A DNA stretch of 58,886 bases from Bryobacteraceae bacterium (GTDB lineage Bacteria; Acidobacteriota; Terriglobia; Bryobacterales; Bryobacteraceae), in contig JANWXD010000026.1 in assembly GCA_025055455.1 (NCBI GenBank), positions 1 to 58,886 on the forward strand, in the 5' to 3' direction. This document shows positions 1 to 58,886 of the stretch, one piece after another. The notes under the pieces were generated by a model, which did not search any database, was not told where the DNA came from, and worked only from the letters and a program-made list of their open reading frames with translations. The position numbers and the translations under genes were made by a program. How positions within the stretch are numbered: the stretch's first letter is position 1; each line of letters starts with the position of its first letter.

Positions 1-358
1 CTCTTTGTCGCGGGGCGGAAAATCGGAAATAATGCTTCGATGCAGCATGCGGCGGCGTGCGAAGATAGCCGAACCGTACGCGTGACAAAGAAGCCCAGGC
101 CCGATCAAAGGCGCTCGCGCGCAGCCAAGCGGGGTCGCGGCGCGGTCAATGAGGCGGGGATCCTCCGTCGGGGTCCTGAAGCGCCAGTGCGGCGGGCAGC
201 GTATCAGCGCCTGCGGGATCTGCGCGGCGCCGAGCCGGCAGCCCGGGGCGTGCCCAGACGCCGCGGGCGGCCCACGCGGAGTAAGGCGACGCGCGTGCGA
301 GCGTCGGCTAGATGAACGCGCGTATCGGGTCGTCCTTTAGACAACGGCGCCTGCGCCG
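1..358. other. Window edge without a confident gene
   Basis: No convincing gene was found here. One reverse-strand frame is open from about position 336 to the window edge and could be part of a gene that continues outside, but it has no recognisable motif and no clear start with a ribosome binding site. The short forward frames are arginine-rich and look like GC-rich noise. The first 50 bases are somewhat richer in A and T than the rest. Confidence 0.4.
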
Positions 359-1384
359 CTACAGCACTTCCCGCAAGAAGCGGCACATGGCCAGACCGTC
401 GAGGATGTTGAACGGAAAACGACCGGTGGTGTAATGCCCGCACCACAGGCGGAACTCGCGGAAGTCCAGCCCGCGCTCCCGGAAGGCTTCGACGACCTGG
501 CGGGAGTATTCGGGCAGAAAGGTGGTGTCGTAGCGGGCCCAGATGAGCAAGCTCTTCAAGTCGCGCCCGATCAGCCGGTCCATGTAGCTGGCCGGGCTGA
601 TGACCCCCCAGTAATGGCGCAGTTCGTCCTGGGTGACCGCCTTCTCCAAGCCGAGCCGCACGTGGCGCGTGGACAGGCCCGTCCACACCACATCGCCAAA
701 GTACATGGAAACGTGATTAAAAACCCCGGCGCGCACGCGAGGGTCGTGCGCCGTGGCGATGAAGCCGATGCACGAGCCCAGGCTTGTGCCGAGAACCGCC
801 AGGCGCGTGTAGCCACGGGCCTCCAGCCAATCCAGGCACGCCCGTGTGTCCATCACGGACTGACGGCAGGCATGAATGGTGCGCCCGATGTTGGCCGACA
901 CGTGATAGTCGGCACGTTGCAATTCGGCCGGCATGCGGCGGTCGTGGTAGGCCAAGCTCATGCGCAAGGCCGTCAGGCCGAAGCGGTTCAACAAGCGGCA
1001 CAGGCTGATGTGGCTCGAAGCGTCCGCGTTCCACTGCGGCAGTACGACCACAGCTCGGCCCTTGTCGGAGGGCGCCGGGAAGAAATCGGCGTGCACACGG
1101 TTATTGCACGGGTACGGCGAGGCCAGCGGGCTGGTGAAGGTCAAGTGCTGGCCGTCGAGGCAGTAGTCGCTAGGTTTGCGGTAGGAGAAGAACCGCTCGG
1201 AATCACGCAAGGCTTGGACGACGTATTGGGCCACGGCGGCTGCCGGGCTATCGCCGTCGTCAATGCCCTCCAACCATTCCAAGCCCCACTCGAAGGGCCG
1301 GATGATGCGGTTGGTGTCGCGGCGGGCGAGCCTCGTTTCCCAATTAACGATGCAACGCGCGTACAGGTTGAAGGGAGAAACCAC
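359..1384 (-). CDS. Alpha/beta hydrolase, ABHD18-like
   Basis: Predicted cytoplasmic alpha/beta hydrolase of about 341 residues; the substrate is unknown. The nucleophile elbow GTSLGS is visible in the middle of the protein, followed by a long C-terminal part with a GHY segment that may hold the catalytic histidine. The order of motifs resembles the ABHD18 (DUF2048) family. The frame stays open to an ATG at 1543, but the extra 53 residues are cysteine- and alanine-rich and look non-coding. A GTG at 1384 gives an N-terminus running straight into the conserved-looking LYARC and RPFEWGLEW segments, so I prefer it. A TATTTT box lies 15 nt upstream. The gene is divergent from the MFS carrier. Confidence 0.7.
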   Translation of the reverse strand: MVSPFNLYARCIVNWETRLARRDTNRIIRPFEWGLEWLEGIDDGDSPAAAVAQYVVQALRDSERFFSYRKPSDYCLDGQHLTFTSPLASPYPCNNRVHADFFPAPSDKGRAVVVLPQWNADASSHISLCRLLNRFGLTALRMSLAYHDRRMPAELQRADYHVSANIGRTIHACRQSVMDTRACLDWLEARGYTRLAVLGTSLGSCIGFIATAHDPRVRAGVFNHVSMYFGDVVWTGLSTRHVRLGLEKAVTQDELRHYWGVISPASYMDRLIGRDLKSLLIWARYDTTFLPEYSRQVVEAFRERGLDFREFRLWCGHYTTGRFPFNILDGLAMCRFLREVL

Positions 1385-1649
1385 GGGTGGTACGGATTGA
1401 AAATACCCCAGTGTAACAAAAGATCGCGCGGGCGGCGAATACTCCGCCGCGGCCTCGGCGGTGCAACAAATTACAGGCGGGAGGCAACCGCCCCAAAGCG
1501 AACCTGACCTCTCGTCCCCCGCGTTACACTGTGCAACGGGCATACCAAATCGAAGTCCCGGAAAAACAGCGGGTTCGCACCGCCCGGTTCCCGGATTTCA
1601 TAGAGTGTCCACCTGGAGTCTGTGAGTTTGTGAAAGCTGCGAAGACAGG

Positions 1650-1683
1650 CGGCGTCGGGCCTGAGGGCCGGAGCGGGACGCCG
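1650..1683. repeat. Inverted repeat upstream of the MFS gene
   Basis: A 7-bp perfect inverted repeat, CGGCGTC at 1650-1656 and GACGCCG at 1677-1683, encloses a 20-nt GC-rich centre with its own GGCC/GGCC pair. It lies 18 bp upstream of the probable -10 box of the MFS gene and could be an operator or simply GC-rich chance. Confidence 0.3.
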
Positions 1684-1701
1684 TCCGGCTTGGCCGCGAA
1701 C

Positions 1702-1707
1702 TAGAAT
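1702..1707 (+). promoter_or_regulatory. Probable -10 box of the MFS gene
   Basis: TAGAAT lies 14 nt upstream of the GTG start. A GGGGAGG ribosome binding site at 1710-1716 sits between them. No good -35 hexamer was seen. Confidence 0.45.
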
Positions 1708-1721
1708 ACGGGGAGGCTGCG

Positions 1722-2951
1722 GTGGGCCCGCAGTCTCATCTTCGGACGGCAGGCAAGGCGATGCTCTTCAATGCCCCAGCGGCGCGGAAGATCCTGTTCG
1801 GCTTTCTAGTTACGGGCATGCTCATGGCTTTCCTCGGGGCGATCCTGCCGGCCTGGGGATATCATTTGCACTCCGACTACCTCACGGTCGGGAATTTCTT
1901 CCTTGCGATGAACGCCGGGATCCTGGCGGCCATCCGAGCGGTCCGCGCGATGCTGGCTCGCTGGACGCTCCGCGTGGTGCTCGTCTGCGGCGCCAGCCTC
2001 GCCGCCGCAGCCTTGCTGTATCTGGCGGCGGTCCCGCCGACCGCTCATCCGCTCTGGCGCATGGCCGGGGTTTGCCTGTTGGGACTGAGCGCGGGAACTC
2101 TGAGCTCCTCGCTCTTGCATGCCCTTTCGCCGCTGTACCGTCACGAGCCCGCCGCTACCCTGACCCTGGCCGGAACCTTTTTTGGCTCCGGTTGCTGGCT
2201 GACTGCGGTGATGGTGGCCGGCGCCTACTACGTATACACCGTGCCGAGCATCCTGGTCTTAATGGCTACAGTTCCCGGTTTTTTGGCGGGGTTGTATGCT
2301 AGGTCCGATTTTCAACCCCCTCCGCCTCCGCCGCACCGTCCCTGGAAGGAGGCGCTGGCCGATTTCCGAAGTCCCACCGCGGTTCTGTTCGCCGGGCTGC
2401 TGTTTTTGCAGTTTGGCAACGAATGGGCCATCGCGGGCTGGCTGCCCGTGTTCCTGGTTCAACGGCTCGGGGTGAGCCCCGCCACGTCGTTGAAGCTGCT
2501 GGCGATGTACTGGTTCTTCTTGCTAGCGGGCCGGGCGGCAGTGCAATGGCTCCTGCCCCGCGTCCGCCACAGTCGGCTTCTATTTTGTTCCGCTCTGGGC
2601 GCCGTGCTCGGCTGCGCGATCTTAAGCTTTACGAACAACCGATTCGGGGCCGGGACGGGAGTGGTTTTGGTGGGTCTCAGCTACGCTGCGATTTATCCAC
2701 TGGTGGCGGAAAACATCCGCAACGCTTTTCCGTATTATCACCCGGGATTCGCTAGCGGGATCTTCGCATTGGCGTTTACGGGCGCGCTGCTGGCGCCATG
2801 GAGTTTGGGCGTCTGCGCCCATTACTGGGGGATTCGGATCGTGATGCTGCTGCCGCTGGCCGGTTCTGTCATTGTGTTCGCCCTGCTAATGGCCCTCTGG
2901 TTGGTGGCGCGACTGACGGCGGCGCCGCAAGTCAAAGCAGCCGCAGGCTGA
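1722..2951 (+). CDS. MFS transporter
   Basis: A 409-residue integral membrane protein with about twelve hydrophobic segments split into two halves by a proline-rich cytoplasmic loop near residue 200 (a run of prolines before HRPWKEA). This is the usual length and layout of a major facilitator superfamily carrier, which moves small solutes across the inner membrane. The substrate cannot be read from the sequence. The GTG start at 1722 is supported by a strong GGGGAGG ribosome binding site; an ATG at 1761 is the alternative. Its 3' end overlaps the convergent secreted-protein gene by 20 nt. Confidence 0.75.
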   Translation: MGPQSHLRTAGKAMLFNAPAARKILFGFLVTGMLMAFLGAILPAWGYHLHSDYLTVGNFFLAMNAGILAAIRAVRAMLARWTLRVVLVCGASLAAAALLYLAAVPPTAHPLWRMAGVCLLGLSAGTLSSSLLHALSPLYRHEPAATLTLAGTFFGSGCWLTAVMVAGAYYVYTVPSILVLMATVPGFLAGLYARSDFQPPPPPPHRPWKEALADFRSPTAVLFAGLLFLQFGNEWAIAGWLPVFLVQRLGVSPATSLKLLAMYWFFLLAGRAAVQWLLPRVRHSRLLFCSALGAVLGCAILSFTNNRFGAGTGVVLVGLSYAAIYPLVAENIRNAFPYYHPGFASGIFALAFTGALLAPWSLGVCAHYWGIRIVMLLPLAGSVIVFALLMALWLVARLTAAPQVKAAAG

Positions 2952-3606
2952 CTGGACCGCCTTCGCCGTGCCATAGCAGCTCCAACGAGCGAACGGACTT
3001 TGGCTTCTTCTTGAACAGAAAGTACAGGTAACCGGAGACGGGGCCGGCGTGTTCGCCTTCCGGTAGCGCGCTCTCGACGGCGACCTCGTCGGGTTGGGGT
3101 GCGGGTTCCCGTTCGACCGGGGCTTTGGCGTCCGGAGCTCGCGGAGGTTGCGGGAGGCGCTCCCGTCCCGGCCTGGGGTCGCCCGGGAAGCGTTCCGAGG
3201 CCGGAGGCCGCCCGAGGATCACGCTGCCCGAGCCCACTCCGGCGCCGGCGACGACGGTCGGCCGGTGCTCCCAGTCGGCGTAACGCAACGAAGCTCCCAC
3301 CAGGGAAGGGGGCTCCGGCAGCAGCGGCTGCCGGGCGCCATTGACTCGCAGCGAGAATTGTCCGGCGTTGAGCTTGACACGCTGATACGGATCAGGGAAA
3401 ACCGCCACCTCGACGACGAGGTGATCCGGCGCCACAAAGGTGCCGCCCCTCCCTTGAAAGCTCCGCACCAGATACTCGGCCGCAACGACGGCAACACCGG
3501 CGCGGACGTGGACGGAGTAGTCCTCCGGGCGCGAACGAGGCTGCGTTCCGTGCGGGCGGATCTGGGCCAGCAACGTTGCCGTCGCCAGCAAGATGCGCGC
3601 AGCCAC
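2932..3606 (-). CDS. Secreted protein of unknown function
   Basis: A 224-residue protein with an N-terminal hydrophobic stretch (ARILLATATLLAQI) typical of a signal peptide, a beta-rich middle, a proline-rich linker near residues 135-175 and a C-terminal block with KKKPKSVRSLELLW. I do not recognise the family; it looks like one of the small exported orphans common in acidobacteria. The frame is open upstream to 3801, but the GTG at 3606 places the signal peptide at the N-terminus and lies 6 nt after a TATACT box. It is divergent from dacB with only 24 bp between the starts. Confidence 0.55.
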   Translation of the reverse strand: MAARILLATATLLAQIRPHGTQPRSRPEDYSVHVRAGVAVVAAEYLVRSFQGRGGTFVAPDHLVVEVAVFPDPYQRVKLNAGQFSLRVNGARQPLLPEPPSLVGASLRYADWEHRPTVVAGAGVGSGSVILGRPPASERFPGDPRPGRERLPQPPRAPDAKAPVEREPAPQPDEVAVESALPEGEHAGPVSGYLYFLFKKKPKSVRSLELLWHGEGGPVSLRLL

Positions 3607-3612
3607 GCTTTG

Positions 3613-3620
3613 AGTATAAT
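3613..3620. promoter_or_regulatory. Overlapping divergent -10 boxes
   Basis: The 8-mer AGTATAAT reads as TATAAT on the forward strand (3615-3620, 10 nt before the dacB ATG) and as TATACT on the reverse strand (3618-3613, 6 nt before the GTG of the secreted protein). One TATA core therefore appears to serve both directions. Confidence 0.5.
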
Positions 3621-3630
3621 CCCTGGGCGT

Positions 3631-5091
3631 ATGCGCGCAGCGCTGTTGTGGTGGATGGCGTGGCCGGCTGTAGCGGCCGGACTCGGCGGCCGGATCGAGT
3701 CGCTGCTGGTCTCTTCGGAAGCGGGCCGACTGGCCTTCTGGGGCATTCGGGTCGCCGACGCGGCGACGGCGGAGACGCTGTTTGAGAAGAATGCCGATCA
3801 TTTGTTTGTCCCTGCCTCGAATGTGAAGCTGTTCACCACGGCACTGGCGCTCGTGAAGCTGGGCCCGGAGTTTCGTTTCGAGACCCGGGTGCTTGCGGAA
3901 ACAGCGCCGGACCCTTCCGGGCGGCTGCGGGGAGACCTGCGGCTGGTGGGGGGCGGCGACCCCTCGCTGTCGGGACGTGACTATCCGTATCGCAAAGGGC
4001 CAGTAACCGGGGATCCCCTACGGGGGTTGGAGGAGCTCGCCGATGAAATCGTGGCCCGGGGGATCCGCGTGGTAGACGGAGACATCGTCGGAGACGACTC
4101 GTTGTACCCGTGGGAGCCGTATCCGGAGGGCTGGACCCAAGGGGATGCGTTGTGGGACTACGGCGCACCGGTGAGCGCGCTGACGCTCAACGACAACATG
4201 ATGTGGCTGACGCTGCATCCCGGCGCCAAGCCCGGGTGGCCGGCGGTCGTCTCCCTGCGCCCGGCGGTCGAATATTACGTGGTGCACAATCACACGGTGA
4301 CCCGCGAGCGGGCCGAAGACCGTGTGGCGATCGCGCGGCTGCCGGGGACGCGCGAGCTCCGGATTTGGGGCGAAATCGGGCTTCGCGATCCGGAACGGAC
4401 CTTCGAACTGGCCGTGGACGATCCGGCGCGGTACGCTGCTGCGGCGCTGGCCGACGCCCTGTTACGTCGTGGGGTGGTGATTCGCGGTGTGCCGAGGGCC
4501 CAGCATCGTCCGGACTCTGTCGCGACTGCGGGGTCCGCGTTCTTCGAACTCGCGCGCCGGTCGTCACCTCCTCTGGCCGAGATGCTGAAAGTCGTCAACA
4601 AGGAAAGCCAGAACCTCCACGCGGAGCTGTTGCTGCGCGCCGTGGGGCGCGCCTGTCGAGGTTCGGCCACGCGGCGCGCCGGCCTCGAGGAGATGCAGGC
4701 TTGGCTGAAGCAAGCTGGGGTGGCCTCGGATGCGGTGCGGTTGGAAGACGGGTCGGGGCTGTCGCGACGGAACCTGGCCACGCCGCGAGCCATCGCGCAG
4801 TTGCTGGTCTACATGTACAACGGAGGTTACCGGGCGGCGTGGCTGGAGTCGTTGCCCGTCGGGGGAGAGGACGGAACGCTCGAGCATCGCTTTGAAGGCG
4901 CCGCCGAGGGCCGTCGCATTCGGGCCAAGACGGGCACGCTGGCGCGGGCGAGCGCGCTGGCGGGCTATGCCGCCACACCGAGCGGCCGCCTGCTGGCGTT
5001 TGCCATTCTGGTGAACCACCACGCGGCGCCGACTTCCGAGGTGCGCCGGCTCATTGATAGAATCAGTATCGTAATCGCGCAAGGAGGCTAG
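3631..5091 (+). CDS. dacB: D-alanyl-D-alanine carboxypeptidase/endopeptidase (PBP4 type)
   Basis: Exported serine peptidase of the S13/PBP4 family that trims or cleaves peptidoglycan peptides in the periplasm. The 486-residue protein begins with a signal peptide (residues 1-17). All three penicillin-binding motifs are visible: SNVK with Ser63 and Lys66, an SxN as SQN in NKESQNLHAE, and KTG at about residue 433. The long insertion between the first and second motif is typical of PBP4. The frame is open far upstream, but the ATG at 3631 starts the signal peptide and lies just after a TATAAT box. The stop codon shares a base with a GTG preceding the zinc-ribbon gene, so the two may be cotranscribed. 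Confidence 0.88.
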   Translation: MRAALLWWMAWPAVAAGLGGRIESLLVSSEAGRLAFWGIRVADAATAETLFEKNADHLFVPASNVKLFTTALALVKLGPEFRFETRVLAETAPDPSGRLRGDLRLVGGGDPSLSGRDYPYRKGPVTGDPLRGLEELADEIVARGIRVVDGDIVGDDSLYPWEPYPEGWTQGDALWDYGAPVSALTLNDNMMWLTLHPGAKPGWPAVVSLRPAVEYYVVHNHTVTRERAEDRVAIARLPGTRELRIWGEIGLRDPERTFELAVDDPARYAAAALADALLRRGVVIRGVPRAQHRPDSVATAGSAFFELARRSSPPLAEMLKVVNKESQNLHAELLLRAVGRACRGSATRRAGLEEMQAWLKQAGVASDAVRLEDGSGLSRRNLATPRAIAQLLVYMYNGGYRAAWLESLPVGGEDGTLEHRFEGAAEGRRIRAKTGTLARASALAGYAATPSGRLLAFAILVNHHAAPTSEVRRLIDRISIVIAQGG

Positions 5092-5096
5092 TGCGA

Positions 5097-5321
5097 ATGC
5101 CCATTTACGAGTACCGCTGCGATCACTGTGGGGCGGAGTTCGAACGACTGGTGCGGCGCAGTGGAGATTCGAGCGGGGTCGCGTGTCCGTCGTGCGGCGA
5201 GTCTCGGCTGACGTTGCGGCTGTCGGTTTTTGCAGCGCCGCAGTCGGCCCGCAAGAGCCCCAACGGGCCTTCTTGCCCCTCCGGCATGTGCCGCACGCCG
5301 GACATTTGCGGGCGGAACTGA
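5097..5321 (+). CDS. FmdB-family zinc ribbon protein
   Basis: A 74-residue protein that starts with MPIYEYRC, the family hallmark, and carries two CxxC pairs (CDHC and CPSC) that should bind one zinc ion. Two further cysteines lie near the C-terminus. FmdB-like proteins are thought to be regulators, but their targets are mostly unknown. An AAGGAGG ribosome binding site at 5080-5086 precedes it. A GTG at 5091 is in frame and closer to this site, but the family normally begins at MPIYEY, so the ATG at 5097 is preferred. It follows dacB directly. Confidence 0.8.
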   Translation: MPIYEYRCDHCGAEFERLVRRSGDSSGVACPSCGESRLTLRLSVFAAPQSARKSPNGPSCPSGMCRTPDICGRN

Positions 5322-5399
5322 AACCGGAGCCGGCCACCACAGGCTGTTGATCGGTGCCTCCCCTGCCGGGTACAATCGACCGACCAGGAGAGAAGCCCG

Positions 5400-8653
<3,254 letters not shown>

Positions 8654-9260
8654 ACGGCGATCTCGGCCATGAGGTTCGGCAGCAGGCGGCCAGTGTGGCG
8701 CCCGGCCAGAAAGATGCGCCGCTCGATGGTCCAACCTTCCTGCCGGGCGAGATCCTCGAAGTCCAGCACCGTCAGGAAGTGGATGTTGGGTGAGTCGTAC
8801 CATTCGTACGGGAAGAGCTTCGTCTTGGGTGCGCGGCCGGTGAACAGGTGCGCCAGACGCACCTTCCAGTGCCCGAAGTTCGGGAAGGCCACGATGGCGC
8901 GTTTTCCCACCCGCAGCATCTCGCGCAGCACCTTGAGCGGCCGGCGTGTTTCCTGCAAGGTTTGGCTCAAGATCACGTAGTCGAAGGCGTGGTCGGGGTA
9001 GTCGGCGAGGCCCTCGTCGATGTCGCCCTGGTACACCGAAACGCCCCGAGCGATGGCGCGCTGGACTTTGACGGAGTTGATCTCGATGCCGCGCGCCTCT
9101 ACGCCCTTGTGTTCCACCAGCCATTCCAACAGCTCCCCGTCGCCGCAGCCCAGGTCCAGCACCTTGGTGCCGGGTTCCACCAGCTCGCTGATGATGGCGT
9201 AGTCGCTGCGGCCCAGAATCTCGCGCACGAACGGGCCGCGGCGCGTTTCCACCGCCGTGC

Positions 9261-10367
9261 TCATCGCAGCCTCTCGAAGGTGCGGGCCAGAAACCCCCGG
9301 ACAATCTCGGTCTGCTCGCCGACTTCCACGAGGAAAGCGTCGTGGCCGTAGTTGGAGTTGAGCTCGCAATAGGCCACGTCTCGATTGCGGCTGCGCAAGG
9401 CGTTGACGATCTCCAAGGACTGATAGCTCGGATAGAGCCAATCGGAGGTGAAGCTGATCACCAGGAAGCGGGCTTGAGTCTTCTCCAGCACGGAGGCCAG
9501 GCTCGCCGAACCATTAGTGAGGTCGAAGTAGTCCATGGCCTTGGTGATGTAGAGGTAGGAGTTGGCGTCGAACCGGTCCACGAACTGAGCGCCGCGGTAA
9601 TGGAGGTAGCTTTCCACCTCGAAGTCCACGGAGAAGTCGAAACCATAGCGGTCCTTGTCGCGGAGACGCCGGCCGAACTTCTCGCGCATGGACTCGTCGC
9701 TCATGTAAGTGATGTGACCGATCATGCGGGCGAGGGCCAGTCCGCGCGCCGGCGGCCGGCGGCCGTAGTAGTTGCCTCCGTTCCAATCTGGATCGGCCAT
9801 GATGGCCTGGCGGCCCACTTCGTTGAAAGCGATCTGCTGGGGGCTGTGTCGCGCCGTGGTCGCGATGGGGATGGCGGCCGCCACTTTGTCCGGATAGGCC
9901 ACCGTCCATTGCAGCGCCTGCATGCCGCCCATCGAGCCGCCGGCCACGGCGAGCAGCCGCTCGATGCCCAAATAGTCGATCAGCATGTTCTGGAGCCGCA
10001 CCATGTCGCCGATGGTGATCACCGGAAACGACAGCGCGTAGGGGCAGCCAGTTGCCGGATTGATCGAAGACGGCCCGGTGGTGCCACGGCATCCTCCGAG
10101 AACATTCGAACAGATGACGAAATACTTGTCCGTGTCGAAGCCCTTGCCCGGGCCGATCATGTTGTCCCACCATCCGGGCTTGCCCGTCTCGTGGCTGATG
10201 CCGGCGGCGTGAGCGTCGCCCGAGAGGGCATGTAGGATCAGGATGGCGTTCGTGCGCTCCCGATTCAGCTCCCCGTAGGTCTCGTACGCCACGTCCACCG
10301 GGGAGAGCGTGGCGCCGCAGTCGAGGGAAAGCGAATCGAAACGAACGTACTGGGTCTGGACAATCAT
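9261..10367 (-). CDS. metX: Homoserine O-acyltransferase MetX
   Basis: Alpha/beta hydrolase-fold enzyme that acylates homoserine, usually with acetyl-CoA, as the first committed step to methionine. The 368-residue protein shows the nucleophile elbow GGSMGGMQ (Ser145) and probable catalytic Asp309 (SDWLYP) and His342 (YGHDAF). The [14 protein letters not shown] oxyanion region is intact. Whether it uses acetyl- or succinyl-CoA cannot be settled by eye. No SAM riboswitch was seen upstream. It is coupled to metW. Confidence 0.92.
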
Positions 10368-10454
10368 CCGAAGCCGGGGGAGACTCCTATGATATCAGCC
10401 GCGCTCCGAGACTTGCAGGAATTCTGCCGCCTCTGGCCCGGCACCGGGGGGCCG

Positions 10455-10460
10455 TATAAT
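10455..10460 (+). promoter_or_regulatory. Probable -10 box of gatB
   Basis: TATAAT ends 7 nt before the preferred gatB ATG, so transcription would start at or next to the start codon. An upstream in-frame ATG at 10459 overlaps this box and is therefore unlikely to be used. Confidence 0.5.
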
Positions 10461-10467
10461 GAGAGCA

Positions 10468-11946
10468 ATGTCTTCCACGGCTGCGACTCTGGCGCCGCCC
10501 GAAGTGTTGGCCCGTTACGAGGCCGTCATCGGACTGGAAGTCCACGTTCAGCTGGCGACGAGAACCAAGATCTTTTGCGGCTGTCCCACCAGTTTCGGGG
10601 CGCCGCCGAACACCAATGTGTGTCCGGTCTGTTTGGGACTTCCGGGAGCCCTGCCCGTGCTCAACCGCCGGGCCGTGGAGATGGCCGTGAAAGCCGCCCT
10701 GGCTCTGAACTGCACCGTGCGCCCGGTGTCGCGCCTGGCGCGAAAGAATTATTTCTATCCCGACCTGCCGAAAGGGTATCAGATCTCTCAGTACGACGAA
10801 CCCTTGGCCGAAGGCGGCTGGGTGGAGATTTTCGTCAACGGCACCCGGAAGCGGATCGGCGTGACGCGCGTCCACATCGAAGACGACGCAGGCAAGAGCC
10901 TCCACGAGGGCTTCGAAGACTCCGACCGGTACACCTACGTCGATCTGAACCGCTGTGGGACGCCGTTGATCGAGATCGTCAGCGAGCCGGACCTCCGCAG
11001 CTCCGAGGAGGCCTATGCCTACTTGACGGAGCTGAAGCTGCTGATGCAGTACATCGAGGTGTCCACCTGCGACATGGAAAAAGGGCACCTACGGTGCGAT
11101 GCGAACGTTTCCGTGCGGCCCCGCGGCGCGGAAACATTCGGCACCAAGACCGAGGTCAAGAACCTCAACTCGTTTCGCTTTCTCAAGGCGGCTCTGGACT
11201 ATGAGATCGCCCGGCAAGTGGCCATTTTGGAAAACGGCGGCGCCATCGTGCAAGAGACGCGGCTGTACAACCCGGACACGGGGGAGACCATGGGCATGCG
11301 CACCAAAGAATACGCCCATGACTACCGCTATTTCCCGGAGCCGGACCTTCTGCCCCTTCGCATCAGCGAGGAATGGCGGGAACGCATCCGCGCCGAGATG
11401 CCGGAGCTGCCGTCGCAAAAACGGGCGCGGTTCGTGGAACAGTACGGCCTGCGGGAGTACGACGCACAGGTCCTCACGCTGAGTCGCGATTTGAGCGACT
11501 ACTTCGAGCGCGCGGCGGCGGTTTCCGGGGATCCCCGCGGCACGGCCAACTGGGTCATGGGGGACCTGCTCGGCGCGCTGAAGGCAGAGGGCAAGGAGAT
11601 TCCCGAGTCGCCCGTGAGCGCGGAACAGCTCGGGGAGCTGGTGGCGCTGATTTCCCGGGGCGAAATCTCCGGCAAGCTGGCCAAGGAGATTTTTGCCAAG
11701 ATGTGGGCCACCGGCGACTCTGCGCGGACGATCATGGAACGGGAAGGGCTGCGGCAGATCAGCGACGCCGCCTTGATCGAAAAGATCATCGAAGAGGTCC
11801 TGGCGGCCAACCCCAAGCAAGTGGAATCCTACCGGTCTGGCAAGAGTGGGGTGCTCGGTTTTCTGGTCGGCCAGGTCATGAAGGCGACGCGCGGCCAAGC
11901 CAATCCCGCTTTGGTGAACGAGCTGCTGCGTAAGAAGCTCGGGTAA
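10468..11946 (+). CDS. gatB: Asp-tRNA(Asn)/Glu-tRNA(Gln) amidotransferase subunit B
   Basis: Kinase and tRNA-binding subunit of GatCAB, which phosphorylates and amidates misacylated Glu-tRNA(Gln) and/or Asp-tRNA(Asn). The 492-residue protein has the GatB core (IGLEVHVQL, KNYFYPDLPKGYQISQ) and a four-cysteine zinc site (Cys37, Cys39, Cys52, Cys55). The helical C-terminal YqeY-like domain is complete. gatA and gatC are not in this window. The ATG at 10468 was preferred over 10459 because the latter lies in the -10 box; there is no clear ribosome binding site. Confidence 0.93.
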   Translation: MSSTAATLAPPEVLARYEAVIGLEVHVQLATRTKIFCGCPTSFGAPPNTNVCPVCLGLPGALPVLNRRAVEMAVKAALALNCTVRPVSRLARKNYFYPDLPKGYQISQYDEPLAEGGWVEIFVNGTRKRIGVTRVHIEDDAGKSLHEGFEDSDRYTYVDLNRCGTPLIEIVSEPDLRSSEEAYAYLTELKLLMQYIEVSTCDMEKGHLRCDANVSVRPRGAETFGTKTEVKNLNSFRFLKAALDYEIARQVAILENGGAIVQETRLYNPDTGETMGMRTKEYAHDYRYFPEPDLLPLRISEEWRERIRAEMPELPSQKRARFVEQYGLREYDAQVLTLSRDLSDYFERAAAVSGDPRGTANWVMGDLLGALKAEGKEIPESPVSAEQLGELVALISRGEISGKLAKEIFAKMWATGDSARTIMEREGLRQISDAALIEKIIEEVLAANPKQVESYRSGKSGVLGFLVGQVMKATRGQANPALVNELLRKKLG

Positions 11947-12056
11947 GCGCCGCGGACCGCACCAAGAGCGGCTGCGGCGGCTCCCCCGCAAAAGGCGGAG
12001 TCTGATGGCTGACCAAAAGCCAGGCACAACATCTGCCACCCCGTGACATGGCGTGG

Positions 12057-13520
12057 TTACCTTGCCGGAGATGCCCCGGGCGGCTCGGCCACACTGTGAA
12101 CAGGGCAAGACAGCCAGCCGCGGAGGAATTGTGGATCGCTCCAGTCCCAGACCCGTTCCGGGCGGAGGTCCACGTCAACGGGGAACCGGTTCCACAAGTG
12201 CACGGCGGTGTGGAAGGCTCCACGGGCATGAATCACGACGGAGATAACCAGTAGCGCAGCGAACAGCACCTGGGACGCTCCCCACTTCCACCCTGTCTGA
12301 CGCCACGCCGCAACCACGGGGATCAGCAGAAAGATCAACACCGGCGTCATGTCGCTAAGCAGCCGTGGCCCGTAGGAGTGGCCGCCCCACCAGTAGCCAG
12401 TGAATCGCGAGACGGTCAGCCAGTGGGCTAGAAACAAGATGATCAAGTAGCCGGGTAAGGGTTTGAGCCAGCTGGTTCTCAAGGCGCGAAAGGCGCCCAT
12501 TACGCTGAACGCCGCGATCGGAACAAAGACCAGAAGGCCGCGCGACGGGCTGATGAGATTGCCGGCGAGCGCCTCCAGGAACTTGTATCCGGCTTCCCAA
12601 GAGTCCAAAGGGGGCGGACGGAGCTTGTAATAGGAGGGTAAGAGGGCTTTATAAGTCGCAAGGTTGAACGCAACAAACGCGAGAGCCACTGGGGAGGCCC
12701 AGGCCAAGCAAGCAATAAAGCGATCGCGGTGTTTGTGCAGGACATAGGCCAGTACCGTGACGGCCAGGAGGACGTTAGTTGGCCGGATCGCGCAGGCTAT
12801 TGCCGCCGTCAGGCCGGCCAGAGACGCCTTGGCGGGCGATTTCCGCGCTGCCGCGAGCAGGTGCACGGTGAGGGCGATCATGAGCATCGACGGTGCATGC
12901 TGGTAGAGCGCCCGGCTGGCCGTGGACCAGGCAGGCGTTGCGTAAGCGAAAATCAGCGCCAGCGCCGCACTATGTCGCGATGGCAGGAAGAGATTCGCCG
13001 TTCGGTAGAGCACAAAGGTTGTCAGGGCGACGAAGACGGATGCGACCAGCATTTCCGCCAAAGCACGGCCGCCAACGAGGTCCCCTCTCAAGAATGCTCC
13101 GAGGATCGGGTGCCAATTTGCCATTGGCAGATCGCGGAGCCATGGAGAGGCCGCATGAGTCACCCACCGCAGCACGGCGACGAACGGAGCGGCCAGCACT
13201 GGCACCCCGATGGGATACCAATTGTAAATGTGACCGCCGCGGCAGTCCCCTATTTCCGGCCCCTGGAGGATACGGTCTTGCTGGACACACTCCACTCCGT
13301 AATATTGGTCCGCGCGAACCAGATCGCGGTACTCGTCCAGATCGGCGTCGTAACGGTCCAGGAGGCTCAGCGCCACCGGCACCGTCCAGCGGGAATCGCC
13401 CGAGGTGAGCCGGGGTGAGAGGCAGTGTCCGACGAAGGCCAGAAGCGCGACCAGCCAAGCCGTTCCCCGTCGAAACGTTACCTCCCACTGGGGCGTACCA
13501 CCTGTCGTCCGAGCTGCCAT
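12057..13520 (-). CDS. Polytopic membrane protein, GT39-like
   Basis: A 487-residue integral membrane protein with about ten to twelve hydrophobic segments. Acidic and aromatic residues in the first large outer loop (SGDSRWTVPVALSLLDRYDADLDE is one such stretch, shown here only in part as DADLDEYRDL) fit the layout of lipid-dependent glycosyltransferases of the GT39/PMT type, which transfer sugars on the outer face of the membrane. The assignment rests on topology rather than a strict motif, so other GT-C enzymes are possible. It converges on gatB across 110 bp with no clear terminator. Confidence 0.55.
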   Translation of the reverse strand: MAARTTGGTPQWEVTFRRGTAWLVALLAFVGHCLSPRLTSGDSRWTVPVALSLLDRYDADLDEYRDLVRADQYYGVECVQQDRILQGPEIGDCRGGHIYNWYPIGVPVLAAPFVAVLRWVTHAASPWLRDLPMANWHPILGAFLRGDLVGGRALAEMLVASVFVALTTFVLYRTANLFLPSRHSAALALIFAYATPAWSTASRALYQHAPSMLMIALTVHLLAAARKSPAKASLAGLTAAIACAIRPTNVLLAVTVLAYVLHKHRDRFIACLAWASPVALAFVAFNLATYKALLPSYYKLRPPPLDSWEAGYKFLEALAGNLISPSRGLLVFVPIAAFSVMGAFRALRTSWLKPLPGYLIILFLAHWLTVSRFTGYWWGGHSYGPRLLSDMTPVLIFLLIPVVAAWRQTGWKWGASQVLFAALLVISVVIHARGAFHTAVHLWNRFPVDVDLRPERVWDWSDPQFLRGWLSCPVHSVAEPPGASPAR

Positions 13521-13623
13521 GAATTGTCTTGGCCTCTAAGCCCGGTCAGCTTCCCGTTCCCGACCCGTCCTTCTCCCCCGGGCCCGCGAATCCGAAAGAC
13601 TCGCATGGTACCATGAGGGTCGT

Positions 13624-13833
13624 ATGGGGATTCCGAATGTGAAACGGTTCCGGCCTTACTGCCCGGAGTGCAAGGAAAATTTCACCGTCATGGCCGTGCT
13701 GCCTAAGGACGCGGATGTGGCTGCATATCTTGATGATGCGGTCAAGCGGCACGATCACAAAGCGTTCCAGGAGGCCAAGCAAGCCCGATACAAGGTCCGC
13801 GTCGGCCAGCAGAAGCAGAAGAAGCGCGGCTGA
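13624..13833 (+). CDS. Small CPEC-containing protein
   Basis: A 69-residue highly charged protein with one CxxC pair (CPEC) near residue 13 and a lysine-rich tail (QQKQKKRG). A single CxxC pair could bind metal only in a dimer. I do not recognise the family. The coding call rests on protein-like composition, an ATG 9-10 nt after a TACCAT box, and a clean fit between two annotated genes. Confidence 0.5.
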   Translation: MGIPNVKRFRPYCPECKENFTVMAVLPKDADVAAYLDDAVKRHDHKAFQEAKQARYKVRVGQQKQKKRG

Positions 13834-13838
13834 CCGGG

Positions 13839-15131
13839 CTAGGACAGGCGTGCTCGCAGCGCCCGCAGCGCGCGCAAGGCTTCCTGAGCGACTTTGGGAT
13901 CCGGATCGCGTGTCGCCCGCTCGAGCACCGAAATGCTCTCGTGGTCGCCGCTATGTGCCAGCACTTGAGCCAGGCCGATCCGTTCGTCGACCGTGCCGCT
14001 CAGCAGGGGCTCGTACAGCAAGCGGCGCACTTCCGGCTTGCGTGCTGCCTCGATCAATAGGGCGCGCGCCTCGCCCACGCGGGCGCTCGAGTTGAGCGTG
14101 TTGATCAAGTATCGCAGCGCCCCGAATTCCGACAGGTCAGCCTTTCCCAGCATCACGAGTCCGAAGGCCGCCGACAGGCGCGCTGAATTGTCCCGTTCTT
14201 CGGCAAACATCTTCTCGAGCACGGCCAGATCTTCGGGGTCCTGAATCCGGCCCAAACCCTCGGCTGCGGCCTCGCGCAGCTCTCCGTCGCGGTCGTTGAG
14301 GTATCGGCGGAGCAACTCCCGGCTCGCCCGGTCCGGCAGCATGGCGATGGAACGCAGCGCAGCGCGGCGGACGCGCTTTTTCCCTGTGCGGGCCAGAATC
14401 TCCCGGAGCTGCGGAAGCGCGTCCATATACCGCAACAATCCCATGGTCTCGATGGCCGCGGCCTGAACCCGCTCATCCAGATCGCGCAACAGAAAGGCGA
14501 CTCGGGGCGCCGCCGCCGGATCCCCGATCTTCTGAAGCGCCACCAGGCACTCGTAGATGAGCTGACTGTCTTTGGCCTGAATCGCTTCGAGCAGATCCGG
14601 AACCGCGGCCCGACCCCGCAGGATTCCCACGGCCCGCGCCGCATTCGCTCGCGCCTCCATGCTGGCGCCGCCACGGGCCAGCCGGCCCAAGGCCTGAATC
14701 ACATCCGGCCGGACTTCGATGAACGGGTCGATCACCTGTTCGTTGGTCTCGTCGGTGAATCGGCCTTTGATGCGCCCGCCCACCCGGCGCAGCGAGGCCG
14801 TGAAGCCGGTGCGCACATAACCGGGCAGATAGAAATTCACCAAGCCGTCCGTTGCGCGGATTTGCACCTCAGGGTCGGAATCCCGCGTCGCTTGGATCAG
14901 GGGGTCCAAGCTGTGCTGGGTGTCGATTTCGACGATCGCCTTGACCGCTTCGATGCGAACTTCGACGTCGGGATCCGAGAGCAGTTTCGTCAGCGACGGC
15001 AGGGCCGCTGTGCCCTGAGCCTTGAGCTCGCGCGCGGCTCGCTTCCGCTCGGCCGGGTTCGGACTAGCGATGTCCTGCGCCGCCAGCGCCAGCGCAGTCG
15101 ATATCAGGCAAAGAATCGTATGCCGCACCAT
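13839..15131 (-). CDS. Secreted HEAT-repeat protein
   Basis: A 430-residue protein with a signal peptide (residues 1-18, HTILCLISTALALAAQ) and about ten HEAT-like helical repeats, recognisable by recurring DPDVEVRIEAVKAI-type and DRDGELREAAAEGL-type units. Such repeats are protein-binding scaffolds; the partner is unknown. The ATG at 15131 begins the signal peptide; the upstream open frame to 15248 is ignored. It is divergent from the carbonic anhydrase gene. Confidence 0.75.
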   Translation of the reverse strand: MVRHTILCLISTALALAAQDIASPNPAERKRAARELKAQGTAALPSLTKLLSDPDVEVRIEAVKAIVEIDTQHSLDPLIQATRDSDPEVQIRATDGLVNFYLPGYVRTGFTASLRRVGGRIKGRFTDETNEQVIDPFIEVRPDVIQALGRLARGGASMEARANAARAVGILRGRAAVPDLLEAIQAKDSQLIYECLVALQKIGDPAAAPRVAFLLRDLDERVQAAAIETMGLLRYMDALPQLREILARTGKKRVRRAALRSIAMLPDRASRELLRRYLNDRDGELREAAAEGLGRIQDPEDLAVLEKMFAEERDNSARLSAAFGLVMLGKADLSEFGALRYLINTLNSSARVGEARALLIEAARKPEVRRLLYEPLLSGTVDERIGLAQVLAHSGDHESISVLERATRDPDPKVAQEALRALRALRARLS

Positions 15132-15225
15132 AATTTCAAGGTACCGCAGCGCGCCCGGCCGCCCGGCCAGCCGCGGTTCGACCGCAGACGGGCGTGTGCT
15201 ACGATAAGGATTCCAGTAACTTAGG

Positions 15226-15741
15226 ATGATTCGCCCGTATCGCGGCATCCAGCCGAGGGTCGCCGCATCAGCCTACGTGGATCCCAGCGCCGAACTGATC
15301 GGAGACGTGGAGATCGGGGAGCGCTCCAGCGTCTGGCCCCACGCGACGCTCCGGGGCGACGTCAACGCGATCCGGATCGGCGAAGAGAGCAATATCCAGG
15401 ACAACTGTGTGCTCCACGGGGAGCTGGACCAGTACCCGGTGATCGTGGGCAATCGCGTCACGGTCGGACATTCGGTCGTTCTGCACGGCTGCGTCGTGGA
15501 AGACGACTGCGTCATCGGCATCGGGGCCATCGTCCTCAACGGCGCCCGCATTGGGCGGGGCTCGGTCGTCGCCGCCGGAGCGCTCGTGCCGGAGGGTATG
15601 AGCGTACCGCCGGGGAGCCTCGTGATGGGGGTTCCGGGCAAGGTGCGGCGCGAGTTGACCGAGGAAGAGCGCCAGCGGTTCCGCAACAACGCCGCCAACT
15701 ACATCCGCTACCGCCAGCAGTACAAGGAAGCTGCGTCTTGA
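15226..15741 (+). CDS. Gamma carbonic anhydrase family protein
   Basis: A 171-residue left-handed beta-helix protein with hexapeptide repeats (for example AELIGDVEIGERSSVWPHATLRGDV, of which ELIGDVEIGE is typical) and a C-terminal helix. Histidines in LHGE, VGHSV and LHGCV are spaced like the trimer-interface zinc ligands of gamma carbonic anhydrases such as YrdA and PaaY. Activity has been shown for only some members. Its stop overlaps the hisS start by four bases, so it heads a probable operon with hisS, aspS and the GT4 gene. Confidence 0.85.
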   Translation: MIRPYRGIQPRVAASAYVDPSAELIGDVEIGERSSVWPHATLRGDVNAIRIGEESNIQDNCVLHGELDQYPVIVGNRVTVGHSVVLHGCVVEDDCVIGIGAIVLNGARIGRGSVVAAGALVPEGMSVPPGSLVMGVPGKVRRELTEEERQRFRNNAANYIRYRQQYKEAAS

Positions 15742-17000
15742 TTCGGTCCGTCAAGGGTACCCGGGACATCCTGCCGCCGTCGAGCGCGATCTGGAACCAT
15801 GTGGAAGAGCAGGCCCGCCGGGTCTTTCGCGCCTACAATTACCAAGAGATCCGCACGCCCATCTTCGAAGAAACCCTGGTGTTTGCGCGGGGCGTGGGCG
15901 AAGACACCGACATCGTCACCAAGGAGATGTACACCTTTCAGGACCGTGACGGGGCGTCGCTGACCCTGCGTCCCGAATGCACGGCTTCGGTGATCCGCGC
16001 CTACATCGAACACCGTCTGGATCAGCAGCCGGGACTGGTCAAGCTGTATTACATGGGCCCGATGTTCCGCCGCGAGCGCCCGCAAAAGGGTCGTTACCGG
16101 CAGTTTTATCAGATCGGGGCGGAGGCCATCGGTTCGGAGTCGCCGGCCGTCGACGCGGAAGTCATCGAACTCACGGCCGAAATCTTGTGCGCCGCCGGCC
16201 TGGCGAATTTCGAGCTGCTTCTGAACTCGGTGGGGTGCCCCGCCTGTCGCCCCCAGTTCACGTCGGCGCTCCGCGACGCCCTCCAGGACGTTTCCAAGCG
16301 CTTGTGCTCGGATTGCCGGCGCCGCGCGCAAACGAACCCGCTGCGCGTGCTCGATTGCAAAGTCGAAGCGGACCAACCCGTGATCGAAACCTTGCCCTCG
16401 ATCCTCGACTACCTTTGCGAAGCGTGCCGGATCCATTTCCTCAAGGTGCAGGAGTATCTTCGCGACCGCGCGATTCCATTTCAGATCCGGCCGCGGCTGG
16501 TGCGGGGGCTCGACTATTACCGCCGCACGACCTTCGAGATCGTCCACGGAGCGCTCGGAGCGCAGAATGCGGTGGCGGGCGGTGGGCGCTACGACGGGCT
16601 GGCCGAAACGCTCGGCTCGAAAGTTCCGGCGCCGGGCATCGGCTTTTCCATCGGCGAGGACCGGCTCGTGCTGGCGCTGGAAGAGACCCAGTCCGGCGGG
16701 CACGCACCCGCGGTGGACTTGTTCATCGCGCCGTTAGGGGAAGCGGCGTTCCGTCAGGTGGCGCCTCTGGCGCGTACGTTGCGCCGCCGCGGCCTCGTGG
16801 TGGAGCTCGCGCCGGAAGCGCGCCTCAAGCGCGCACTCGAGCTGGCCCATAAGTTCGGGGCGCGCTACGCGCTCATTGTCGGCGACGAGGAGCTCGCCGC
16901 GGGACGCTACGCCCTGCGAGATATGGGCTCCGGCCAACAGCGCCCCGTGGCGCCGGAGGAGCTTTACGAAAGTGTGAAAGCCAACGTGCCGCATGCCTGA
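15738..17000 (+). CDS. hisS: Histidine-tRNA ligase
   Basis: Class II synthetase that charges tRNA(His). The 420-residue protein carries motif 2 (FRRERPQKGRYRQFYQ), the histidine-specific loop LVRGLDYYRRTTFEI and an anticodon-binding C-terminal domain. The start is a TTG in the overlap TTGA with the preceding stop codon. The N-terminus then reads IRSVKGTRDILPP, as expected for the family. It overlaps aspS by 8 nt, keeping two synthetases in one transcript. Confidence 0.93.
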   Translation: MIRSVKGTRDILPPSSAIWNHVEEQARRVFRAYNYQEIRTPIFEETLVFARGVGEDTDIVTKEMYTFQDRDGASLTLRPECTASVIRAYIEHRLDQQPGLVKLYYMGPMFRRERPQKGRYRQFYQIGAEAIGSESPAVDAEVIELTAEILCAAGLANFELLLNSVGCPACRPQFTSALRDALQDVSKRLCSDCRRRAQTNPLRVLDCKVEADQPVIETLPSILDYLCEACRIHFLKVQEYLRDRAIPFQIRPRLVRGLDYYRRTTFEIVHGALGAQNAVAGGGRYDGLAETLGSKVPAPGIGFSIGEDRLVLALEETQSGGHAPAVDLFIAPLGEAAFRQVAPLARTLRRRGLVVELAPEARLKRALELAHKFGARYALIVGDEELAAGRYALRDMGSGQQRPVAPEELYESVKANVPHA

Positions 17001-18777
17001 AACCGTTCCGCTGGATTTCCTCGGAGATTTACGCCGCACCCACACCTGTGGGGAGCTGCGGGCCTGCCACGCCGGTGCGCGCGCGCTGCTCATGGGATGG
17101 GTGCACCGCCGCCGCGATCTCGGCGGCGTCATCTTCATTCACTTGCGCGACCGCGACGGCGTCACCCAGGTGGTCTTTCACGCCGAAGCCGATCCGGAAC
17201 TGCACCGCAAGGCGGAGCTGCTGCGGTCCGAATACGTGGTGGCGGTCGAGGGGCGCGTGGAACGGCGCGCGGCGGAGACCGTCAACCCCGCGATCGCCAC
17301 TGGGGAGGTGGAGCTGGTCGCCGAACGGCTGTGGATCCTCAATGACGCCAAAACGCCGCCTTTCCCCATGGAAGACAACGTGGACGTCAGCGAGGAGGTG
17401 CGGCTCAAATACCGCTACGTGGATTTGCGGCGTCCGCGCATGCAGCGCAACATCATCCTGCGCTCAAAGATCTCCTTCGCGGTGCGGCAGCAACTGTACG
17501 CGATGGGTTTCCTGGAGATCGAGACGCCGTTCCTGACGCGCTCGACGCCGGAAGGAGCCCGCGACTATCTCGTGCCGAGCCGCCTCCAACCAGGTTGTTT
17601 TTACGCCTTACCCCAGTCTCCGCAGCTGTTCAAGCAGCTCCTGATGGTGGGCGGCTACGAGAAGTACTTTCAGATCGTGCGCTGCTTCCGGGACGAGGAC
17701 CTGCGGGCGGACCGTCAGCCGGAGTTCACCCAGATTGACCTGGAGATGTCGTTTCCCCAGCCGGAACGGATTTTCGAGGTCGTGGAGCCGGTGGTGCAAG
17801 CGGCTTGCCGAGTGGCGGGCTTCGAGGTCGAGGCGCCCTTCCCGCGTCTGAGCTACGAGCAAGCCATGCGTTCTTACGGCAGCGACAAGCCGGATCTGCG
17901 GCTGCCTCCATTCCACACCGTCGAAGACCTTTTCGCCGAGACGGCGCTGGCCTCCGACGGACTACCGCTCGTGGCCATTCGCATCCCCGGCGCCGCCGGC
18001 GCCAGCCGCAAAGAGCGCGAGGAACTGAAGACCTATGGCGGCGAGCGCGGTCTCCGGGTGTACGACGATGTCAAGCGCCTGGAACGCGATTTCCCCGGCC
18101 CCGTGGCTGCGGTGCGGGAGCGCGCCGCCGCGACCCCGGACGACCTGCTGCTGCTTGCCGGTTGGAACGGGCCGCCTCGGGGGCACCGGCCCGCCGAGAC
18201 CGTCTTGCAGGCGTGCGGTCAGTTGCGGCTCTTTGCCGGGCAAAAGTTCAACGACCGGCACAGGCTGCTCGATCCCCGCAAGCTGTGCTGGCTATGGGTG
18301 GTGGACTTCCCCATGTTCGAGTGGAACGACGAGGAGCAGCGCTGGGACGCCGCCCATCACCCATTCACCTCGGTGCACGAAGAGGACCTCGACAAGCTCC
18401 TCAGCGATCCGGCGGCATGCCGCGCCAAATCCTACGACCTGGTGCTGAACGGCGTCGAACTCGGCTCCGGGTCCATACGGATCCACCGGCGGGACGTCCA
18501 AGCCAAGGTCTTCCGCGCCCTCGGCTTCAGCGATGAGGAGGCCCGCCGGCGCTTCGGGTTTCTGCTGGACGCGCTGGAATACGGGGCGCCTCCCCACGGG
18601 GGAATCGCCCTGGGCTTGGATCGTTTGGTCATGATCCTGGCCGGGGAAAACACGATCCGCGACGTCATTCCGTTTCCGAAGACGGCGAGCGGAACCGACT
18701 TGATGTGCGACGCGCCCGCGCCGGTGCCGGAGCGACAGCTGAGAGAACTCGGGATCCAATTGCTCGAGCGCACTTGA
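16993..18777 (+). CDS. aspS: Aspartate-tRNA ligase
   Basis: Class II synthetase of the bacterial type, 594 residues, with an N-terminal OB-fold anticodon domain, motif 2 (FRDEDLRADRQPEFTQID), the bacterial GAD insertion domain in the middle and motif 3 (GIALGLDRLVMILAG). The OB fold reads RRRDLGG. The leucine at this position matches discriminating AspRS such as the E. coli enzyme rather than the histidine often found in non-discriminating enzymes; this is suggestive only. Overlaps hisS by 8 nt. Confidence 0.94.
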   Translation: MPETVPLDFLGDLRRTHTCGELRACHAGARALLMGWVHRRRDLGGVIFIHLRDRDGVTQVVFHAEADPELHRKAELLRSEYVVAVEGRVERRAAETVNPAIATGEVELVAERLWILNDAKTPPFPMEDNVDVSEEVRLKYRYVDLRRPRMQRNIILRSKISFAVRQQLYAMGFLEIETPFLTRSTPEGARDYLVPSRLQPGCFYALPQSPQLFKQLLMVGGYEKYFQIVRCFRDEDLRADRQPEFTQIDLEMSFPQPERIFEVVEPVVQAACRVAGFEVEAPFPRLSYEQAMRSYGSDKPDLRLPPFHTVEDLFAETALASDGLPLVAIRIPGAAGASRKEREELKTYGGERGLRVYDDVKRLERDFPGPVAAVRERAAATPDDLLLLAGWNGPPRGHRPAETVLQACGQLRLFAGQKFNDRHRLLDPRKLCWLWVVDFPMFEWNDEEQRWDAAHHPFTSVHEEDLDKLLSDPAACRAKSYDLVLNGVELGSGSIRIHRRDVQAKVFRALGFSDEEARRRFGFLLDALEYGAPPHGGIALGLDRLVMILAGENTIRDVIPFPKTASGTDLMCDAPAPVPERQLRELGIQLLERT

Positions 18778-18806
18778 GAGGCTCGGGCCGGAGTCTCGGT
18801 GGGCCG

Positions 18807-20084
18807 ATGCGCATTCTGCTGACCGCGAACGCCTCCTACGTGCCTCCCCGCGGCGGCGCCACGCGCAGCAATCTGGCTTGGCTGGAAATGCTGTCCCGCC
18901 GGGGCCACGCTTGCCGCGTCGTGGCCGCCTCCTTGGTCCACGACCCCCAAGGCAAGCTCGAGCAGTTGCGCCAGGAGAGAATTCCCCTGGAGAGCCTGCG
19001 CGTGGAAGACGACATCGAGGTTGCCGAGTACCGCGGCGTTCGGATCTACGCCGCCGCGGATCCAGGGGGACGGCGCCGCCTGCTGCGCGAGCAAGTCCGG
19101 AGCTTTCAGCCGGACTGGGTGCTCGTCTCGTCGGAGGACTTGGGTCAAGTATTGCTTCGGGAAGCGTTCCGGGAAGCGCCGGGCCGGGTGGTTTACCTCG
19201 CCCACACGCCGCAACTGTTCCCTTTCGGGCCGGCCAGCTGGAACCCAGACCCTCAAAGCACGGAGCTCGTCCGCCACGCCGCAGCCATCATCGCCATTGG
19301 CGAACACATGGCGTCCTACATCGAGACCCACCTCGGACGACGGGCGACGGTGATCCATCCGCCGATTTACGGCGACGGACCTTTCGAGCGCTACGGCCGT
19401 TTCGACGACGGCTGGATCACTCTCATCAACCCGTGCGCCGTCAAGGGCATTGCGTTATTCCTCGAGCTGGCGCGCCGGTTTGCGGATTACCCCTTCGCTG
19501 CGCTGCCGGGCTGGGGCACCACGGCGGAGGACCGTCGGGCCCTGGAGGCGCTGCCCAACGTGACGTTACTGGCCAATGTGCGGGATATCCGAGAAATTCT
19601 CGCCCGCACCCGCGTGCTGTTGATGCCGTCGTTGTGGTACGAAGGCTTCGGCCTCAGCGTCATGGAGGCCATGCTCCACGGCATCCCCGTTCTGGCGAGC
19701 GACTCCGGTGGGTTGGTGGAAGCCAAGATGGGTACGCGCTTCGTGCTACCGGTGCGGCCTATCGAACGGTACGAAGCCGAGTTCGACGAACACGGCCTGC
19801 CCCGGGCCGTGATCCCGCCTCAGGATACGGAGCCATGGGCAGCGACGTTGCGCTCGCTGCTGGAGGATCGCGGCCTCTACGAAGACGTGGCGGCAGAATC
19901 CCACGCCAAGGCGGTGGAGTTCGTCGGCACGATCCGGCCGAACGCGTTGGAGGAGTTTCTCGCTGCGTTGCCGCCAAGTGTCAGGACTGCCCGGCCGCCA
20001 TCGCTATCGCAAAAACTGGCGGAATTGTCTCCGGAGAAGCGGGCGCTGCTGCTGGCGCGCCTGCGCGGGCGAGAGTCGTCCTAG
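18807..20084 (+). CDS. Glycosyltransferase family 4 protein
   Basis: A 425-residue GT-B-fold glycosyltransferase that should transfer a sugar from a nucleotide donor, probably in cell-envelope glycan synthesis. The N-terminus MRILLTANASYVPPRGG is a typical acceptor-domain start, and the donor-domain motif EGFGLSVMEAM with the following PVLASDSGGLVE is present. The start at 18807 puts the first strand at the N-terminus; the frame is open further up inside aspS. An extra C-terminal tail with LSPEKRALLLARLR is unusual for GT4. It follows aspS by 29 nt. Confidence 0.82.
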   Translation: MRILLTANASYVPPRGGATRSNLAWLEMLSRRGHACRVVAASLVHDPQGKLEQLRQERIPLESLRVEDDIEVAEYRGVRIYAAADPGGRRRLLREQVRSFQPDWVLVSSEDLGQVLLREAFREAPGRVVYLAHTPQLFPFGPASWNPDPQSTELVRHAAAIIAIGEHMASYIETHLGRRATVIHPPIYGDGPFERYGRFDDGWITLINPCAVKGIALFLELARRFADYPFAALPGWGTTAEDRRALEALPNVTLLANVRDIREILARTRVLLMPSLWYEGFGLSVMEAMLHGIPVLASDSGGLVEAKMGTRFVLPVRPIERYEAEFDEHGLPRAVIPPQDTEPWAATLRSLLEDRGLYEDVAAESHAKAVEFVGTIRPNALEEFLAALPPSVRTARPPSLSQKLAELSPEKRALLLARLRGRESS

Positions 20085-20192
20085 CTGCGAGTCCGGCCGA
20101 TTTGCCCAGTGGAATGCACAGCTTGGCGGGCGACCGTTTCCGGGTGTGTGGTATAAGGCTACGGGAACGTTACCACAAGGCAGCGGAGGTCC

Positions 20193-21086
20193 ATGCAGCA
20201 AACCATAGGCTTCATCGGCTTGGGCATCATGGGCAAGCCCATGGCCAAGAACCTTCTCAAAGCCGGCTACGCGCTGGTCGTCCACGACATCAATCCGGCG
20301 CCGGTCGAGGAGCTGTGCGCGCTGGGCGCTCAACGTGCCGCCTCATCTCGAGACGTCGCCTCCCGCGCGGAGATTGTCATCACTATGCTGCCGGACGGGC
20401 CGGACGTGGAGCAGGTGGTGCTGGGCCCGGAGGGCGTGCTGGAAGGCGCCCGGCCCGGGATGGTGCTCGTGGACATGAGTTCGATCAGCCCGCTCGTGTC
20501 TCAGAAAATCGGCGCCGAGTGCGAGCGGCGTGGAGTGGAGTTCCTCGACGCGCCGGTGAGCGGCGGCGAGCCGAAGGCCATCGAGGGCACGCTGGCCATC
20601 ATGGTGGGGGGCAAACCGGAGAGTTTCGAGCGCGTGCGCCCGTTGCTTTCCGTTTTGGGCTCCAGCGTCACTCTTACTGGACCTGTAGGCGCCGGCAACT
20701 TCACCAAACTGGCCAACCAGATCATGGTGGCGTGTAACATCGCCGCCATGGGGGAGGCGTTGGTGCTTGCGGCAAAGGCCGGGCTCGATCCGGAAGTGGT
20801 GTTTCAGGCGGTTCGGAGCGGCCTAGCCGGCAGCGCCGTGCTGGAGGCCAAGGCGCCCATGGTGATCGCTCGCAACTTCCGGCCGGGCTTCCGGATCCGG
20901 TTGCATCAGAAAGATCTGCGCAATGCTTTGCTCGCTGCGGAGTCCCTCCAGGTTCCGTTGCCGTTGACGAGCCTGGTGCAACAGATGCTCGTCTCTCTGA
21001 TCAACGACGGCAAGGGCGAGTTCGATCACGGCGGGATTGTGTTGTTTACGGAAAAGCTCGCTCGCGCCGAGATCCAGAGAGGCTGA
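20193..21086 (+). CDS. garR: 2-hydroxy-3-oxopropionate reductase-like beta-hydroxyacid dehydrogenase
   Basis: A 297-residue NAD(P)-dependent dehydrogenase that probably reduces tartronate semialdehyde to glycerate. Visible features are the dinucleotide motif GLGIMGKPMAKNL, the substrate-binding DAPVSGGEPKA, and the catalytic lysine in GNFTKLANQ. The overall match to GarR/GlxR is good, but other beta-hydroxyacid dehydrogenases (3-hydroxyisobutyrate type) share these motifs. A TATAAG box at 20152-20157 and a GCGGAGG ribosome binding site precede the ATG. It appears monocistronic. Confidence 0.8.
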   Translation: MQQTIGFIGLGIMGKPMAKNLLKAGYALVVHDINPAPVEELCALGAQRAASSRDVASRAEIVITMLPDGPDVEQVVLGPEGVLEGARPGMVLVDMSSISPLVSQKIGAECERRGVEFLDAPVSGGEPKAIEGTLAIMVGGKPESFERVRPLLSVLGSSVTLTGPVGAGNFTKLANQIMVACNIAAMGEALVLAAKAGLDPEVVFQAVRSGLAGSAVLEAKAPMVIARNFRPGFRIRLHQKDLRNALLAAESLQVPLPLTSLVQQMLVSLINDGKGEFDHGGIVLFTEKLARAEIQRG

Positions 21087-21117
21087 ACCGAGCGCCGGTC
21101 ACACGAGCGCTGCCGGC

Positions 21118-22167
21118 TCACAGCGGCGGCGGCGAAGGCCGGGAAGCCGCGGGGAATCGTTCTAGAAAGCGCGCGAGTTCGTCTCGGTCGAAACGGGGCA
21201 GGGCACTCTCGCGGTCCCCGGTCACGAGGATGCGGCCGGCAACCGGCTCGACGGCGTCAGCGATGCGAGCCGCCCGAATGCCGGCCTCCCGCAGCCGGTC
21301 GAGCACGGAGGCTACATCCGCCGGATGGAGGGCGATGAGCAGTGCGCCGGAGGCCAGCAGGCCGAGAGGGTCCAACTGCAAGGCTTCGCAGATCCGGGAG
21401 CACTCCTCCAGCACAGGGATAGCGTCGCGGTAGACGCGCAATCCCACGCCGGCGGCGTCGGCCAACTCGTGGAGCGCCATCGCCAAGCCGCCTTCGGTGG
21501 GATCGTGCATCGCATGGATTCGGGCCGCGGAGCGCGCCGCTTGCGCTGCGGGCAGCACCGAGATGCCCGGGGCGTCCAGCAGACGAGCGGCGCGTTCGAT
21601 CCACTCCTCTTTCAAACCCGCGGCACGCAAGCTGTGGCCGTGCTCCCGCGCCAGCAGGGCCGTACCCTCGACGGCGATGGCGCCGGCGAGCACGATGGCG
21701 TCGCCCGCACGCACGGCGGCGGTGTGTAGGAGAGCCTCCCTCGCCACCGTCCCGAGCAAACCGCCAACCAGAATGGGCCGGTCGAGCCCCACTGTGACCT
21801 CGGTGTGGCCGCCGATCAGCGCGACGCCAAAGGTCTCGCAAGCCTGCCGCAAGCGACGGAATAGCGCTTCCACGTCGCTTTCCGTGACGCCCTCCGGCAG
21901 CAGTGCGGTCACCAGAAGCCAGCGGGGTTTGGCCCCCACCGTGGCCAGGTCATTGCAGTTGACCGCCAGCAGGTAGTGCGGCGCATCTTCGCGTGCAAAG
22001 GTGATGGGGTCGGTCTTTACCGCCAGCAACTCGGGACCGCCCGTGTCGATGACGGCGGCGTCCTCTCCGACGGCGGGACCCAAGACGACGGAGGCATCGG
22101 GGCACGACACGGAGCGGAGCAAGCGCTCGAGCAGCGGGGACGGCAATTTCCCGGGGCGGAGAGCCAC
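21118..22167 (-). CDS. AIR synthase-related protein (HypE-like)
   Basis: A 349-residue member of the PurM/ThiL/HypE/SelD superfamily, which use ATP to activate a carbonyl or carboxyamide oxygen. The N-terminal GEDAAVI motif, NDLATVGA and GGHTEV segment, and the C-terminal HDPTEGGLA motif are all present. It resembles HypE-like proteins but lacks the C-terminal cysteine that accepts the carbamoyl group in HypE, so hydrogenase maturation is not proven. The GTG at 22167 is chosen because it begins the conserved part and lies 6 nt after TACAAT. It is divergent from the cobalt/nickel transporter. Confidence 0.7.
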   Translation of the reverse strand: MALRPGKLPSPLLERLLRSVSCPDASVVLGPAVGEDAAVIDTGGPELLAVKTDPITFAREDAPHYLLAVNCNDLATVGAKPRWLLVTALLPEGVTESDVEALFRRLRQACETFGVALIGGHTEVTVGLDRPILVGGLLGTVAREALLHTAAVRAGDAIVLAGAIAVEGTALLAREHGHSLRAAGLKEEWIERAARLLDAPGISVLPAAQAARSAARIHAMHDPTEGGLAMALHELADAAGVGLRVYRDAIPVLEECSRICEALQLDPLGLLASGALLIALHPADVASVLDRLREAGIRAARIADAVEPVAGRILVTGDRESALPRFDRDELARFLERFPAASRPSPPPL

Positions 22168-22173
22168 AGGCCT

Positions 22174-22179
22174 ATTGTA
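22174..22179 (-). promoter_or_regulatory. Probable -10 box of the AIR synthase-related gene
   Basis: TACAAT on the reverse strand ends 6 nt before the GTG start, so the transcript would have almost no leader. Confidence 0.4.
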
Positions 22180-22260
22180 GGCCGGGGCTGGCGGATTCCC
22201 GCCTTGCCGGATGAGGTGCGAAATCCATCGCGTTCGTGCTACCGTGAGAAGTCGACACGC

Positions 22261-23169
22261 ATGCATATCCCCGACGGCTTTCTTACGGTGCCCGTGTGGG
22301 CGGGCTTGGCGGCAGTCAGTGTGCCGCTGGTCGGGGTGGCCGCCCGGCGCGCGCAAGGCGAAGCGGAAGAGAACCGAATCCCACTGCTCGGCGTCATGGG
22401 TGCCTTCGTGTTCGGCGCACAGATGGTGAACTTCCCCTTGGCGCCGGGCACTTCCGGCCACTTGTTCGGCGGAGCCTTGCTCGCTTGTACGCTGGGACCG
22501 GCCTCCGCCGTGGTGGTCATGACCGCGGTGCTGGCCATCCAGGCGCTGGTCTTTCAAGATGGGGGCGTGCTGGCTCTGGGCGCTAATGTCTTCAACATGG
22601 CCCTCGTCGGCGTGGTGGCCGGCTACCTGCCGTATTGGCTTTGGGGTCAGGGCGCAGGGCGGGATCTCGCGGTGGCGACGGGCGGTTTCCTGTCGGTGAT
22701 GGCGAGCGCGACTTTGGCTCTCACCGAACTGCGATTGTCGGGCGTGGTCATTCCCCCTGCGGCGCTCTGGCTCGCTCTCGGCGTGTTCGCGCTCAACGCC
22801 GTCGCCGAGGGGCTCATTACGCTGTTGGTGGTCCGGTCGCTGGACCGGTTGCATCCGGGATGGATTCGCCGGGCGGACGCGCCGCGGTCGGCTGCAGTGA
22901 AAACCGTTCTCGGAGCTTCCGTTGCCCTGGCCGTGATCGGCCTCGCCGTGGCCTCCGCTGCTCCGGATGGGCTGGACCGCCTCGCCGAGGAGCTCGGCAT
23001 CAGCGATCGGAGTCGGATCCTCTGGGAGACTCCGCTGAGCGACTATCAGGCACGCTTCCTTCCCCCGGGCTGGTTGCAGCAGGCGGCGGCCGGCCTGGCA
23101 GGAATCAGCTTGGCGGGCGCGTGCGTCGCGGCGGTGGCGAAGCTGCTAAGCCGACGCAGGAGTGCCTAG
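22261..23169 (+). CDS. cbiM: Cobalt/nickel ECF transporter S component CbiM, fused to a PDGLE domain
   Basis: Substrate-specific membrane subunit of an energy-coupling-factor importer for cobalt or nickel ions. The N-terminus MHIPDGFL is the family signature; the second-position histidine and the free N-terminus bind the metal. After six to seven membrane segments the protein continues into a PDGLDRLAEELG block near residue 235 and a final membrane helix, the layout of the PDGLE (CbiN-like) domain. A separate cbiN is therefore not needed. The ATG at 22261 is fixed by the signature. No cobalamin riboswitch was seen. It abuts cbiQ. Confidence 0.88.
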   Translation: MHIPDGFLTVPVWAGLAAVSVPLVGVAARRAQGEAEENRIPLLGVMGAFVFGAQMVNFPLAPGTSGHLFGGALLACTLGPASAVVVMTAVLAIQALVFQDGGVLALGANVFNMALVGVVAGYLPYWLWGQGAGRDLAVATGGFLSVMASATLALTELRLSGVVIPPAALWLALGVFALNAVAEGLITLLVVRSLDRLHPGWIRRADAPRSAAVKTVLGASVALAVIGLAVASAAPDGLDRLAEELGISDRSRILWETPLSDYQARFLPPGWLQQAAAGLAGISLAGACVAAVAKLLSRRRSA

Positions 23170-23880
23170 GTGCGCCATCTCGTACTGGAGGATTGGAGCC
23201 GTAAGGAGAGTTGGCTGCATGCGCGGGATCCTCGCGCGAAGTTGATGGCCGCGGTGGCCCTCTTGCTGGCGATCGGAACGTCTCCCGCTGGGTCGCCCTC
23301 CCGCTTGGCCGGCTATGCGTTGTTGCTGCTGGCCGGGGTCATTATCGCCGACTTGCCCGTGCGGGGCGTGTGGCTCCGAGCCTGCGTGGTGTTGCCGTTT
23401 GCGGGGGTCTTCGGCGTTCTGGCCTGGCTGGCCGGCGAGCCGGGCCGAGCCGCCGCCGTGGGCGTCAAGAGCTATCTGTCTGCATGGACCTTGGTGCTTC
23501 TGGCAGCTACGACGCCCTTGCCGGCCCTGCTCCGAGGGCTGGCCTCGTTTGGCGTGCCCCGCTTTCTGTTGATCGTGATCCAGCTTCTCTACCGCTATCT
23601 TTTCGTCATCGCCGAACAGGCGCACCATATGCGCCTGGCGGCCGCATCACGCGGAGGAGGATTTCGGTTGCGAAGCCGACAAGGATGGCGCGCCGGGGCG
23701 GGCGCCGTGGCGACTCTCTTTGCGCGGTCCCACGCGCGAGCGGAGGCGATCCATCGGGCCATGCTCGCGCGGGGATACCGAGGCGAGTTCCCGCTTGCGT
23801 CTCCGCCGCGCTTCGGACTAGGGGACGCGCTTCTTTCGCTGTGGGCCAGCGCGGCGGCGGCAGCGCTTCGCCTGGCCTGA
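23170..23880 (+). CDS. cbiQ: ECF transporter T component CbiQ
   Basis: A 236-residue transmembrane coupling protein with about five to six hydrophobic segments. The two Ala-Arg-Gly-type coupling motifs that contact the ATPase are recognisable as AAASRGGG and MLARGYRG. It starts with GTG immediately after the cbiM stop and is followed by cbiO after 15 nt, so the three genes form one operon encoding a complete importer. Confidence 0.88.
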   Translation: MRHLVLEDWSRKESWLHARDPRAKLMAAVALLLAIGTSPAGSPSRLAGYALLLLAGVIIADLPVRGVWLRACVVLPFAGVFGVLAWLAGEPGRAAAVGVKSYLSAWTLVLLAATTPLPALLRGLASFGVPRFLLIVIQLLYRYLFVIAEQAHHMRLAAASRGGGFRLRSRQGWRAGAGAVATLFARSHARAEAIHRAMLARGYRGEFPLASPPRFGLGDALLSLWASAAAAALRLA

Positions 23881-23895
23881 GCGAGCCAACCAGCC

Positions 23896-24612
23896 ATGGA
23901 GCCGCTCATCGAGGTGCAGGGGCTGCATTTCCGGTACGACAGCGGCCCCGAAGTGCTCCGGGGCGTCAATTTCCGGCTGTTTCCGGGAGAGAGCGTGGCG
24001 TTGCTCGGGCCCAATGGCTCCGGCAAGACCACGTTCGTGCTGCATTTGAACGGGTTGCTGCGCGGCGAAGGCTTGGTGCGGGTCTGCGGCCTCCCGACCC
24101 GTCCGGAGCATTTGCCTTCGATCCGCCGCAAAGTGGGGATTCTATTTCAGGACCCCGACGAGCAACTGTTCATGCCCACGGTGCTGGAGGATGCCGCTTT
24201 CGGCCCGCTCAACTTGGGGCTCGATCCTCCGCGGGCGCTGCACGCCGCGCAAGAAGCGCTGGCGCTGACGGGAATGAGCGCCGCCTGGCACAAAGCACCC
24301 TACCACCTGAGTGCGGGAGAAAAACGGCGGGCGGCGCTGGCGGGCGTGCTCGCCATGCGCCCGGAGATCCTTGTGCTGGACGAGCCCACCACTTACCTGG
24401 ATCCGCCGGGCCGGCGCGAGCTGGCCGACTTACTCCGCCGTCTGCCCCAAGCGAAGCTCGTCGTCACGCACGACGCCACCTTTGCTTGCGCGACGACCAC
24501 CCGCGCCGTCTTCTTTCGCGAGGGCAGAATCGAGAGCGAGGGACCGACCGCCGAGCTGATTCGCCGGTTGGGTTGGGATGAGCGCCTGCCGCCTGCCGAG
24601 CCGGCGCCTTAG
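23896..24612 (+). CDS. cbiO: ECF transporter ATPase CbiO
   Basis: A 238-residue ABC ATPase that powers the CbiMQ importer from the cytoplasmic face. Walker A GPNGSGKT (residues 38-45), Q-loop FQDPDEQLF, signature HLSAGEKRRAALAG and Walker B ILVLDEPTTYLDP are all intact; the Q-loop form is typical of CbiO/EcfA ATPases. Its end overlaps the convergent small basic gene by 4 nt. Confidence 0.9.
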   Translation: MEPLIEVQGLHFRYDSGPEVLRGVNFRLFPGESVALLGPNGSGKTTFVLHLNGLLRGEGLVRVCGLPTRPEHLPSIRRKVGILFQDPDEQLFMPTVLEDAAFGPLNLGLDPPRALHAAQEALALTGMSAAWHKAPYHLSAGEKRRAALAGVLAMRPEILVLDEPTTYLDPPGRRELADLLRRLPQAKLVVTHDATFACATTTRAVFFREGRIESEGPTAELIRRLGWDERLPPAEPAP

Positions 24613-24896
24613 GCCTCTTTGGCCTTCGCCATGGCGGCCCGCTGTTTGCGGTATTCCGCCCAGCGACGCTTCTGAGCCAAAGCAATGCGCCGCCGCGCAG
24701 CCGCGCTGAGCTGTCGGCGTTTGACCGGCTTGCCGACCGCCGCGACAAAGGGCGCGGCCACACGGCCGCGACGCGCTCCGAGCAGGGCGCGTATCTGTCG
24801 GATCTGTTCTTCGATTCGGCTCCGCTGCAGCTCGAGTCCTTCCAAAGCCGCAGCCAGGAATGATCTATCTTGTAGTGTGTTGGCCACTCTGGGCAT
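24609..24896 (-). CDS. Small basic protein, possibly DNA-binding
   Basis: A 95-residue arginine- and alanine-rich protein. Residues about 8-42 could form a coiled coil (LEGLELQRSRIEEQIRQIRAL). The C-terminal half carries RRQLSAAARRRIALAQKRRW, a positively charged helix that could bind DNA or RNA; similar tails occur in many uncharacterised acidobacterial proteins. The function is unknown; nucleic acid binding is inferred only from charge. A GGGGAG ribosome binding site precedes the ATG, and a promoter lies within the end of dtd. Confidence 0.65.
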   Translation of the reverse strand: MPRVANTLQDRSFLAAALEGLELQRSRIEEQIRQIRALLGARRGRVAAPFVAAVGKPVKRRQLSAAARRRIALAQKRRWAEYRKQRAAMAKAKEA

Positions 24897-24913
24897 TTCG
24901 TCTCCCCAATAAC

Positions 24914-24942
24914 ATCATCCAACGCCGGACAAGTTTTGTCAA
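24914..24942 (-). promoter_or_regulatory. Candidate promoter of the small basic gene
   Basis: On the reverse strand a perfect TTGACA (24942-24937) is followed after 17 bp by GATGAT (24919-24914), 17 nt before the ATG. The -35 is ideal, the -10 is poor. The surrounding 24900-24965 is notably AT-richer than the rest of the window. Confidence 0.45.
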
Positions 24943-25388
24943 ATTGTTTTTTCAGAATCCAGCAAAATAGTTACCGGACCGTCGTTGATCAGCCGCACGG
25001 ACATGTGCGCCTGGAACACACCCGTGGCAACCGGAATGCCTCGCCGCCGCACGGCTTCCACAAAGTACTCATACAGTGCGCGGGCCGTCTCCGGCGAGGC
25101 TGCGCGATCGAAGCCGGGACGTCGACCTTTTCGTGCATCTGCGTAGAGGGTAAACTGAGAGACAATCAAAATACTCCCACCGGCTTCCCGCACATCCCGG
25201 TTCATCTTGCCATCCGGGTCCGCGAAAATTCGTAGACCCGTGATCTTGTCGGCAAGGTAGTCGGCATCCGTCCGCGTGTCCTCGCGGCTGATTCCCAGGA
25301 ATACCAGAAGGCCCGGGCCAATGCCGCCAGTTAGCTCGCCGTCCACTTCCACGCTGGCTTCCGTGACGCGCTGCACAACCGCACGCAT
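24939..25388 (-). CDS. dtd: D-aminoacyl-tRNA deacylase
   Basis: A 149-residue enzyme that hydrolyses D-amino acids and glycine from mischarged tRNAs. It begins MRAVVQRV and contains the SQFTLYAD motif and the Gly-cisPro motif in NDGPVT, both signature features of bacterial DTD, at the normal family length. A CATACT box lies 9 nt before the ATG. Its 3' end carries the -35 of the downstream small basic gene. Confidence 0.93.
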
Positions 25389-25516
25389 GCTGTCCTAAGT
25401 ATGGCAACAACGGGGAAGGCGCCGCCACCTCGCCCGCATGTTCCGCTGCTTGCACCTGCCGGCTCGGCCCGCAGATGTCAGTACTCGAAGCGGTCCCGGT
25501 ACTACATCAAGTTAGT

Positions 25517-26785
25517 TTAGGGGCGGTTGCGGTACTTTTCGTAGAGCGTGGTGTGCTTGTTATTGAGGTCCACTTCCTTGCCGCGAACGAAGACGTGCTT
25601 GATTTGCGTGCGCACTTCCAGCAGATCCCCGTCAGCGAGGATGAGATTGGCCAGTTTGCCGGGTTCCACTGAGCCCAGTTCGTTCAAGCCCCAAATTTCT
25701 GCCGGGTACAATGTGAGCCCTCGCAAAGCTTCTTGATACGGCAGGCCGAAGGCCACTGCGGTTGCGGCCTGATACGGAAGGTTCCGCGAGAAACTGCTCG
25801 AGTAGGTCGCGAAGGCAAAACGGACTCCCGCTTTGTGCAACGCCGCAGGCAGCGTGAACGGCCGGTCGTAGGGATCGTCCTCGTTGAGCGGCAGCTCCAG
25901 GACTCTCGGGAGAATGACCGGCACGTCCTTGGCCTTCAGTTCGGCCGCCAGCTTATCGGCATCGCGCGCGCCCGCCAAGATGATGCGAATTTTCTGCCGC
26001 TCGGCGAAAGCCAGAGCTTCGCGAATCGCCTTCTCGCGTACCGCGTGGATCACGACCGGCAGCTTCCTCTCCAGCACCGGGAGCATCGCTTCCAACTGGA
26101 GATCCGGCCGGAGGCCGGACGCGGGCGCCTGTCGGGCGCGCTGATAGCGGCGCGCACGCTCGAACCAGTCGTCGAGTTCCCGGAGCCGCGCCTCGTACCG
26201 TTTTTTCGCCTCGGCGTAGGGAATCCGGCGTTCGGAAGGTCCGGTCCGCTCGGCCGGGGTTTGTTGAATCACGGGGAACTGGAGCACCATGGCGACGCTG
26301 GGGCGCGCGGCCATCTCCTCCCAGGTCCAGCCGTCGAGGTGAATCACTGCTGCCTGCCCGGAGATGATGCCTCCCTCCGGAAGCACTACCGCCGAGGTAA
26401 TGCCGTTGGCTCGGGTGACGGGGATGTGCTCGCTTGCGGAGTTGACGGCGATAATCGTCCGTAATTGTGGCTTGAAGTCGCCGATCTCGCGTATGTCCAC
26501 GGTCTCGCGGACCGAAGTAATCTCGGCAAGGCCCAGGTCGGTCGCCGAATCAATCATGCCCGGGTACAGATGCAATCCCTTGGCCTCCAGGACCCGGGCT
26601 TGCTTGGGCGCCTTGACGACCACACCGACCTCAGCGATCTTGCCGTCGCGGATCAACACGCTCCCGCTTGCGATGTCCGGCCCGGAGACGGTATGGACGG
26701 TGGCGCCGCGGATCAAGACGGTCTGAGGCAGCGCCGCCGCGGCGAGGGCGAGCCAAGCCGACAGGCACGTGGTTGCTGACTTCAC
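25517..26785 (-). CDS. Secreted amidohydrolase-like protein lacking metal ligands
   Basis: A 422-residue exported protein with a signal peptide (residues 1-19) and an amidohydrolase fold: N-terminal beta-sandwich IRGATVHTVSG, then the barrel, then a C-terminal EPGKLANLIL return to the sandwich. The place of the metal-binding HxH is occupied by DSATD in YPGMIDSATDLG, and the late aspartate strand reads FAFATYSSS with no aspartate. Thus the usual metal site appears lost. It is the last of three coupled genes, its ATG overlapping the previous stop. It could be a regulatory or structural partner of the intact paralogue next door. Confidence 0.8.
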   Translation of the reverse strand: MKSATTCLSAWLALAAAALPQTVLIRGATVHTVSGPDIASGSVLIRDGKIAEVGVVVKAPKQARVLEAKGLHLYPGMIDSATDLGLAEITSVRETVDIREIGDFKPQLRTIIAVNSASEHIPVTRANGITSAVVLPEGGIISGQAAVIHLDGWTWEEMAARPSVAMVLQFPVIQQTPAERTGPSERRIPYAEAKKRYEARLRELDDWFERARRYQRARQAPASGLRPDLQLEAMLPVLERKLPVVIHAVREKAIREALAFAERQKIRIILAGARDADKLAAELKAKDVPVILPRVLELPLNEDDPYDRPFTLPAALHKAGVRFAFATYSSSFSRNLPYQAATAVAFGLPYQEALRGLTLYPAEIWGLNELGSVEPGKLANLILADGDLLEVRTQIKHVFVRGKEVDLNNKHTTLYEKYRNRP

Positions 26786-28125
26786 TGCGGCCTTTCCGTG
26801 TCGCGGTCCCTCGTCCGCGAAGGTTGTTTCTTTTCGGCTTCGCGTTCCCTTTCAACCAGCGCTTTGCGACGCTGTTCCCGCTCGGGACGCGCGCTCAGAT
26901 CCCGATCCCGATCGAAATACAGTTCCCCGTCAATAAATACTTTTTGCACCTTGGCGTAGCTGGAGAGCGGGTGCTTGTCGAACAGCACCAGGTCGGCATC
27001 CTTGCCGGGCTCGATGGAGCCGACGCGGTCGTCAATTTCGAGCTGCCGCGCCGGGTTGATCGTGATCAGGCTGAGGGCCTCCTCCTCGGTCAACCCTCCG
27101 TACTTGAGGGTCTTGGCCGCCTCGGTGTTCAGGCGGCGCATCAACTCTGCCGAATCGGAATTCAGGGACACCAAGACGCCCTTCCGCAACATCAAGGCAG
27201 CGTTGTAGGGGATGGCGTCATAGGCCTCCACCTTGTACGCCCACCAATCGCTGAAGGTGGAAGCGCCGGCGCCGTGCGCAGCGATTTCTTTGGCGACTTT
27301 GTAGCCTTCGAGGACATGTTGTAGCGTCTTCACGCGAAACCCGATCTCCTCAGCGAGCCGCAGCAGCATCAGGATCTCGTCGGCGCGGTAGCAATGGGCG
27401 TGCACCAGACGCTTGCCCTCCAGAACCTCGACCAGCGGCTCGAGCCGGAGGTCGCGGCGCGGCGGGATCGCGTTCTCACCCCGTGCGACTTTGTCCTGGT
27501 ATTCCCGCCAGGCTTGCCGGTATGCCTTGGCTTCCGCAAAGGCCTGCCGGATCACGTCTTCGACCCCCATGCGCGTGGCTGGGTAGCGCGGGCTCCGGCC
27601 TTGCGCCGGCGCGTAGCCCTGCCGCTTGGGATTCTCGCCGAGAGCCAACTTGAGGCCGGGCTTGGCGCCCGCAAACAGCAGGCCGCGAGCATCCTTGCCC
27701 CAGCGCAGCTTGATGACCACGCACTGTCCGCCGATGGCGTTCGCGCTCCCGTGCAGGATGTTTGCCGTCGTCACCCCGCCCGCCAAAGCCCGGTAAATGG
27801 CGATATCTTCCGGATCGAGGACGTCCTCGATGGAGACCATGGAAGACACCGAGACGCTGCCTTCGTTGATGCTGTCGGCGGCGATATGCGAATGACAGTC
27901 CACGATGCCCGGCATCAGATATTGCCCGCCGGCGTCAATAACATGCGCGCCCAAAGGCACGAGGGTCTTTTCGCCGGCTTCCGCGATCTTGCCGTTACGG
28001 ATCACCACGGAGCCGCGGAAGGAACCTTTGGTGACCGTGAGCACCTGGGCATTTTGAATGACCAGAGGCGGCTCCGCAGCCAGCGCGCTACACACCGCCG
28101 CCGCGATCTGGAAAACTCGCCTCAT
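26782..28125 (-). CDS. Secreted amidohydrolase with intact metal site
   Basis: A 447-residue exported metal-dependent hydrolase with a signal peptide (residues 1-17). The HxH motif is present as VDCHSHIA, further histidines occur in VHAHCY and LQHVLEG, and the late aspartate in SLNSDSAE, giving a complete amidohydrolase metal site of the imidazolonepropionase-like group. The substrate is unknown, perhaps a cyclic amide or a peptide. A long charged C-terminal tail (arginine- and glutamate-rich, after residue 405) is unusual. It is the middle gene of a three-gene set with ATGA-type overlaps on both sides. Confidence 0.85.
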   Translation of the reverse strand: MRRVFQIAAAVCSALAAEPPLVIQNAQVLTVTKGSFRGSVVIRNGKIAEAGEKTLVPLGAHVIDAGGQYLMPGIVDCHSHIAADSINEGSVSVSSMVSIEDVLDPEDIAIYRALAGGVTTANILHGSANAIGGQCVVIKLRWGKDARGLLFAGAKPGLKLALGENPKRQGYAPAQGRSPRYPATRMGVEDVIRQAFAEAKAYRQAWREYQDKVARGENAIPPRRDLRLEPLVEVLEGKRLVHAHCYRADEILMLLRLAEEIGFRVKTLQHVLEGYKVAKEIAAHGAGASTFSDWWAYKVEAYDAIPYNAALMLRKGVLVSLNSDSAELMRRLNTEAAKTLKYGGLTEEEALSLITINPARQLEIDDRVGSIEPGKDADLVLFDKHPLSSYAKVQKVFIDGELYFDRDRDLSARPEREQRRKALVEREREAEKKQPSRTRDRDTERPQ

Positions 28126-29444
28126 GGCCGGCCCTCCTCTCGAGATATTGCTATCGGCTGGTACTTTCGGCCGTCCACGAAGACATGCTTGATTTCCGTC
28201 TGTTCCTGGAACAGGTCGCCGCTGGTCACAACGAGATTGGCGATCTTGCCTGGTTCGACCGTGCCCAGCCGGTCCGACAACCCATAGATCTCCGCGGGGT
28301 GAAGGGTCAGAGCGCGCAGCGCGTCTGCTTCGGACAGTCCGGCATTGAGCGCCCGCCGCACCGCCCGAACGAAATCCCGGCGGTCGGTCAGTCCGGCGCT
28401 CGAAAACGCGAACCGCACGCCGGCCTTCGCCAAGGTCGCGGGCGTCGCAGGGGCTTTCTCACGCATCTCGAGGACCCGCAAGCTTTCTTCGACGTCCGGG
28501 TCCGCGTCCCGATCCCGCTCGGGCCATTTCAAGCTCACGATCACCGAGACGCCGGACTCGCGCAGAAGTTCAGCGGAGCGCCAGGCCTCGTGCCCGCCGT
28601 AGAGCACGGGTGTCCGTCTGATCTCCGCCGCCAGACGCAGCATGCGCGCGATCTCCACCGCGGTCGAGGCGGGCAGCAGCACCCTGGGCGAAGCCAGCAG
28701 CGCCTCCAGAGCGCGGTCGTATTCGGGGCGTTTGAGTCCGGCTGGGTTCCTGTTGTAAATCGTCCGAGCCTGCTCGTAATGATCCGCGTCGAGGAAGACT
28801 TGGCGAAGATACGCGATGGCACCCATTAGCGAGGCTGGGAACCCGCCGCCGCGGCGCGTCGTCAGGGTCACGTAGAGTCCGGCCGACGGATGGATCACCA
28901 TCTCCCCCGGTCTGTCCCCCGCGAGAGCGATCACGGCGCCCTGACCGCACAAGATGCCGCGCATCGGGAAGGTGGCCGCGGCTGTGAAGCCGATATTGCG
29001 CGCTGCTTCGATCCTTCGCTCGGCGGGGTTCAGCAGATCGGCGGCGCGCACCCACGCGGAATTCACGGGAACATCTTCCGTGCGTTCCGCCTCGGCGGAG
29101 CTCGGAGGCTCTGGCCGCCGCTGGGTGGCAGGAGAACCTTCCGGCAAGCCTAGCGAGCTCAAGGCATCCATCAAGCCGGGATACACGCTCAACCCCTCAG
29201 CTTCGATGACCCAGGCGTCAGCTGGGATCGCGGCTTGGGCGCCGACGTCGGCGATGAGACCGTCGCGAACAATCACCGTGGCGCGTTCGAGTATTGGCCC
29301 TTTTCCCGTGACCACTCGGGCGCCGCGAATGGCATAGACGGCGGGCGCCTCCGCACCGAGCGGCACGCTCCAGAGCACCCCCGCTAGGACTTTGACCGTG
29401 ACATGCTTGGCAACCCGGTATACTGGGAATTCCTTGCGCCGCAT
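28122..29444 (-). CDS. Secreted amidohydrolase-like protein lacking metal ligands
   Basis: A 440-residue exported protein of the same fold as its two downstream neighbours. The HxH site is replaced by MDALSS in YPGLMDALSSLG and the late aspartate strand reads FAFSSAG, so the metal site looks lost. The C-terminal EPGKIANLVV block is conserved. The start is uncertain: ATG at 29444 gives a signal-peptide-like N-terminus with RRK and a hydrophobic LAGVLWSVPLGA stretch, with a TAGAAT box 19 nt upstream. This ATG shares three bases with the purM ATG on the other strand. It is the first gene of the amidohydrolase operon. Confidence 0.72.
   Translation of the reverse strand: MRRKEFPVYRVAKHVTVKVLAGVLWSVPLGAEAPAVYAIRGARVVTGKGPILERATVIVRDGLIADVGAQAAIPADAWVIEAEGLSVYPGLMDALSSLGLPEGSPATQRRPEPPSSAEAERTEDVPVNSAWVRAADLLNPAERRIEAARNIGFTAAATFPMRGILCGQGAVIALAGDRPGEMVIHPSAGLYVTLTTRRGGGFPASLMGAIAYLRQVFLDADHYEQARTIYNRNPAGLKRPEYDRALEALLASPRVLLPASTAVEIARMLRLAAEIRRTPVLYGGHEAWRSAELLRESGVSVIVSLKWPERDRDADPDVEESLRVLEMREKAPATPATLAKAGVRFAFSSAGLTDRRDFVRAVRRALNAGLSEADALRALTLHPAEIYGLSDRLGTVEPGKIANLVVTSGDLFQEQTEIKHVFVDGRKYQPIAISREEGRP
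29419..29424 (+). promoter_or_regulatory. Probable -10 box of purM
   Basis: TATACT lies 18 nt before the purM ATG, inside the coding region of the divergent amidohydrolase gene. No good -35 at proper spacing was seen. Confidence 0.4.
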
Positions 29445-30492
29445 GGCGGCTCGAAAACAAGCAATTCTATACGAAGATGCCGGTGTCAGCATCCGGGAAG
29501 CAGACCGAGCGGTAGCGCGAATTCGCGTCCTCGCGCGCAAGACCTTTACCCCTGCCGTGCTGACCGATATCGGCGCCTTCGGCGCGGGTTACCATTTGAC
29601 CAAGTGGAAGGATCCGGTTCTAGTAAGTTCCGCCGATGGTGTGGGCACCAAGCTCAAAGTCGCTTTTCTGACGGGACGTCACGACACCGTGGGAGAAGAT
29701 TTGGTGAACCACTGCGTCAACGACATCGCGGTGCAAGGGGCGGAGCCGCTGTTTTTTCTGGACTACTTCGCCACGGGCAAGCTCGATGCAGCGGTGGCGG
29801 CGCAAGTGATCTCCGGTGTGGCGCGAGCCTGCCGGCGCAACGGTTGCGCGCTCATCGGTGGGGAGACGGCGGAGATGCCCGGGTTTTACGGCGAAGGCGA
29901 GTACGACCTAGCGGGATTCATCGTGGGGGTGGTAGAGCGTTCCGAGCTGTTGACGGGACACGACCTCCGCCCGGGCGACTCGCTGATCGCCCTGCCTTCC
30001 ACCGGCCTGCATACCAACGGCTATTCGCTGGCGCGGAAGCTCCTGTTCGAAATCGCCGGCTACAGCCCCCGGAGCTTCGTTCCCGAACTTGGCTGTACCG
30101 TGGCCCAAGAACTGCTCAAGGTGCATCGCAGCTATCTGATCCCCATTCGCTCGCTGGCCGCCAACCGGTTGCTGAAAGCCGCGGCGCATATCACCGGCGG
30201 AGGCATCACGGACAACACGCCGCGCATGCTCCCGTCGGGCCTGGCGGCGGAGATTGACACCTCGTCTTGGAAGGTGCCGGCCATTTTCAATTTGCTGCGC
30301 CGGTTGGGGAATATTCCGGACGAGGATTGGCGCCGGACCTTCAATCTGGGCGTGGGCCTGATCATGGCGGTCGGGGCTGAGGCGGTGGCGCCGGCCCGGC
30401 GGCTGCTCGACCGGCTCGGCGAGGAGCATTGGCAGATCGGCCGAGTCGTCCGCCGCCCGCGCCGCGTCCGCGCGCGCGTGATTTACGTATGA
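29443..30492 (+). CDS. purM: Phosphoribosylformylglycinamidine cyclo-ligase (AIR synthetase)
   Basis: ATP-dependent enzyme that closes the imidazole ring of aminoimidazole ribotide, step five of purine synthesis. The 349-residue protein has the usual blocks: SSADGVGTKLKVA, NHCVNDIAVQGAEPLFFLDY, GGETAEMPGFY and HITGGGITDNTPR. ATG at 29443 begins MAARKQAILYEDAGVS, the family's normal start. Its stop overlaps the purN start as ATGA. It supplies the substrate that thiC also uses. Confidence 0.93.
   Translation: MAARKQAILYEDAGVSIREADRAVARIRVLARKTFTPAVLTDIGAFGAGYHLTKWKDPVLVSSADGVGTKLKVAFLTGRHDTVGEDLVNHCVNDIAVQGAEPLFFLDYFATGKLDAAVAAQVISGVARACRRNGCALIGGETAEMPGFYGEGEYDLAGFIVGVVERSELLTGHDLRPGDSLIALPSTGLHTNGYSLARKLLFEIAGYSPRSFVPELGCTVAQELLKVHRSYLIPIRSLAANRLLKAAAHITGGGITDNTPRMLPSGLAAEIDTSSWKVPAIFNLLRRLGNIPDEDWRRTFNLGVGLIMAVGAEAVAPARRLLDRLGEEHWQIGRVVRRPRRVRARVIYV
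29464..29469 (-). promoter_or_regulatory. Probable -10 box of the amidohydrolase operon
   Basis: TAGAAT on the reverse strand lies 19 nt before the ATG at 29444 and inside the 5' end of purM. Confidence 0.35.
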
Positions 30493-31094
30493 AGCGTCTG
30501 GGGATTTTGCTCTCCGGCCGGGGCTCGAATTTCGAAGCGATCGCCGACAACGTCGCCGCGGGCAAGCTCGACGCCGAAATCGCTGTCGTCATCTCGAACC
30601 GTCCGGAGGCCCGCGGCCTCGAAGTCGCCCGGATGCGAGGCTTGCCTGCGGTCTGCATCCCCTCCAAGGGGATGGAACGAGAAGCCTATGACCGGCTCGT
30701 GGTGGCCGAGCTGAAGAGGCGTCAAGTGGATCTGGTGTGCCTGGCCGGTTTCCTGCGGATCCTCAGTGCATACTTCATCCGCGAGTTTCCCTATCGGATC
30801 CTGAATATCCACCCGGCCCTCCTGCCCTCGTTTCCGGGACTCGAGGCGCAGCGCCAAGCTCTGGAGCACGGCGTCAAGATCACCGGGTGCACCGTTCACT
30901 TCGTGGACGAGCATCTGGACGCCGGCCCCATCATCTTGCAAGCCGCCGTCCCCGTTTTGGACGACGATACCGTCGAAACGCTTTCGGCGCGAATTCTCAA
31001 AGAGGAGCACCGCATCTACAGCGAGGCGATTCGGATCGTGTTGTCCGGCAACTTCCGCATCGAGGGCCGCCGGGTGCTGTTGACGGGACCGTAG
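30489..31094 (+). CDS. purN: Phosphoribosylglycinamide formyltransferase
   Basis: A 201-residue enzyme that transfers a formyl group from 10-formyltetrahydrofolate to GAR, step three of purine synthesis. The N-terminal phosphate loop SGRGSNFEAI, the catalytic segment NIHPALLPSFPG and the VDEHLDAGPII block with its catalytic aspartate are intact. It is translationally coupled to purM. Confidence 0.93.
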   Translation: MKRLGILLSGRGSNFEAIADNVAAGKLDAEIAVVISNRPEARGLEVARMRGLPAVCIPSKGMEREAYDRLVVAELKRRQVDLVCLAGFLRILSAYFIREFPYRILNIHPALLPSFPGLEAQRQALEHGVKITGCTVHFVDEHLDAGPIILQAAVPVLDDDTVETLSARILKEEHRIYSEAIRIVLSGNFRIEGRRVLLTGP

Positions 31095-31105
31095 TCTGCC
31101 GCTTG

Positions 31106-31129
31106 CGTGCGGGCAAAGTCCCGCACGCC
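31106..31129. terminator. Hairpin after purN
   Basis: A perfect 9-bp stem, GCGTGCGGG (31106-31114) with CCCGCACGC (31121-31129), closes a 6-nt loop 12 nt after the purN stop. There is no T-run behind it, so it is a weak terminator candidate or a regulatory stem upstream of the next gene. Confidence 0.4.
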
Positions 31130-31140
31130 CTCGCCGGGCA

Positions 31141-31146
31141 TATAAT
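31141..31146 (+). promoter_or_regulatory. Probable -10 box of the Gfo/Idh/MocA gene
   Basis: TATAAT ends 7 nt before the ATG at 31154, which predicts a leaderless or nearly leaderless transcript. Confidence 0.45.
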
Positions 31147-31153
31147 CTCGCTT

Positions 31154-32326
31154 ATGAATCGCCGTACCTTCTTGGGGGCTGCGGCGGCGGCCCAAGTGCT
31201 GGGCGCCAACGAACGAATTCGCGTTGGACTGATCGGCGCCGGCGGGCGGGGCCGTCTGCTGGCGGGAGAGTTCAAGGAGATCGGCGCCGAGGTCACCGCG
31301 GTTTGCGATGTGTACCAGCCGAATCTCGAAGCGGGACTCAAGGTGGCCTCGAGCGGCGCCAGGAGCTACTGGGATTATCGCCGTCTGTTGGAAGACAAGT
31401 CCCTCGATGCTGTGATCGTCGCCACGCCGGACCATTGGCACGCGCAGATGGTGATCGACGCCGTCGAGGCGGGCAAGGACGTCTATGTGGAAAAACCCCT
31501 CGCCCACACGATTGAGGAGGGCTTTCGCATCGTCGAGGCCACGCGCCGGACGCGCCGTGTGGTGCAAGTCGGCACCCAGCGCCGAAGTTTCGACCTCTTT
31601 TACGACGCCAAAGGCGTGATGGACTCCGGGGCGCTCGGGCCGGTGCGATTGGTCAACTCCTGGTGGCTGAACCGGACGGTCTCTTTGAGAACCCCCGAAC
31701 TGGCGGGCGAACTCGACTGGGCCCAGTGGCTGGGCCCCGCTCCCAAACGACCGCTGGATCCGGTGCGCTTCTTCAACTGGTACTGGTTCTGGGATTATTC
31801 CGGCGGCATGCTCGTCGGGCAGGCGGCACACGTGGTGGACGTCATCCAGTGGTTCATGCGTTCGTCGGATCCGGTGGCGGTGACCTGTGCGGCCGCGCCC
31901 TCCGGGATTCCGGGTGCGGAGGTCCCGGAGACGTGCTCGATGGCGGTGGAGTTCCCGCAAAACTACCTGGCGGTGTTCACGCTGGGCTACCAGGCGATGC
32001 GCTACCACCCCTTCCATGACCAGTTGGTGCAATTCCACGGCACCAAGGCCCGCCTCGATGTCGGGCGCGAATCGTACGCTGTGTATCCGGAAAGCCAGGC
32101 GGTCGAGTTGAGACCCTCCCTCGAGGTGCGGAAGCCGGGCACTTTCGCCGCCGCTACGCGCTCTCACGTCCGCAACTTTCTCGAATGTATCCGGTCGCGG
32201 AAGGATCCGAACGCCACCGTAGAGATGGGTCAAGCCACCAACATCGTCTTGTGCATGGCGATGGAAGCCCTGCGCACCGGCAAACGAGTGCGCTGGGACC
32301 CGGCGGCTCGCCGCATGGCGACGTGA
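31154..32326 (+). CDS. Tat-exported Gfo/Idh/MocA family oxidoreductase
   Basis: A 390-residue NAD(P)-dependent oxidoreductase-like protein, typically acting on sugars or inositols. It starts with a twin-arginine signal (NRRTFLGAAAAA, Arg3-Arg4), then a Rossmann motif LIGAGGRG (residues 26-33) and the family EKP motif (113-115). A tryptophan-rich segment with WYWFWDY lies in the C-terminal domain. Export of a dinucleotide-dependent enzyme by Tat with its cofactor bound is known for glucose-fructose oxidoreductase. The frame is open upstream through purN, but the Tat motif fixes the start. Confidence 0.85.
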   Translation: MNRRTFLGAAAAAQVLGANERIRVGLIGAGGRGRLLAGEFKEIGAEVTAVCDVYQPNLEAGLKVASSGARSYWDYRRLLEDKSLDAVIVATPDHWHAQMVIDAVEAGKDVYVEKPLAHTIEEGFRIVEATRRTRRVVQVGTQRRSFDLFYDAKGVMDSGALGPVRLVNSWWLNRTVSLRTPELAGELDWAQWLGPAPKRPLDPVRFFNWYWFWDYSGGMLVGQAAHVVDVIQWFMRSSDPVAVTCAAAPSGIPGAEVPETCSMAVEFPQNYLAVFTLGYQAMRYHPFHDQLVQFHGTKARLDVGRESYAVYPESQAVELRPSLEVRKPGTFAAATRSHVRNFLECIRSRKDPNATVEMGQATNIVLCMAMEALRTGKRVRWDPAARRMAT

Positions 32327-32354
32327 GCTTCTGGCTGCGTCGGGGCGCGCCGGA

Positions 32355-34658
<2,304 letters not shown>

Positions 34659-34756
34659 GGCAGCAGTCCTTTCCACTTCCCGTTGTACTCCTTTTGTGCG
34701 CCGCCGGCACGTCCGTTCCGCGTCAACAAGGTTGTAGGTTAAGATGAGGACAGGCT

Positions 34757-35500
34757 ATGGCCGTTCCGCCCCTGTTGGAGCCTCTGAGCCGGAGGCCTTT
34801 TTCCTTTTACCCTCCGATTCTGAACATTGACCACAACGAGTGGCTTTTGCGGCGCGAAACGTGGTCCGAAATCCTCGTGGTGAATTCTAAGACCGGGCAA
34901 GAGGTGTGGGTGCCACGGCGGTACCTGGGGGAAATCTCGAGCGTGGACGAACCTGTGATGATTGTGGGACTGACGAAAGAGCTGGAGTACAAAGCCGGTT
35001 CGGTCTGGCCCCATGAGCGCCGGGTCATCGAGATGCCTCGGGCAGTTCAGGAAAGCCGCCGAGCTGCACCGGAGGCGGCCCCGGTCGTGGGTATGCGGCG
35101 GGAAGAAGGGCCGGAACGGCGGGTCAGCCGGCTGATCGGGGGCGTCTTGTTGCTTGTGCTGGTGTGTTGTGTGCTGCTCGTGGTGGCCACGCGCCGTCCG
35201 GTCAGTTACCGCACCATCGAGCAGTTCACGTTGGGACTCACGTCCCAGGACGACTACTACTCCATCGTGCGGAAGTTAGGCCCTCCGGCCGAGGACCGCT
35301 GGAGAGAGGGTACGGGAGAACTGCAATATCGGTTGCTTTACTACCCGCGGCAAGCGGTGTTCTTGATCTTGATGGGCACGGACCGGGACAATGCACATTA
35401 CATCGGCGCGATGGACCGGAACTGGAGAGTGGTGCACGCGGTCGAGCTGCCGAATGGGGCCAACAGCCGCGCCGTTTTAAGGAGCTTGCGCCGATTCTGA
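34757..35500 (+). CDS. Single-pass membrane protein of unknown function
   Basis: A 247-residue protein with a cytoplasmic-looking N-terminal domain (residues 1-90, containing VPRRYLGEISSVDEPVMIVG), a basic linker, one hydrophobic transmembrane segment near residues 124-145 (LIGGVLLLVLVCCVLLVV) and a C-terminal domain of about 100 residues. I do not recognise the family. The start at 34757 lies 11 nt after a TAAGAT box. It precedes the two coiled-coil membrane proteins and may be related in function. Confidence 0.7.
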   Translation: MAVPPLLEPLSRRPFSFYPPILNIDHNEWLLRRETWSEILVVNSKTGQEVWVPRRYLGEISSVDEPVMIVGLTKELEYKAGSVWPHERRVIEMPRAVQESRRAAPEAAPVVGMRREEGPERRVSRLIGGVLLLVLVCCVLLVVATRRPVSYRTIEQFTLGLTSQDDYYSIVRKLGPPAEDRWREGTGELQYRLLYYPRQAVFLILMGTDRDNAHYIGAMDRNWRVVHAVELPNGANSRAVLRSLRRF

Positions 35501-35598
35501 ACGCGGCCGGGACCGCATCGCACGGCGGGACCGCGAAGGAGAGTCGTGAGGATGCTACAATAACCCGTCGTTGAAGTCCCGCAGGGAGGGAACGAACT

Positions 35599-36492
35599 GT
35601 GGCGGAATCAGAGCTCGGTCAGCCCGCACCGGGGCGACTTAAGATTGCGTTGGCTGTTTTGGGTGGGGCCATCGCGGCGCTTGCGGTCTTCACATTTATG
35701 TTGTTCCGGCAAGTGGATCAAACTCGGCAGGAGCTGGCCGATGTGCGTCAGGCCCTACTCGGGGAGATCGGCAAGCTGCGCGACGCTTCGTCCGCCGCGA
35801 CGCAGGCTCACCAGGAACGCTTGAATAGCCTCCGGCGGGAGCTAGAGGCCGCACGACGCAGCGCCGCCGCGGCGGTCGGGCAAGCCAAGATGGACGCACT
35901 GCGACGTGCCGAGGAGTTGGCGAAGAAATTGGAAGAGGAGCAAACGCGGCAGCAGCAGGCTGTAGCGAGCGAACTCAGCCAGGTGAGGCAGGCCACCTCT
36001 GAGGTGAGCAGCAAGATCGCTGATGTCCGAACGGACGTGGGCAACGTGCGTTCGGAAATCGCCGCGACCCGGGCCGAGCTGGAGAAAACGATTGCCGAGC
36101 TCAAGAGTGTCCGCGGGGACTTGGGCGTGCAGAGCGGTTTGATCGCTACCAACGCCAAGGAGCTGGCGGCGTTGAAAGCGTTGGGCGAGCGCAACTACTA
36201 CGAGTTCACCCTCCCCAAGCGCCGCGACTATCAGAAGGTTGGGGACGTGGCCCTCAAGCTCAATAAGACCGATCCGAAACGCCACAAGTTCTCCCTCGAG
36301 CTGATCGCCGACGACAAGCGTATCGAAAAAAAGGATCGCTACATCAATGAACCCCTGCAGTTCTATGTGACCGGCTCGGCCCTGCCCTACGAGATTGTGG
36401 TCAACGAAGTCCGCAAGGACCAGATCGTCGGTTACCTGGCTACTCCAAAAGTGCGTGTGGAGCGCAGGTTGGGCGGCGGAGAGCGCCCGTAG
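35599..36492 (+). CDS. Membrane-anchored coiled-coil protein, paralogue 1
   Basis: A 297-residue protein with one transmembrane helix (about residues 15-36), a coiled coil of about 160 residues rich in heptads, and a C-terminal globular domain of about 95 residues beginning at ERNYYEF. It is probably bitopic with its long coil and head in the periplasm. Its function is unknown. The GTG start is supported by AGGGAGGG at 35583-35590; a TACAAT box lies at 35556-35561. It is a tandem paralogue of the next gene: a 41-residue block ending the coil is identical between them. Confidence 0.75.
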   Translation: MAESELGQPAPGRLKIALAVLGGAIAALAVFTFMLFRQVDQTRQELADVRQALLGEIGKLRDASSAATQAHQERLNSLRRELEAARRSAAAAVGQAKMDALRRAEELAKKLEEEQTRQQQAVASELSQVRQATSEVSSKIADVRTDVGNVRSEIAATRAELEKTIAELKSVRGDLGVQSGLIATNAKELAALKALGERNYYEFTLPKRRDYQKVGDVALKLNKTDPKRHKFSLELIADDKRIEKKDRYINEPLQFYVTGSALPYEIVVNEVRKDQIVGYLATPKVRVERRLGGGERP

Positions 36493-36512
36493 ATTCTGCA
36501 CAGTCCTGGTAA

Positions 36513-36549
36513 GATTTTCCGGCCGGTCCTGGACAAAGACGGGAAAATC
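36513..36549. repeat. Inverted repeat between the coiled-coil paralogues
   Basis: An 8-bp perfect inverted repeat, GATTTTCC (36513-36520) and GGAAAATC (36542-36549), encloses 21 nt. It lies in the 137-bp gap between the two paralogues and could attenuate transcription or be part of an operator. Confidence 0.35.
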
Positions 36550-36629
36550 CTGTTGAACCCGCGCATTTTCAATAGGCTAGCGAGTGGTCAACAACGTGCT
36601 GCATCTCCGGGCGAGGTGACGATTTCCCA

Positions 36630-37508
36630 ATGAGTACTCAAGGAGCCATCGGGCTCAGCCCCAGAAATCAAGGCAGGGTCGCGATCCCGCTTTTGTTTGG
36701 TTTGGTCATCGCCTTGGCCGTGGCCAATGTCCTATTGTTCCGCCAAGTCAGCGGTCTGAAGGCCGAGCTGTTGGGCACCAGGGACGCAATTTTGGCGGAG
36801 CTGGCCAAGGTCAAGGAAGTCTCCAGTGTAACGACGGCCGCCAGCCGGCAGCGCATCGAAGATCTGCGTGCCGAACTGGAAGCCGCACGGCGGCAAGCGG
36901 CCTTGGCGGCCGGGCGGGCCAAGCAAGAGGCCTTGCAGCACGCCGAGCAGATCGCCCGGCGTCTCGAAGAGGAGCAGACCCGACAGCAGCAACAGATCGC
37001 CGGCGAGCTCAGCCAGGTGAAGGAAGTCGCCGCCACGGCACACACCAAGCTCGCCGATGTGTCGAGCGAGGTCGGAACCGTGAAGACGGAGGTCGCCTCC
37101 ACCCGGTCGGAATTGGAAAAGACGATCGCCGAACTCAAGAGTGTGCGCGGCGACTTGGGCGTCCAAAGCGGCCTGATCGCCACCAACGCCAAGGAACTGG
37201 CCGCCCTCAAAGCTTTGGGCGAGCGCAACTACTTCGAGTTCAATCTCACCAAGAGCAAGACGCCGCAGCGCGTCGGAGATGTGGCCATCCAACTCAAGAA
37301 AGCCGATCCCAAACGCAACCGCTATACCATCGAGGTGATTGCGGACGACAAACGTGTGGAGAAGAAGGACAAGACAGCGAACGAGCCGGTGCAGTTCTAT
37401 GTTTCCGGCGGGGCCATACCTTACGAGATCGTCGTCAACGAAGTGCGAAAGGATCGCATCGTAGGCTACCTGGCCACGCCCAAGGTGAGTCCGGCCCGCA
37501 GAAGCTAG
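36630..37508 (+). CDS. Membrane-anchored coiled-coil protein, paralogue 2
   Basis: A 292-residue protein with the same layout as the gene before it: a transmembrane helix near residues 17-37, a long glutamate/glutamine-rich coil, and a C-terminal domain starting at ERNYFEF. The membrane-distal coil and the domain are strongly conserved, while many third codon positions differ, so the duplication is old and under purifying selection. A GAGGTGA site precedes the ATG. A rho-independent terminator follows about 105 nt after the stop. Confidence 0.75.
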   Translation: MSTQGAIGLSPRNQGRVAIPLLFGLVIALAVANVLLFRQVSGLKAELLGTRDAILAELAKVKEVSSVTTAASRQRIEDLRAELEAARRQAALAAGRAKQEALQHAEQIARRLEEEQTRQQQQIAGELSQVKEVAATAHTKLADVSSEVGTVKTEVASTRSELEKTIAELKSVRGDLGVQSGLIATNAKELAALKALGERNYFEFNLTKSKTPQRVGDVAIQLKKADPKRNRYTIEVIADDKRVEKKDKTANEPVQFYVSGGAIPYEIVVNEVRKDRIVGYLATPKVSPARRS

Positions 37509-37601
37509 CAGTTTGACGAGCCCCGCACAGGCCCCCTCAGCCTGTGTTCCTCCCGCGAGCGCGACCGGAGGAGCTACGGAGGAGAATCTGGCGCTCGCTA
37601 C

Positions 37602-38396
37602 TCAGTCGAGGGGAAGGCCGGAAACGAGCAATCGTTCCGGCCTTTTTATTTGTATGCGCACCCTCTCTCCTAGTGCGAGGTTTCCTTCGAGGGTCAACGT
37701 GTAGTGAGAGCGGAGCACCTCGAAGATACGCGGCCCCGGGGGGTCCTTGGAGGCTCGCTGCATGTCCCGCAGGTTGAACGGCGCGCCGCCCGTGTGTTGA
37801 GCCAGCCGCTCGAACAGTCCCCGTTCCTGCCCCAACACATAAACCGGATAGATCGAGACCCCGTTGCGGCGCGCCAGGTCCAAAACCTGGCGCTCGGTGA
37901 CGCGGCTGTCGCCCTCCACGCCCGTGGTGAGCAAGATAATGACGCGTCGAAAGCTGCTGTGCCGGAAGCCGCCGTCAATGCTTGCGTACAGCGCGTCCAG
38001 TAACCGCGGCGGGTTGCCGTATTTGACGGCCCCTAAGGCCCGGCGCAGCAGGTCTTGGCTCGAGGTGAAATCCTGCACCAGATCCGCCGCGGAATGGAAA
38101 GCCACAATCGCCATCTGCTCCTTGGGTTGCAGCTGGGCGATCAAGTTGTCCGCTACCGGCTGCACCATCTCACCGAGCAGGCTGGTGTCGAGCAACAGCA
38201 TCACATCGATCAGGCTCGAAGAAAACTCCACGGTTTCTACCCGCCGCGGCTTGCCGTCGTCGAACACGGCGAACTCCTCCCGCTTCAGATCCTTGACCGG
38301 GAGGCCGGACTTCTTTTCGATGACGGTGACCAGGAGCCGCGTGGTGCCCGCAGACGGCTCCAGCAGCAAAGCCGCAAGCAGGAACGCGCGGAACAT
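37602..38396 (-). CDS. VWFA-related Acidobacterial domain protein
   Basis: A 264-residue exported protein with a signal peptide (residues 1-17) and a von Willebrand factor A domain. The N-terminal block VTVIEKKSGLPVKDLKREEF, of which VKDLKREEFAVFDDG is diagnostic, and the degenerate metal site LLLDTSLLG match the family found mainly in acidobacteria. The canonical DxSxS is DTSLL, so metal binding may be weak. Its 3' end overlaps the terminator of the forward coiled-coil gene. A TATACT box (38422-38417) and a CAGGGGA site precede the ATG. The function is unknown, probably adhesion or protein interaction. Confidence 0.85.
   Translation of the reverse strand: MFRAFLLAALLLEPSAGTTRLLVTVIEKKSGLPVKDLKREEFAVFDDGKPRRVETVEFSSSLIDVMLLLDTSLLGEMVQPVADNLIAQLQPKEQMAIVAFHSAADLVQDFTSSQDLLRRALGAVKYGNPPRLLDALYASIDGGFRHSSFRRVIILLTTGVEGDSRVTERQVLDLARRNGVSIYPVYVLGQERGLFERLAQHTGGAPFNLRDMQRASKDPPGPRIFEVLRSHYTLTLEGNLALGERVRIQIKRPERLLVSGLPLD
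37614..37648 (+). terminator. Rho-independent terminator of the coiled-coil genes
   Basis: AAGGCCGGAA pairs with TTCCGGCCTT around a CGAGCAATCG centre, which can extend the stem to a GCAA tetraloop with one bulged A; a TTTTTATT run follows directly. This is the clearest terminator in the window. It lies inside the last codons of the convergent VWA gene. Confidence 0.8.
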
Positions 38397-38454
38397 GGCT
38401 TTGTCCCCTGCGAGCCAGTATATTCTCCGGCCTCCCGGGTATGCACCCAGCCCC

Positions 38455-39561
38455 TTAGGTTTCGGTCTTTTCGACCAGCTTGTCCACCGGCACGCAGTAT
38501 ATGGCCGGTTTGCCGTCCTTGTCGCTCTGGAAGAAAACGTGCTGGCTGTCCGGGGCAAAAATCGGGCAGGTGCGCGACGGATCCGAGGCCCGATGTTCGC
38601 ACAAGGTGAGTTCCCGGCGCGCTACGCGAAGCAGCAGCAGGATGTGGGGCGCGGCCGGATTGCGGCTAGCCCCCACGAAGACCGATGCATCCGCATTGCG
38701 GCCGAAGTGGACAAATTGGCTCGTCGGGGAGACCAGTTGATCCGCGTGGGTGTCCGGGGTGTGCTCGCGAATGGCGTGGAGCGCCCGTCGCTCTTCGGGA
38801 AAGTGCAAGTAGAGCACCGAGCGCCCGTCGGCGGCCCAGAGGGCCGGCCCGATACCGCCCGGCGGCAGCTTGAGGCGGCGGTTGTCCTGGCCGTCGTAGT
38901 GGACCAGCCACAGCTCCCTTTCGCCTCTCCGGTACAAGATGCCGTCGCGTTTCGGCCGGGGTTGAGGTTCGCTCAGCGCGACGTCGGACTCGGTCACAGT
39001 TGCCTGCTCGTTGCGCATCAGACCGATGAGGCGTAGCCTCCACCGCTTACCGTCCGTCTCCGTCACGGCGGCGTACCTTCCGTCTCCGGCCACGGATTGC
39101 GCGGTCGGCCTCCAGCCCGCAGGACACCGATACACTTGTCGATCGCGCAGGGTGGAAAGGCTAACTTCATGGAGCGAATCGCCGTCGAGGTAGCAGAAGC
39201 TTCGGTCATCTGGCAGCAGGCACAACGAATCCGGAATCAGCCCGGCTGACGCCGTCAGCAAGCGCATGGCGCCGGACTTCAGATCCATCCGAAATGCCTG
39301 CATGGAACCCGTGCGGTCGCTCGCAAAGACGAGAAAATGGCCGCGACGCGACACACAACGGTTGTAGTGAGCGGTTAAGACATTCGTGTAGGCCGGCGCG
39401 GTGAGGCGGAAGACCTCGAATTCGGTGGCTCGATCCAGAAACGGGACCTTTTCGGAGGCGTAAACCCGGCCTTTCTCGTCGGCCGCCGGTAGCCCGAAAA
39501 CGGCCAAACTGGACAGAAGGGCACGGCGCGTCCACACGCGGCCGTTTCCGTCGCCCTTCAT
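38455..39561 (-). CDS. Exported beta-propeller protein, oligogalacturonate-lyase/TolB-like
   Basis: A 368-residue protein with a twin-arginine-like start (TRRALLSSLAVFG) and repeated beta-propeller blades, for example RGHFLVFASDRTGSMQAFR followed by GAMRLLT, and DSQHVFFQSDKDGKPAIY near the end. The layout resembles TolB/WD40-like and oligogalacturonate lyase propellers. Catalytic residues of the lyase could not be confirmed, so the function may be only substrate binding. It lies in a reverse-strand group with the VWA protein and a small membrane protein. Confidence 0.65.
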   Translation of the reverse strand: MKGDGNGRVWTRRALLSSLAVFGLPAADEKGRVYASEKVPFLDRATEFEVFRLTAPAYTNVLTAHYNRCVSRRGHFLVFASDRTGSMQAFRMDLKSGAMRLLTASAGLIPDSLCLLPDDRSFCYLDGDSLHEVSLSTLRDRQVYRCPAGWRPTAQSVAGDGRYAAVTETDGKRWRLRLIGLMRNEQATVTESDVALSEPQPRPKRDGILYRRGERELWLVHYDGQDNRRLKLPPGGIGPALWAADGRSVLYLHFPEERRALHAIREHTPDTHADQLVSPTSQFVHFGRNADASVFVGASRNPAAPHILLLLRVARRELTLCEHRASDPSRTCPIFAPDSQHVFFQSDKDGKPAIYCVPVDKLVEKTET

Positions 39562-39597
39562 ACCGGCATCCTAACATGGGTGCTCGAGCCGGCTGCC

Positions 39598-39984
39598 TTA
39601 GGGAAGGGCCTGCGCGCGCATACGGGCGTTTCGGACCGCAACCGCGCCCACAGCTCCGGCTGCACCCAAGTTAATGACGGAAAACGGCTTGTAGAGGTTG
39701 CGATCCCGCTCGCGCCGGGCCAGGATCGCTTCCAACGTCAACAAGCCTGCCGAAGCCCCGAGCTTGATCCACATCGCACGGCCGACGTGGAATTGCCCGC
39801 TTCCGTCCCGAAGTAAAGGATTGGCTTCCGGCATCCCGCGGGACGAGGCGACGTCGGCAACCTGAACGGCGCCGAGTACACCGGCCGTCACGGCCCAGAT
39901 TTTTTTCCACTTGTGGGCGCTTTCGGCCCACGATGGCCAGGCGGCAAGCACGGCGCTCGCTATGACCAGACGGAAGTGACTCAC
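39598..39984 (-). CDS. Small exported or membrane protein of unknown function
   Basis: A 128-residue protein with a signal-peptide-like N-terminus (LVIASAVLAAWPSWA) and two further hydrophobic segments near residues 31-45 and 103-118, separated by a segment with SSRGMPEANPLLRDGSGQF. This ANPLL-containing arrangement recurs in acidobacterial orphans as far as I can judge, but the function is unknown. It is transcribed toward the beta-propeller gene 36 nt away. Confidence 0.55.
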   Translation of the reverse strand: MSHFRLVIASAVLAAWPSWAESAHKWKKIWAVTAGVLGAVQVADVASSRGMPEANPLLRDGSGQFHVGRAMWIKLGASAGLLTLEAILARRERDRNLYKPFSVINLGAAGAVGAVAVRNARMRAQALP

Positions 39985-40031
39985 GCACCTTCCATCGGCT
40001 TGGACTCTTGGCAGCTTCAGCCCAGCACGAC

Positions 40032-40063
40032 AAGGTGAGACTACAATAAGGTGGGACTACAAT
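40032..40063 (+). repeat. Tandem 16-bp repeat with two -10 boxes
   Basis: Two copies of AAGGTGRGACTACAAT (40032-40047 and 40048-40063) differ at one base. Each ends in a TACAAT box, so the promoter of the Memo-AMMECR1/addBA operon appears duplicated with a 16-bp step. Confidence 0.6.
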
Positions 40064-40073
40064 ACGGGTAGCG

Positions 40074-40085
40074 GGGCCCGGGCCC
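40074..40085. promoter_or_regulatory. 12-bp palindrome in the leader of the Memo-AMMECR1 gene
   Basis: GGGCCCGGGCCC is a perfect palindrome between the duplicated -10 boxes and the AAGGAG ribosome binding site at 40092-40097. It could be an operator or an RNA stem. Confidence 0.35.
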
Positions 40086-40102
40086 GCTCAGAAGGAGCTC
40101 CG

Positions 40103-41530
40103 ATGCCTCGGCAAGCCCACATCTCACCGTACTCCGGATCTTGGTACCCCGGCGATGCGGTCCACCTGCGCGAACTGCTGTCGGAACTGTGGCGGAATTC
40201 CGAGCAACGCACCAGCCCCGGGCTGGAGCCGCGGGCGGTTGCCTTTGTCGTTCCCCATGCCGGTCTGATTTACTCGGGCGCGGTGGCAGCCTCTGTGTAC
40301 CGGCGTCTGGAGGCGTGGCAACCGCGGCGCGTGCTTCTGCTCGGTTTCTCCCACCGCGGCGGCCCGTCCGGCGTGGTCCTCCCGGACACGGAGGCGTATC
40401 GCACGCCGCTCGGCGAGCTCGAAGTGGACCGGGAAGCGGTAGCGGATCTCGCCTCCTCGCAGCCGTTTCATCGCGTGAGCGAGCGGATCGTGTGTGACCA
40501 CTCGGTAGAGATTCAATTGCCGCTGCTCCAACGAGCGGCGCCGGAAGCCAAGCTCGTCCCGCTCTACGTCGGGGACTTGGACGCGGAAGCCCGACAGAAT
40601 GCGGCGGAGCGCCTGGCGCAGTGGATCGGCCCGGACACGATTGCACTGGCCAGTTCCGACTTCACGCACTTCGGCGCCGCCTTTTCCTTCCAGCCGTTTC
40701 CCGTGGACCAAGACGTAGCCGACCGGCTCCGGGAGCTGGATTACAAGGTCGTGGATGCCGCGAGCAGTCTGCGCGAATCGTTCTTCTTCGGCGTGCTGCG
40801 GGAAACGCGGGCTACCGTCTGCGGTTACGCGCCCATCGGACTGCTGCTCGCGACGCTCCGGCAGTTCGATGACCGTGATGAAATCTTCCAGGACCTGCTC
40901 GATTATCAGACCTCGGGCGAAATTACCGGCGATTTTCACCACTCGGTGAGCTATGCCGCGCTGGCCTATTATCGCTGGAGCGACTTGCAGCTCGACGCGG
41001 AGGAGCAGGCGGCGGCGCTCCAGCTGGCCCGCGGCGCTTTGCGGCATTACCAGGAAACCGGGTCGCGGCGAGCCCCGGCGGTTCCCAAGCCGCCTCTGGC
41101 CGGCCTGGAGCAGTGCCGGGCCGCTTTCGTCACCTTGCGCAAGAACGGGGAGCTGCGAGGCTGTCTGGGTCGCAGCGTGGCGGATCGGCCCCTGTGGGAG
41201 ATCCTTCCCGAACTGGCCCTCGCCTCCGCGCTCGAAGACCGCCGATTTCCCCCGGTGCAACCGGACGAGAGCGGCATCGAGGTCGAGATTTCGGTCCTGT
41301 CCCCCCTGAAGCGGATTCCCGATCGGAGCGCTTTCCGCATCCATCAGCACGGCGCCTTGCTGAGCGCGCAAGGCCATCAGGGGCTTCTGTTGCCTCAGGT
41401 GGCCACCGAACGCGGCTGGGATGCTGACCGTTTCTTCCGGGCCCTGGCGGTGAAAGCAGGGGTGAGTCCCGACGTCTACTCGGATCCTTCCACACGCCTG
41501 CACGTCTTCCGCGCGCAGGTCATTCACTGA
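40103..41530 (+). CDS. Memo-AMMECR1 fusion (AmmeMemoRadiSam system proteins B and A)
   Basis: A 475-residue two-domain protein. Residues about 1-275 are a Memo-like domain with the metal-site histidines in PHAGLIYSG and FSHRGG, DFTHFG, and the cysteine of TVCGYAP. Residues about 300-475 are an AMMECR1 domain, with TLRKNGELRGCLGR. In many bacteria these two domains occur with a radical SAM protein as the AmmeMemoRadiSam set; the molecular role is unsettled. No such radical SAM gene is adjacent; the one at 48024 is of another type. The start has a good AAGGAG site. It leads the addB-addA pair. Confidence 0.88.
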   Translation: MPRQAHISPYSGSWYPGDAVHLRELLSELWRNSEQRTSPGLEPRAVAFVVPHAGLIYSGAVAASVYRRLEAWQPRRVLLLGFSHRGGPSGVVLPDTEAYRTPLGELEVDREAVADLASSQPFHRVSERIVCDHSVEIQLPLLQRAAPEAKLVPLYVGDLDAEARQNAAERLAQWIGPDTIALASSDFTHFGAAFSFQPFPVDQDVADRLRELDYKVVDAASSLRESFFFGVLRETRATVCGYAPIGLLLATLRQFDDRDEIFQDLLDYQTSGEITGDFHHSVSYAALAYYRWSDLQLDAEEQAAALQLARGALRHYQETGSRRAPAVPKPPLAGLEQCRAAFVTLRKNGELRGCLGRSVADRPLWEILPELALASALEDRRFPPVQPDESGIEVEISVLSPLKRIPDRSAFRIHQHGALLSAQGHQGLLLPQVATERGWDADRFFRALAVKAGVSPDVYSDPSTRLHVFRAQVIH

Positions 41531-41557
41531 GAAGCCGACGCGATTGGGCGCCTTCCC

Positions 41558-41563
41558 TATACT
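41558..41563 (+). promoter_or_regulatory. Possible internal -10 box before addB
   Basis: TATACT lies 9 nt before the addB ATG in the 42-bp gap after the Memo-AMMECR1 gene. It may give addBA its own leaderless transcript. Confidence 0.35.
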
Positions 41564-41572
41564 GAGCAAGAG

Positions 41573-44299
41573 ATGCGCCTGCTGACGGGGCCTCCGGGCT
41601 CGGGGAAGACGCGACGGGTCCTCGAGCGAGTGCGCTGCTATCTGGCGGAGCGCTGCTGGAAGTTCCGGCTCGTGGCGCCTACGGCCACCATGGCGGAGCA
41701 TCTGCGCAACGAGCTGGCCCGGGAAGGTTACGTATTTCGCGCCGGCGTGGTGACGACGCTGTCCCAGCTGCTCGCACGGTGGGCGCCGGAATGGGCCGAA
41801 CCGACGGAAGCGCGCCTGTTGCTCGCGGTGCGGCAAGCGCTCGAGATAACCTCGCCGCCTGCGTTCGAACGGGTCGCCGGATTCGCGGGTTTCCAGTCGG
41901 CTCTCGCGCGCTCGCTTTTGGAGCTCTCTTCAGCGGGCTGCCACGCCGCAGCGCTGGGCGCCGTCGTGCGGAACCGAGGCTTGCCCCCGCACCTCTCCGC
42001 GCTGGCTGGGGTGTATGCGGAAGCGGAAGCCCAGCTCGCCCGTGACGGATTCCTGTTACGCGGCGCCAGACTCCGACAAGCGGCGGAGCGACTGGGGGCA
42101 ACGGGGCTGCCCGACGTCTCGGAAATCTTCTTTGACGGATTTTTTTCCTTCTCCGACCCCGAGCTCGATCTCATCGAGGCGCTCTCCCGCCATGCTTCGG
42201 TGACGGTGACTCTACCCGAGTGGCCCGGGTCGGCGCCGGCCCGGGATCGTTTGCTCCGCTGCGGGTTTCAAGAAGAAAGCCTCTGCCGCGTGCGGCCGCA
42301 TCCGAAGGTGACGCTCGTAGCTGCCGCGGCACCTGATTACGAATGCAACGAAATCGCCCGTCGGATTCTCGCGGAGGCCGCTGCGGGGCGCCCTTTGCGC
42401 GAGATGGGAGTCATCGTGCGCTCGGCCGGTCCGTGGGCGGCCGCTGTGGAAAGCGCGCTCGTGCGATTCGGTATCCCTGTGCGCGCTTATTTCGGTCGAA
42501 GGCTCGCCGACGAAAGCGTCATTCGTTTCTTTGCCGCGGTCATCGAAGCGTTGTGCGCCGATTGGGCTCACGAGAAAGTGCTCGAGGCGCTCATACTGAC
42601 GGCTTCAGGAGCCGGTCGGCAGGCTGGCGCCGATCGCTTCGAGTTCGACGTCCGCGCTCGGCTCCCGGCCAGAGGGCTCGACACGCTTCGGCAATTCGCG
42701 CGCACTCCCAGGGTGCGGGGTTTTCTCGACCGGCTCGAGACGCTAGAGACTTGGCGCCGCCAGCTCGCTCCGCCTTCCGAATGGCGGGCCCGGCTCTCCA
42801 GGCTCGCCGAATTTTTCTGGCCCGAGCGGCCCCAGGGCGAAGAACCTCACGATACGGCGTTGGTCTGGCGCCGTCAGGCTGCCACACTCGAGGCCTACCA
42901 GGCGGCCCTGGAGGAGGCCGCCTCCTCGATGCCGGAGGCTCGGCCCGTGACTCTGGAGGAGTTTTGGAACGCGGTCACGGCGGTGCTGGAAGCCACCGTG
43001 CTACGCGTGCGCGACGAGCGGCGCAACGTCGTGCACCTGCTCGACGCGTACGAAGCGCGGCAGTGGGAATTGCCGGTGGTGTTTGTCTGCGGACTGCTGG
43101 AGGGCGAGTTCCCGCTGCACCCTACGCCGGATCCGATGCTGGATGAACAAGCGCGCGCGGTCCTCAACCGAGCGGGTTATCGGGTCGGGACGGCGTCGGC
43201 CCGCGAGGACGAGGAGCGGCTGCTGTGGGATGTGGCGGTGTCGCGCGCCACCACGAAGCTCGTGCTGAGTTGGTCGCGGTTCAACGCCAAGGGCGAGGAG
43301 AACCTGCGCTCGTTTTTCTTGGACGAGTTCCTCTCCGCGAGGCCGGCCGACGAGGACGCCGAAGCAGTGGCCTTGCGTCCCCGCTCGCTCGTCTCCCCGC
43401 GAGCGCCGCGGACGGTGCGGGTGGCGGATCGTGCTTTGCAGACCGAGATCGCACAGCGGAACCGCACGCTCAAGCCCACCGGCATCGAGGACTTCTTGCA
43501 ATGTCCCTTTCTGTTCTTCGCCCGGTACACGCTGGATCTCGAAGCGCCGCCCGAGGCGCCGGACGAGCGCGTGGATTTCGCCGGCCGCGGCGAGATGGCG
43601 CACAAGTTCCTGGAGCGATGGGCAACGCAAAAGGGTGATTTCGCAGCGCTCTTCGAGGAGTTGTTCGAGGCGTGGGCCGAGCGGCAGGCGATCCCGCCTG
43701 GCTACGCGCGAGAGGCAGCGCGGCTCGAGCTGGAGCAGAACTTGAAACGCTTCGTCCCACAATTTTCGCTCTCCGGGCTCGAGACCGTGGAGACAGAAAA
43801 GAAGTTCCGGCTCGAGCTCGGCGACGGGTTGTGGATCGAGGGCCGGATTGACCGCGTGGACCGCGATGCGAACGGTCGGGCGATCGTCATCGACTACAAG
43901 TACGTCAAGCCCTACCGGGTCAGCCAGCGCATCCGCGGCCACGAAGACGGGAAACTGGTCCAAGGCGGCTTGTATCTGCTCGGCGCTCGGCAGTGCCTGG
44001 GCTGTTCCGTGGCGGGCTTCCTGCTGGCAGGGGTGCGCGGCAAACCCAAATGGGACGGCTGGCATCTGGGGCTGCCGGGCCTCGAAAAGGCGGGAGTGAC
44101 CTGCACGGAGGACGTGCTCGAGGAGCTGGCTGAAACAGCTCGCAACCGTGCTCTGGAGGCGTTCGCCAAGATCGGCGCGGGAATCGTGGCGCCGGACCCG
44201 GCAGCCCCGGAGCTTTGCGAGCATTGCACATTCCGTGACGTCTGCCGCATCGAGGTGGAGGCGCCGACGGTGGCGGCCGCCGCCGAGGACAGCGAATGA
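41573..44299 (+). CDS. addB: AddB-like helicase-nuclease subunit
   Basis: A 908-residue subunit of an AddAB-type complex that resects double-strand breaks for recombination. The N-terminus has a Walker A motif TGPPGSGKT (residues 5-13). The C-terminus is a PD-(D/E)XK nuclease with EGRIDRV and IDYKY near residues 757-777. The [4Fe-4S] cysteines are present: one in LQCPFLFFARY (about 643) and CEHCTFRDVC (882, 885, 891). It is shorter than the B. subtilis protein. Its stop overlaps the addA start as ATGA. Confidence 0.85.
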   Translation: MRLLTGPPGSGKTRRVLERVRCYLAERCWKFRLVAPTATMAEHLRNELAREGYVFRAGVVTTLSQLLARWAPEWAEPTEARLLLAVRQALEITSPPAFERVAGFAGFQSALARSLLELSSAGCHAAALGAVVRNRGLPPHLSALAGVYAEAEAQLARDGFLLRGARLRQAAERLGATGLPDVSEIFFDGFFSFSDPELDLIEALSRHASVTVTLPEWPGSAPARDRLLRCGFQEESLCRVRPHPKVTLVAAAAPDYECNEIARRILAEAAAGRPLREMGVIVRSAGPWAAAVESALVRFGIPVRAYFGRRLADESVIRFFAAVIEALCADWAHEKVLEALILTASGAGRQAGADRFEFDVRARLPARGLDTLRQFARTPRVRGFLDRLETLETWRRQLAPPSEWRARLSRLAEFFWPERPQGEEPHDTALVWRRQAATLEAYQAALEEAASSMPEARPVTLEEFWNAVTAVLEATVLRVRDERRNVVHLLDAYEARQWELPVVFVCGLLEGEFPLHPTPDPMLDEQARAVLNRAGYRVGTASAREDEERLLWDVAVSRATTKLVLSWSRFNAKGEENLRSFFLDEFLSARPADEDAEAVALRPRSLVSPRAPRTVRVADRALQTEIAQRNRTLKPTGIEDFLQCPFLFFARYTLDLEAPPEAPDERVDFAGRGEMAHKFLERWATQKGDFAALFEELFEAWAERQAIPPGYAREAARLELEQNLKRFVPQFSLSGLETVETEKKFRLELGDGLWIEGRIDRVDRDANGRAIVIDYKYVKPYRVSQRIRGHEDGKLVQGGLYLLGARQCLGCSVAGFLLAGVRGKPKWDGWHLGLPGLEKAGVTCTEDVLEELAETARNRALEAFAKIGAGIVAPDPAAPELCEHCTFRDVCRIEVEAPTVAAAAEDSE

Positions 44300-47200
44300 G
44301 CCTCTCCGCGGAGCAGAGCCAGGCCGCCCATCGCATGGGCCAGGACGTGTGCGTGTCGGCCGGCCCGGGCTCCGGCAAGACGCGCGTGCTGGTGGAGCGC
44401 TTCTGCTGGTTGGTCGAGCAAGGCGTTTCCCCGCTCCGAATCCTCGCCATCACCTTCACCGAAAAAGCCGCCGGCGAGATCAAGAACCGCCTTGTCGAGG
44501 CGTTCCGCGATCGTCCGGACACGCGCCGGCAGGTCGAGCGGGCCTGGGTTTCGACCATTCACAGCTTTTGCGCGCGTCTGCTGCGGGAGCACGCACTGGC
44601 AGCGGGCTTGGATCCTGAATTCGCCGTACTCGACGAGCCGGCTAGCGCCGAGATGCTGGCCGAATCGGTCCGTGAAACCTGGGATGCTTTGTGCGCGGGG
44701 GATCCCCACGGTTTGCGAGCTCTACTCGAATCCTTCGTCGAGCCCGACAATCTCGCTTTTCCCTTGGTTCAGGCCTACCAAGCGGCGCGCGCCCGCGGCG
44801 TCGACCTTCAGGCGCTGAGCCAAGTCGGGCTGACTGATCCCGAATCCGAGCGCGGCTCTCGGCGCCAGGAGGCAGTCCGGGTCAGCCAGCGGTACGAGGC
44901 CCAGCGCCGGCTCCTCGCGGACGCGTTGCAGCAGCTCGATCGACGCTATCGGGAACGCAAGCGCGCGGCCGCCGCGCTCGATTTCGCCGATCTGATCGAG
45001 CGGTCCCTCGCGCTGCTCGAGAACCACCCGAGCGTACTCACGGCCGTGCGAGGGAGCTTCGACCACATCCTCATGGACGAGATGCAGGACACCGACCCGC
45101 TGCAATGGAAGCTGATGGACCGGATCCGAACCCCCGGCCGCTTCTTCGCGGTCGGCGACATCAACCAGTCCATTTATGGATTCCGCTATGCCGAGCCGGA
45201 GGTATTCCGCCGGTATCGGGATCAGATCGCGGCCCAAGGAGGACAGATCGACGAGCTGCGCGAGAATTACCGCAGCCGAAGGGAAATCCTGCGCGCGGTG
45301 GAGCGCGTGTTCCGCAGCGTGGACGGTGTCGAGCCGCATGTTCTCAAGCCGTTGCGCTCCTTCTCGCCCAAAGACGAGCCCTCCGTGGAAGTCCTCATCG
45401 GGCATGGCAAGAACAGCGAGGCCGCGGCCCGGATCGAGGCGTTGTGGGTGGCGCGCCGCATCGTCGAGCTCGTCGGGTCGCTCTCGCTCGACTCCCGCGA
45501 GGGTCGCCGGCGGGCGGGGTTTCGCGATATCGCCGTGCTGGTGCGCAACATGAACGCCGCACCGCCGCTCGAGGAGGCCTTCCGGGAGTTCCGGATCCCG
45601 TATTTGGCGGGCGGAGGCAAAGCCTTCTTCGAAACCCGGCAGGCCCGGGATCTGCTCCATCTGCTGCGAGCGATTGCCAACACGTGCGACGAGGTGGCGC
45701 TGGCGGTCGTGCTCCGTTCGCCCCTGGTGGGCGTCAAAGACGAAACGCTCGTCCGTCTGAAAGGCATCGGCCCCCTCGGCGCGGCCCTCTGGAGGCTGCA
45801 TCGTCACGACACTTCCGCCTTCGACGCCGAGGATCTCGCACGTCTGCGCTGGTTTTGCGACCGGCTGCGCGCCGCGCGCCGGATGCGCGATGATGTGCCT
45901 CCGGACCAACTCCTGGCCCGGTTTGTGGACGATTCCGGCTACGAGCAGGGCGCCGATGGCCGCGCCCGGGCCAACACGGCCAAGTTTCTGAGTTTGGTGC
46001 GGGACATTTGGCGCCGGCGGCCGCTGCCGCTTCGCCTTCTCGTGGACCATCTCGAGCTGCGCCGGCGAATGGAGCGGGAGCCGGAAGCCCCTCCGGACGA
46101 CTCCTCCGACGTCGTGCGACTGATGACGGTGCACCAGGCCAAAGGGCTCGAATTCCCCATTGTCTTCGTGGCGGCCATGCACAAAGGACCCAACCGGCGG
46201 CAGCCCCCGCTCCTGCTTGGCCCCGGCGGACTCGGAGCGAAATGGAGGGATCCGGCGGATCCCGATAAGCCCGCGAAAGATCTGGCCTATTTGGAGGCTC
46301 TCGGCGACCTCGAAGCGAGGGAGCGCGGCGAAGAGCACCGGCTATTGTACGTCGCCATGACACGGGCGCAAGAGCACCTAGTCCTGTCGTTTGCGGCCAC
46401 CCGGCGGTCGGGCTCCGATTGGCCGGAGATCGTCTCGGAAGCTCTCGGGGTCGAGCGAAATGCAGTGGATCGAGCGCCGGTTGTGCTCCCCCTGGCGGGC
46501 AAAGGTTTCAGCGTGCGCCTCTGGCGCACCGCGGCCGAGCCCGAGCGCGCCGTCGCCCCTGCGCCGATGAATACCCCGGGAGCCGAGGAGGTGGTGTTAT
46601 GGGATCGGCTGAAGCCCTCCGGCCAGCACGACGCTTCCGTTTCGGTCACCTCGCTCCTTCTCTATCAGAACTGCCCGCGGCGCTACTATTTGGCGCGCTA
46701 CTTGGGCTGGCAGCCTCCGCCATCCCGTCGTCGGTCTCACGACGAGCCGCCGAGCGCCGAGTCCGACGAACTGCTGCTGCCAGGCGCCATCGCCTTCGGT
46801 CAGCAAGTGCACGCGCTGTTGGCCGGCAAAGAGACGGATGCTTCTCCCGAAGCTCGCGCGCTCGCGGCTCGGTTTCACATGAGCGGACTCGGCCAACGCG
46901 TGGCGCGAGCGCAAGTCGTCGAGCGGGAGTTCGACTTCGTCATGGAAGTCGAAGGCCTGGTGGTGCGTGGCCAAATCGATTTGTGGTTCGAGGAGGCAGG
47001 ACGAGTCGCCATCGTGGATTACAAGACCGACGACATCTCGAGGCCCGATGCTTCCGCTCACGCGGCCTCTTACGCGATCCAGCTGCGTCTCTATGCGCTC
47101 GCCCTCGAACGTTTGAACGGCAGCCGGCCCGACGAGGCTTGGGTCTATTTTCTCCGTCCCGACGCAGCCGTGCCCGTGTCGGTCGGTCCGCCAGAGGTCA

Positions 47201-47352
47201 CCGAAGCGCTCCGTTTAGTTCACCGCTTCCGCGAAGCCCAAGAGACACTGAACTTCCCGCTTCAGCCCGGAGAACACTGTCAGCGCTGCCCGTTTTTCCG
47301 CGGCCTGTGCCCGGCCGAGGTGCCACGGATGGCGGCTCCTCAGCCGGTATAA
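44296..47352 (+). CDS. addA: AddA-like UvrD helicase with nuclease domain
   Basis: A 1018-residue superfamily 1A helicase-nuclease. Helicase motifs are intact: Walker A SAGPGSGKT (21-29), motif Ia TFTEKAAGEIKNR, motif II LMDEMQDTD, GDINQSIYGFRYAEP, RENYRSR, MTVHQAKGLEFP and YVAMTRAQEHL. The C-terminal PD-(D/E)XK nuclease shows GQIDLWF and VDYKTDD. Cysteines in YQNCPRRYY (about 793) and CQRCPFFRGLC (995, 998, 1005) are laid out like an iron-sulfur nuclease, which the AddA of B. subtilis lacks. The 3' end overlaps the convergent secreted-protein gene by 13 nt. Confidence 0.87.
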   Translation: MSLSAEQSQAAHRMGQDVCVSAGPGSGKTRVLVERFCWLVEQGVSPLRILAITFTEKAAGEIKNRLVEAFRDRPDTRRQVERAWVSTIHSFCARLLREHALAAGLDPEFAVLDEPASAEMLAESVRETWDALCAGDPHGLRALLESFVEPDNLAFPLVQAYQAARARGVDLQALSQVGLTDPESERGSRRQEAVRVSQRYEAQRRLLADALQQLDRRYRERKRAAAALDFADLIERSLALLENHPSVLTAVRGSFDHILMDEMQDTDPLQWKLMDRIRTPGRFFAVGDINQSIYGFRYAEPEVFRRYRDQIAAQGGQIDELRENYRSRREILRAVERVFRSVDGVEPHVLKPLRSFSPKDEPSVEVLIGHGKNSEAAARIEALWVARRIVELVGSLSLDSREGRRRAGFRDIAVLVRNMNAAPPLEEAFREFRIPYLAGGGKAFFETRQARDLLHLLRAIANTCDEVALAVVLRSPLVGVKDETLVRLKGIGPLGAALWRLHRHDTSAFDAEDLARLRWFCDRLRAARRMRDDVPPDQLLARFVDDSGYEQGADGRARANTAKFLSLVRDIWRRRPLPLRLLVDHLELRRRMEREPEAPPDDSSDVVRLMTVHQAKGLEFPIVFVAAMHKGPNRRQPPLLLGPGGLGAKWRDPADPDKPAKDLAYLEALGDLEARERGEEHRLLYVAMTRAQEHLVLSFAATRRSGSDWPEIVSEALGVERNAVDRAPVVLPLAGKGFSVRLWRTAAEPERAVAPAPMNTPGAEEVVLWDRLKPSGQHDASVSVTSLLLYQNCPRRYYLARYLGWQPPPSRRRSHDEPPSAESDELLLPGAIAFGQQVHALLAGKETDASPEARALAARFHMSGLGQRVARAQVVEREFDFVMEVEGLVVRGQIDLWFEEAGRVAIVDYKTDDISRPDASAHAASYAIQLRLYALALERLNGSRPDEAWVYFLRPDAAVPVSVGPPEVTEALRLVHRFREAQETLNFPLQPGEHCQRCPFFRGLCPAEVPRMAAPQPV

Positions 47353-47966
47353 ACGCCGATCAGGATCACGCCGATCGGCAGGTCGCCGACTTTGGTGTAG
47401 AGCACCCAGTCCGATTCGCCTTCTTGCACCAGGCTCGGCGCGCGTCCGGAGTCGTCTTTCCAGAGGCTCAATATGGCCGGATGCCCACCTTTGGTCGTCT
47501 TCTTGCTCATAGCGACCACTTCCGCGTAGGAGGGCGTGGCGTTCGGGTCTTTGTCTTCTGCGGCTGGAATCAGTAACAGAAAATCCCGCTGAGGCGCTAC
47601 GCCCTGATGGTTGCCGTCGGGCGGGAAAAAGCTGAGGCGCAGCGTGTAGACCCCAGGAAGGATAGGCTGGCCGCGGCGGTCTTGTCCGCGAACTAGGAAG
47701 CGGATGGCGCCGAGCAAGGCGCCGTGCGGCACCGTGGTCAGACTGACGTTCTGCTCGGAAGTCGGGGCGCCCGAGGGCGCCGAAGCGCGGAACCAGATCT
47801 CGCAATACACCGAGCCGTCGCCTCGGAGGATTCTGTGGCCGCTCGGGGCGAGGATCTGCCGAATGGCCGGGTCCAAATCCTCCGGAGGCGCGCCCGTTGC
47901 CTCCAGCTTGTATTGGGCGACCGCAGCAATACATGCAAGCAAAAAGACGCTCATCGCTCGCAGCAT
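47340..47966 (-). CDS. Secreted protein of unknown function
   Basis: A 208-residue protein with a signal peptide (SVFLLACIAAVAQ) and an otherwise beta-rich sequence, with GVYTLRLSFFP and SEQNVSLTTVPHG segments. No family motif was recognised. An AAGGAGGAG ribosome binding site precedes the ATG at 47966 and a GATAAT box lies further upstream. It follows the radical SAM gene by 57 nt and may be cotranscribed with it. Confidence 0.6.
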   Translation of the reverse strand: MLRAMSVFLLACIAAVAQYKLEATGAPPEDLDPAIRQILAPSGHRILRGDGSVYCEIWFRASAPSGAPTSEQNVSLTTVPHGALLGAIRFLVRGQDRRGQPILPGVYTLRLSFFPPDGNHQGVAPQRDFLLLIPAAEDKDPNATPSYAEVVAMSKKTTKGGHPAILSLWKDDSGRAPSLVQEGESDWVLYTKVGDLPIGVILIGVYTG

Positions 47967-48023
47967 GAAACCGAACTCCTCCTTGTCATTATCGCGCTCT
48001 GGGGAACGGTCGCAGCGGTCCGG

Positions 48024-49091
48024 CTACCGTTGTGCGTCGCCGATTTGAACTAAGTTGCCTGCACGTGCCCTGGCTCGGGGCGGTTTCAGGAGCTTCGCCG
48101 GCAGGCGCGAAAAATAGGCCAACCGTTCCACCCAGGGGAGCAGACGGCGCACGGTCCGCCCGTGGAAGACCAGACTTCCGGCAACCAGCAGCGGGTGAGG
48201 AATGGTGGTGCAGCAACGCGAGCAGACGTCGATCTCTCCAGCGCGGCCGGCGACATGGAGACGGCGCATGCGTTGGAGCTCCGGCGAATTCCAAATCTCC
48301 GCCAGGGGCTGCTCCCCGATCCGCCCCACCGGTGTTCCTCCCAACATGTAGCTCTGGCAGCACGGGTACACATCGCCGTTGTGCTTGATGTACAGCGGCC
48401 CGCGCCAGAGGTAGTGACAGGGATGCTTCCAGTCGGAGGGGTCGTGCCCGGCCCCGGGCCGCAGCAGGTTCGTTTCGTCTTCTTTGACGCGGACTTGGTC
48501 CACGCCCGGCACGGCGCTCCAGAAGCGGATGAACTCTTCGACTTCGTGAGCGTTCCGTTCCATGCGCACCATCTGCACCACCACGTGGATGGGGGCGCGG
48601 CGCTCGTGTTTGAGGCGCGCGAAGCGGACGAAGTTGTCGCGGACCTTCTCGAAGCGGGCGCCTTTGCGATAGTACTCGAACGTCTCCTTGGTGGCGCCGT
48701 CGAAGCTCAGCGTGATGTGTTCCAAGGAGGATCGCAAAAGACGCTCCGCCGTGGCTTCGTCCAAGAAGGTGCCATTGGTCGACAACAGCGTGGAAATGTT
48801 GTGACGGGCGCAGTACTCGATGCGGTCGAAGATGCGCGGGTCCAGGAAGGGCTCGCCCAGGCCGATGAGCATCATATGTTCGGCGGCCGGCGCCGACTCC
48901 GCCACCAGGCGCTCGAAAATTTCCTGCGCCATGTCCTCTTTGGGCTGCGGGATCGTTTCCCGAGGGCACATCGGACAGTAGAGGTTGCACTTCGCCGTCG
49001 TTTCGACGATGTACTCGACCGGACGGCCGTGCAGCTGGGTGCGGCCTCGCAAGTACTCCCACAGCAGCGTGGCGCGGTTCCAGGCGCCCAT
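48024..49091 (-). CDS. Radical SAM/SPASM domain protein
   Basis: A 355-residue radical SAM enzyme with the SAM cluster motif CNLYCPMC near residue 35 and a C-terminal SPASM-type region with cysteines in KHPCHYLW, YPCCQSY and VCSRCC for extra iron-sulfur clusters. SPASM enzymes modify peptides, proteins or other substrates; the substrate here is not readable. The N-terminus GAWNRATLLWEYLRGR is of the type seen in uncharacterised SPASM proteins. A TAAAAT box lies 14 nt before the ATG. It is not the AmmeMemoRadiSam enzyme as judged by its motifs. Confidence 0.82.
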   Translation of the reverse strand: MGAWNRATLLWEYLRGRTQLHGRPVEYIVETTAKCNLYCPMCPRETIPQPKEDMAQEIFERLVAESAPAAEHMMLIGLGEPFLDPRIFDRIEYCARHNISTLLSTNGTFLDEATAERLLRSSLEHITLSFDGATKETFEYYRKGARFEKVRDNFVRFARLKHERRAPIHVVVQMVRMERNAHEVEEFIRFWSAVPGVDQVRVKEDETNLLRPGAGHDPSDWKHPCHYLWRGPLYIKHNGDVYPCCQSYMLGGTPVGRIGEQPLAEIWNSPELQRMRRLHVAGRAGEIDVCSRCCTTIPHPLLVAGSLVFHGRTVRRLLPWVERLAYFSRLPAKLLKPPRARARAGNLVQIGDAQR

Positions 49092-49142
49092 GGAAACGTT
49101 TTTTCATTTTAGCTTTGGCCACTGTGTCGCTTGCGACGGAGG

Positions 49143-49148
49143 TACAAT
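49143..49148 (+). promoter_or_regulatory. Probable -10 box of the TIGR01777-like gene
   Basis: TACAAT lies 11 nt before the GTG at 49160, so the leader would be very short. Confidence 0.4.
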
Positions 49149-49159
49149 GGCGGGACGCT

Positions 49160-50065
49160 GTGAGGATCGTTATCACGGGCGGAACCGGTTTTGTGGGCCG
49201 GCGCCTCGTGCGGCGCCTGATTCGAGACGGGCATGTGCTGCACCTCCTGGTGCGGCCCGGGCGCACAGGTGTTGGGCCCTCGGTCGAGTGTTCCGTCTGG
49301 GACGTGCTGGCGGGAGAACCTCCGGGGGAGGCGCTCGCTCCAGCCGACGCGATCGTCCACTTGGCCGGTGAACCCGTGGCGCAGCGCTGGACTCCGGAAA
49401 CCAAGCGCCGCATCCGCGACAGCCGCGTCGCGGCGACCCAGCGCCTGGTGGCGGCGCTGGCCCGGTTGCCCCAGCGACCGCGCGTGCTCGTCTGCGCCTC
49501 TGCCGTCGGCTACTACGGATCCCGCGGCGATGAGATCCTCACCGAGGATTCGAGCCCCGGCCGGGGGTTCCTTCCGGAGGTCTGCGTGGCTTGGGAGCGA
49601 GCGGCCGCCGAAGCCGAGGCGCTGGGCCTGAGGGTGGTGCGGTTGCGGATCGGGATCGTGCTGGGGCCGGAGGGCGGAGCCTTAGCCCGCATGCTGCCGC
49701 CATTTCGCCTGGGCGCCGGTGGGCGGCTCGGTCCTGGGTCGCAATGGATGTCGTGGATCCACGTGGAAGATCTGGTGGACTTGATCCGGTTTGCGCTCAC
49801 CGCGGACGGTTTTCGCGGTGCGGTGAATGCCGTCGCCCCCAATCCGGTCCGGAATAGCGAATTCACGGAAACCTTGGCCACTGTTCTCCGGCGACCCGCG
49901 CTCGTTCCCACGCCGGCCCTGGCCCTGAGAGTGTTGTTCGGGGAGATGGCCGAGGCGGTGTTGCTCGCCAGCCAGCGCGTGTTTCCGCGGGCGGCGGAGG
50001 CGGCCGGCTTCTCGTTTCGATATCCGGGGCTCGCTTCGGCCTTACGAAATTTGCTCGCAGAGTAG
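49160..50065 (+). CDS. TIGR01777 family epimerase/SDR-like oxidoreductase
   Basis: A 301-residue NAD(P)-binding Rossmann protein of the YfcH type. It starts with the nucleotide-binding motif RIVITGGTGFVGRRL and has the family blocks LAGEPVAQRW, CASAVGYYGSRGDE and WMSWIHVEDLVDLI. The reaction is not established for this family. The GTG at 49160 is chosen because it opens the Rossmann strand and lies after a TACAAT box; the frame is open from 49115. The last codons and stop overlap the next gene's TAGAAT box. Confidence 0.85.
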   Translation: MRIVITGGTGFVGRRLVRRLIRDGHVLHLLVRPGRTGVGPSVECSVWDVLAGEPPGEALAPADAIVHLAGEPVAQRWTPETKRRIRDSRVAATQRLVAALARLPQRPRVLVCASAVGYYGSRGDEILTEDSSPGRGFLPEVCVAWERAAAEAEALGLRVVRLRIGIVLGPEGGALARMLPPFRLGAGGRLGPGSQWMSWIHVEDLVDLIRFALTADGFRGAVNAVAPNPVRNSEFTETLATVLRRPALVPTPALALRVLFGEMAEAVLLASQRVFPRAAEAAGFSFRYPGLASALRNLLAE

Positions 50066-50068
50066 AAT
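50063..50068 (+). promoter_or_regulatory. Probable -10 box of the ADP-ribosylglycohydrolase-family gene
   Basis: TAGAAT contains the stop codon of the previous gene and lies 6 nt before the ATG at 50075. Confidence 0.4.
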
Positions 50069-50074
50069 TAGGGC

Positions 50075-51640
50075 ATGACACGTCGAGCCCGGCTCGCCTT
50101 GCTGCTCGTCAGCGCCGCGTCAGCCTTCGCCGCGGACCCTCGCTGGCGCGAAATTTCCCTCGAGGAATTGCGCGACCGCATCGCCGGGGGCTGGGCCGGC
50201 CAGATGATCGGGGTCAGCTTCGGGGCTCCGACCGAATTCCGCTGGCTTGGGCAAATCATCCCCCGGGAGGCCCTGCCCGCCTGGACGCCGGACCGCGTGC
50301 GCAACGCCTTGACTCAGGATGACCTCTATGTGGACATGACCTTCGCCCAGGTGCTGGACCAGAAGGGCCTGGATGCCACCACCGAGGACTTTGCCGCGAT
50401 GTTTCGCGAGGCACGCTACGCCCTCTGGCACGCCAATCTGGCGGCGCGGCGGGCGTTGAAGCGCGGTGTGCCCGCGCACCTGGCGGGAACGCCCCAATAC
50501 AACGCGCACGCCAACGACATCGATTTCCAAATCGAAGCCGATTTTATTGGGCTGATGGCGCCCGGCCTGCCCCGTGCCTCCAATGACCTGTGCCTGCGCG
50601 CCGGGCGCGTGATGAACTGTGGCGACGGCGTCTATGGCGGCATGTTCGTTTCCGCCATGTACGCGGCCGCCTTCTTCGAGCGCGACCCGCGCAAAGTGGT
50701 GGAGGCGGGACTGGCCGTGCTGCCGCGCCAGAGCCCGTATGCGCAGCTCATTGCCGACGTGCTGGCCTGGTCGCGGCAATACCCGAAAGACTGGGAGAAA
50801 GTCTGGGAGCTGATCCAGCGAAAGTGGGACCGCCGGGACCCTTGTCCGGCGGGAGCACTCCGGCCGTTCAACATCGACGCCAAGTTGAACGGCGCCTATG
50901 TCGCGCTCGGCCTGCTCTACGGCGACGGCGACTTCGGTCAAACCCTGGAGGTGTCCACGCGCGCCGGGCAGGATTCCGACTGCAATCCCGCCAGCGCCGC
51001 GGGAGTGCTCGGCGTCATGCTCGGATACCGGCGCATCCCCGAGGAGTGGAAACGCGGGATCGAAGCGATCGCCGACGAGAAATTCCAGTTCACCGACTAC
51101 ACGTTCCGCTCGATTGTCACCAGCACGGAAACGCGGGCGATCGCTTTGGTCGAACGCGCAGGCGGGCGGCGGGAAGGAAACCGGCTCCTCGTGCGGGTCC
51201 AAGATCCGGAACCGGCCAGACTCGAGGTCTGGGACGATTACGGCTCGCCCGTCGAACGGATCAGCGTGACGGACCCGCGCTGGAGATGGACCGGGGCTTG
51301 GCAAATCTCGGAAGTCTCCCGGCGCGGGCAAACTGTGACTTCGAAAACCGCAGACGCAAAGGGGGCCGAGGCCACGGTCACGTTCGAGGGCACGGGGGCC
51401 ATCCTCACCGGACCGTATTTGCCGGACGGGGGAAAAGCCGAGATCTATCTCGACGGCCGGCTCGACCGCGTGGTGGACGTTTATTCCGACGAGCAGGCCA
51501 CCAAGAGCGGCGAAGCTGTCTGGCACTCGTTCGGCTTGAAGCCCGGACGGCACACGTTGCGGATCGTCGTTCTCGGGGAGCCGTATCCCGGCAGCGCAGG
51601 CGCGAAAATCACACTCGACGATCTGGTTGTTTTCCGCTGA
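50075..51640 (+). CDS. Secreted ADP-ribosylglycohydrolase family protein with C-terminal beta-sandwich
   Basis: A 521-residue exported protein with a signal peptide (ARLALLLVSAASAFAA). Residues about 25-340 have an ADP-ribosylglycohydrolase-like fold; the metal-site motifs appear as TQDDLYVDM and GQDSDCNP in place of the usual forms. Residues about 375-521 form an extra beta-rich module (for example GPYLPDGGKAEIYLDG and SFGLKPGRHTLRIVV) that may bind carbohydrate. True ADP-ribose substrates are unlikely outside the cell, so a different glycan or nucleoside is possible. Confidence 0.78.
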   Translation: MTRRARLALLLVSAASAFAADPRWREISLEELRDRIAGGWAGQMIGVSFGAPTEFRWLGQIIPREALPAWTPDRVRNALTQDDLYVDMTFAQVLDQKGLDATTEDFAAMFREARYALWHANLAARRALKRGVPAHLAGTPQYNAHANDIDFQIEADFIGLMAPGLPRASNDLCLRAGRVMNCGDGVYGGMFVSAMYAAAFFERDPRKVVEAGLAVLPRQSPYAQLIADVLAWSRQYPKDWEKVWELIQRKWDRRDPCPAGALRPFNIDAKLNGAYVALGLLYGDGDFGQTLEVSTRAGQDSDCNPASAAGVLGVMLGYRRIPEEWKRGIEAIADEKFQFTDYTFRSIVTSTETRAIALVERAGGRREGNRLLVRVQDPEPARLEVWDDYGSPVERISVTDPRWRWTGAWQISEVSRRGQTVTSKTADAKGAEATVTFEGTGAILTGPYLPDGGKAEIYLDGRLDRVVDVYSDEQATKSGEAVWHSFGLKPGRHTLRIVVLGEPYPGSAGAKITLDDLVVFR

Positions 51641-51679
51641 GGCGCCTCCCCGGCTTGTCCGGCGCCGCCGAGAGATCCG

Positions 51680-52957
51680 CTATTTCGGCCGTTGCCGCGG
51701 CCGATACGGGAAGGTCTTCCAGTCTGCGGCGGCCAGGCCATTCAGGTCCCAAACGATGCTGCCGCCGCGGATCGTCAGCTCTGCCACGAGCCGGCGGTCA
51801 CCGGGGTGGCGGGCGCCGGCCGCGTCGAGAAAACCGAAGCTTCCTCTCTCCAGCCGCAGCACGGCCACATCCGCTACAGCGCCGGGATCCAGGTGGCCGA
51901 GCTCGGGACGGCGGATCGCTTGCGCCGGGGCCCACGTCGACATCCGAATCACGTCCGCGAGAGGGATGCCGAGGGCCAGCATCTTCGACATCACGTTCAG
52001 CATATCCTTCATGCCCGCATTCATACTCCCGCCATGCAGGTCCGTCGAAATGACGTCGGGATAGAATCCTTGTTCTACGGCGGGCACCGCGATGTTCCAA
52101 TAGAAGCTGGCCGCTCCGTGACCCACGTCGAACAGGATGCCGCGCTTGCGGCCCTCCCACATGGCCGGGTTCAATCTGTTGTCCGCCAGAAGCTCGGCCC
52201 GGTGGCCGGAGTAGCAGTGGGTGTAGATGTCGCCCGGCCGGAGCTTACCGGTCAGCAGCGTCTCCAGAGTGCGCTGCTGGCCCGTCCATCCGAAGTCCAC
52301 CATGACAGGGAGACCGGTGGCGCGCCCGGCGGCCAGGGCGTTGTCCACGTCCGGCCACTCGTCTTTGTCGTAGTGGGCCACCTTGAAGCCGACGATGACG
52401 TCACGGTGGGCCCGCGCCGTTCGGGCGGCTTGCTCCGGATCCATGTCGCGCACGTCGTTTTCTCCCTCCGACGACATGCCGACGCCGCCGATGTTGAGAA
52501 AGGCGAGCACCCGGGTGCGGGCCCGGTCGATGATCCGCTGGCGGAAGTCGCCGAAGTTGCGCCAGCCCGCCGTGCCCGCATCCACCATGGTCGTCACGCC
52601 GCTGCGGAACGAAAAGGCGTCGGGCAGAACGCTGACTTCCCCCACCAAACCTTTCTGGCCCGTGATCAGGTAGACGTGGACGTGCATGTCGATCAGACCC
52701 GGGGTCACGTACAGGCCCTGGACGTTGATTCGCTGGCGAGCCTCGGAGGCGGGAATGCGTTCGGCAATGCGTGCGATTTTGCCCCCGGCAATCGCCACGT
52801 CCCGGACGCCGTCGATCTGGTTCTTCGGATCGATCACATGGCCGCCTTGGAGCACCAAATCATACGGCTGAGCGCCCAGCACGGCCACGGCCAGCAAACC
52901 CGCCAGCGTGGTCCGTCGGCTTTTCCTCGAAACTCCGTCCCTCGGATGGATGCCCAT
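51680..52957 (-). CDS. Exported amidohydrolase/deacetylase family metallohydrolase
   Basis: A 425-residue metal-dependent hydrolase with an N-terminal export signal (SRRTTLAGLLAVAVLGAQ). The metal site is intact: HxH in LIDMHVHVY, a bridging lysine candidate in VGFKVAHYD, histidines in YTHCYSGH and DVGHG, and aspartate in ISTDLHGG. It matches the deacetylase-like amidohydrolase group (EF0837/AHA_3915 type), whose substrates include N-acyl compounds. The ATG at 52957 lies 7 nt after the guaA stop, so it is probably the third gene of a ctpA-guaA operon. Confidence 0.83.
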   Translation of the reverse strand: MGIHPRDGVSRKSRRTTLAGLLAVAVLGAQPYDLVLQGGHVIDPKNQIDGVRDVAIAGGKIARIAERIPASEARQRINVQGLYVTPGLIDMHVHVYLITGQKGLVGEVSVLPDAFSFRSGVTTMVDAGTAGWRNFGDFRQRIIDRARTRVLAFLNIGGVGMSSEGENDVRDMDPEQAARTARAHRDVIVGFKVAHYDKDEWPDVDNALAAGRATGLPVMVDFGWTGQQRTLETLLTGKLRPGDIYTHCYSGHRAELLADNRLNPAMWEGRKRGILFDVGHGAASFYWNIAVPAVEQGFYPDVISTDLHGGSMNAGMKDMLNVMSKMLALGIPLADVIRMSTWAPAQAIRRPELGHLDPGAVADVAVLRLERGSFGFLDAAGARHPGDRRLVAELTIRGGSIVWDLNGLAAADWKTFPYRPRQRPK

Positions 52958-52964
52958 TGTGAAC

Positions 52965-54785
52965 CTATTCCCACTCGATGGTAGCCGGGGGCTTGTGGGT
53001 GAGATCGTAGAAGATCGCGCACACCGGATCGAGCGCCAGCAGCTCGCGTGCGATCTCATCCAGCAGCTCTGTCGGCATATTCACCGACTGCGCCGTCATG
53101 CCGTCCACGCTGTGCACCGGACGGAGCACGACCGACTCGGGGCGCCCCGGCACGCCCACCGGGATCAAGATCACGGGGAACTGCCAGACCTGACGGTCGA
53201 AACCGCTGGCCGCCGTGAGCGCGCGCACGATGGCGTCCGCCCGCCGCAGGAGCTCCACACGCTCCTCTGACAGCGCGCTCGCGAACACTCGCATCGCCTC
53301 TAACGGGGCAGACTTTGCGGCCACGGCCACGATGCGATTCACTCCATGGAGGCGATTGATCAACTCCGTCGCCGCGGCTTGCAAATTCGCCTCCGGCGCC
53401 GGGTACTGGTCGAGCACGAGCACGCGAGCGTACGTCCGGGAATCCCCTTGCACCCCGACCGAGCGAAGCGGCAGCAGCCAGCCCTCGTCACACCGCTCCA
53501 GGGCGGCCTCGGATGCGGCGCACAGGCAGCGGATCGCCAGGCCCGGCCCCGGGAACGGGTGCCGTTCCACCAGCGCTTCTGGCAATCCCAATTCCCGGCC
53601 CAGCTGCCGCACCTCGTCCTTGTAGAAGGAAGCCAGTGGTTCCACCACCCGGCCCGCTTCGATGAGTCGCTGAATCCCCGGGACGCGGTTGTGGTGCGTC
53701 TTGATCACCGAGGCCTTCTCGGTGCCACCGGACTCGATCGTGTCCGGATAGATCGTGCCCTGTCCGAGGATCCATTCTTCGTCCAGAAATCCGTGCGACT
53801 CGATGATCTCTTGCTGGATCCGCACGAACTCCTCGCCGATGATCCGCCGCTTTTGTTCGGGATCCCGCACGCCCGCCAAGGCGGAGAGAAAGCGCTGCCG
53901 CGCATCGACAATTTCCAGCACCCCGGTTTGGAGCACCGGCCCGAGGGCGCGCACGAAATCCGTCTCTCCCTCGCGCATCAAGCCGGTGTCGACAAAAATC
54001 CCCCGCACCCGATCCGGCCCGAGGGTTTTCAGGCACAAAGCGAAAGCCACACTCGAATCCACGCCGCCGCTCGTGAAAAAGAACACGTTGCGCGCGCCCA
54101 CCGTGCGGCGAATCGATTCCTCGAGGAACGGCAAGCGGCGTCTTGGGTCCCAGTCTCTATGGCAGCCGCAGACCTCCAAGACAAAATGCGAGAGAATCTC
54201 CCGGCCATAGATGGTGTGAGCCACCTCGGGATGAAACTGCACCCCGAACCACTTGCGTTCGGGAGCCGACATGGCCGCGACTTCGCAGGCCGGCGTGCTC
54301 GCCACCACGCGAAAGCCTGCGGGCGGCTTGGTGACCGTGTCGCGGTGACTCATCCAGATCTGCTGGCGAACCGGCAGGTCCCGGAACAGAGGATCGGTCG
54401 GATCCCGAAGCTCGAGAAACGCCAGCCCATACTCACCTTTCTGGCCGCGTTCCACTGTCCCGCCTAGCAGATGGGCCATCAGTTGCAAGCCGTAGCAAAT
54501 CCCGAGAACGGGGACCGGCTCGGAAAACAGCGCCGGATCCACCGTGGGGCTTCCGGGCTCGTAGACGCTGCTGGGCCCGCCGGAAATGATCACGCCTTTT
54601 TTCCCTCGCAACCGCTCGGTGGGTGTCTCGCTGGGGAGGACTTCGGCGTATACGCCGAGCTCGCGTACCTTGCGGGCGATCAGGTGACAGTATTGGCCTC
54701 CCGCATCGAGGACGGCAATTTGAGGATCTGGAACGGAACGGGCCGCGACGGTGCCGGCGGCGTTACTTGGCCAGACGGCGGACAA
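52965..54785 (-). CDS. guaA: GMP synthase, long human-like form
   Basis: A 606-residue glutamine-hydrolysing enzyme converting XMP to GMP. The amidotransferase triad is visible (Cys97 in GICYGLQ; His185 and Glu187 in FHPE). The ATP pyrophosphatase P-loop SGGVDSSV is at 239-246. After RHPFPGPGLAIR (408-419) there is an insert of about 90 residues containing LLPLRSVGVQGDSRTYARV, after which the C-terminal dimerization part resumes at ELLRRADAI and ends KPPATIEWE. Ordinary bacterial GuaA has about 520 residues without this insert; human GMPS has one. The start appears to be TTG at 54785, overlapping the ctpA end by 23 nt. Confidence 0.9.
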   Translation of the reverse strand: MSAVWPSNAAGTVAARSVPDPQIAVLDAGGQYCHLIARKVRELGVYAEVLPSETPTERLRGKKGVIISGGPSSVYEPGSPTVDPALFSEPVPVLGICYGLQLMAHLLGGTVERGQKGEYGLAFLELRDPTDPLFRDLPVRQQIWMSHRDTVTKPPAGFRVVASTPACEVAAMSAPERKWFGVQFHPEVAHTIYGREILSHFVLEVCGCHRDWDPRRRLPFLEESIRRTVGARNVFFFTSGGVDSSVAFALCLKTLGPDRVRGIFVDTGLMREGETDFVRALGPVLQTGVLEIVDARQRFLSALAGVRDPEQKRRIIGEEFVRIQQEIIESHGFLDEEWILGQGTIYPDTIESGGTEKASVIKTHHNRVPGIQRLIEAGRVVEPLASFYKDEVRQLGRELGLPEALVERHPFPGPGLAIRCLCAASEAALERCDEGWLLPLRSVGVQGDSRTYARVLVLDQYPAPEANLQAAATELINRLHGVNRIVAVAAKSAPLEAMRVFASALSEERVELLRRADAIVRALTAASGFDRQVWQFPVILIPVGVPGRPESVVLRPVHSVDGMTAQSVNMPTELLDEIARELLALDPVCAIFYDLTHKPPATIEWE

Positions 54786-56355
54786 TGAGCTTTCGGCTGT
54801 TCTCGAGCAGCGCCCGCGCCTTGGGCATGGCGTCGATCGCCTTCGCCACCACCGGATCCGCTTCGATGGCCACGCGATTGGCCGCGTCCACGCTGACCGC
54901 AGTCGCGTACATCTCCCGTTTCAGCTCCGTCCGGATCCAGTCACGGTGTTGGGCAAACTCCGCCTCGGTAAAGGAGACGCCTTTCTCGATGAGGTGCTGG
55001 TGAAACTCCGCCAACAGCGTTTCGTCCGGCTCCCAACCCTCCGGGAGAGTTGCTTTATCGCGCCTGCCAAAGTATTTCGACGTAAAGTCGAAGAATGCGT
55101 ACTTGCGTCGCAGCTCGATCTGAAACCGGGTCGGCTTGGGGGGTAGTACCTTCTCGTCCGGCGCGATCCCGCCTCCCCCGTAGACAGTCCGCCCGGAGTC
55201 CGTCATGCGCACGTCATTGGGGTTCTTCACGTCCGAGTTCTTGCGGTAGTAGTAGTCGAAGAACGACAAGCCCGTGTAATCGCGCTGGATCAGGCGGCCG
55301 CTGGGCGTGTAGTACTTGGCCGTGGTTAGAGCCAGTCCAGTGTTCTCCGACAGCGGGTAGACCGTCTGCACCAGCCCCTTGCCAAAGGTGTTGTCTCCCA
55401 TGATCCACGCCCGGTCATGGTCTTGCAGCGCCCCGGCCACGATTTCCGCCGCGGAGGCCGACTGGTGATCCACCAGTACCACGATGGGATAACGATAGCC
55501 GCCGTTGCCCCGTTTGGCCACATAGGAGCGCTCGGCAGAAGCCCGCCCTTTGTGAAAAACAATCGTCTGGTTCTTCTGGAGGAACCGCTCCGCCACGGCC
55601 ACCCCTTCGCTCAGCAGCCCCCCGGGGTTGCCTCGCAAATCGAGGATCAAGCCGCGGATGTTGTGCTCCCCCAGCCGGCGCAGATTCTCGTCCACTTCCC
55701 GGCTGGTGTTCTCGTTGAACTGGGAGATGTATAGATAGGCGATCCCGGGACGGATCCAGTAAGCATCCGGAACGCTTTTGCGCGAGATCTCATCCCGAAT
55801 GATCTCGAATAGCAGCGGTAAGGGGTTGCCTTCCCGCATGATTTCCACCTTGACCAGCGTGCCTCGAGGACCCTTGAGGCGGTCCGCGACTTCCGGGGTG
55901 GTCAACCCTTCCGTCGATTTTCCGTCCACCGAGACGATGACGTCTCCGGGACGCAACCCGGCCCGGTAGGCCGGCGAACCCGTGAACACCTCCACGACCA
56001 GCGTCTTGTTGTTCCTCGGGCCCACTTTCATCCCTACCCCGAAGTAGTGCCCCCGCTGGTCTTCTTTGAGCAATTGATAATCCCTTGGGTCGAAGAAGCT
56101 CGAGTGCGGATCCAGGGTTCGGAGCATGCCCGGGATGGCGCCTTTATAAATGGCCCGCTCCGGGTCCAGCCGGTTGGCGAAATTCTGCTCTACCAAGTCA
56201 TAGACGGTGGCAAATGTGCGCAAACTGGCGCGTAAGTCGTCTTCCCCGCTCGCTGCCGCGACGCCGCTTGCTGCCGGGCCCCAGATCCCGCCCAGAAACG
56301 CAAACAGCGTGACCAGAGATGCAATCATCCACCCCGGCGGTTTGGACCCTTTCAT
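54763..56355 (-). CDS. ctpA: Carboxy-terminal processing peptidase (S41)
   Basis: A 530-residue exported serine protease of the Tsp/CtpA type that trims periplasmic proteins. It has an N-terminal signal (WMIASLVTLFAFLGGIWG), a PDZ domain at about residues 105-190, and the S41 catalytic pair Ser301 (HQSASAAE) and Lys326 (TFGKGL), preceded by LDLRGNPGG. The long C-terminal tail is typical of the larger CTP proteins. A TATAAT box lies 16 nt before the ATG. It overlaps guaA by 23 nt and probably heads that operon. Confidence 0.9.
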   Translation of the reverse strand: MKGSKPPGWMIASLVTLFAFLGGIWGPAASGVAAASGEDDLRASLRTFATVYDLVEQNFANRLDPERAIYKGAIPGMLRTLDPHSSFFDPRDYQLLKEDQRGHYFGVGMKVGPRNNKTLVVEVFTGSPAYRAGLRPGDVIVSVDGKSTEGLTTPEVADRLKGPRGTLVKVEIMREGNPLPLLFEIIRDEISRKSVPDAYWIRPGIAYLYISQFNENTSREVDENLRRLGEHNIRGLILDLRGNPGGLLSEGVAVAERFLQKNQTIVFHKGRASAERSYVAKRGNGGYRYPIVVLVDHQSASAAEIVAGALQDHDRAWIMGDNTFGKGLVQTVYPLSENTGLALTTAKYYTPSGRLIQRDYTGLSFFDYYYRKNSDVKNPNDVRMTDSGRTVYGGGGIAPDEKVLPPKPTRFQIELRRKYAFFDFTSKYFGRRDKATLPEGWEPDETLLAEFHQHLIEKGVSFTEAEFAQHRDWIRTELKREMYATAVSVDAANRVAIEADPVVAKAIDAMPKARALLENSRKLIVRRLAK

Positions 56356-56371
56356 AATTCGCCCTGCGTCA

Positions 56372-56377
56372 ATTATA
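56372..56377 (-). promoter_or_regulatory. Probable -10 box of the ctpA-guaA operon
   Basis: TATAAT on the reverse strand ends 16 nt before the ctpA ATG. The leader contains GCAGGGCGA but no classical ribosome binding site. Confidence 0.5.
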
Positions 56378-56420
56378 CCCTACACGCGCCGCCGGTCACC
56401 GCCCTCTTCAGCCCCAGCGG

Positions 56421-56936
56421 CTACACGGCCCGGGAACGCCGCAGCGACACCGGAGCGGACTCGCTCCGGACGCCCTTCTTGGGAGGAGGCGTCAGCCGCC
56501 GAACTTGGTCGGTCACGCAGACCAGGAACATCGGCTGCCGCGCGTTCTTGAGGATGTCAATCACGCGGTTTGCGGAATCTTCCAGATAGAGAGACTTGCC
56601 GTCGGTCAACAGGTGGACCTCCGAGTCTCCCCGCAGCAGGTCCGCCAGCCTCCGGCCCATGTCGCGTTGCAGGTACCGGATGACGCGCCGGAGTTTCTGA
56701 AGGGAAAACCCCTTCCGCCGGAGCTCCGCGATCAGGGCCACCTCCAAGACCTCCTCGGCGCGATACACGCGCCGGTGTCCCTGATGCCGCGGTGAGACCA
56801 GGTGCTGTTCGTCCCACCACTGCAACTGGCGGAGACTGACGCGCGCGATCTTGGAGACCTCGCGCGTCGAGTACGTGGTTTCGTCGGGTGGAATCGGGGG
56901 AGCAATGCGGGTTCGCTTTCGGTTGTTTTTCAGCAT
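56421..56936 (-). CDS. MerR family transcriptional regulator
   Basis: A 171-residue protein with a MerR-type winged helix-turn-helix at residues 22-67 (YSTREVSKIARVSLRQLQWW) and the wing GHRRVYRAEEV, then a coiled-coil-like segment. The effector domain of about 85 residues has no recognisable metal-binding cysteines, so the signal is unknown. It lies 66 bp upstream of the ctpA start in the same direction and could regulate that operon or itself. A strong promoter precedes it. Confidence 0.8.
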   Translation of the reverse strand: MLKNNRKRTRIAPPIPPDETTYSTREVSKIARVSLRQLQWWDEQHLVSPRHQGHRRVYRAEEVLEVALIAELRRKGFSLQKLRRVIRYLQRDMGRRLADLLRGDSEVHLLTDGKSLYLEDSANRVIDILKNARQPMFLVCVTDQVRRLTPPPKKGVRSESAPVSLRRSRAV

Positions 56937-56975
56937 GCGTGAGAACTCTCTCCAGCCAGATGAACGACCCTACCG

Positions 56976-57003
56976 ATTGTACCCAACTGGCGATTCCTGT
57001 CAA
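56976..57003 (-). promoter_or_regulatory. Promoter of the merR gene
   Basis: On the reverse strand TTGACA (57003-56998) is followed after 16 bp by TACAAT (56981-56976), giving a near-consensus sigma-70 promoter about 40 nt upstream of the ATG. Confidence 0.65.
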
Positions 57004-57119
57004 CCACAAAATCTGCCCTCTGTTCTATGGATTGCCACGTCGGCGGAAGGGGACCCCTTGCCCGGGGGCGCGGCCGCCCAAATCACATGAAACGTGATGG
57101 ATCGGCAATGTTTTCGAGC

Positions 57120-57344
57120 TTAGCCGCCTCCGACAAACTGCACGATCTCCAAACACGTGCCGTCTCGGAGCGGCGTCTCCGCCCATCGCTCTCGCCTGAG
57201 AATTTCCCGATCCATTTCGACGGCCACCCGCGCCGGATCCAGTTCCAACGAGCGGAGCAACTCGAGCACGGTCTGTCCCTCCGGCACGGAGCGCCGTTCC
57301 CCGTTTACGACAATCTCGATGTGTCCCGGCGGTGCAGCGTTCAT
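57120..57344 (-). CDS. thiS: Sulfur carrier protein ThiS
   Basis: A 74-residue ubiquitin-like protein that carries sulfur as a C-terminal thiocarboxylate for thiazole formation in thiamine synthesis. It has the family N-terminal strand IEIVVNGERRSV and helix TVLELLRSL, and ends in the required diglycine (FVGGG). The ATG at 57344 gives the usual length; a GTG at 57368 would add eight residues. No thiG or thiF is adjacent, but thiC lies elsewhere in the window. Divergent from nuoA, with overlapping -10 boxes. Confidence 0.85.
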   Translation of the reverse strand: MNAAPPGHIEIVVNGERRSVPEGQTVLELLRSLELDPARVAVEMDREILRRERWAETPLRDGTCLEIVQFVGGG

Positions 57345-57361
57345 GGCAATCAGCCGGTGAT

Positions 57362-57391
57362 TTGACACCCCGTTTCGCCCCTCATTATAGT
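57362..57391 (+). promoter_or_regulatory. Promoter of the nuo operon
   Basis: TTGACA (57362-57367), an 18-bp spacer and TATAGT (57386-57391) form a good sigma-70 promoter 32 bp upstream of the nuoA ATG. Confidence 0.65.
57384..57389 (-). promoter_or_regulatory. Probable -10 box of thiS
   Basis: TATAAT on the reverse strand overlaps four bases of the nuo -10 box. It lies 39 nt before the thiS ATG; no clear -35 was found. Confidence 0.45.
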
Positions 57392-57423
57392 CGAAGTTTA
57401 GAGTCGCTTCCGGGTCAAAGAGG

Positions 57424-57846
57424 ATGCCTACCTCCCAGACGGAACTCTATTTCCCGGTTCTGCTGCAAGCCTTCATCGCCATGGCGGTCGCCGGGGGCAT
57501 GCTGGGAGCGTCCTACCTGCTGGGCAAGCGCGTCCGCAACCGCGTCAAGGACATGCCCTACGAATGCGGGATCCCCCCGGTGGGATCGGCCGGCGAGCGC
57601 TTCAGCGTGAAATTTTACTTGGTGGCCATGGTCTTCATCCTGTTCGACATCGAGGCCGTCTTTTTGTATCCGTGGGCCGTGGTCTACCGCGAGCTCGGGT
57701 TATTCGCCTTTTTGGAAATGGCGCTGTTTCTGGCGCTGATTCTGTGCGGCTATTTCTACATCTGGAAAAAAGGGGCCTTGGACTGGCCCGCGCACGAGGC
57801 TGGCGAGCGGGTGCGGCCCGAGCCCGCCCGACAAGATGCTGCCTGA
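57424..57846 (+). CDS. nuoA: NADH-quinone oxidoreductase subunit A
   Basis: A 140-residue membrane subunit of complex I with three transmembrane segments. Family blocks MPYECGIPP and FYLVAMVFILFDIEAVFLYPWA are intact. The ATG directly follows AAAGAGG, an unusually close ribosome binding site. It overlaps nuoC by 11 nt, leaving no room for nuoB between them. Confidence 0.93.
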   Translation: MPTSQTELYFPVLLQAFIAMAVAGGMLGASYLLGKRVRNRVKDMPYECGIPPVGSAGERFSVKFYLVAMVFILFDIEAVFLYPWAVVYRELGLFAFLEMALFLALILCGYFYIWKKGALDWPAHEAGERVRPEPARQDAA

Positions 57847-58324
57847 AGCGCTCATCCACCATGAAACCGTCGCCGCCCTGGAGACCGCGCTGCCCGGTGC
57901 GGTCCTCCACGGCAAGGTGCACCGTGGCGAGGTCACCCTCGAAGTGGCCCCAGAGCGTATCGTCGCCGTGTGCCGGTTCCTGAAAGCCAATCGCCAGTTC
58001 GTGCGCCTGAGCGATGTCACCGCCGTGGACTGGTACCCCCAAGAGCCGCGCTTCGAAGTCGTCTACCACTTACATTCGCTCGAGCGCAACGAGCGGTTGC
58101 GGTTGAAGTGCCACCTCCCCGGCCGGGAACCTGAAATCGATTCGGTCACGGAGGTCTGGCGCTCGGCCAACTGGTATGAGCGAGAAGTGTACGATCTGTT
58201 CGGCATCCGGTTTCGCCATCACCCCGACCTGCGCCGGATCATGATGCCGGAGGATTGGGAAGGGCACCCGCTGCGGAAAGATTATCCGACTCACGGCTAC
58301 AAGTACAGCTACGGGGAAGAGTAG
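57836..58324 (+). CDS. nuoC: NADH-quinone oxidoreductase subunit C
   Basis: A 162-residue peripheral (30-kDa type) subunit of complex I. The signature WYEREVYDLFGIRFRHHPDL followed by RRIMMPEDWEGHPLRKDYP is present in full. The short N-terminal form is not fused to NuoD, as it is in E. coli. It begins inside the end of nuoA and is followed by nuoD after 11 nt. Confidence 0.93.
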   Translation: MLPEALIHHETVAALETALPGAVLHGKVHRGEVTLEVAPERIVAVCRFLKANRQFVRLSDVTAVDWYPQEPRFEVVYHLHSLERNERLRLKCHLPGREPEIDSVTEVWRSANWYEREVYDLFGIRFRHHPDLRRIMMPEDWEGHPLRKDYPTHGYKYSYGEE

Positions 58325-58335
58325 AAGGAGTCCGC

Positions 58336-58886
58336 GTGAACGACCCAGAGCTTGCCGTCGACGCCGCCGCGGAAACCGTATCGGCTCCGCGGCGGATGGT
58401 CCTCAACATGGGACCGCAGCACCCGTCCACCCACGGCGTGCTCCGTTTGATCTTAGAACTAGACGGGGAGAACATCCAGAAGGCCGACTTGGACATCGGC
58501 TACCTTCATACGGGAATCGAGAAGCAGTGCGAGTCGCTGACCTACCAGCAAGCCGTCACCCTCACGGACCGGGTGGACTACTTGGCGAACCTCTCCAACA
58601 ACCTTTGCTATTGCCTCGCTGTCGAAAAGCTTTTGGGACTGGAAGCCCCGCCTCTGGCCCAGTGGATGCGGGTCCTGCTCACCGAGCTGACGCGCATCAG
58701 CAGCCACTTGGTGTGGCTCGGAACTCACGCCATTGACATCGGGGCCATGAGCGTCTTCCTGTACTGTTTCCGGGAGCGGGAGGAGCTGCTGCGCATCTTC
58801 GAGATGTTCTCCGGCCAGCGCATGATGACCAGCTACTTCCGCATCGGTGGTCTCGCCCTGGAGCCGCCCCGGGGCTGGCACCGTCC
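58336..58886 (+). CDS. nuoD: NADH-quinone oxidoreductase subunit D, partial
   Basis: The N-terminal 183 codons of the 49-kDa-type subunit of complex I; the gene continues beyond the window. It begins at GTG 58336 after AAGGAG (58325-58330). The translated sequence contains the quinone-site region MGPQHPSTHGVLRL and the family blocks DIGYLHTGIEKQ and LTELTRISSHL. Separate from nuoC. Confidence 0.9.
   Translation, partial: MNDPELAVDAAAETVSAPRRMVLNMGPQHPSTHGVLRLILELDGENIQKADLDIGYLHTGIEKQCESLTYQQAVTLTDRVDYLANLSNNLCYCLAVEKLLGLEAPPLAQWMRVLLTELTRISSHLVWLGTHAIDIGAMSVFLYCFREREELLRIFEMFSGQRMMTSYFRIGGLALEPPRGWHR

Follow-up and report, generated by a model that had tools for sequence, protein, structure and literature searches.

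Three linked genes predicted to encode an exported hetero-oligomeric amidohydrolase with one metalloenzyme and two pseudoenzyme subunits

Three overlapping genes in the window (the whole 58,886-nucleotide stretch of DNA analysed here) most probably encode one exported amidohydrolase built as a hetero-oligomer of three subunits, in which B is the sole metalloenzyme and A and C are pseudoenzyme barrels. We predict a hetero-oligomer because the linkage of the genes is conserved, natural A-B, B-C and A-B-C fusions exist, the two-domain models are confident, and no His or Cys column is conserved in A or C. The same evidence supports the initial annotation, which had suggested that one enzyme and two pseudoenzymes are joined in a hetero-oligomer. 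We infer a physical complex with a 1:1:1 ratio, catalysis by B on an amide or peptide substrate, and a role for A and C. The trio, often fused, recurs in several phyla, an indication that a three-part enzyme has gone unrecognised.

Table 1 Genes, junctions and predicted metal ligands of the triad in the window
Feature	Position	Strand	Description
Gene A	28122..29444	minus	Predicted pseudoenzyme subunit, 440 aa, ATG start; amidohydrolase paralogue retaining none of the six metal ligands; hydrophobic N-terminal segment
Gene B	26782..28125	minus	Predicted catalytic subunit, 447 aa, ATG start; full ligand set; N-terminal hydrophobic segment
Gene C	25517..26785	minus	Predicted pseudoenzyme subunit, 422 aa, GTG start; amidohydrolase paralogue retaining one of the six metal ligands; hydrophobic N-terminal segment
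A/B junction	28122..28125	minus	4-base overlap, ATGA
B/C junction	26782..26785	minus	4-base overlap, GTGA
B His78	27892..27894	minus	First His of HxH; ligand column, kept across the B family
B His80	27886..27888	minus	Second His of HxH; ligand column, kept across the B family
B Lys139	27709..27711	minus	Predicted bridging (carboxylated) lysine; carboxylation inferred from relatives
B His244	27394..27396	minus	Strand-5 metal His; ligand column
B His270	27316..27318	minus	Strand-6 metal His; ligand column
B Asp324	27154..27156	minus	Strand-8 Asp; ligand column

Results

The three proteins are full-length paralogues by BLASTP, A and C being identical at 140 of 419 positions (E 2e-46), B and C at 123 of 412 (E 2e-24) and A and B at 109 of 405 (E 5e-23). 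The initial annotation had described ATGA-type junctions, which is right for A/B but not for B/C, although the two overlaps are of equal length. The exact start of A is uncertain because its ATG shares the letters CATG with the start of the divergent purM gene. Signal peptides had also been proposed for all three proteins. In agreement with this, a hydrophobicity heuristic that was positive in 3 of 89 internal control windows finds a hydrophobic N-terminal segment in every protein scored (19 A, 17 B and 21 C), with start codons chosen by script and fusion proteins left out. Judged from these segments, A, B and C are probably located outside the cytoplasm.

All three proteins exceed the Pfam PF01979 cut-off of 25 bits (A 56.3, B 86.4 and C 43.9 bits), the best stretch covering residues 69–401 in B and the C-terminal part only in A and C. 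A and C would thus be annotated as enzymes, although they lack residues that the usual chemistry requires. The dihydroorotase model TIGR00857 (cut-off 279.05) gives 31.8 bits for A and 24.4 bits for C, and for B it is absent from the 25 matches listed. The imidazolonepropionase model TIGR01224 (hutI, cut-off 298.15) gives 33.6 bits for A, 23.9 bits for C and, for B, 55.2 bits, a score that does not bear out the comparison with imidazolonepropionase-like amidohydrolases proposed initially. Models of natural fusions, whose chains are orthologues of those in the window, predict a barrel fold with a composite domain for the A, B and C domains. Compared with 3ooq, the modelled L105 B domain gives a Z of 47.0 (rmsd 2.1, 372 aligned) and the modelled L106 C domain a Z of 48.0 (rmsd 2.7, 375 aligned); for the A domain (fusion model residues 30–434) a match to 9kov_G has a Z of 24.5 (rmsd 3.7, 297 aligned).

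The full ligand set of an active metal-dependent amidohydrolase is found in B and not in A or C. Within the window the HxH/K/H/H/D set is complete only in B, while A keeps none of the six B ligands and C keeps one, the strand-5 His (six fragments were left out when the window genes were compared with related genomes). The motifs quoted in the initial annotation are correct, CHSHI and NSDSAE belonging to B, DALSS and SSAG to A, and DSATD and ATYSSS to C. The conserved Lys in the B set suggests that the centre is binuclear, with a carboxylated lysine as the bridge. Among the matches listed, all six ligands are present in 80 of 81 B domains, while each of 76 A and 76 C domains retains at most two of the seven columns that were scored. 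Domains shorter than 330 residues, five in all (L092 C, L124 C, L115 A, L090 A and L133 A), are not part of this count. This distribution implies that ligand loss is a family trait rather than decay. Its repetition in A and C domains of other genomes makes it more than chance, and the earlier observation of loss at several metal positions in the flanking proteins extends beyond the window. Over 85 columns conserved in B, the metal columns are lost more than the others in A (p 0.011). In C the excess loss is not clearly different (p 0.10), which suggests that C diverged broadly, beyond the metal site alone.

Alternative metal ligands in A and C, which the initial annotation had named as evidence against its own reading, were sought in both families, and zero His or Cys columns are conserved at 90%; five His columns reach this level in the B family. 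These results make it very unlikely that A and C are active enzymes with an unusual or metal-free mechanism. Such a mechanism could draw on the acidic and basic columns of the C family that are conserved at 90% or more (E88, D97, E100, K377 and D387) and on the strand-5 His retained in 32 of 76 C domains, but the A family has only three H/D/E/C/K/Y columns at 90%, and 3ooq, the closest solved structure to A and C, shows every one of the ligands when aligned to B.

Each of the three families forms a single clade across phyla, with support of 0.97 for A, 1.0 for B and 0.999 for C. Codon differences at third versus second positions are 0.605 versus 0.280 in A, 0.541 versus 0.199 in B and 0.580 versus 0.265 in C, in a comparison of loci that have A, B and C as separate genes, L041, L049 and L054 excepted. 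The loss of catalytic residues is what one would see if A and C were functionless, decaying duplicates of B. This explanation is hardly credible, as it is contradicted by the phylum-spanning clades, the open frames, the codon-position constraint and the fusions to B.

Both junctions overlap or abut in the window and in 17 related genomes in which the three genes are separate, where the spacing is –4 to 0 for A/B and –14 to –1 for B/C, with starts in the relatives chosen by script. At 75 of 80 named-genome loci, which were the best matches among those listed and were fetched with B alone, A, B and C are all encoded, confirming the co-occurrence in other genomes that the initial annotation had proposed to look for. 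At least eight phylum names are represented among the 80 loci. At L090, L115 and L124 a contig end truncates one partner, and among the matches listed A or C is missing with no contig end to explain it at 3 of the 80 loci (L108, L096 and L109). At 16 loci a variant of only two genes, one of them for an inactive partner, is present, and two partners are thus not always needed. In 119 Acidobacteriota genomes, with 14–15 candidates scored per genome and with B and C profiles that cross-match, the B profile has matches in 54 and the C profile in 53, all 53 within the 54. A second family gene is present in 71 of the 73 B-containing clusters of this sample, and a partner is absent from two. The cluster classes BB and BC mix the triad with the two-gene variant; the classes are unaffected by the omission of 28 weaker C-profile rows because each of those places already has an A or B match that scores higher. 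There is overlap between the genome sets, L078 and L039 being contigs of equal length with identical gene positions. Viral contigs scanned with protein A contained no relative.

Natural fusions are found, among the matches listed, at no fewer than 56 loci for A-B, at least six for B-C and at least three for A-B-C, with two further A-B fusions in L056 and, truncated by the start of the contig, in L055. On the B tree, parsimony needs five changes for the A-B fusion and three for the B-C fusion. AlphaFold2 models were obtained for the A-B fusion of L105 (pLDDT 83.2, pTM 0.86), from an alignment of 55 of the 56 A-B ORFs (L151 left out) plus L056, and for the B-C fusion of L106 (pLDDT 89.3, pTM 0.90), from an alignment that left out L092; in both, the domain arrangement is judged by pTM alone, with no control fusion. 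The fusions and models bear on whether A and C are instead separate secreted binding proteins around the B reaction, acting in substrate capture or sensing without a stable complex, so that gene coupling would reflect a pathway. Both remain full-length paralogues that have conserved residues of their own, and in one genome (G064) the A gene is unlinked, on another contig than its B-C pair, as such an arrangement would permit. We nevertheless regard it as improbable, since the existence of A-B, B-C and A-B-C single chains favours contact, as do the pTM values of the predicted two-domain models.

Discussion

In the hetero-oligomer with B as the only metalloenzyme, the A and C barrels would pack against B, probably stabilising it and probably shaping or gating its substrate entrance. 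A second barrel can shape or gate the entrance in the homo-oligomers of active relatives. A more far-reaching proposal, which we offer tentatively and rate as rather doubtful, is an old and widely distributed machine of three barrels with a single active site, whose dead barrels would have turned into dedicated gates or sensors that bind ligands and let substrate reach B. If true, this would represent a class of exported enzyme in which inactive barrels control the active one, beyond mere propping. If the triad is a complex, the function of B is not assignable in isolation. The separate, half-fused and fully fused natural versions provide a clean system for asking why two dead copies are kept for so long.

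The best sequence match of all three proteins is 3ooq, an amidohydrolase from Thermotoga maritima MSB8 whose PDB title states no function (E 5.9e-65 for B, 5.3e-24 for A and 6.7e-30 for C). It resembles B in having the ligand set in the alignment and differs from the triad in having one active-type chain. The cog1228 prolidases and carboxypeptidases (3feq/3n2c, 3mkv and 3mtw, Cc2672) share the fold of the B domains (Z 23.6 to 26.0) and presumably have a metal set of the same kind as that in B. However, the NCBIfam Xaa-Pro dipeptidase model NF051886 gives only 44–56 bits for the triad (B 55.6, A 49.1 and C 44.2) against a cut-off of 500, and the entries of the structure matches name no pseudoenzyme partner.

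No description of an amidohydrolase with inactive paralogous subunits was found in the open-licence PubMed Central literature. The pseudo-dihydroorotase of Pseudomonas aeruginosa aspartate transcarbamoylase is reported to be inactive yet necessary for the activity of its partner (PMC7053772). It is, like A and C, an inactive amidohydrolase-type chain, but its active partner is the transcarbamoylase (PMC7053772), whereas in the triad the active and inactive chains are paralogous and the inactive ones come in two kinds. MetalloBSH from Bilophila wadsworthia is a secreted amidohydrolase with a predicted carboxylated lysine, in which Ala substitution at H110, H112, K373, H441, H474 or D583 each abolished activity (PMC13081902). 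The ligand types are the same as in B; unlike for the triad, the passages on this enzyme make no mention of an inactive paralogous subunit (PMC13081902).

Gene families found repeatedly in the flanks of the 80 loci, among the matches listed, are mostly common to flavobacterial loci, and as a basis for naming the substrate of B they are too weak. With names taken from the Pfam match of one representative each, they include a SpoU methylase (at least 12 loci), DUF3810 (at least eight), an M48 peptidase and an M20 peptidase (at least five each). A second M20 group occurs in at least seven loci of several lineages. In the window, the triad has as neighbours purM, purN, a D-aminoacyl-tRNA deacylase gene and cobalt-transport-like genes.

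Gene arrangement and metal site

The products of the adjacent genes A, B and C are full-length paralogues with 27–33% pairwise identity in the window. All three pass the Pfam Amidohydro_1 cut-off, the match covering the whole domain in B and only the C-terminal part in A and C; among the 25 rows listed for each protein, no NCBIfam cut-off is reached. The predicted starts of A and the divergent purM share a CATG at window positions 29442-29445, which leaves no space for separate leaders, and one of the two start codons may be wrong.

Open reading frames of the amidohydrolase triad
Gene	Coordinates	Strand	Feature
A	29444..28122	minus	ORF, overlaps B by four bases
B	28125..26782	minus	ORF, four-base overlap with both A and C
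C	26785..25517	minus	ORF, overlaps B by four bases

The best solved match for all three is 3ooq, from Thermotoga maritima according to the structure title. The ligands H78, H80, K139, H244, H270 and D324 of B align with identical residues in 3ooq. The residues in these columns are L, S, A, P, G, A for the window's A protein and A, D, H, H, G, Y for its C protein, whose sole remaining ligand is the strand-5 His. The initial annotation was right about the overlapping of the three genes and about ligand loss in A and C with retention in B. Every ligand is present in all 19 B sequences of the relatives' set (19 B, 21 A and 21 C, counted after six fragments were dropped). In a larger set of 81 B, 76 A and 76 C domains, with five short domains left out, all six are present in 80 B domains, Ser replacing Lys in the exception. 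Scoring seven columns, the six ligands plus H242, which is variable in B, finds none, one or two kept in 64, 11 and 1 of the A domains and in 35, 34 and 7 of the C domains. A short HxH motif test on the best 80 named-genome loci marks B domains alone. Alternative ligands in A and C would have spoken against pseudoenzymes; no His/Cys column at 90% of sequences was found in the A and C alignments, compared to five His columns at that level in B, so a conserved substitute metal site is not indicated.

Linkage and distribution

With B as query against 41 genomes (its own and 40 relatives), and regions read from the matching genomes, matches at E 1e-8 or better were obtained in 34. Three separate genes occur in 18 loci (the window and 17 others), and with start codons picked by script both junctions overlap or abut in all. 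A contig end cuts the C gene of locus L041, and a stop interrupts the B gene of locus L054. A variant with two genes occurs in 16 more loci (L058-L070 and L075-L077): an active B type comes first, and the single inactive partner behind it retains the strand-4 Lys in 14 of the 16 but lacks most of the remaining ligands. This partner clusters with B types and not with C in the tree, and may therefore represent a separate loss event.

A named-genome scan with the B alignment gave at least 479 confirmed relatives among at least 593 stretches; the 80 best matches were analysed. The taxa given in their record titles are Acidobacteriota, Bacteroidota, Planctomycetota, Gemmatimonadetes, Armatimonadetes, Krumholzibacteriia, Eisenbacteria, Ignavibacteria, Opitutae, Undibacterium and a Kiloniella bin; many records are metagenome bins, and the labels may be wrong. 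As B alone was the bait, the presence of A and C is a free observation, and all three are found in 75 of these best 80 loci: 53 have an A-B fusion with C adjoining, 13 three separate genes, four A beside fused B-C, three A-B-C in a single frame and two fused B-C followed by A, the remainder being fused A-B without C (three) or B and C only (two). A contig end is seen at two of the five incomplete loci (L083 and L156). It does not explain L108, L096 and L109, which hold B and C without A, or A-B without C, and are possibly reduced versions of the triad. In L090, L115 and L124 one partner is seen only as a piece.

The phylum sample comprised 119 Acidobacteriota genomes, each at least 90% complete (thresholds E 1e-70 for B and 1e-50 for C). 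The B, A and C profiles match in 54, 49 and 53 genomes, and every genome matching A or C also matches B. Because the profiles cross-match, places were merged and classed by the best-scoring profile, leaving out 28 weaker C-profile rows, which gave 37 ABC, 23 BC, 8 BB, 3 lone A and 2 lone B clusters, plus single cases of AB, BCA and a six-gene array, with the two-gene variant included in BC and BB. A family neighbour is thus present in 71 of 73 B-containing clusters. The lone A of genome G064 has its B-C pair on a different contig; for those in G127 and G076 our guess, from their positions, is a contig break. The array, class BBBCBB, places six family genes in a row (genome G046, contig C4, 11702-19357).

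Descent and predicted structures

Across phyla, A, B and C form one clade each (support 0.97, 1.0 and 0.999, respectively), and the order of deeper splits is less certain (0.43 to 0.89). By parsimony on the B tree, with an unfused root, the A-B fusion requires five changes (59 of 81 leaves, three-part fusions counted) and the B-C fusion three (9 of 81). Third-position differences between the window and relatives are 2.2 to 2.7 times second-position differences in all three genes.

The model of the natural A-B fusion L105 (907 aa, 56 sequences) has a pLDDT of 83.2 and a pTM of 0.86, the linker at 438-485 being of low confidence; that of the B-C fusion L106 (893 aa; 46 sequences, eight with both domains) reaches 89.3 and 0.90. 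For two equal domains of undefined mutual placement we would expect a pTM near 0.5, our own expectation, set without a control. Against this value the models suggest that the domains pack in a defined way in both fusions. VIA-align places the L105 B domain on 3ooq_F (Z 47.0), its A domain (30-434) on 9kov_G (Z 24.5) and the L106 C domain on 3ooq_A (Z 48.0). The hetero-oligomer of one enzyme and two pseudoenzymes put forward initially is well supported within the reach of sequence and models.

Proposed mechanism

B is expected to work as a binuclear metal hydrolase, because its ligand types are the same as the activity-essential ones of the Bilophila metalloBSH, where loss of each ligand singly abolished activity (PMC13081902). 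A and C would most likely sit against B as permanent partners, giving it stability or shaping its entrance. A parallel is known from Pseudomonas aspartate transcarbamoylase, whose activity needs an inactive dihydroorotase chain (PMC7053772), although in that case the active and inactive chains are not paralogues. The A-B-C set would be a variant of the enzyme-pseudoenzyme kind, which is already known; no description of a triad of this type was found in the open-licence literature searched. Neighbouring genes in the named-genome loci and the window gave no clear clue to the substrate of B. One neighbour group, labelled M20 peptidase by Pfam on its L132 representative only, lies near the triad in several lineages (loci L097, L105, L112, L113, L132, L135 and L138).
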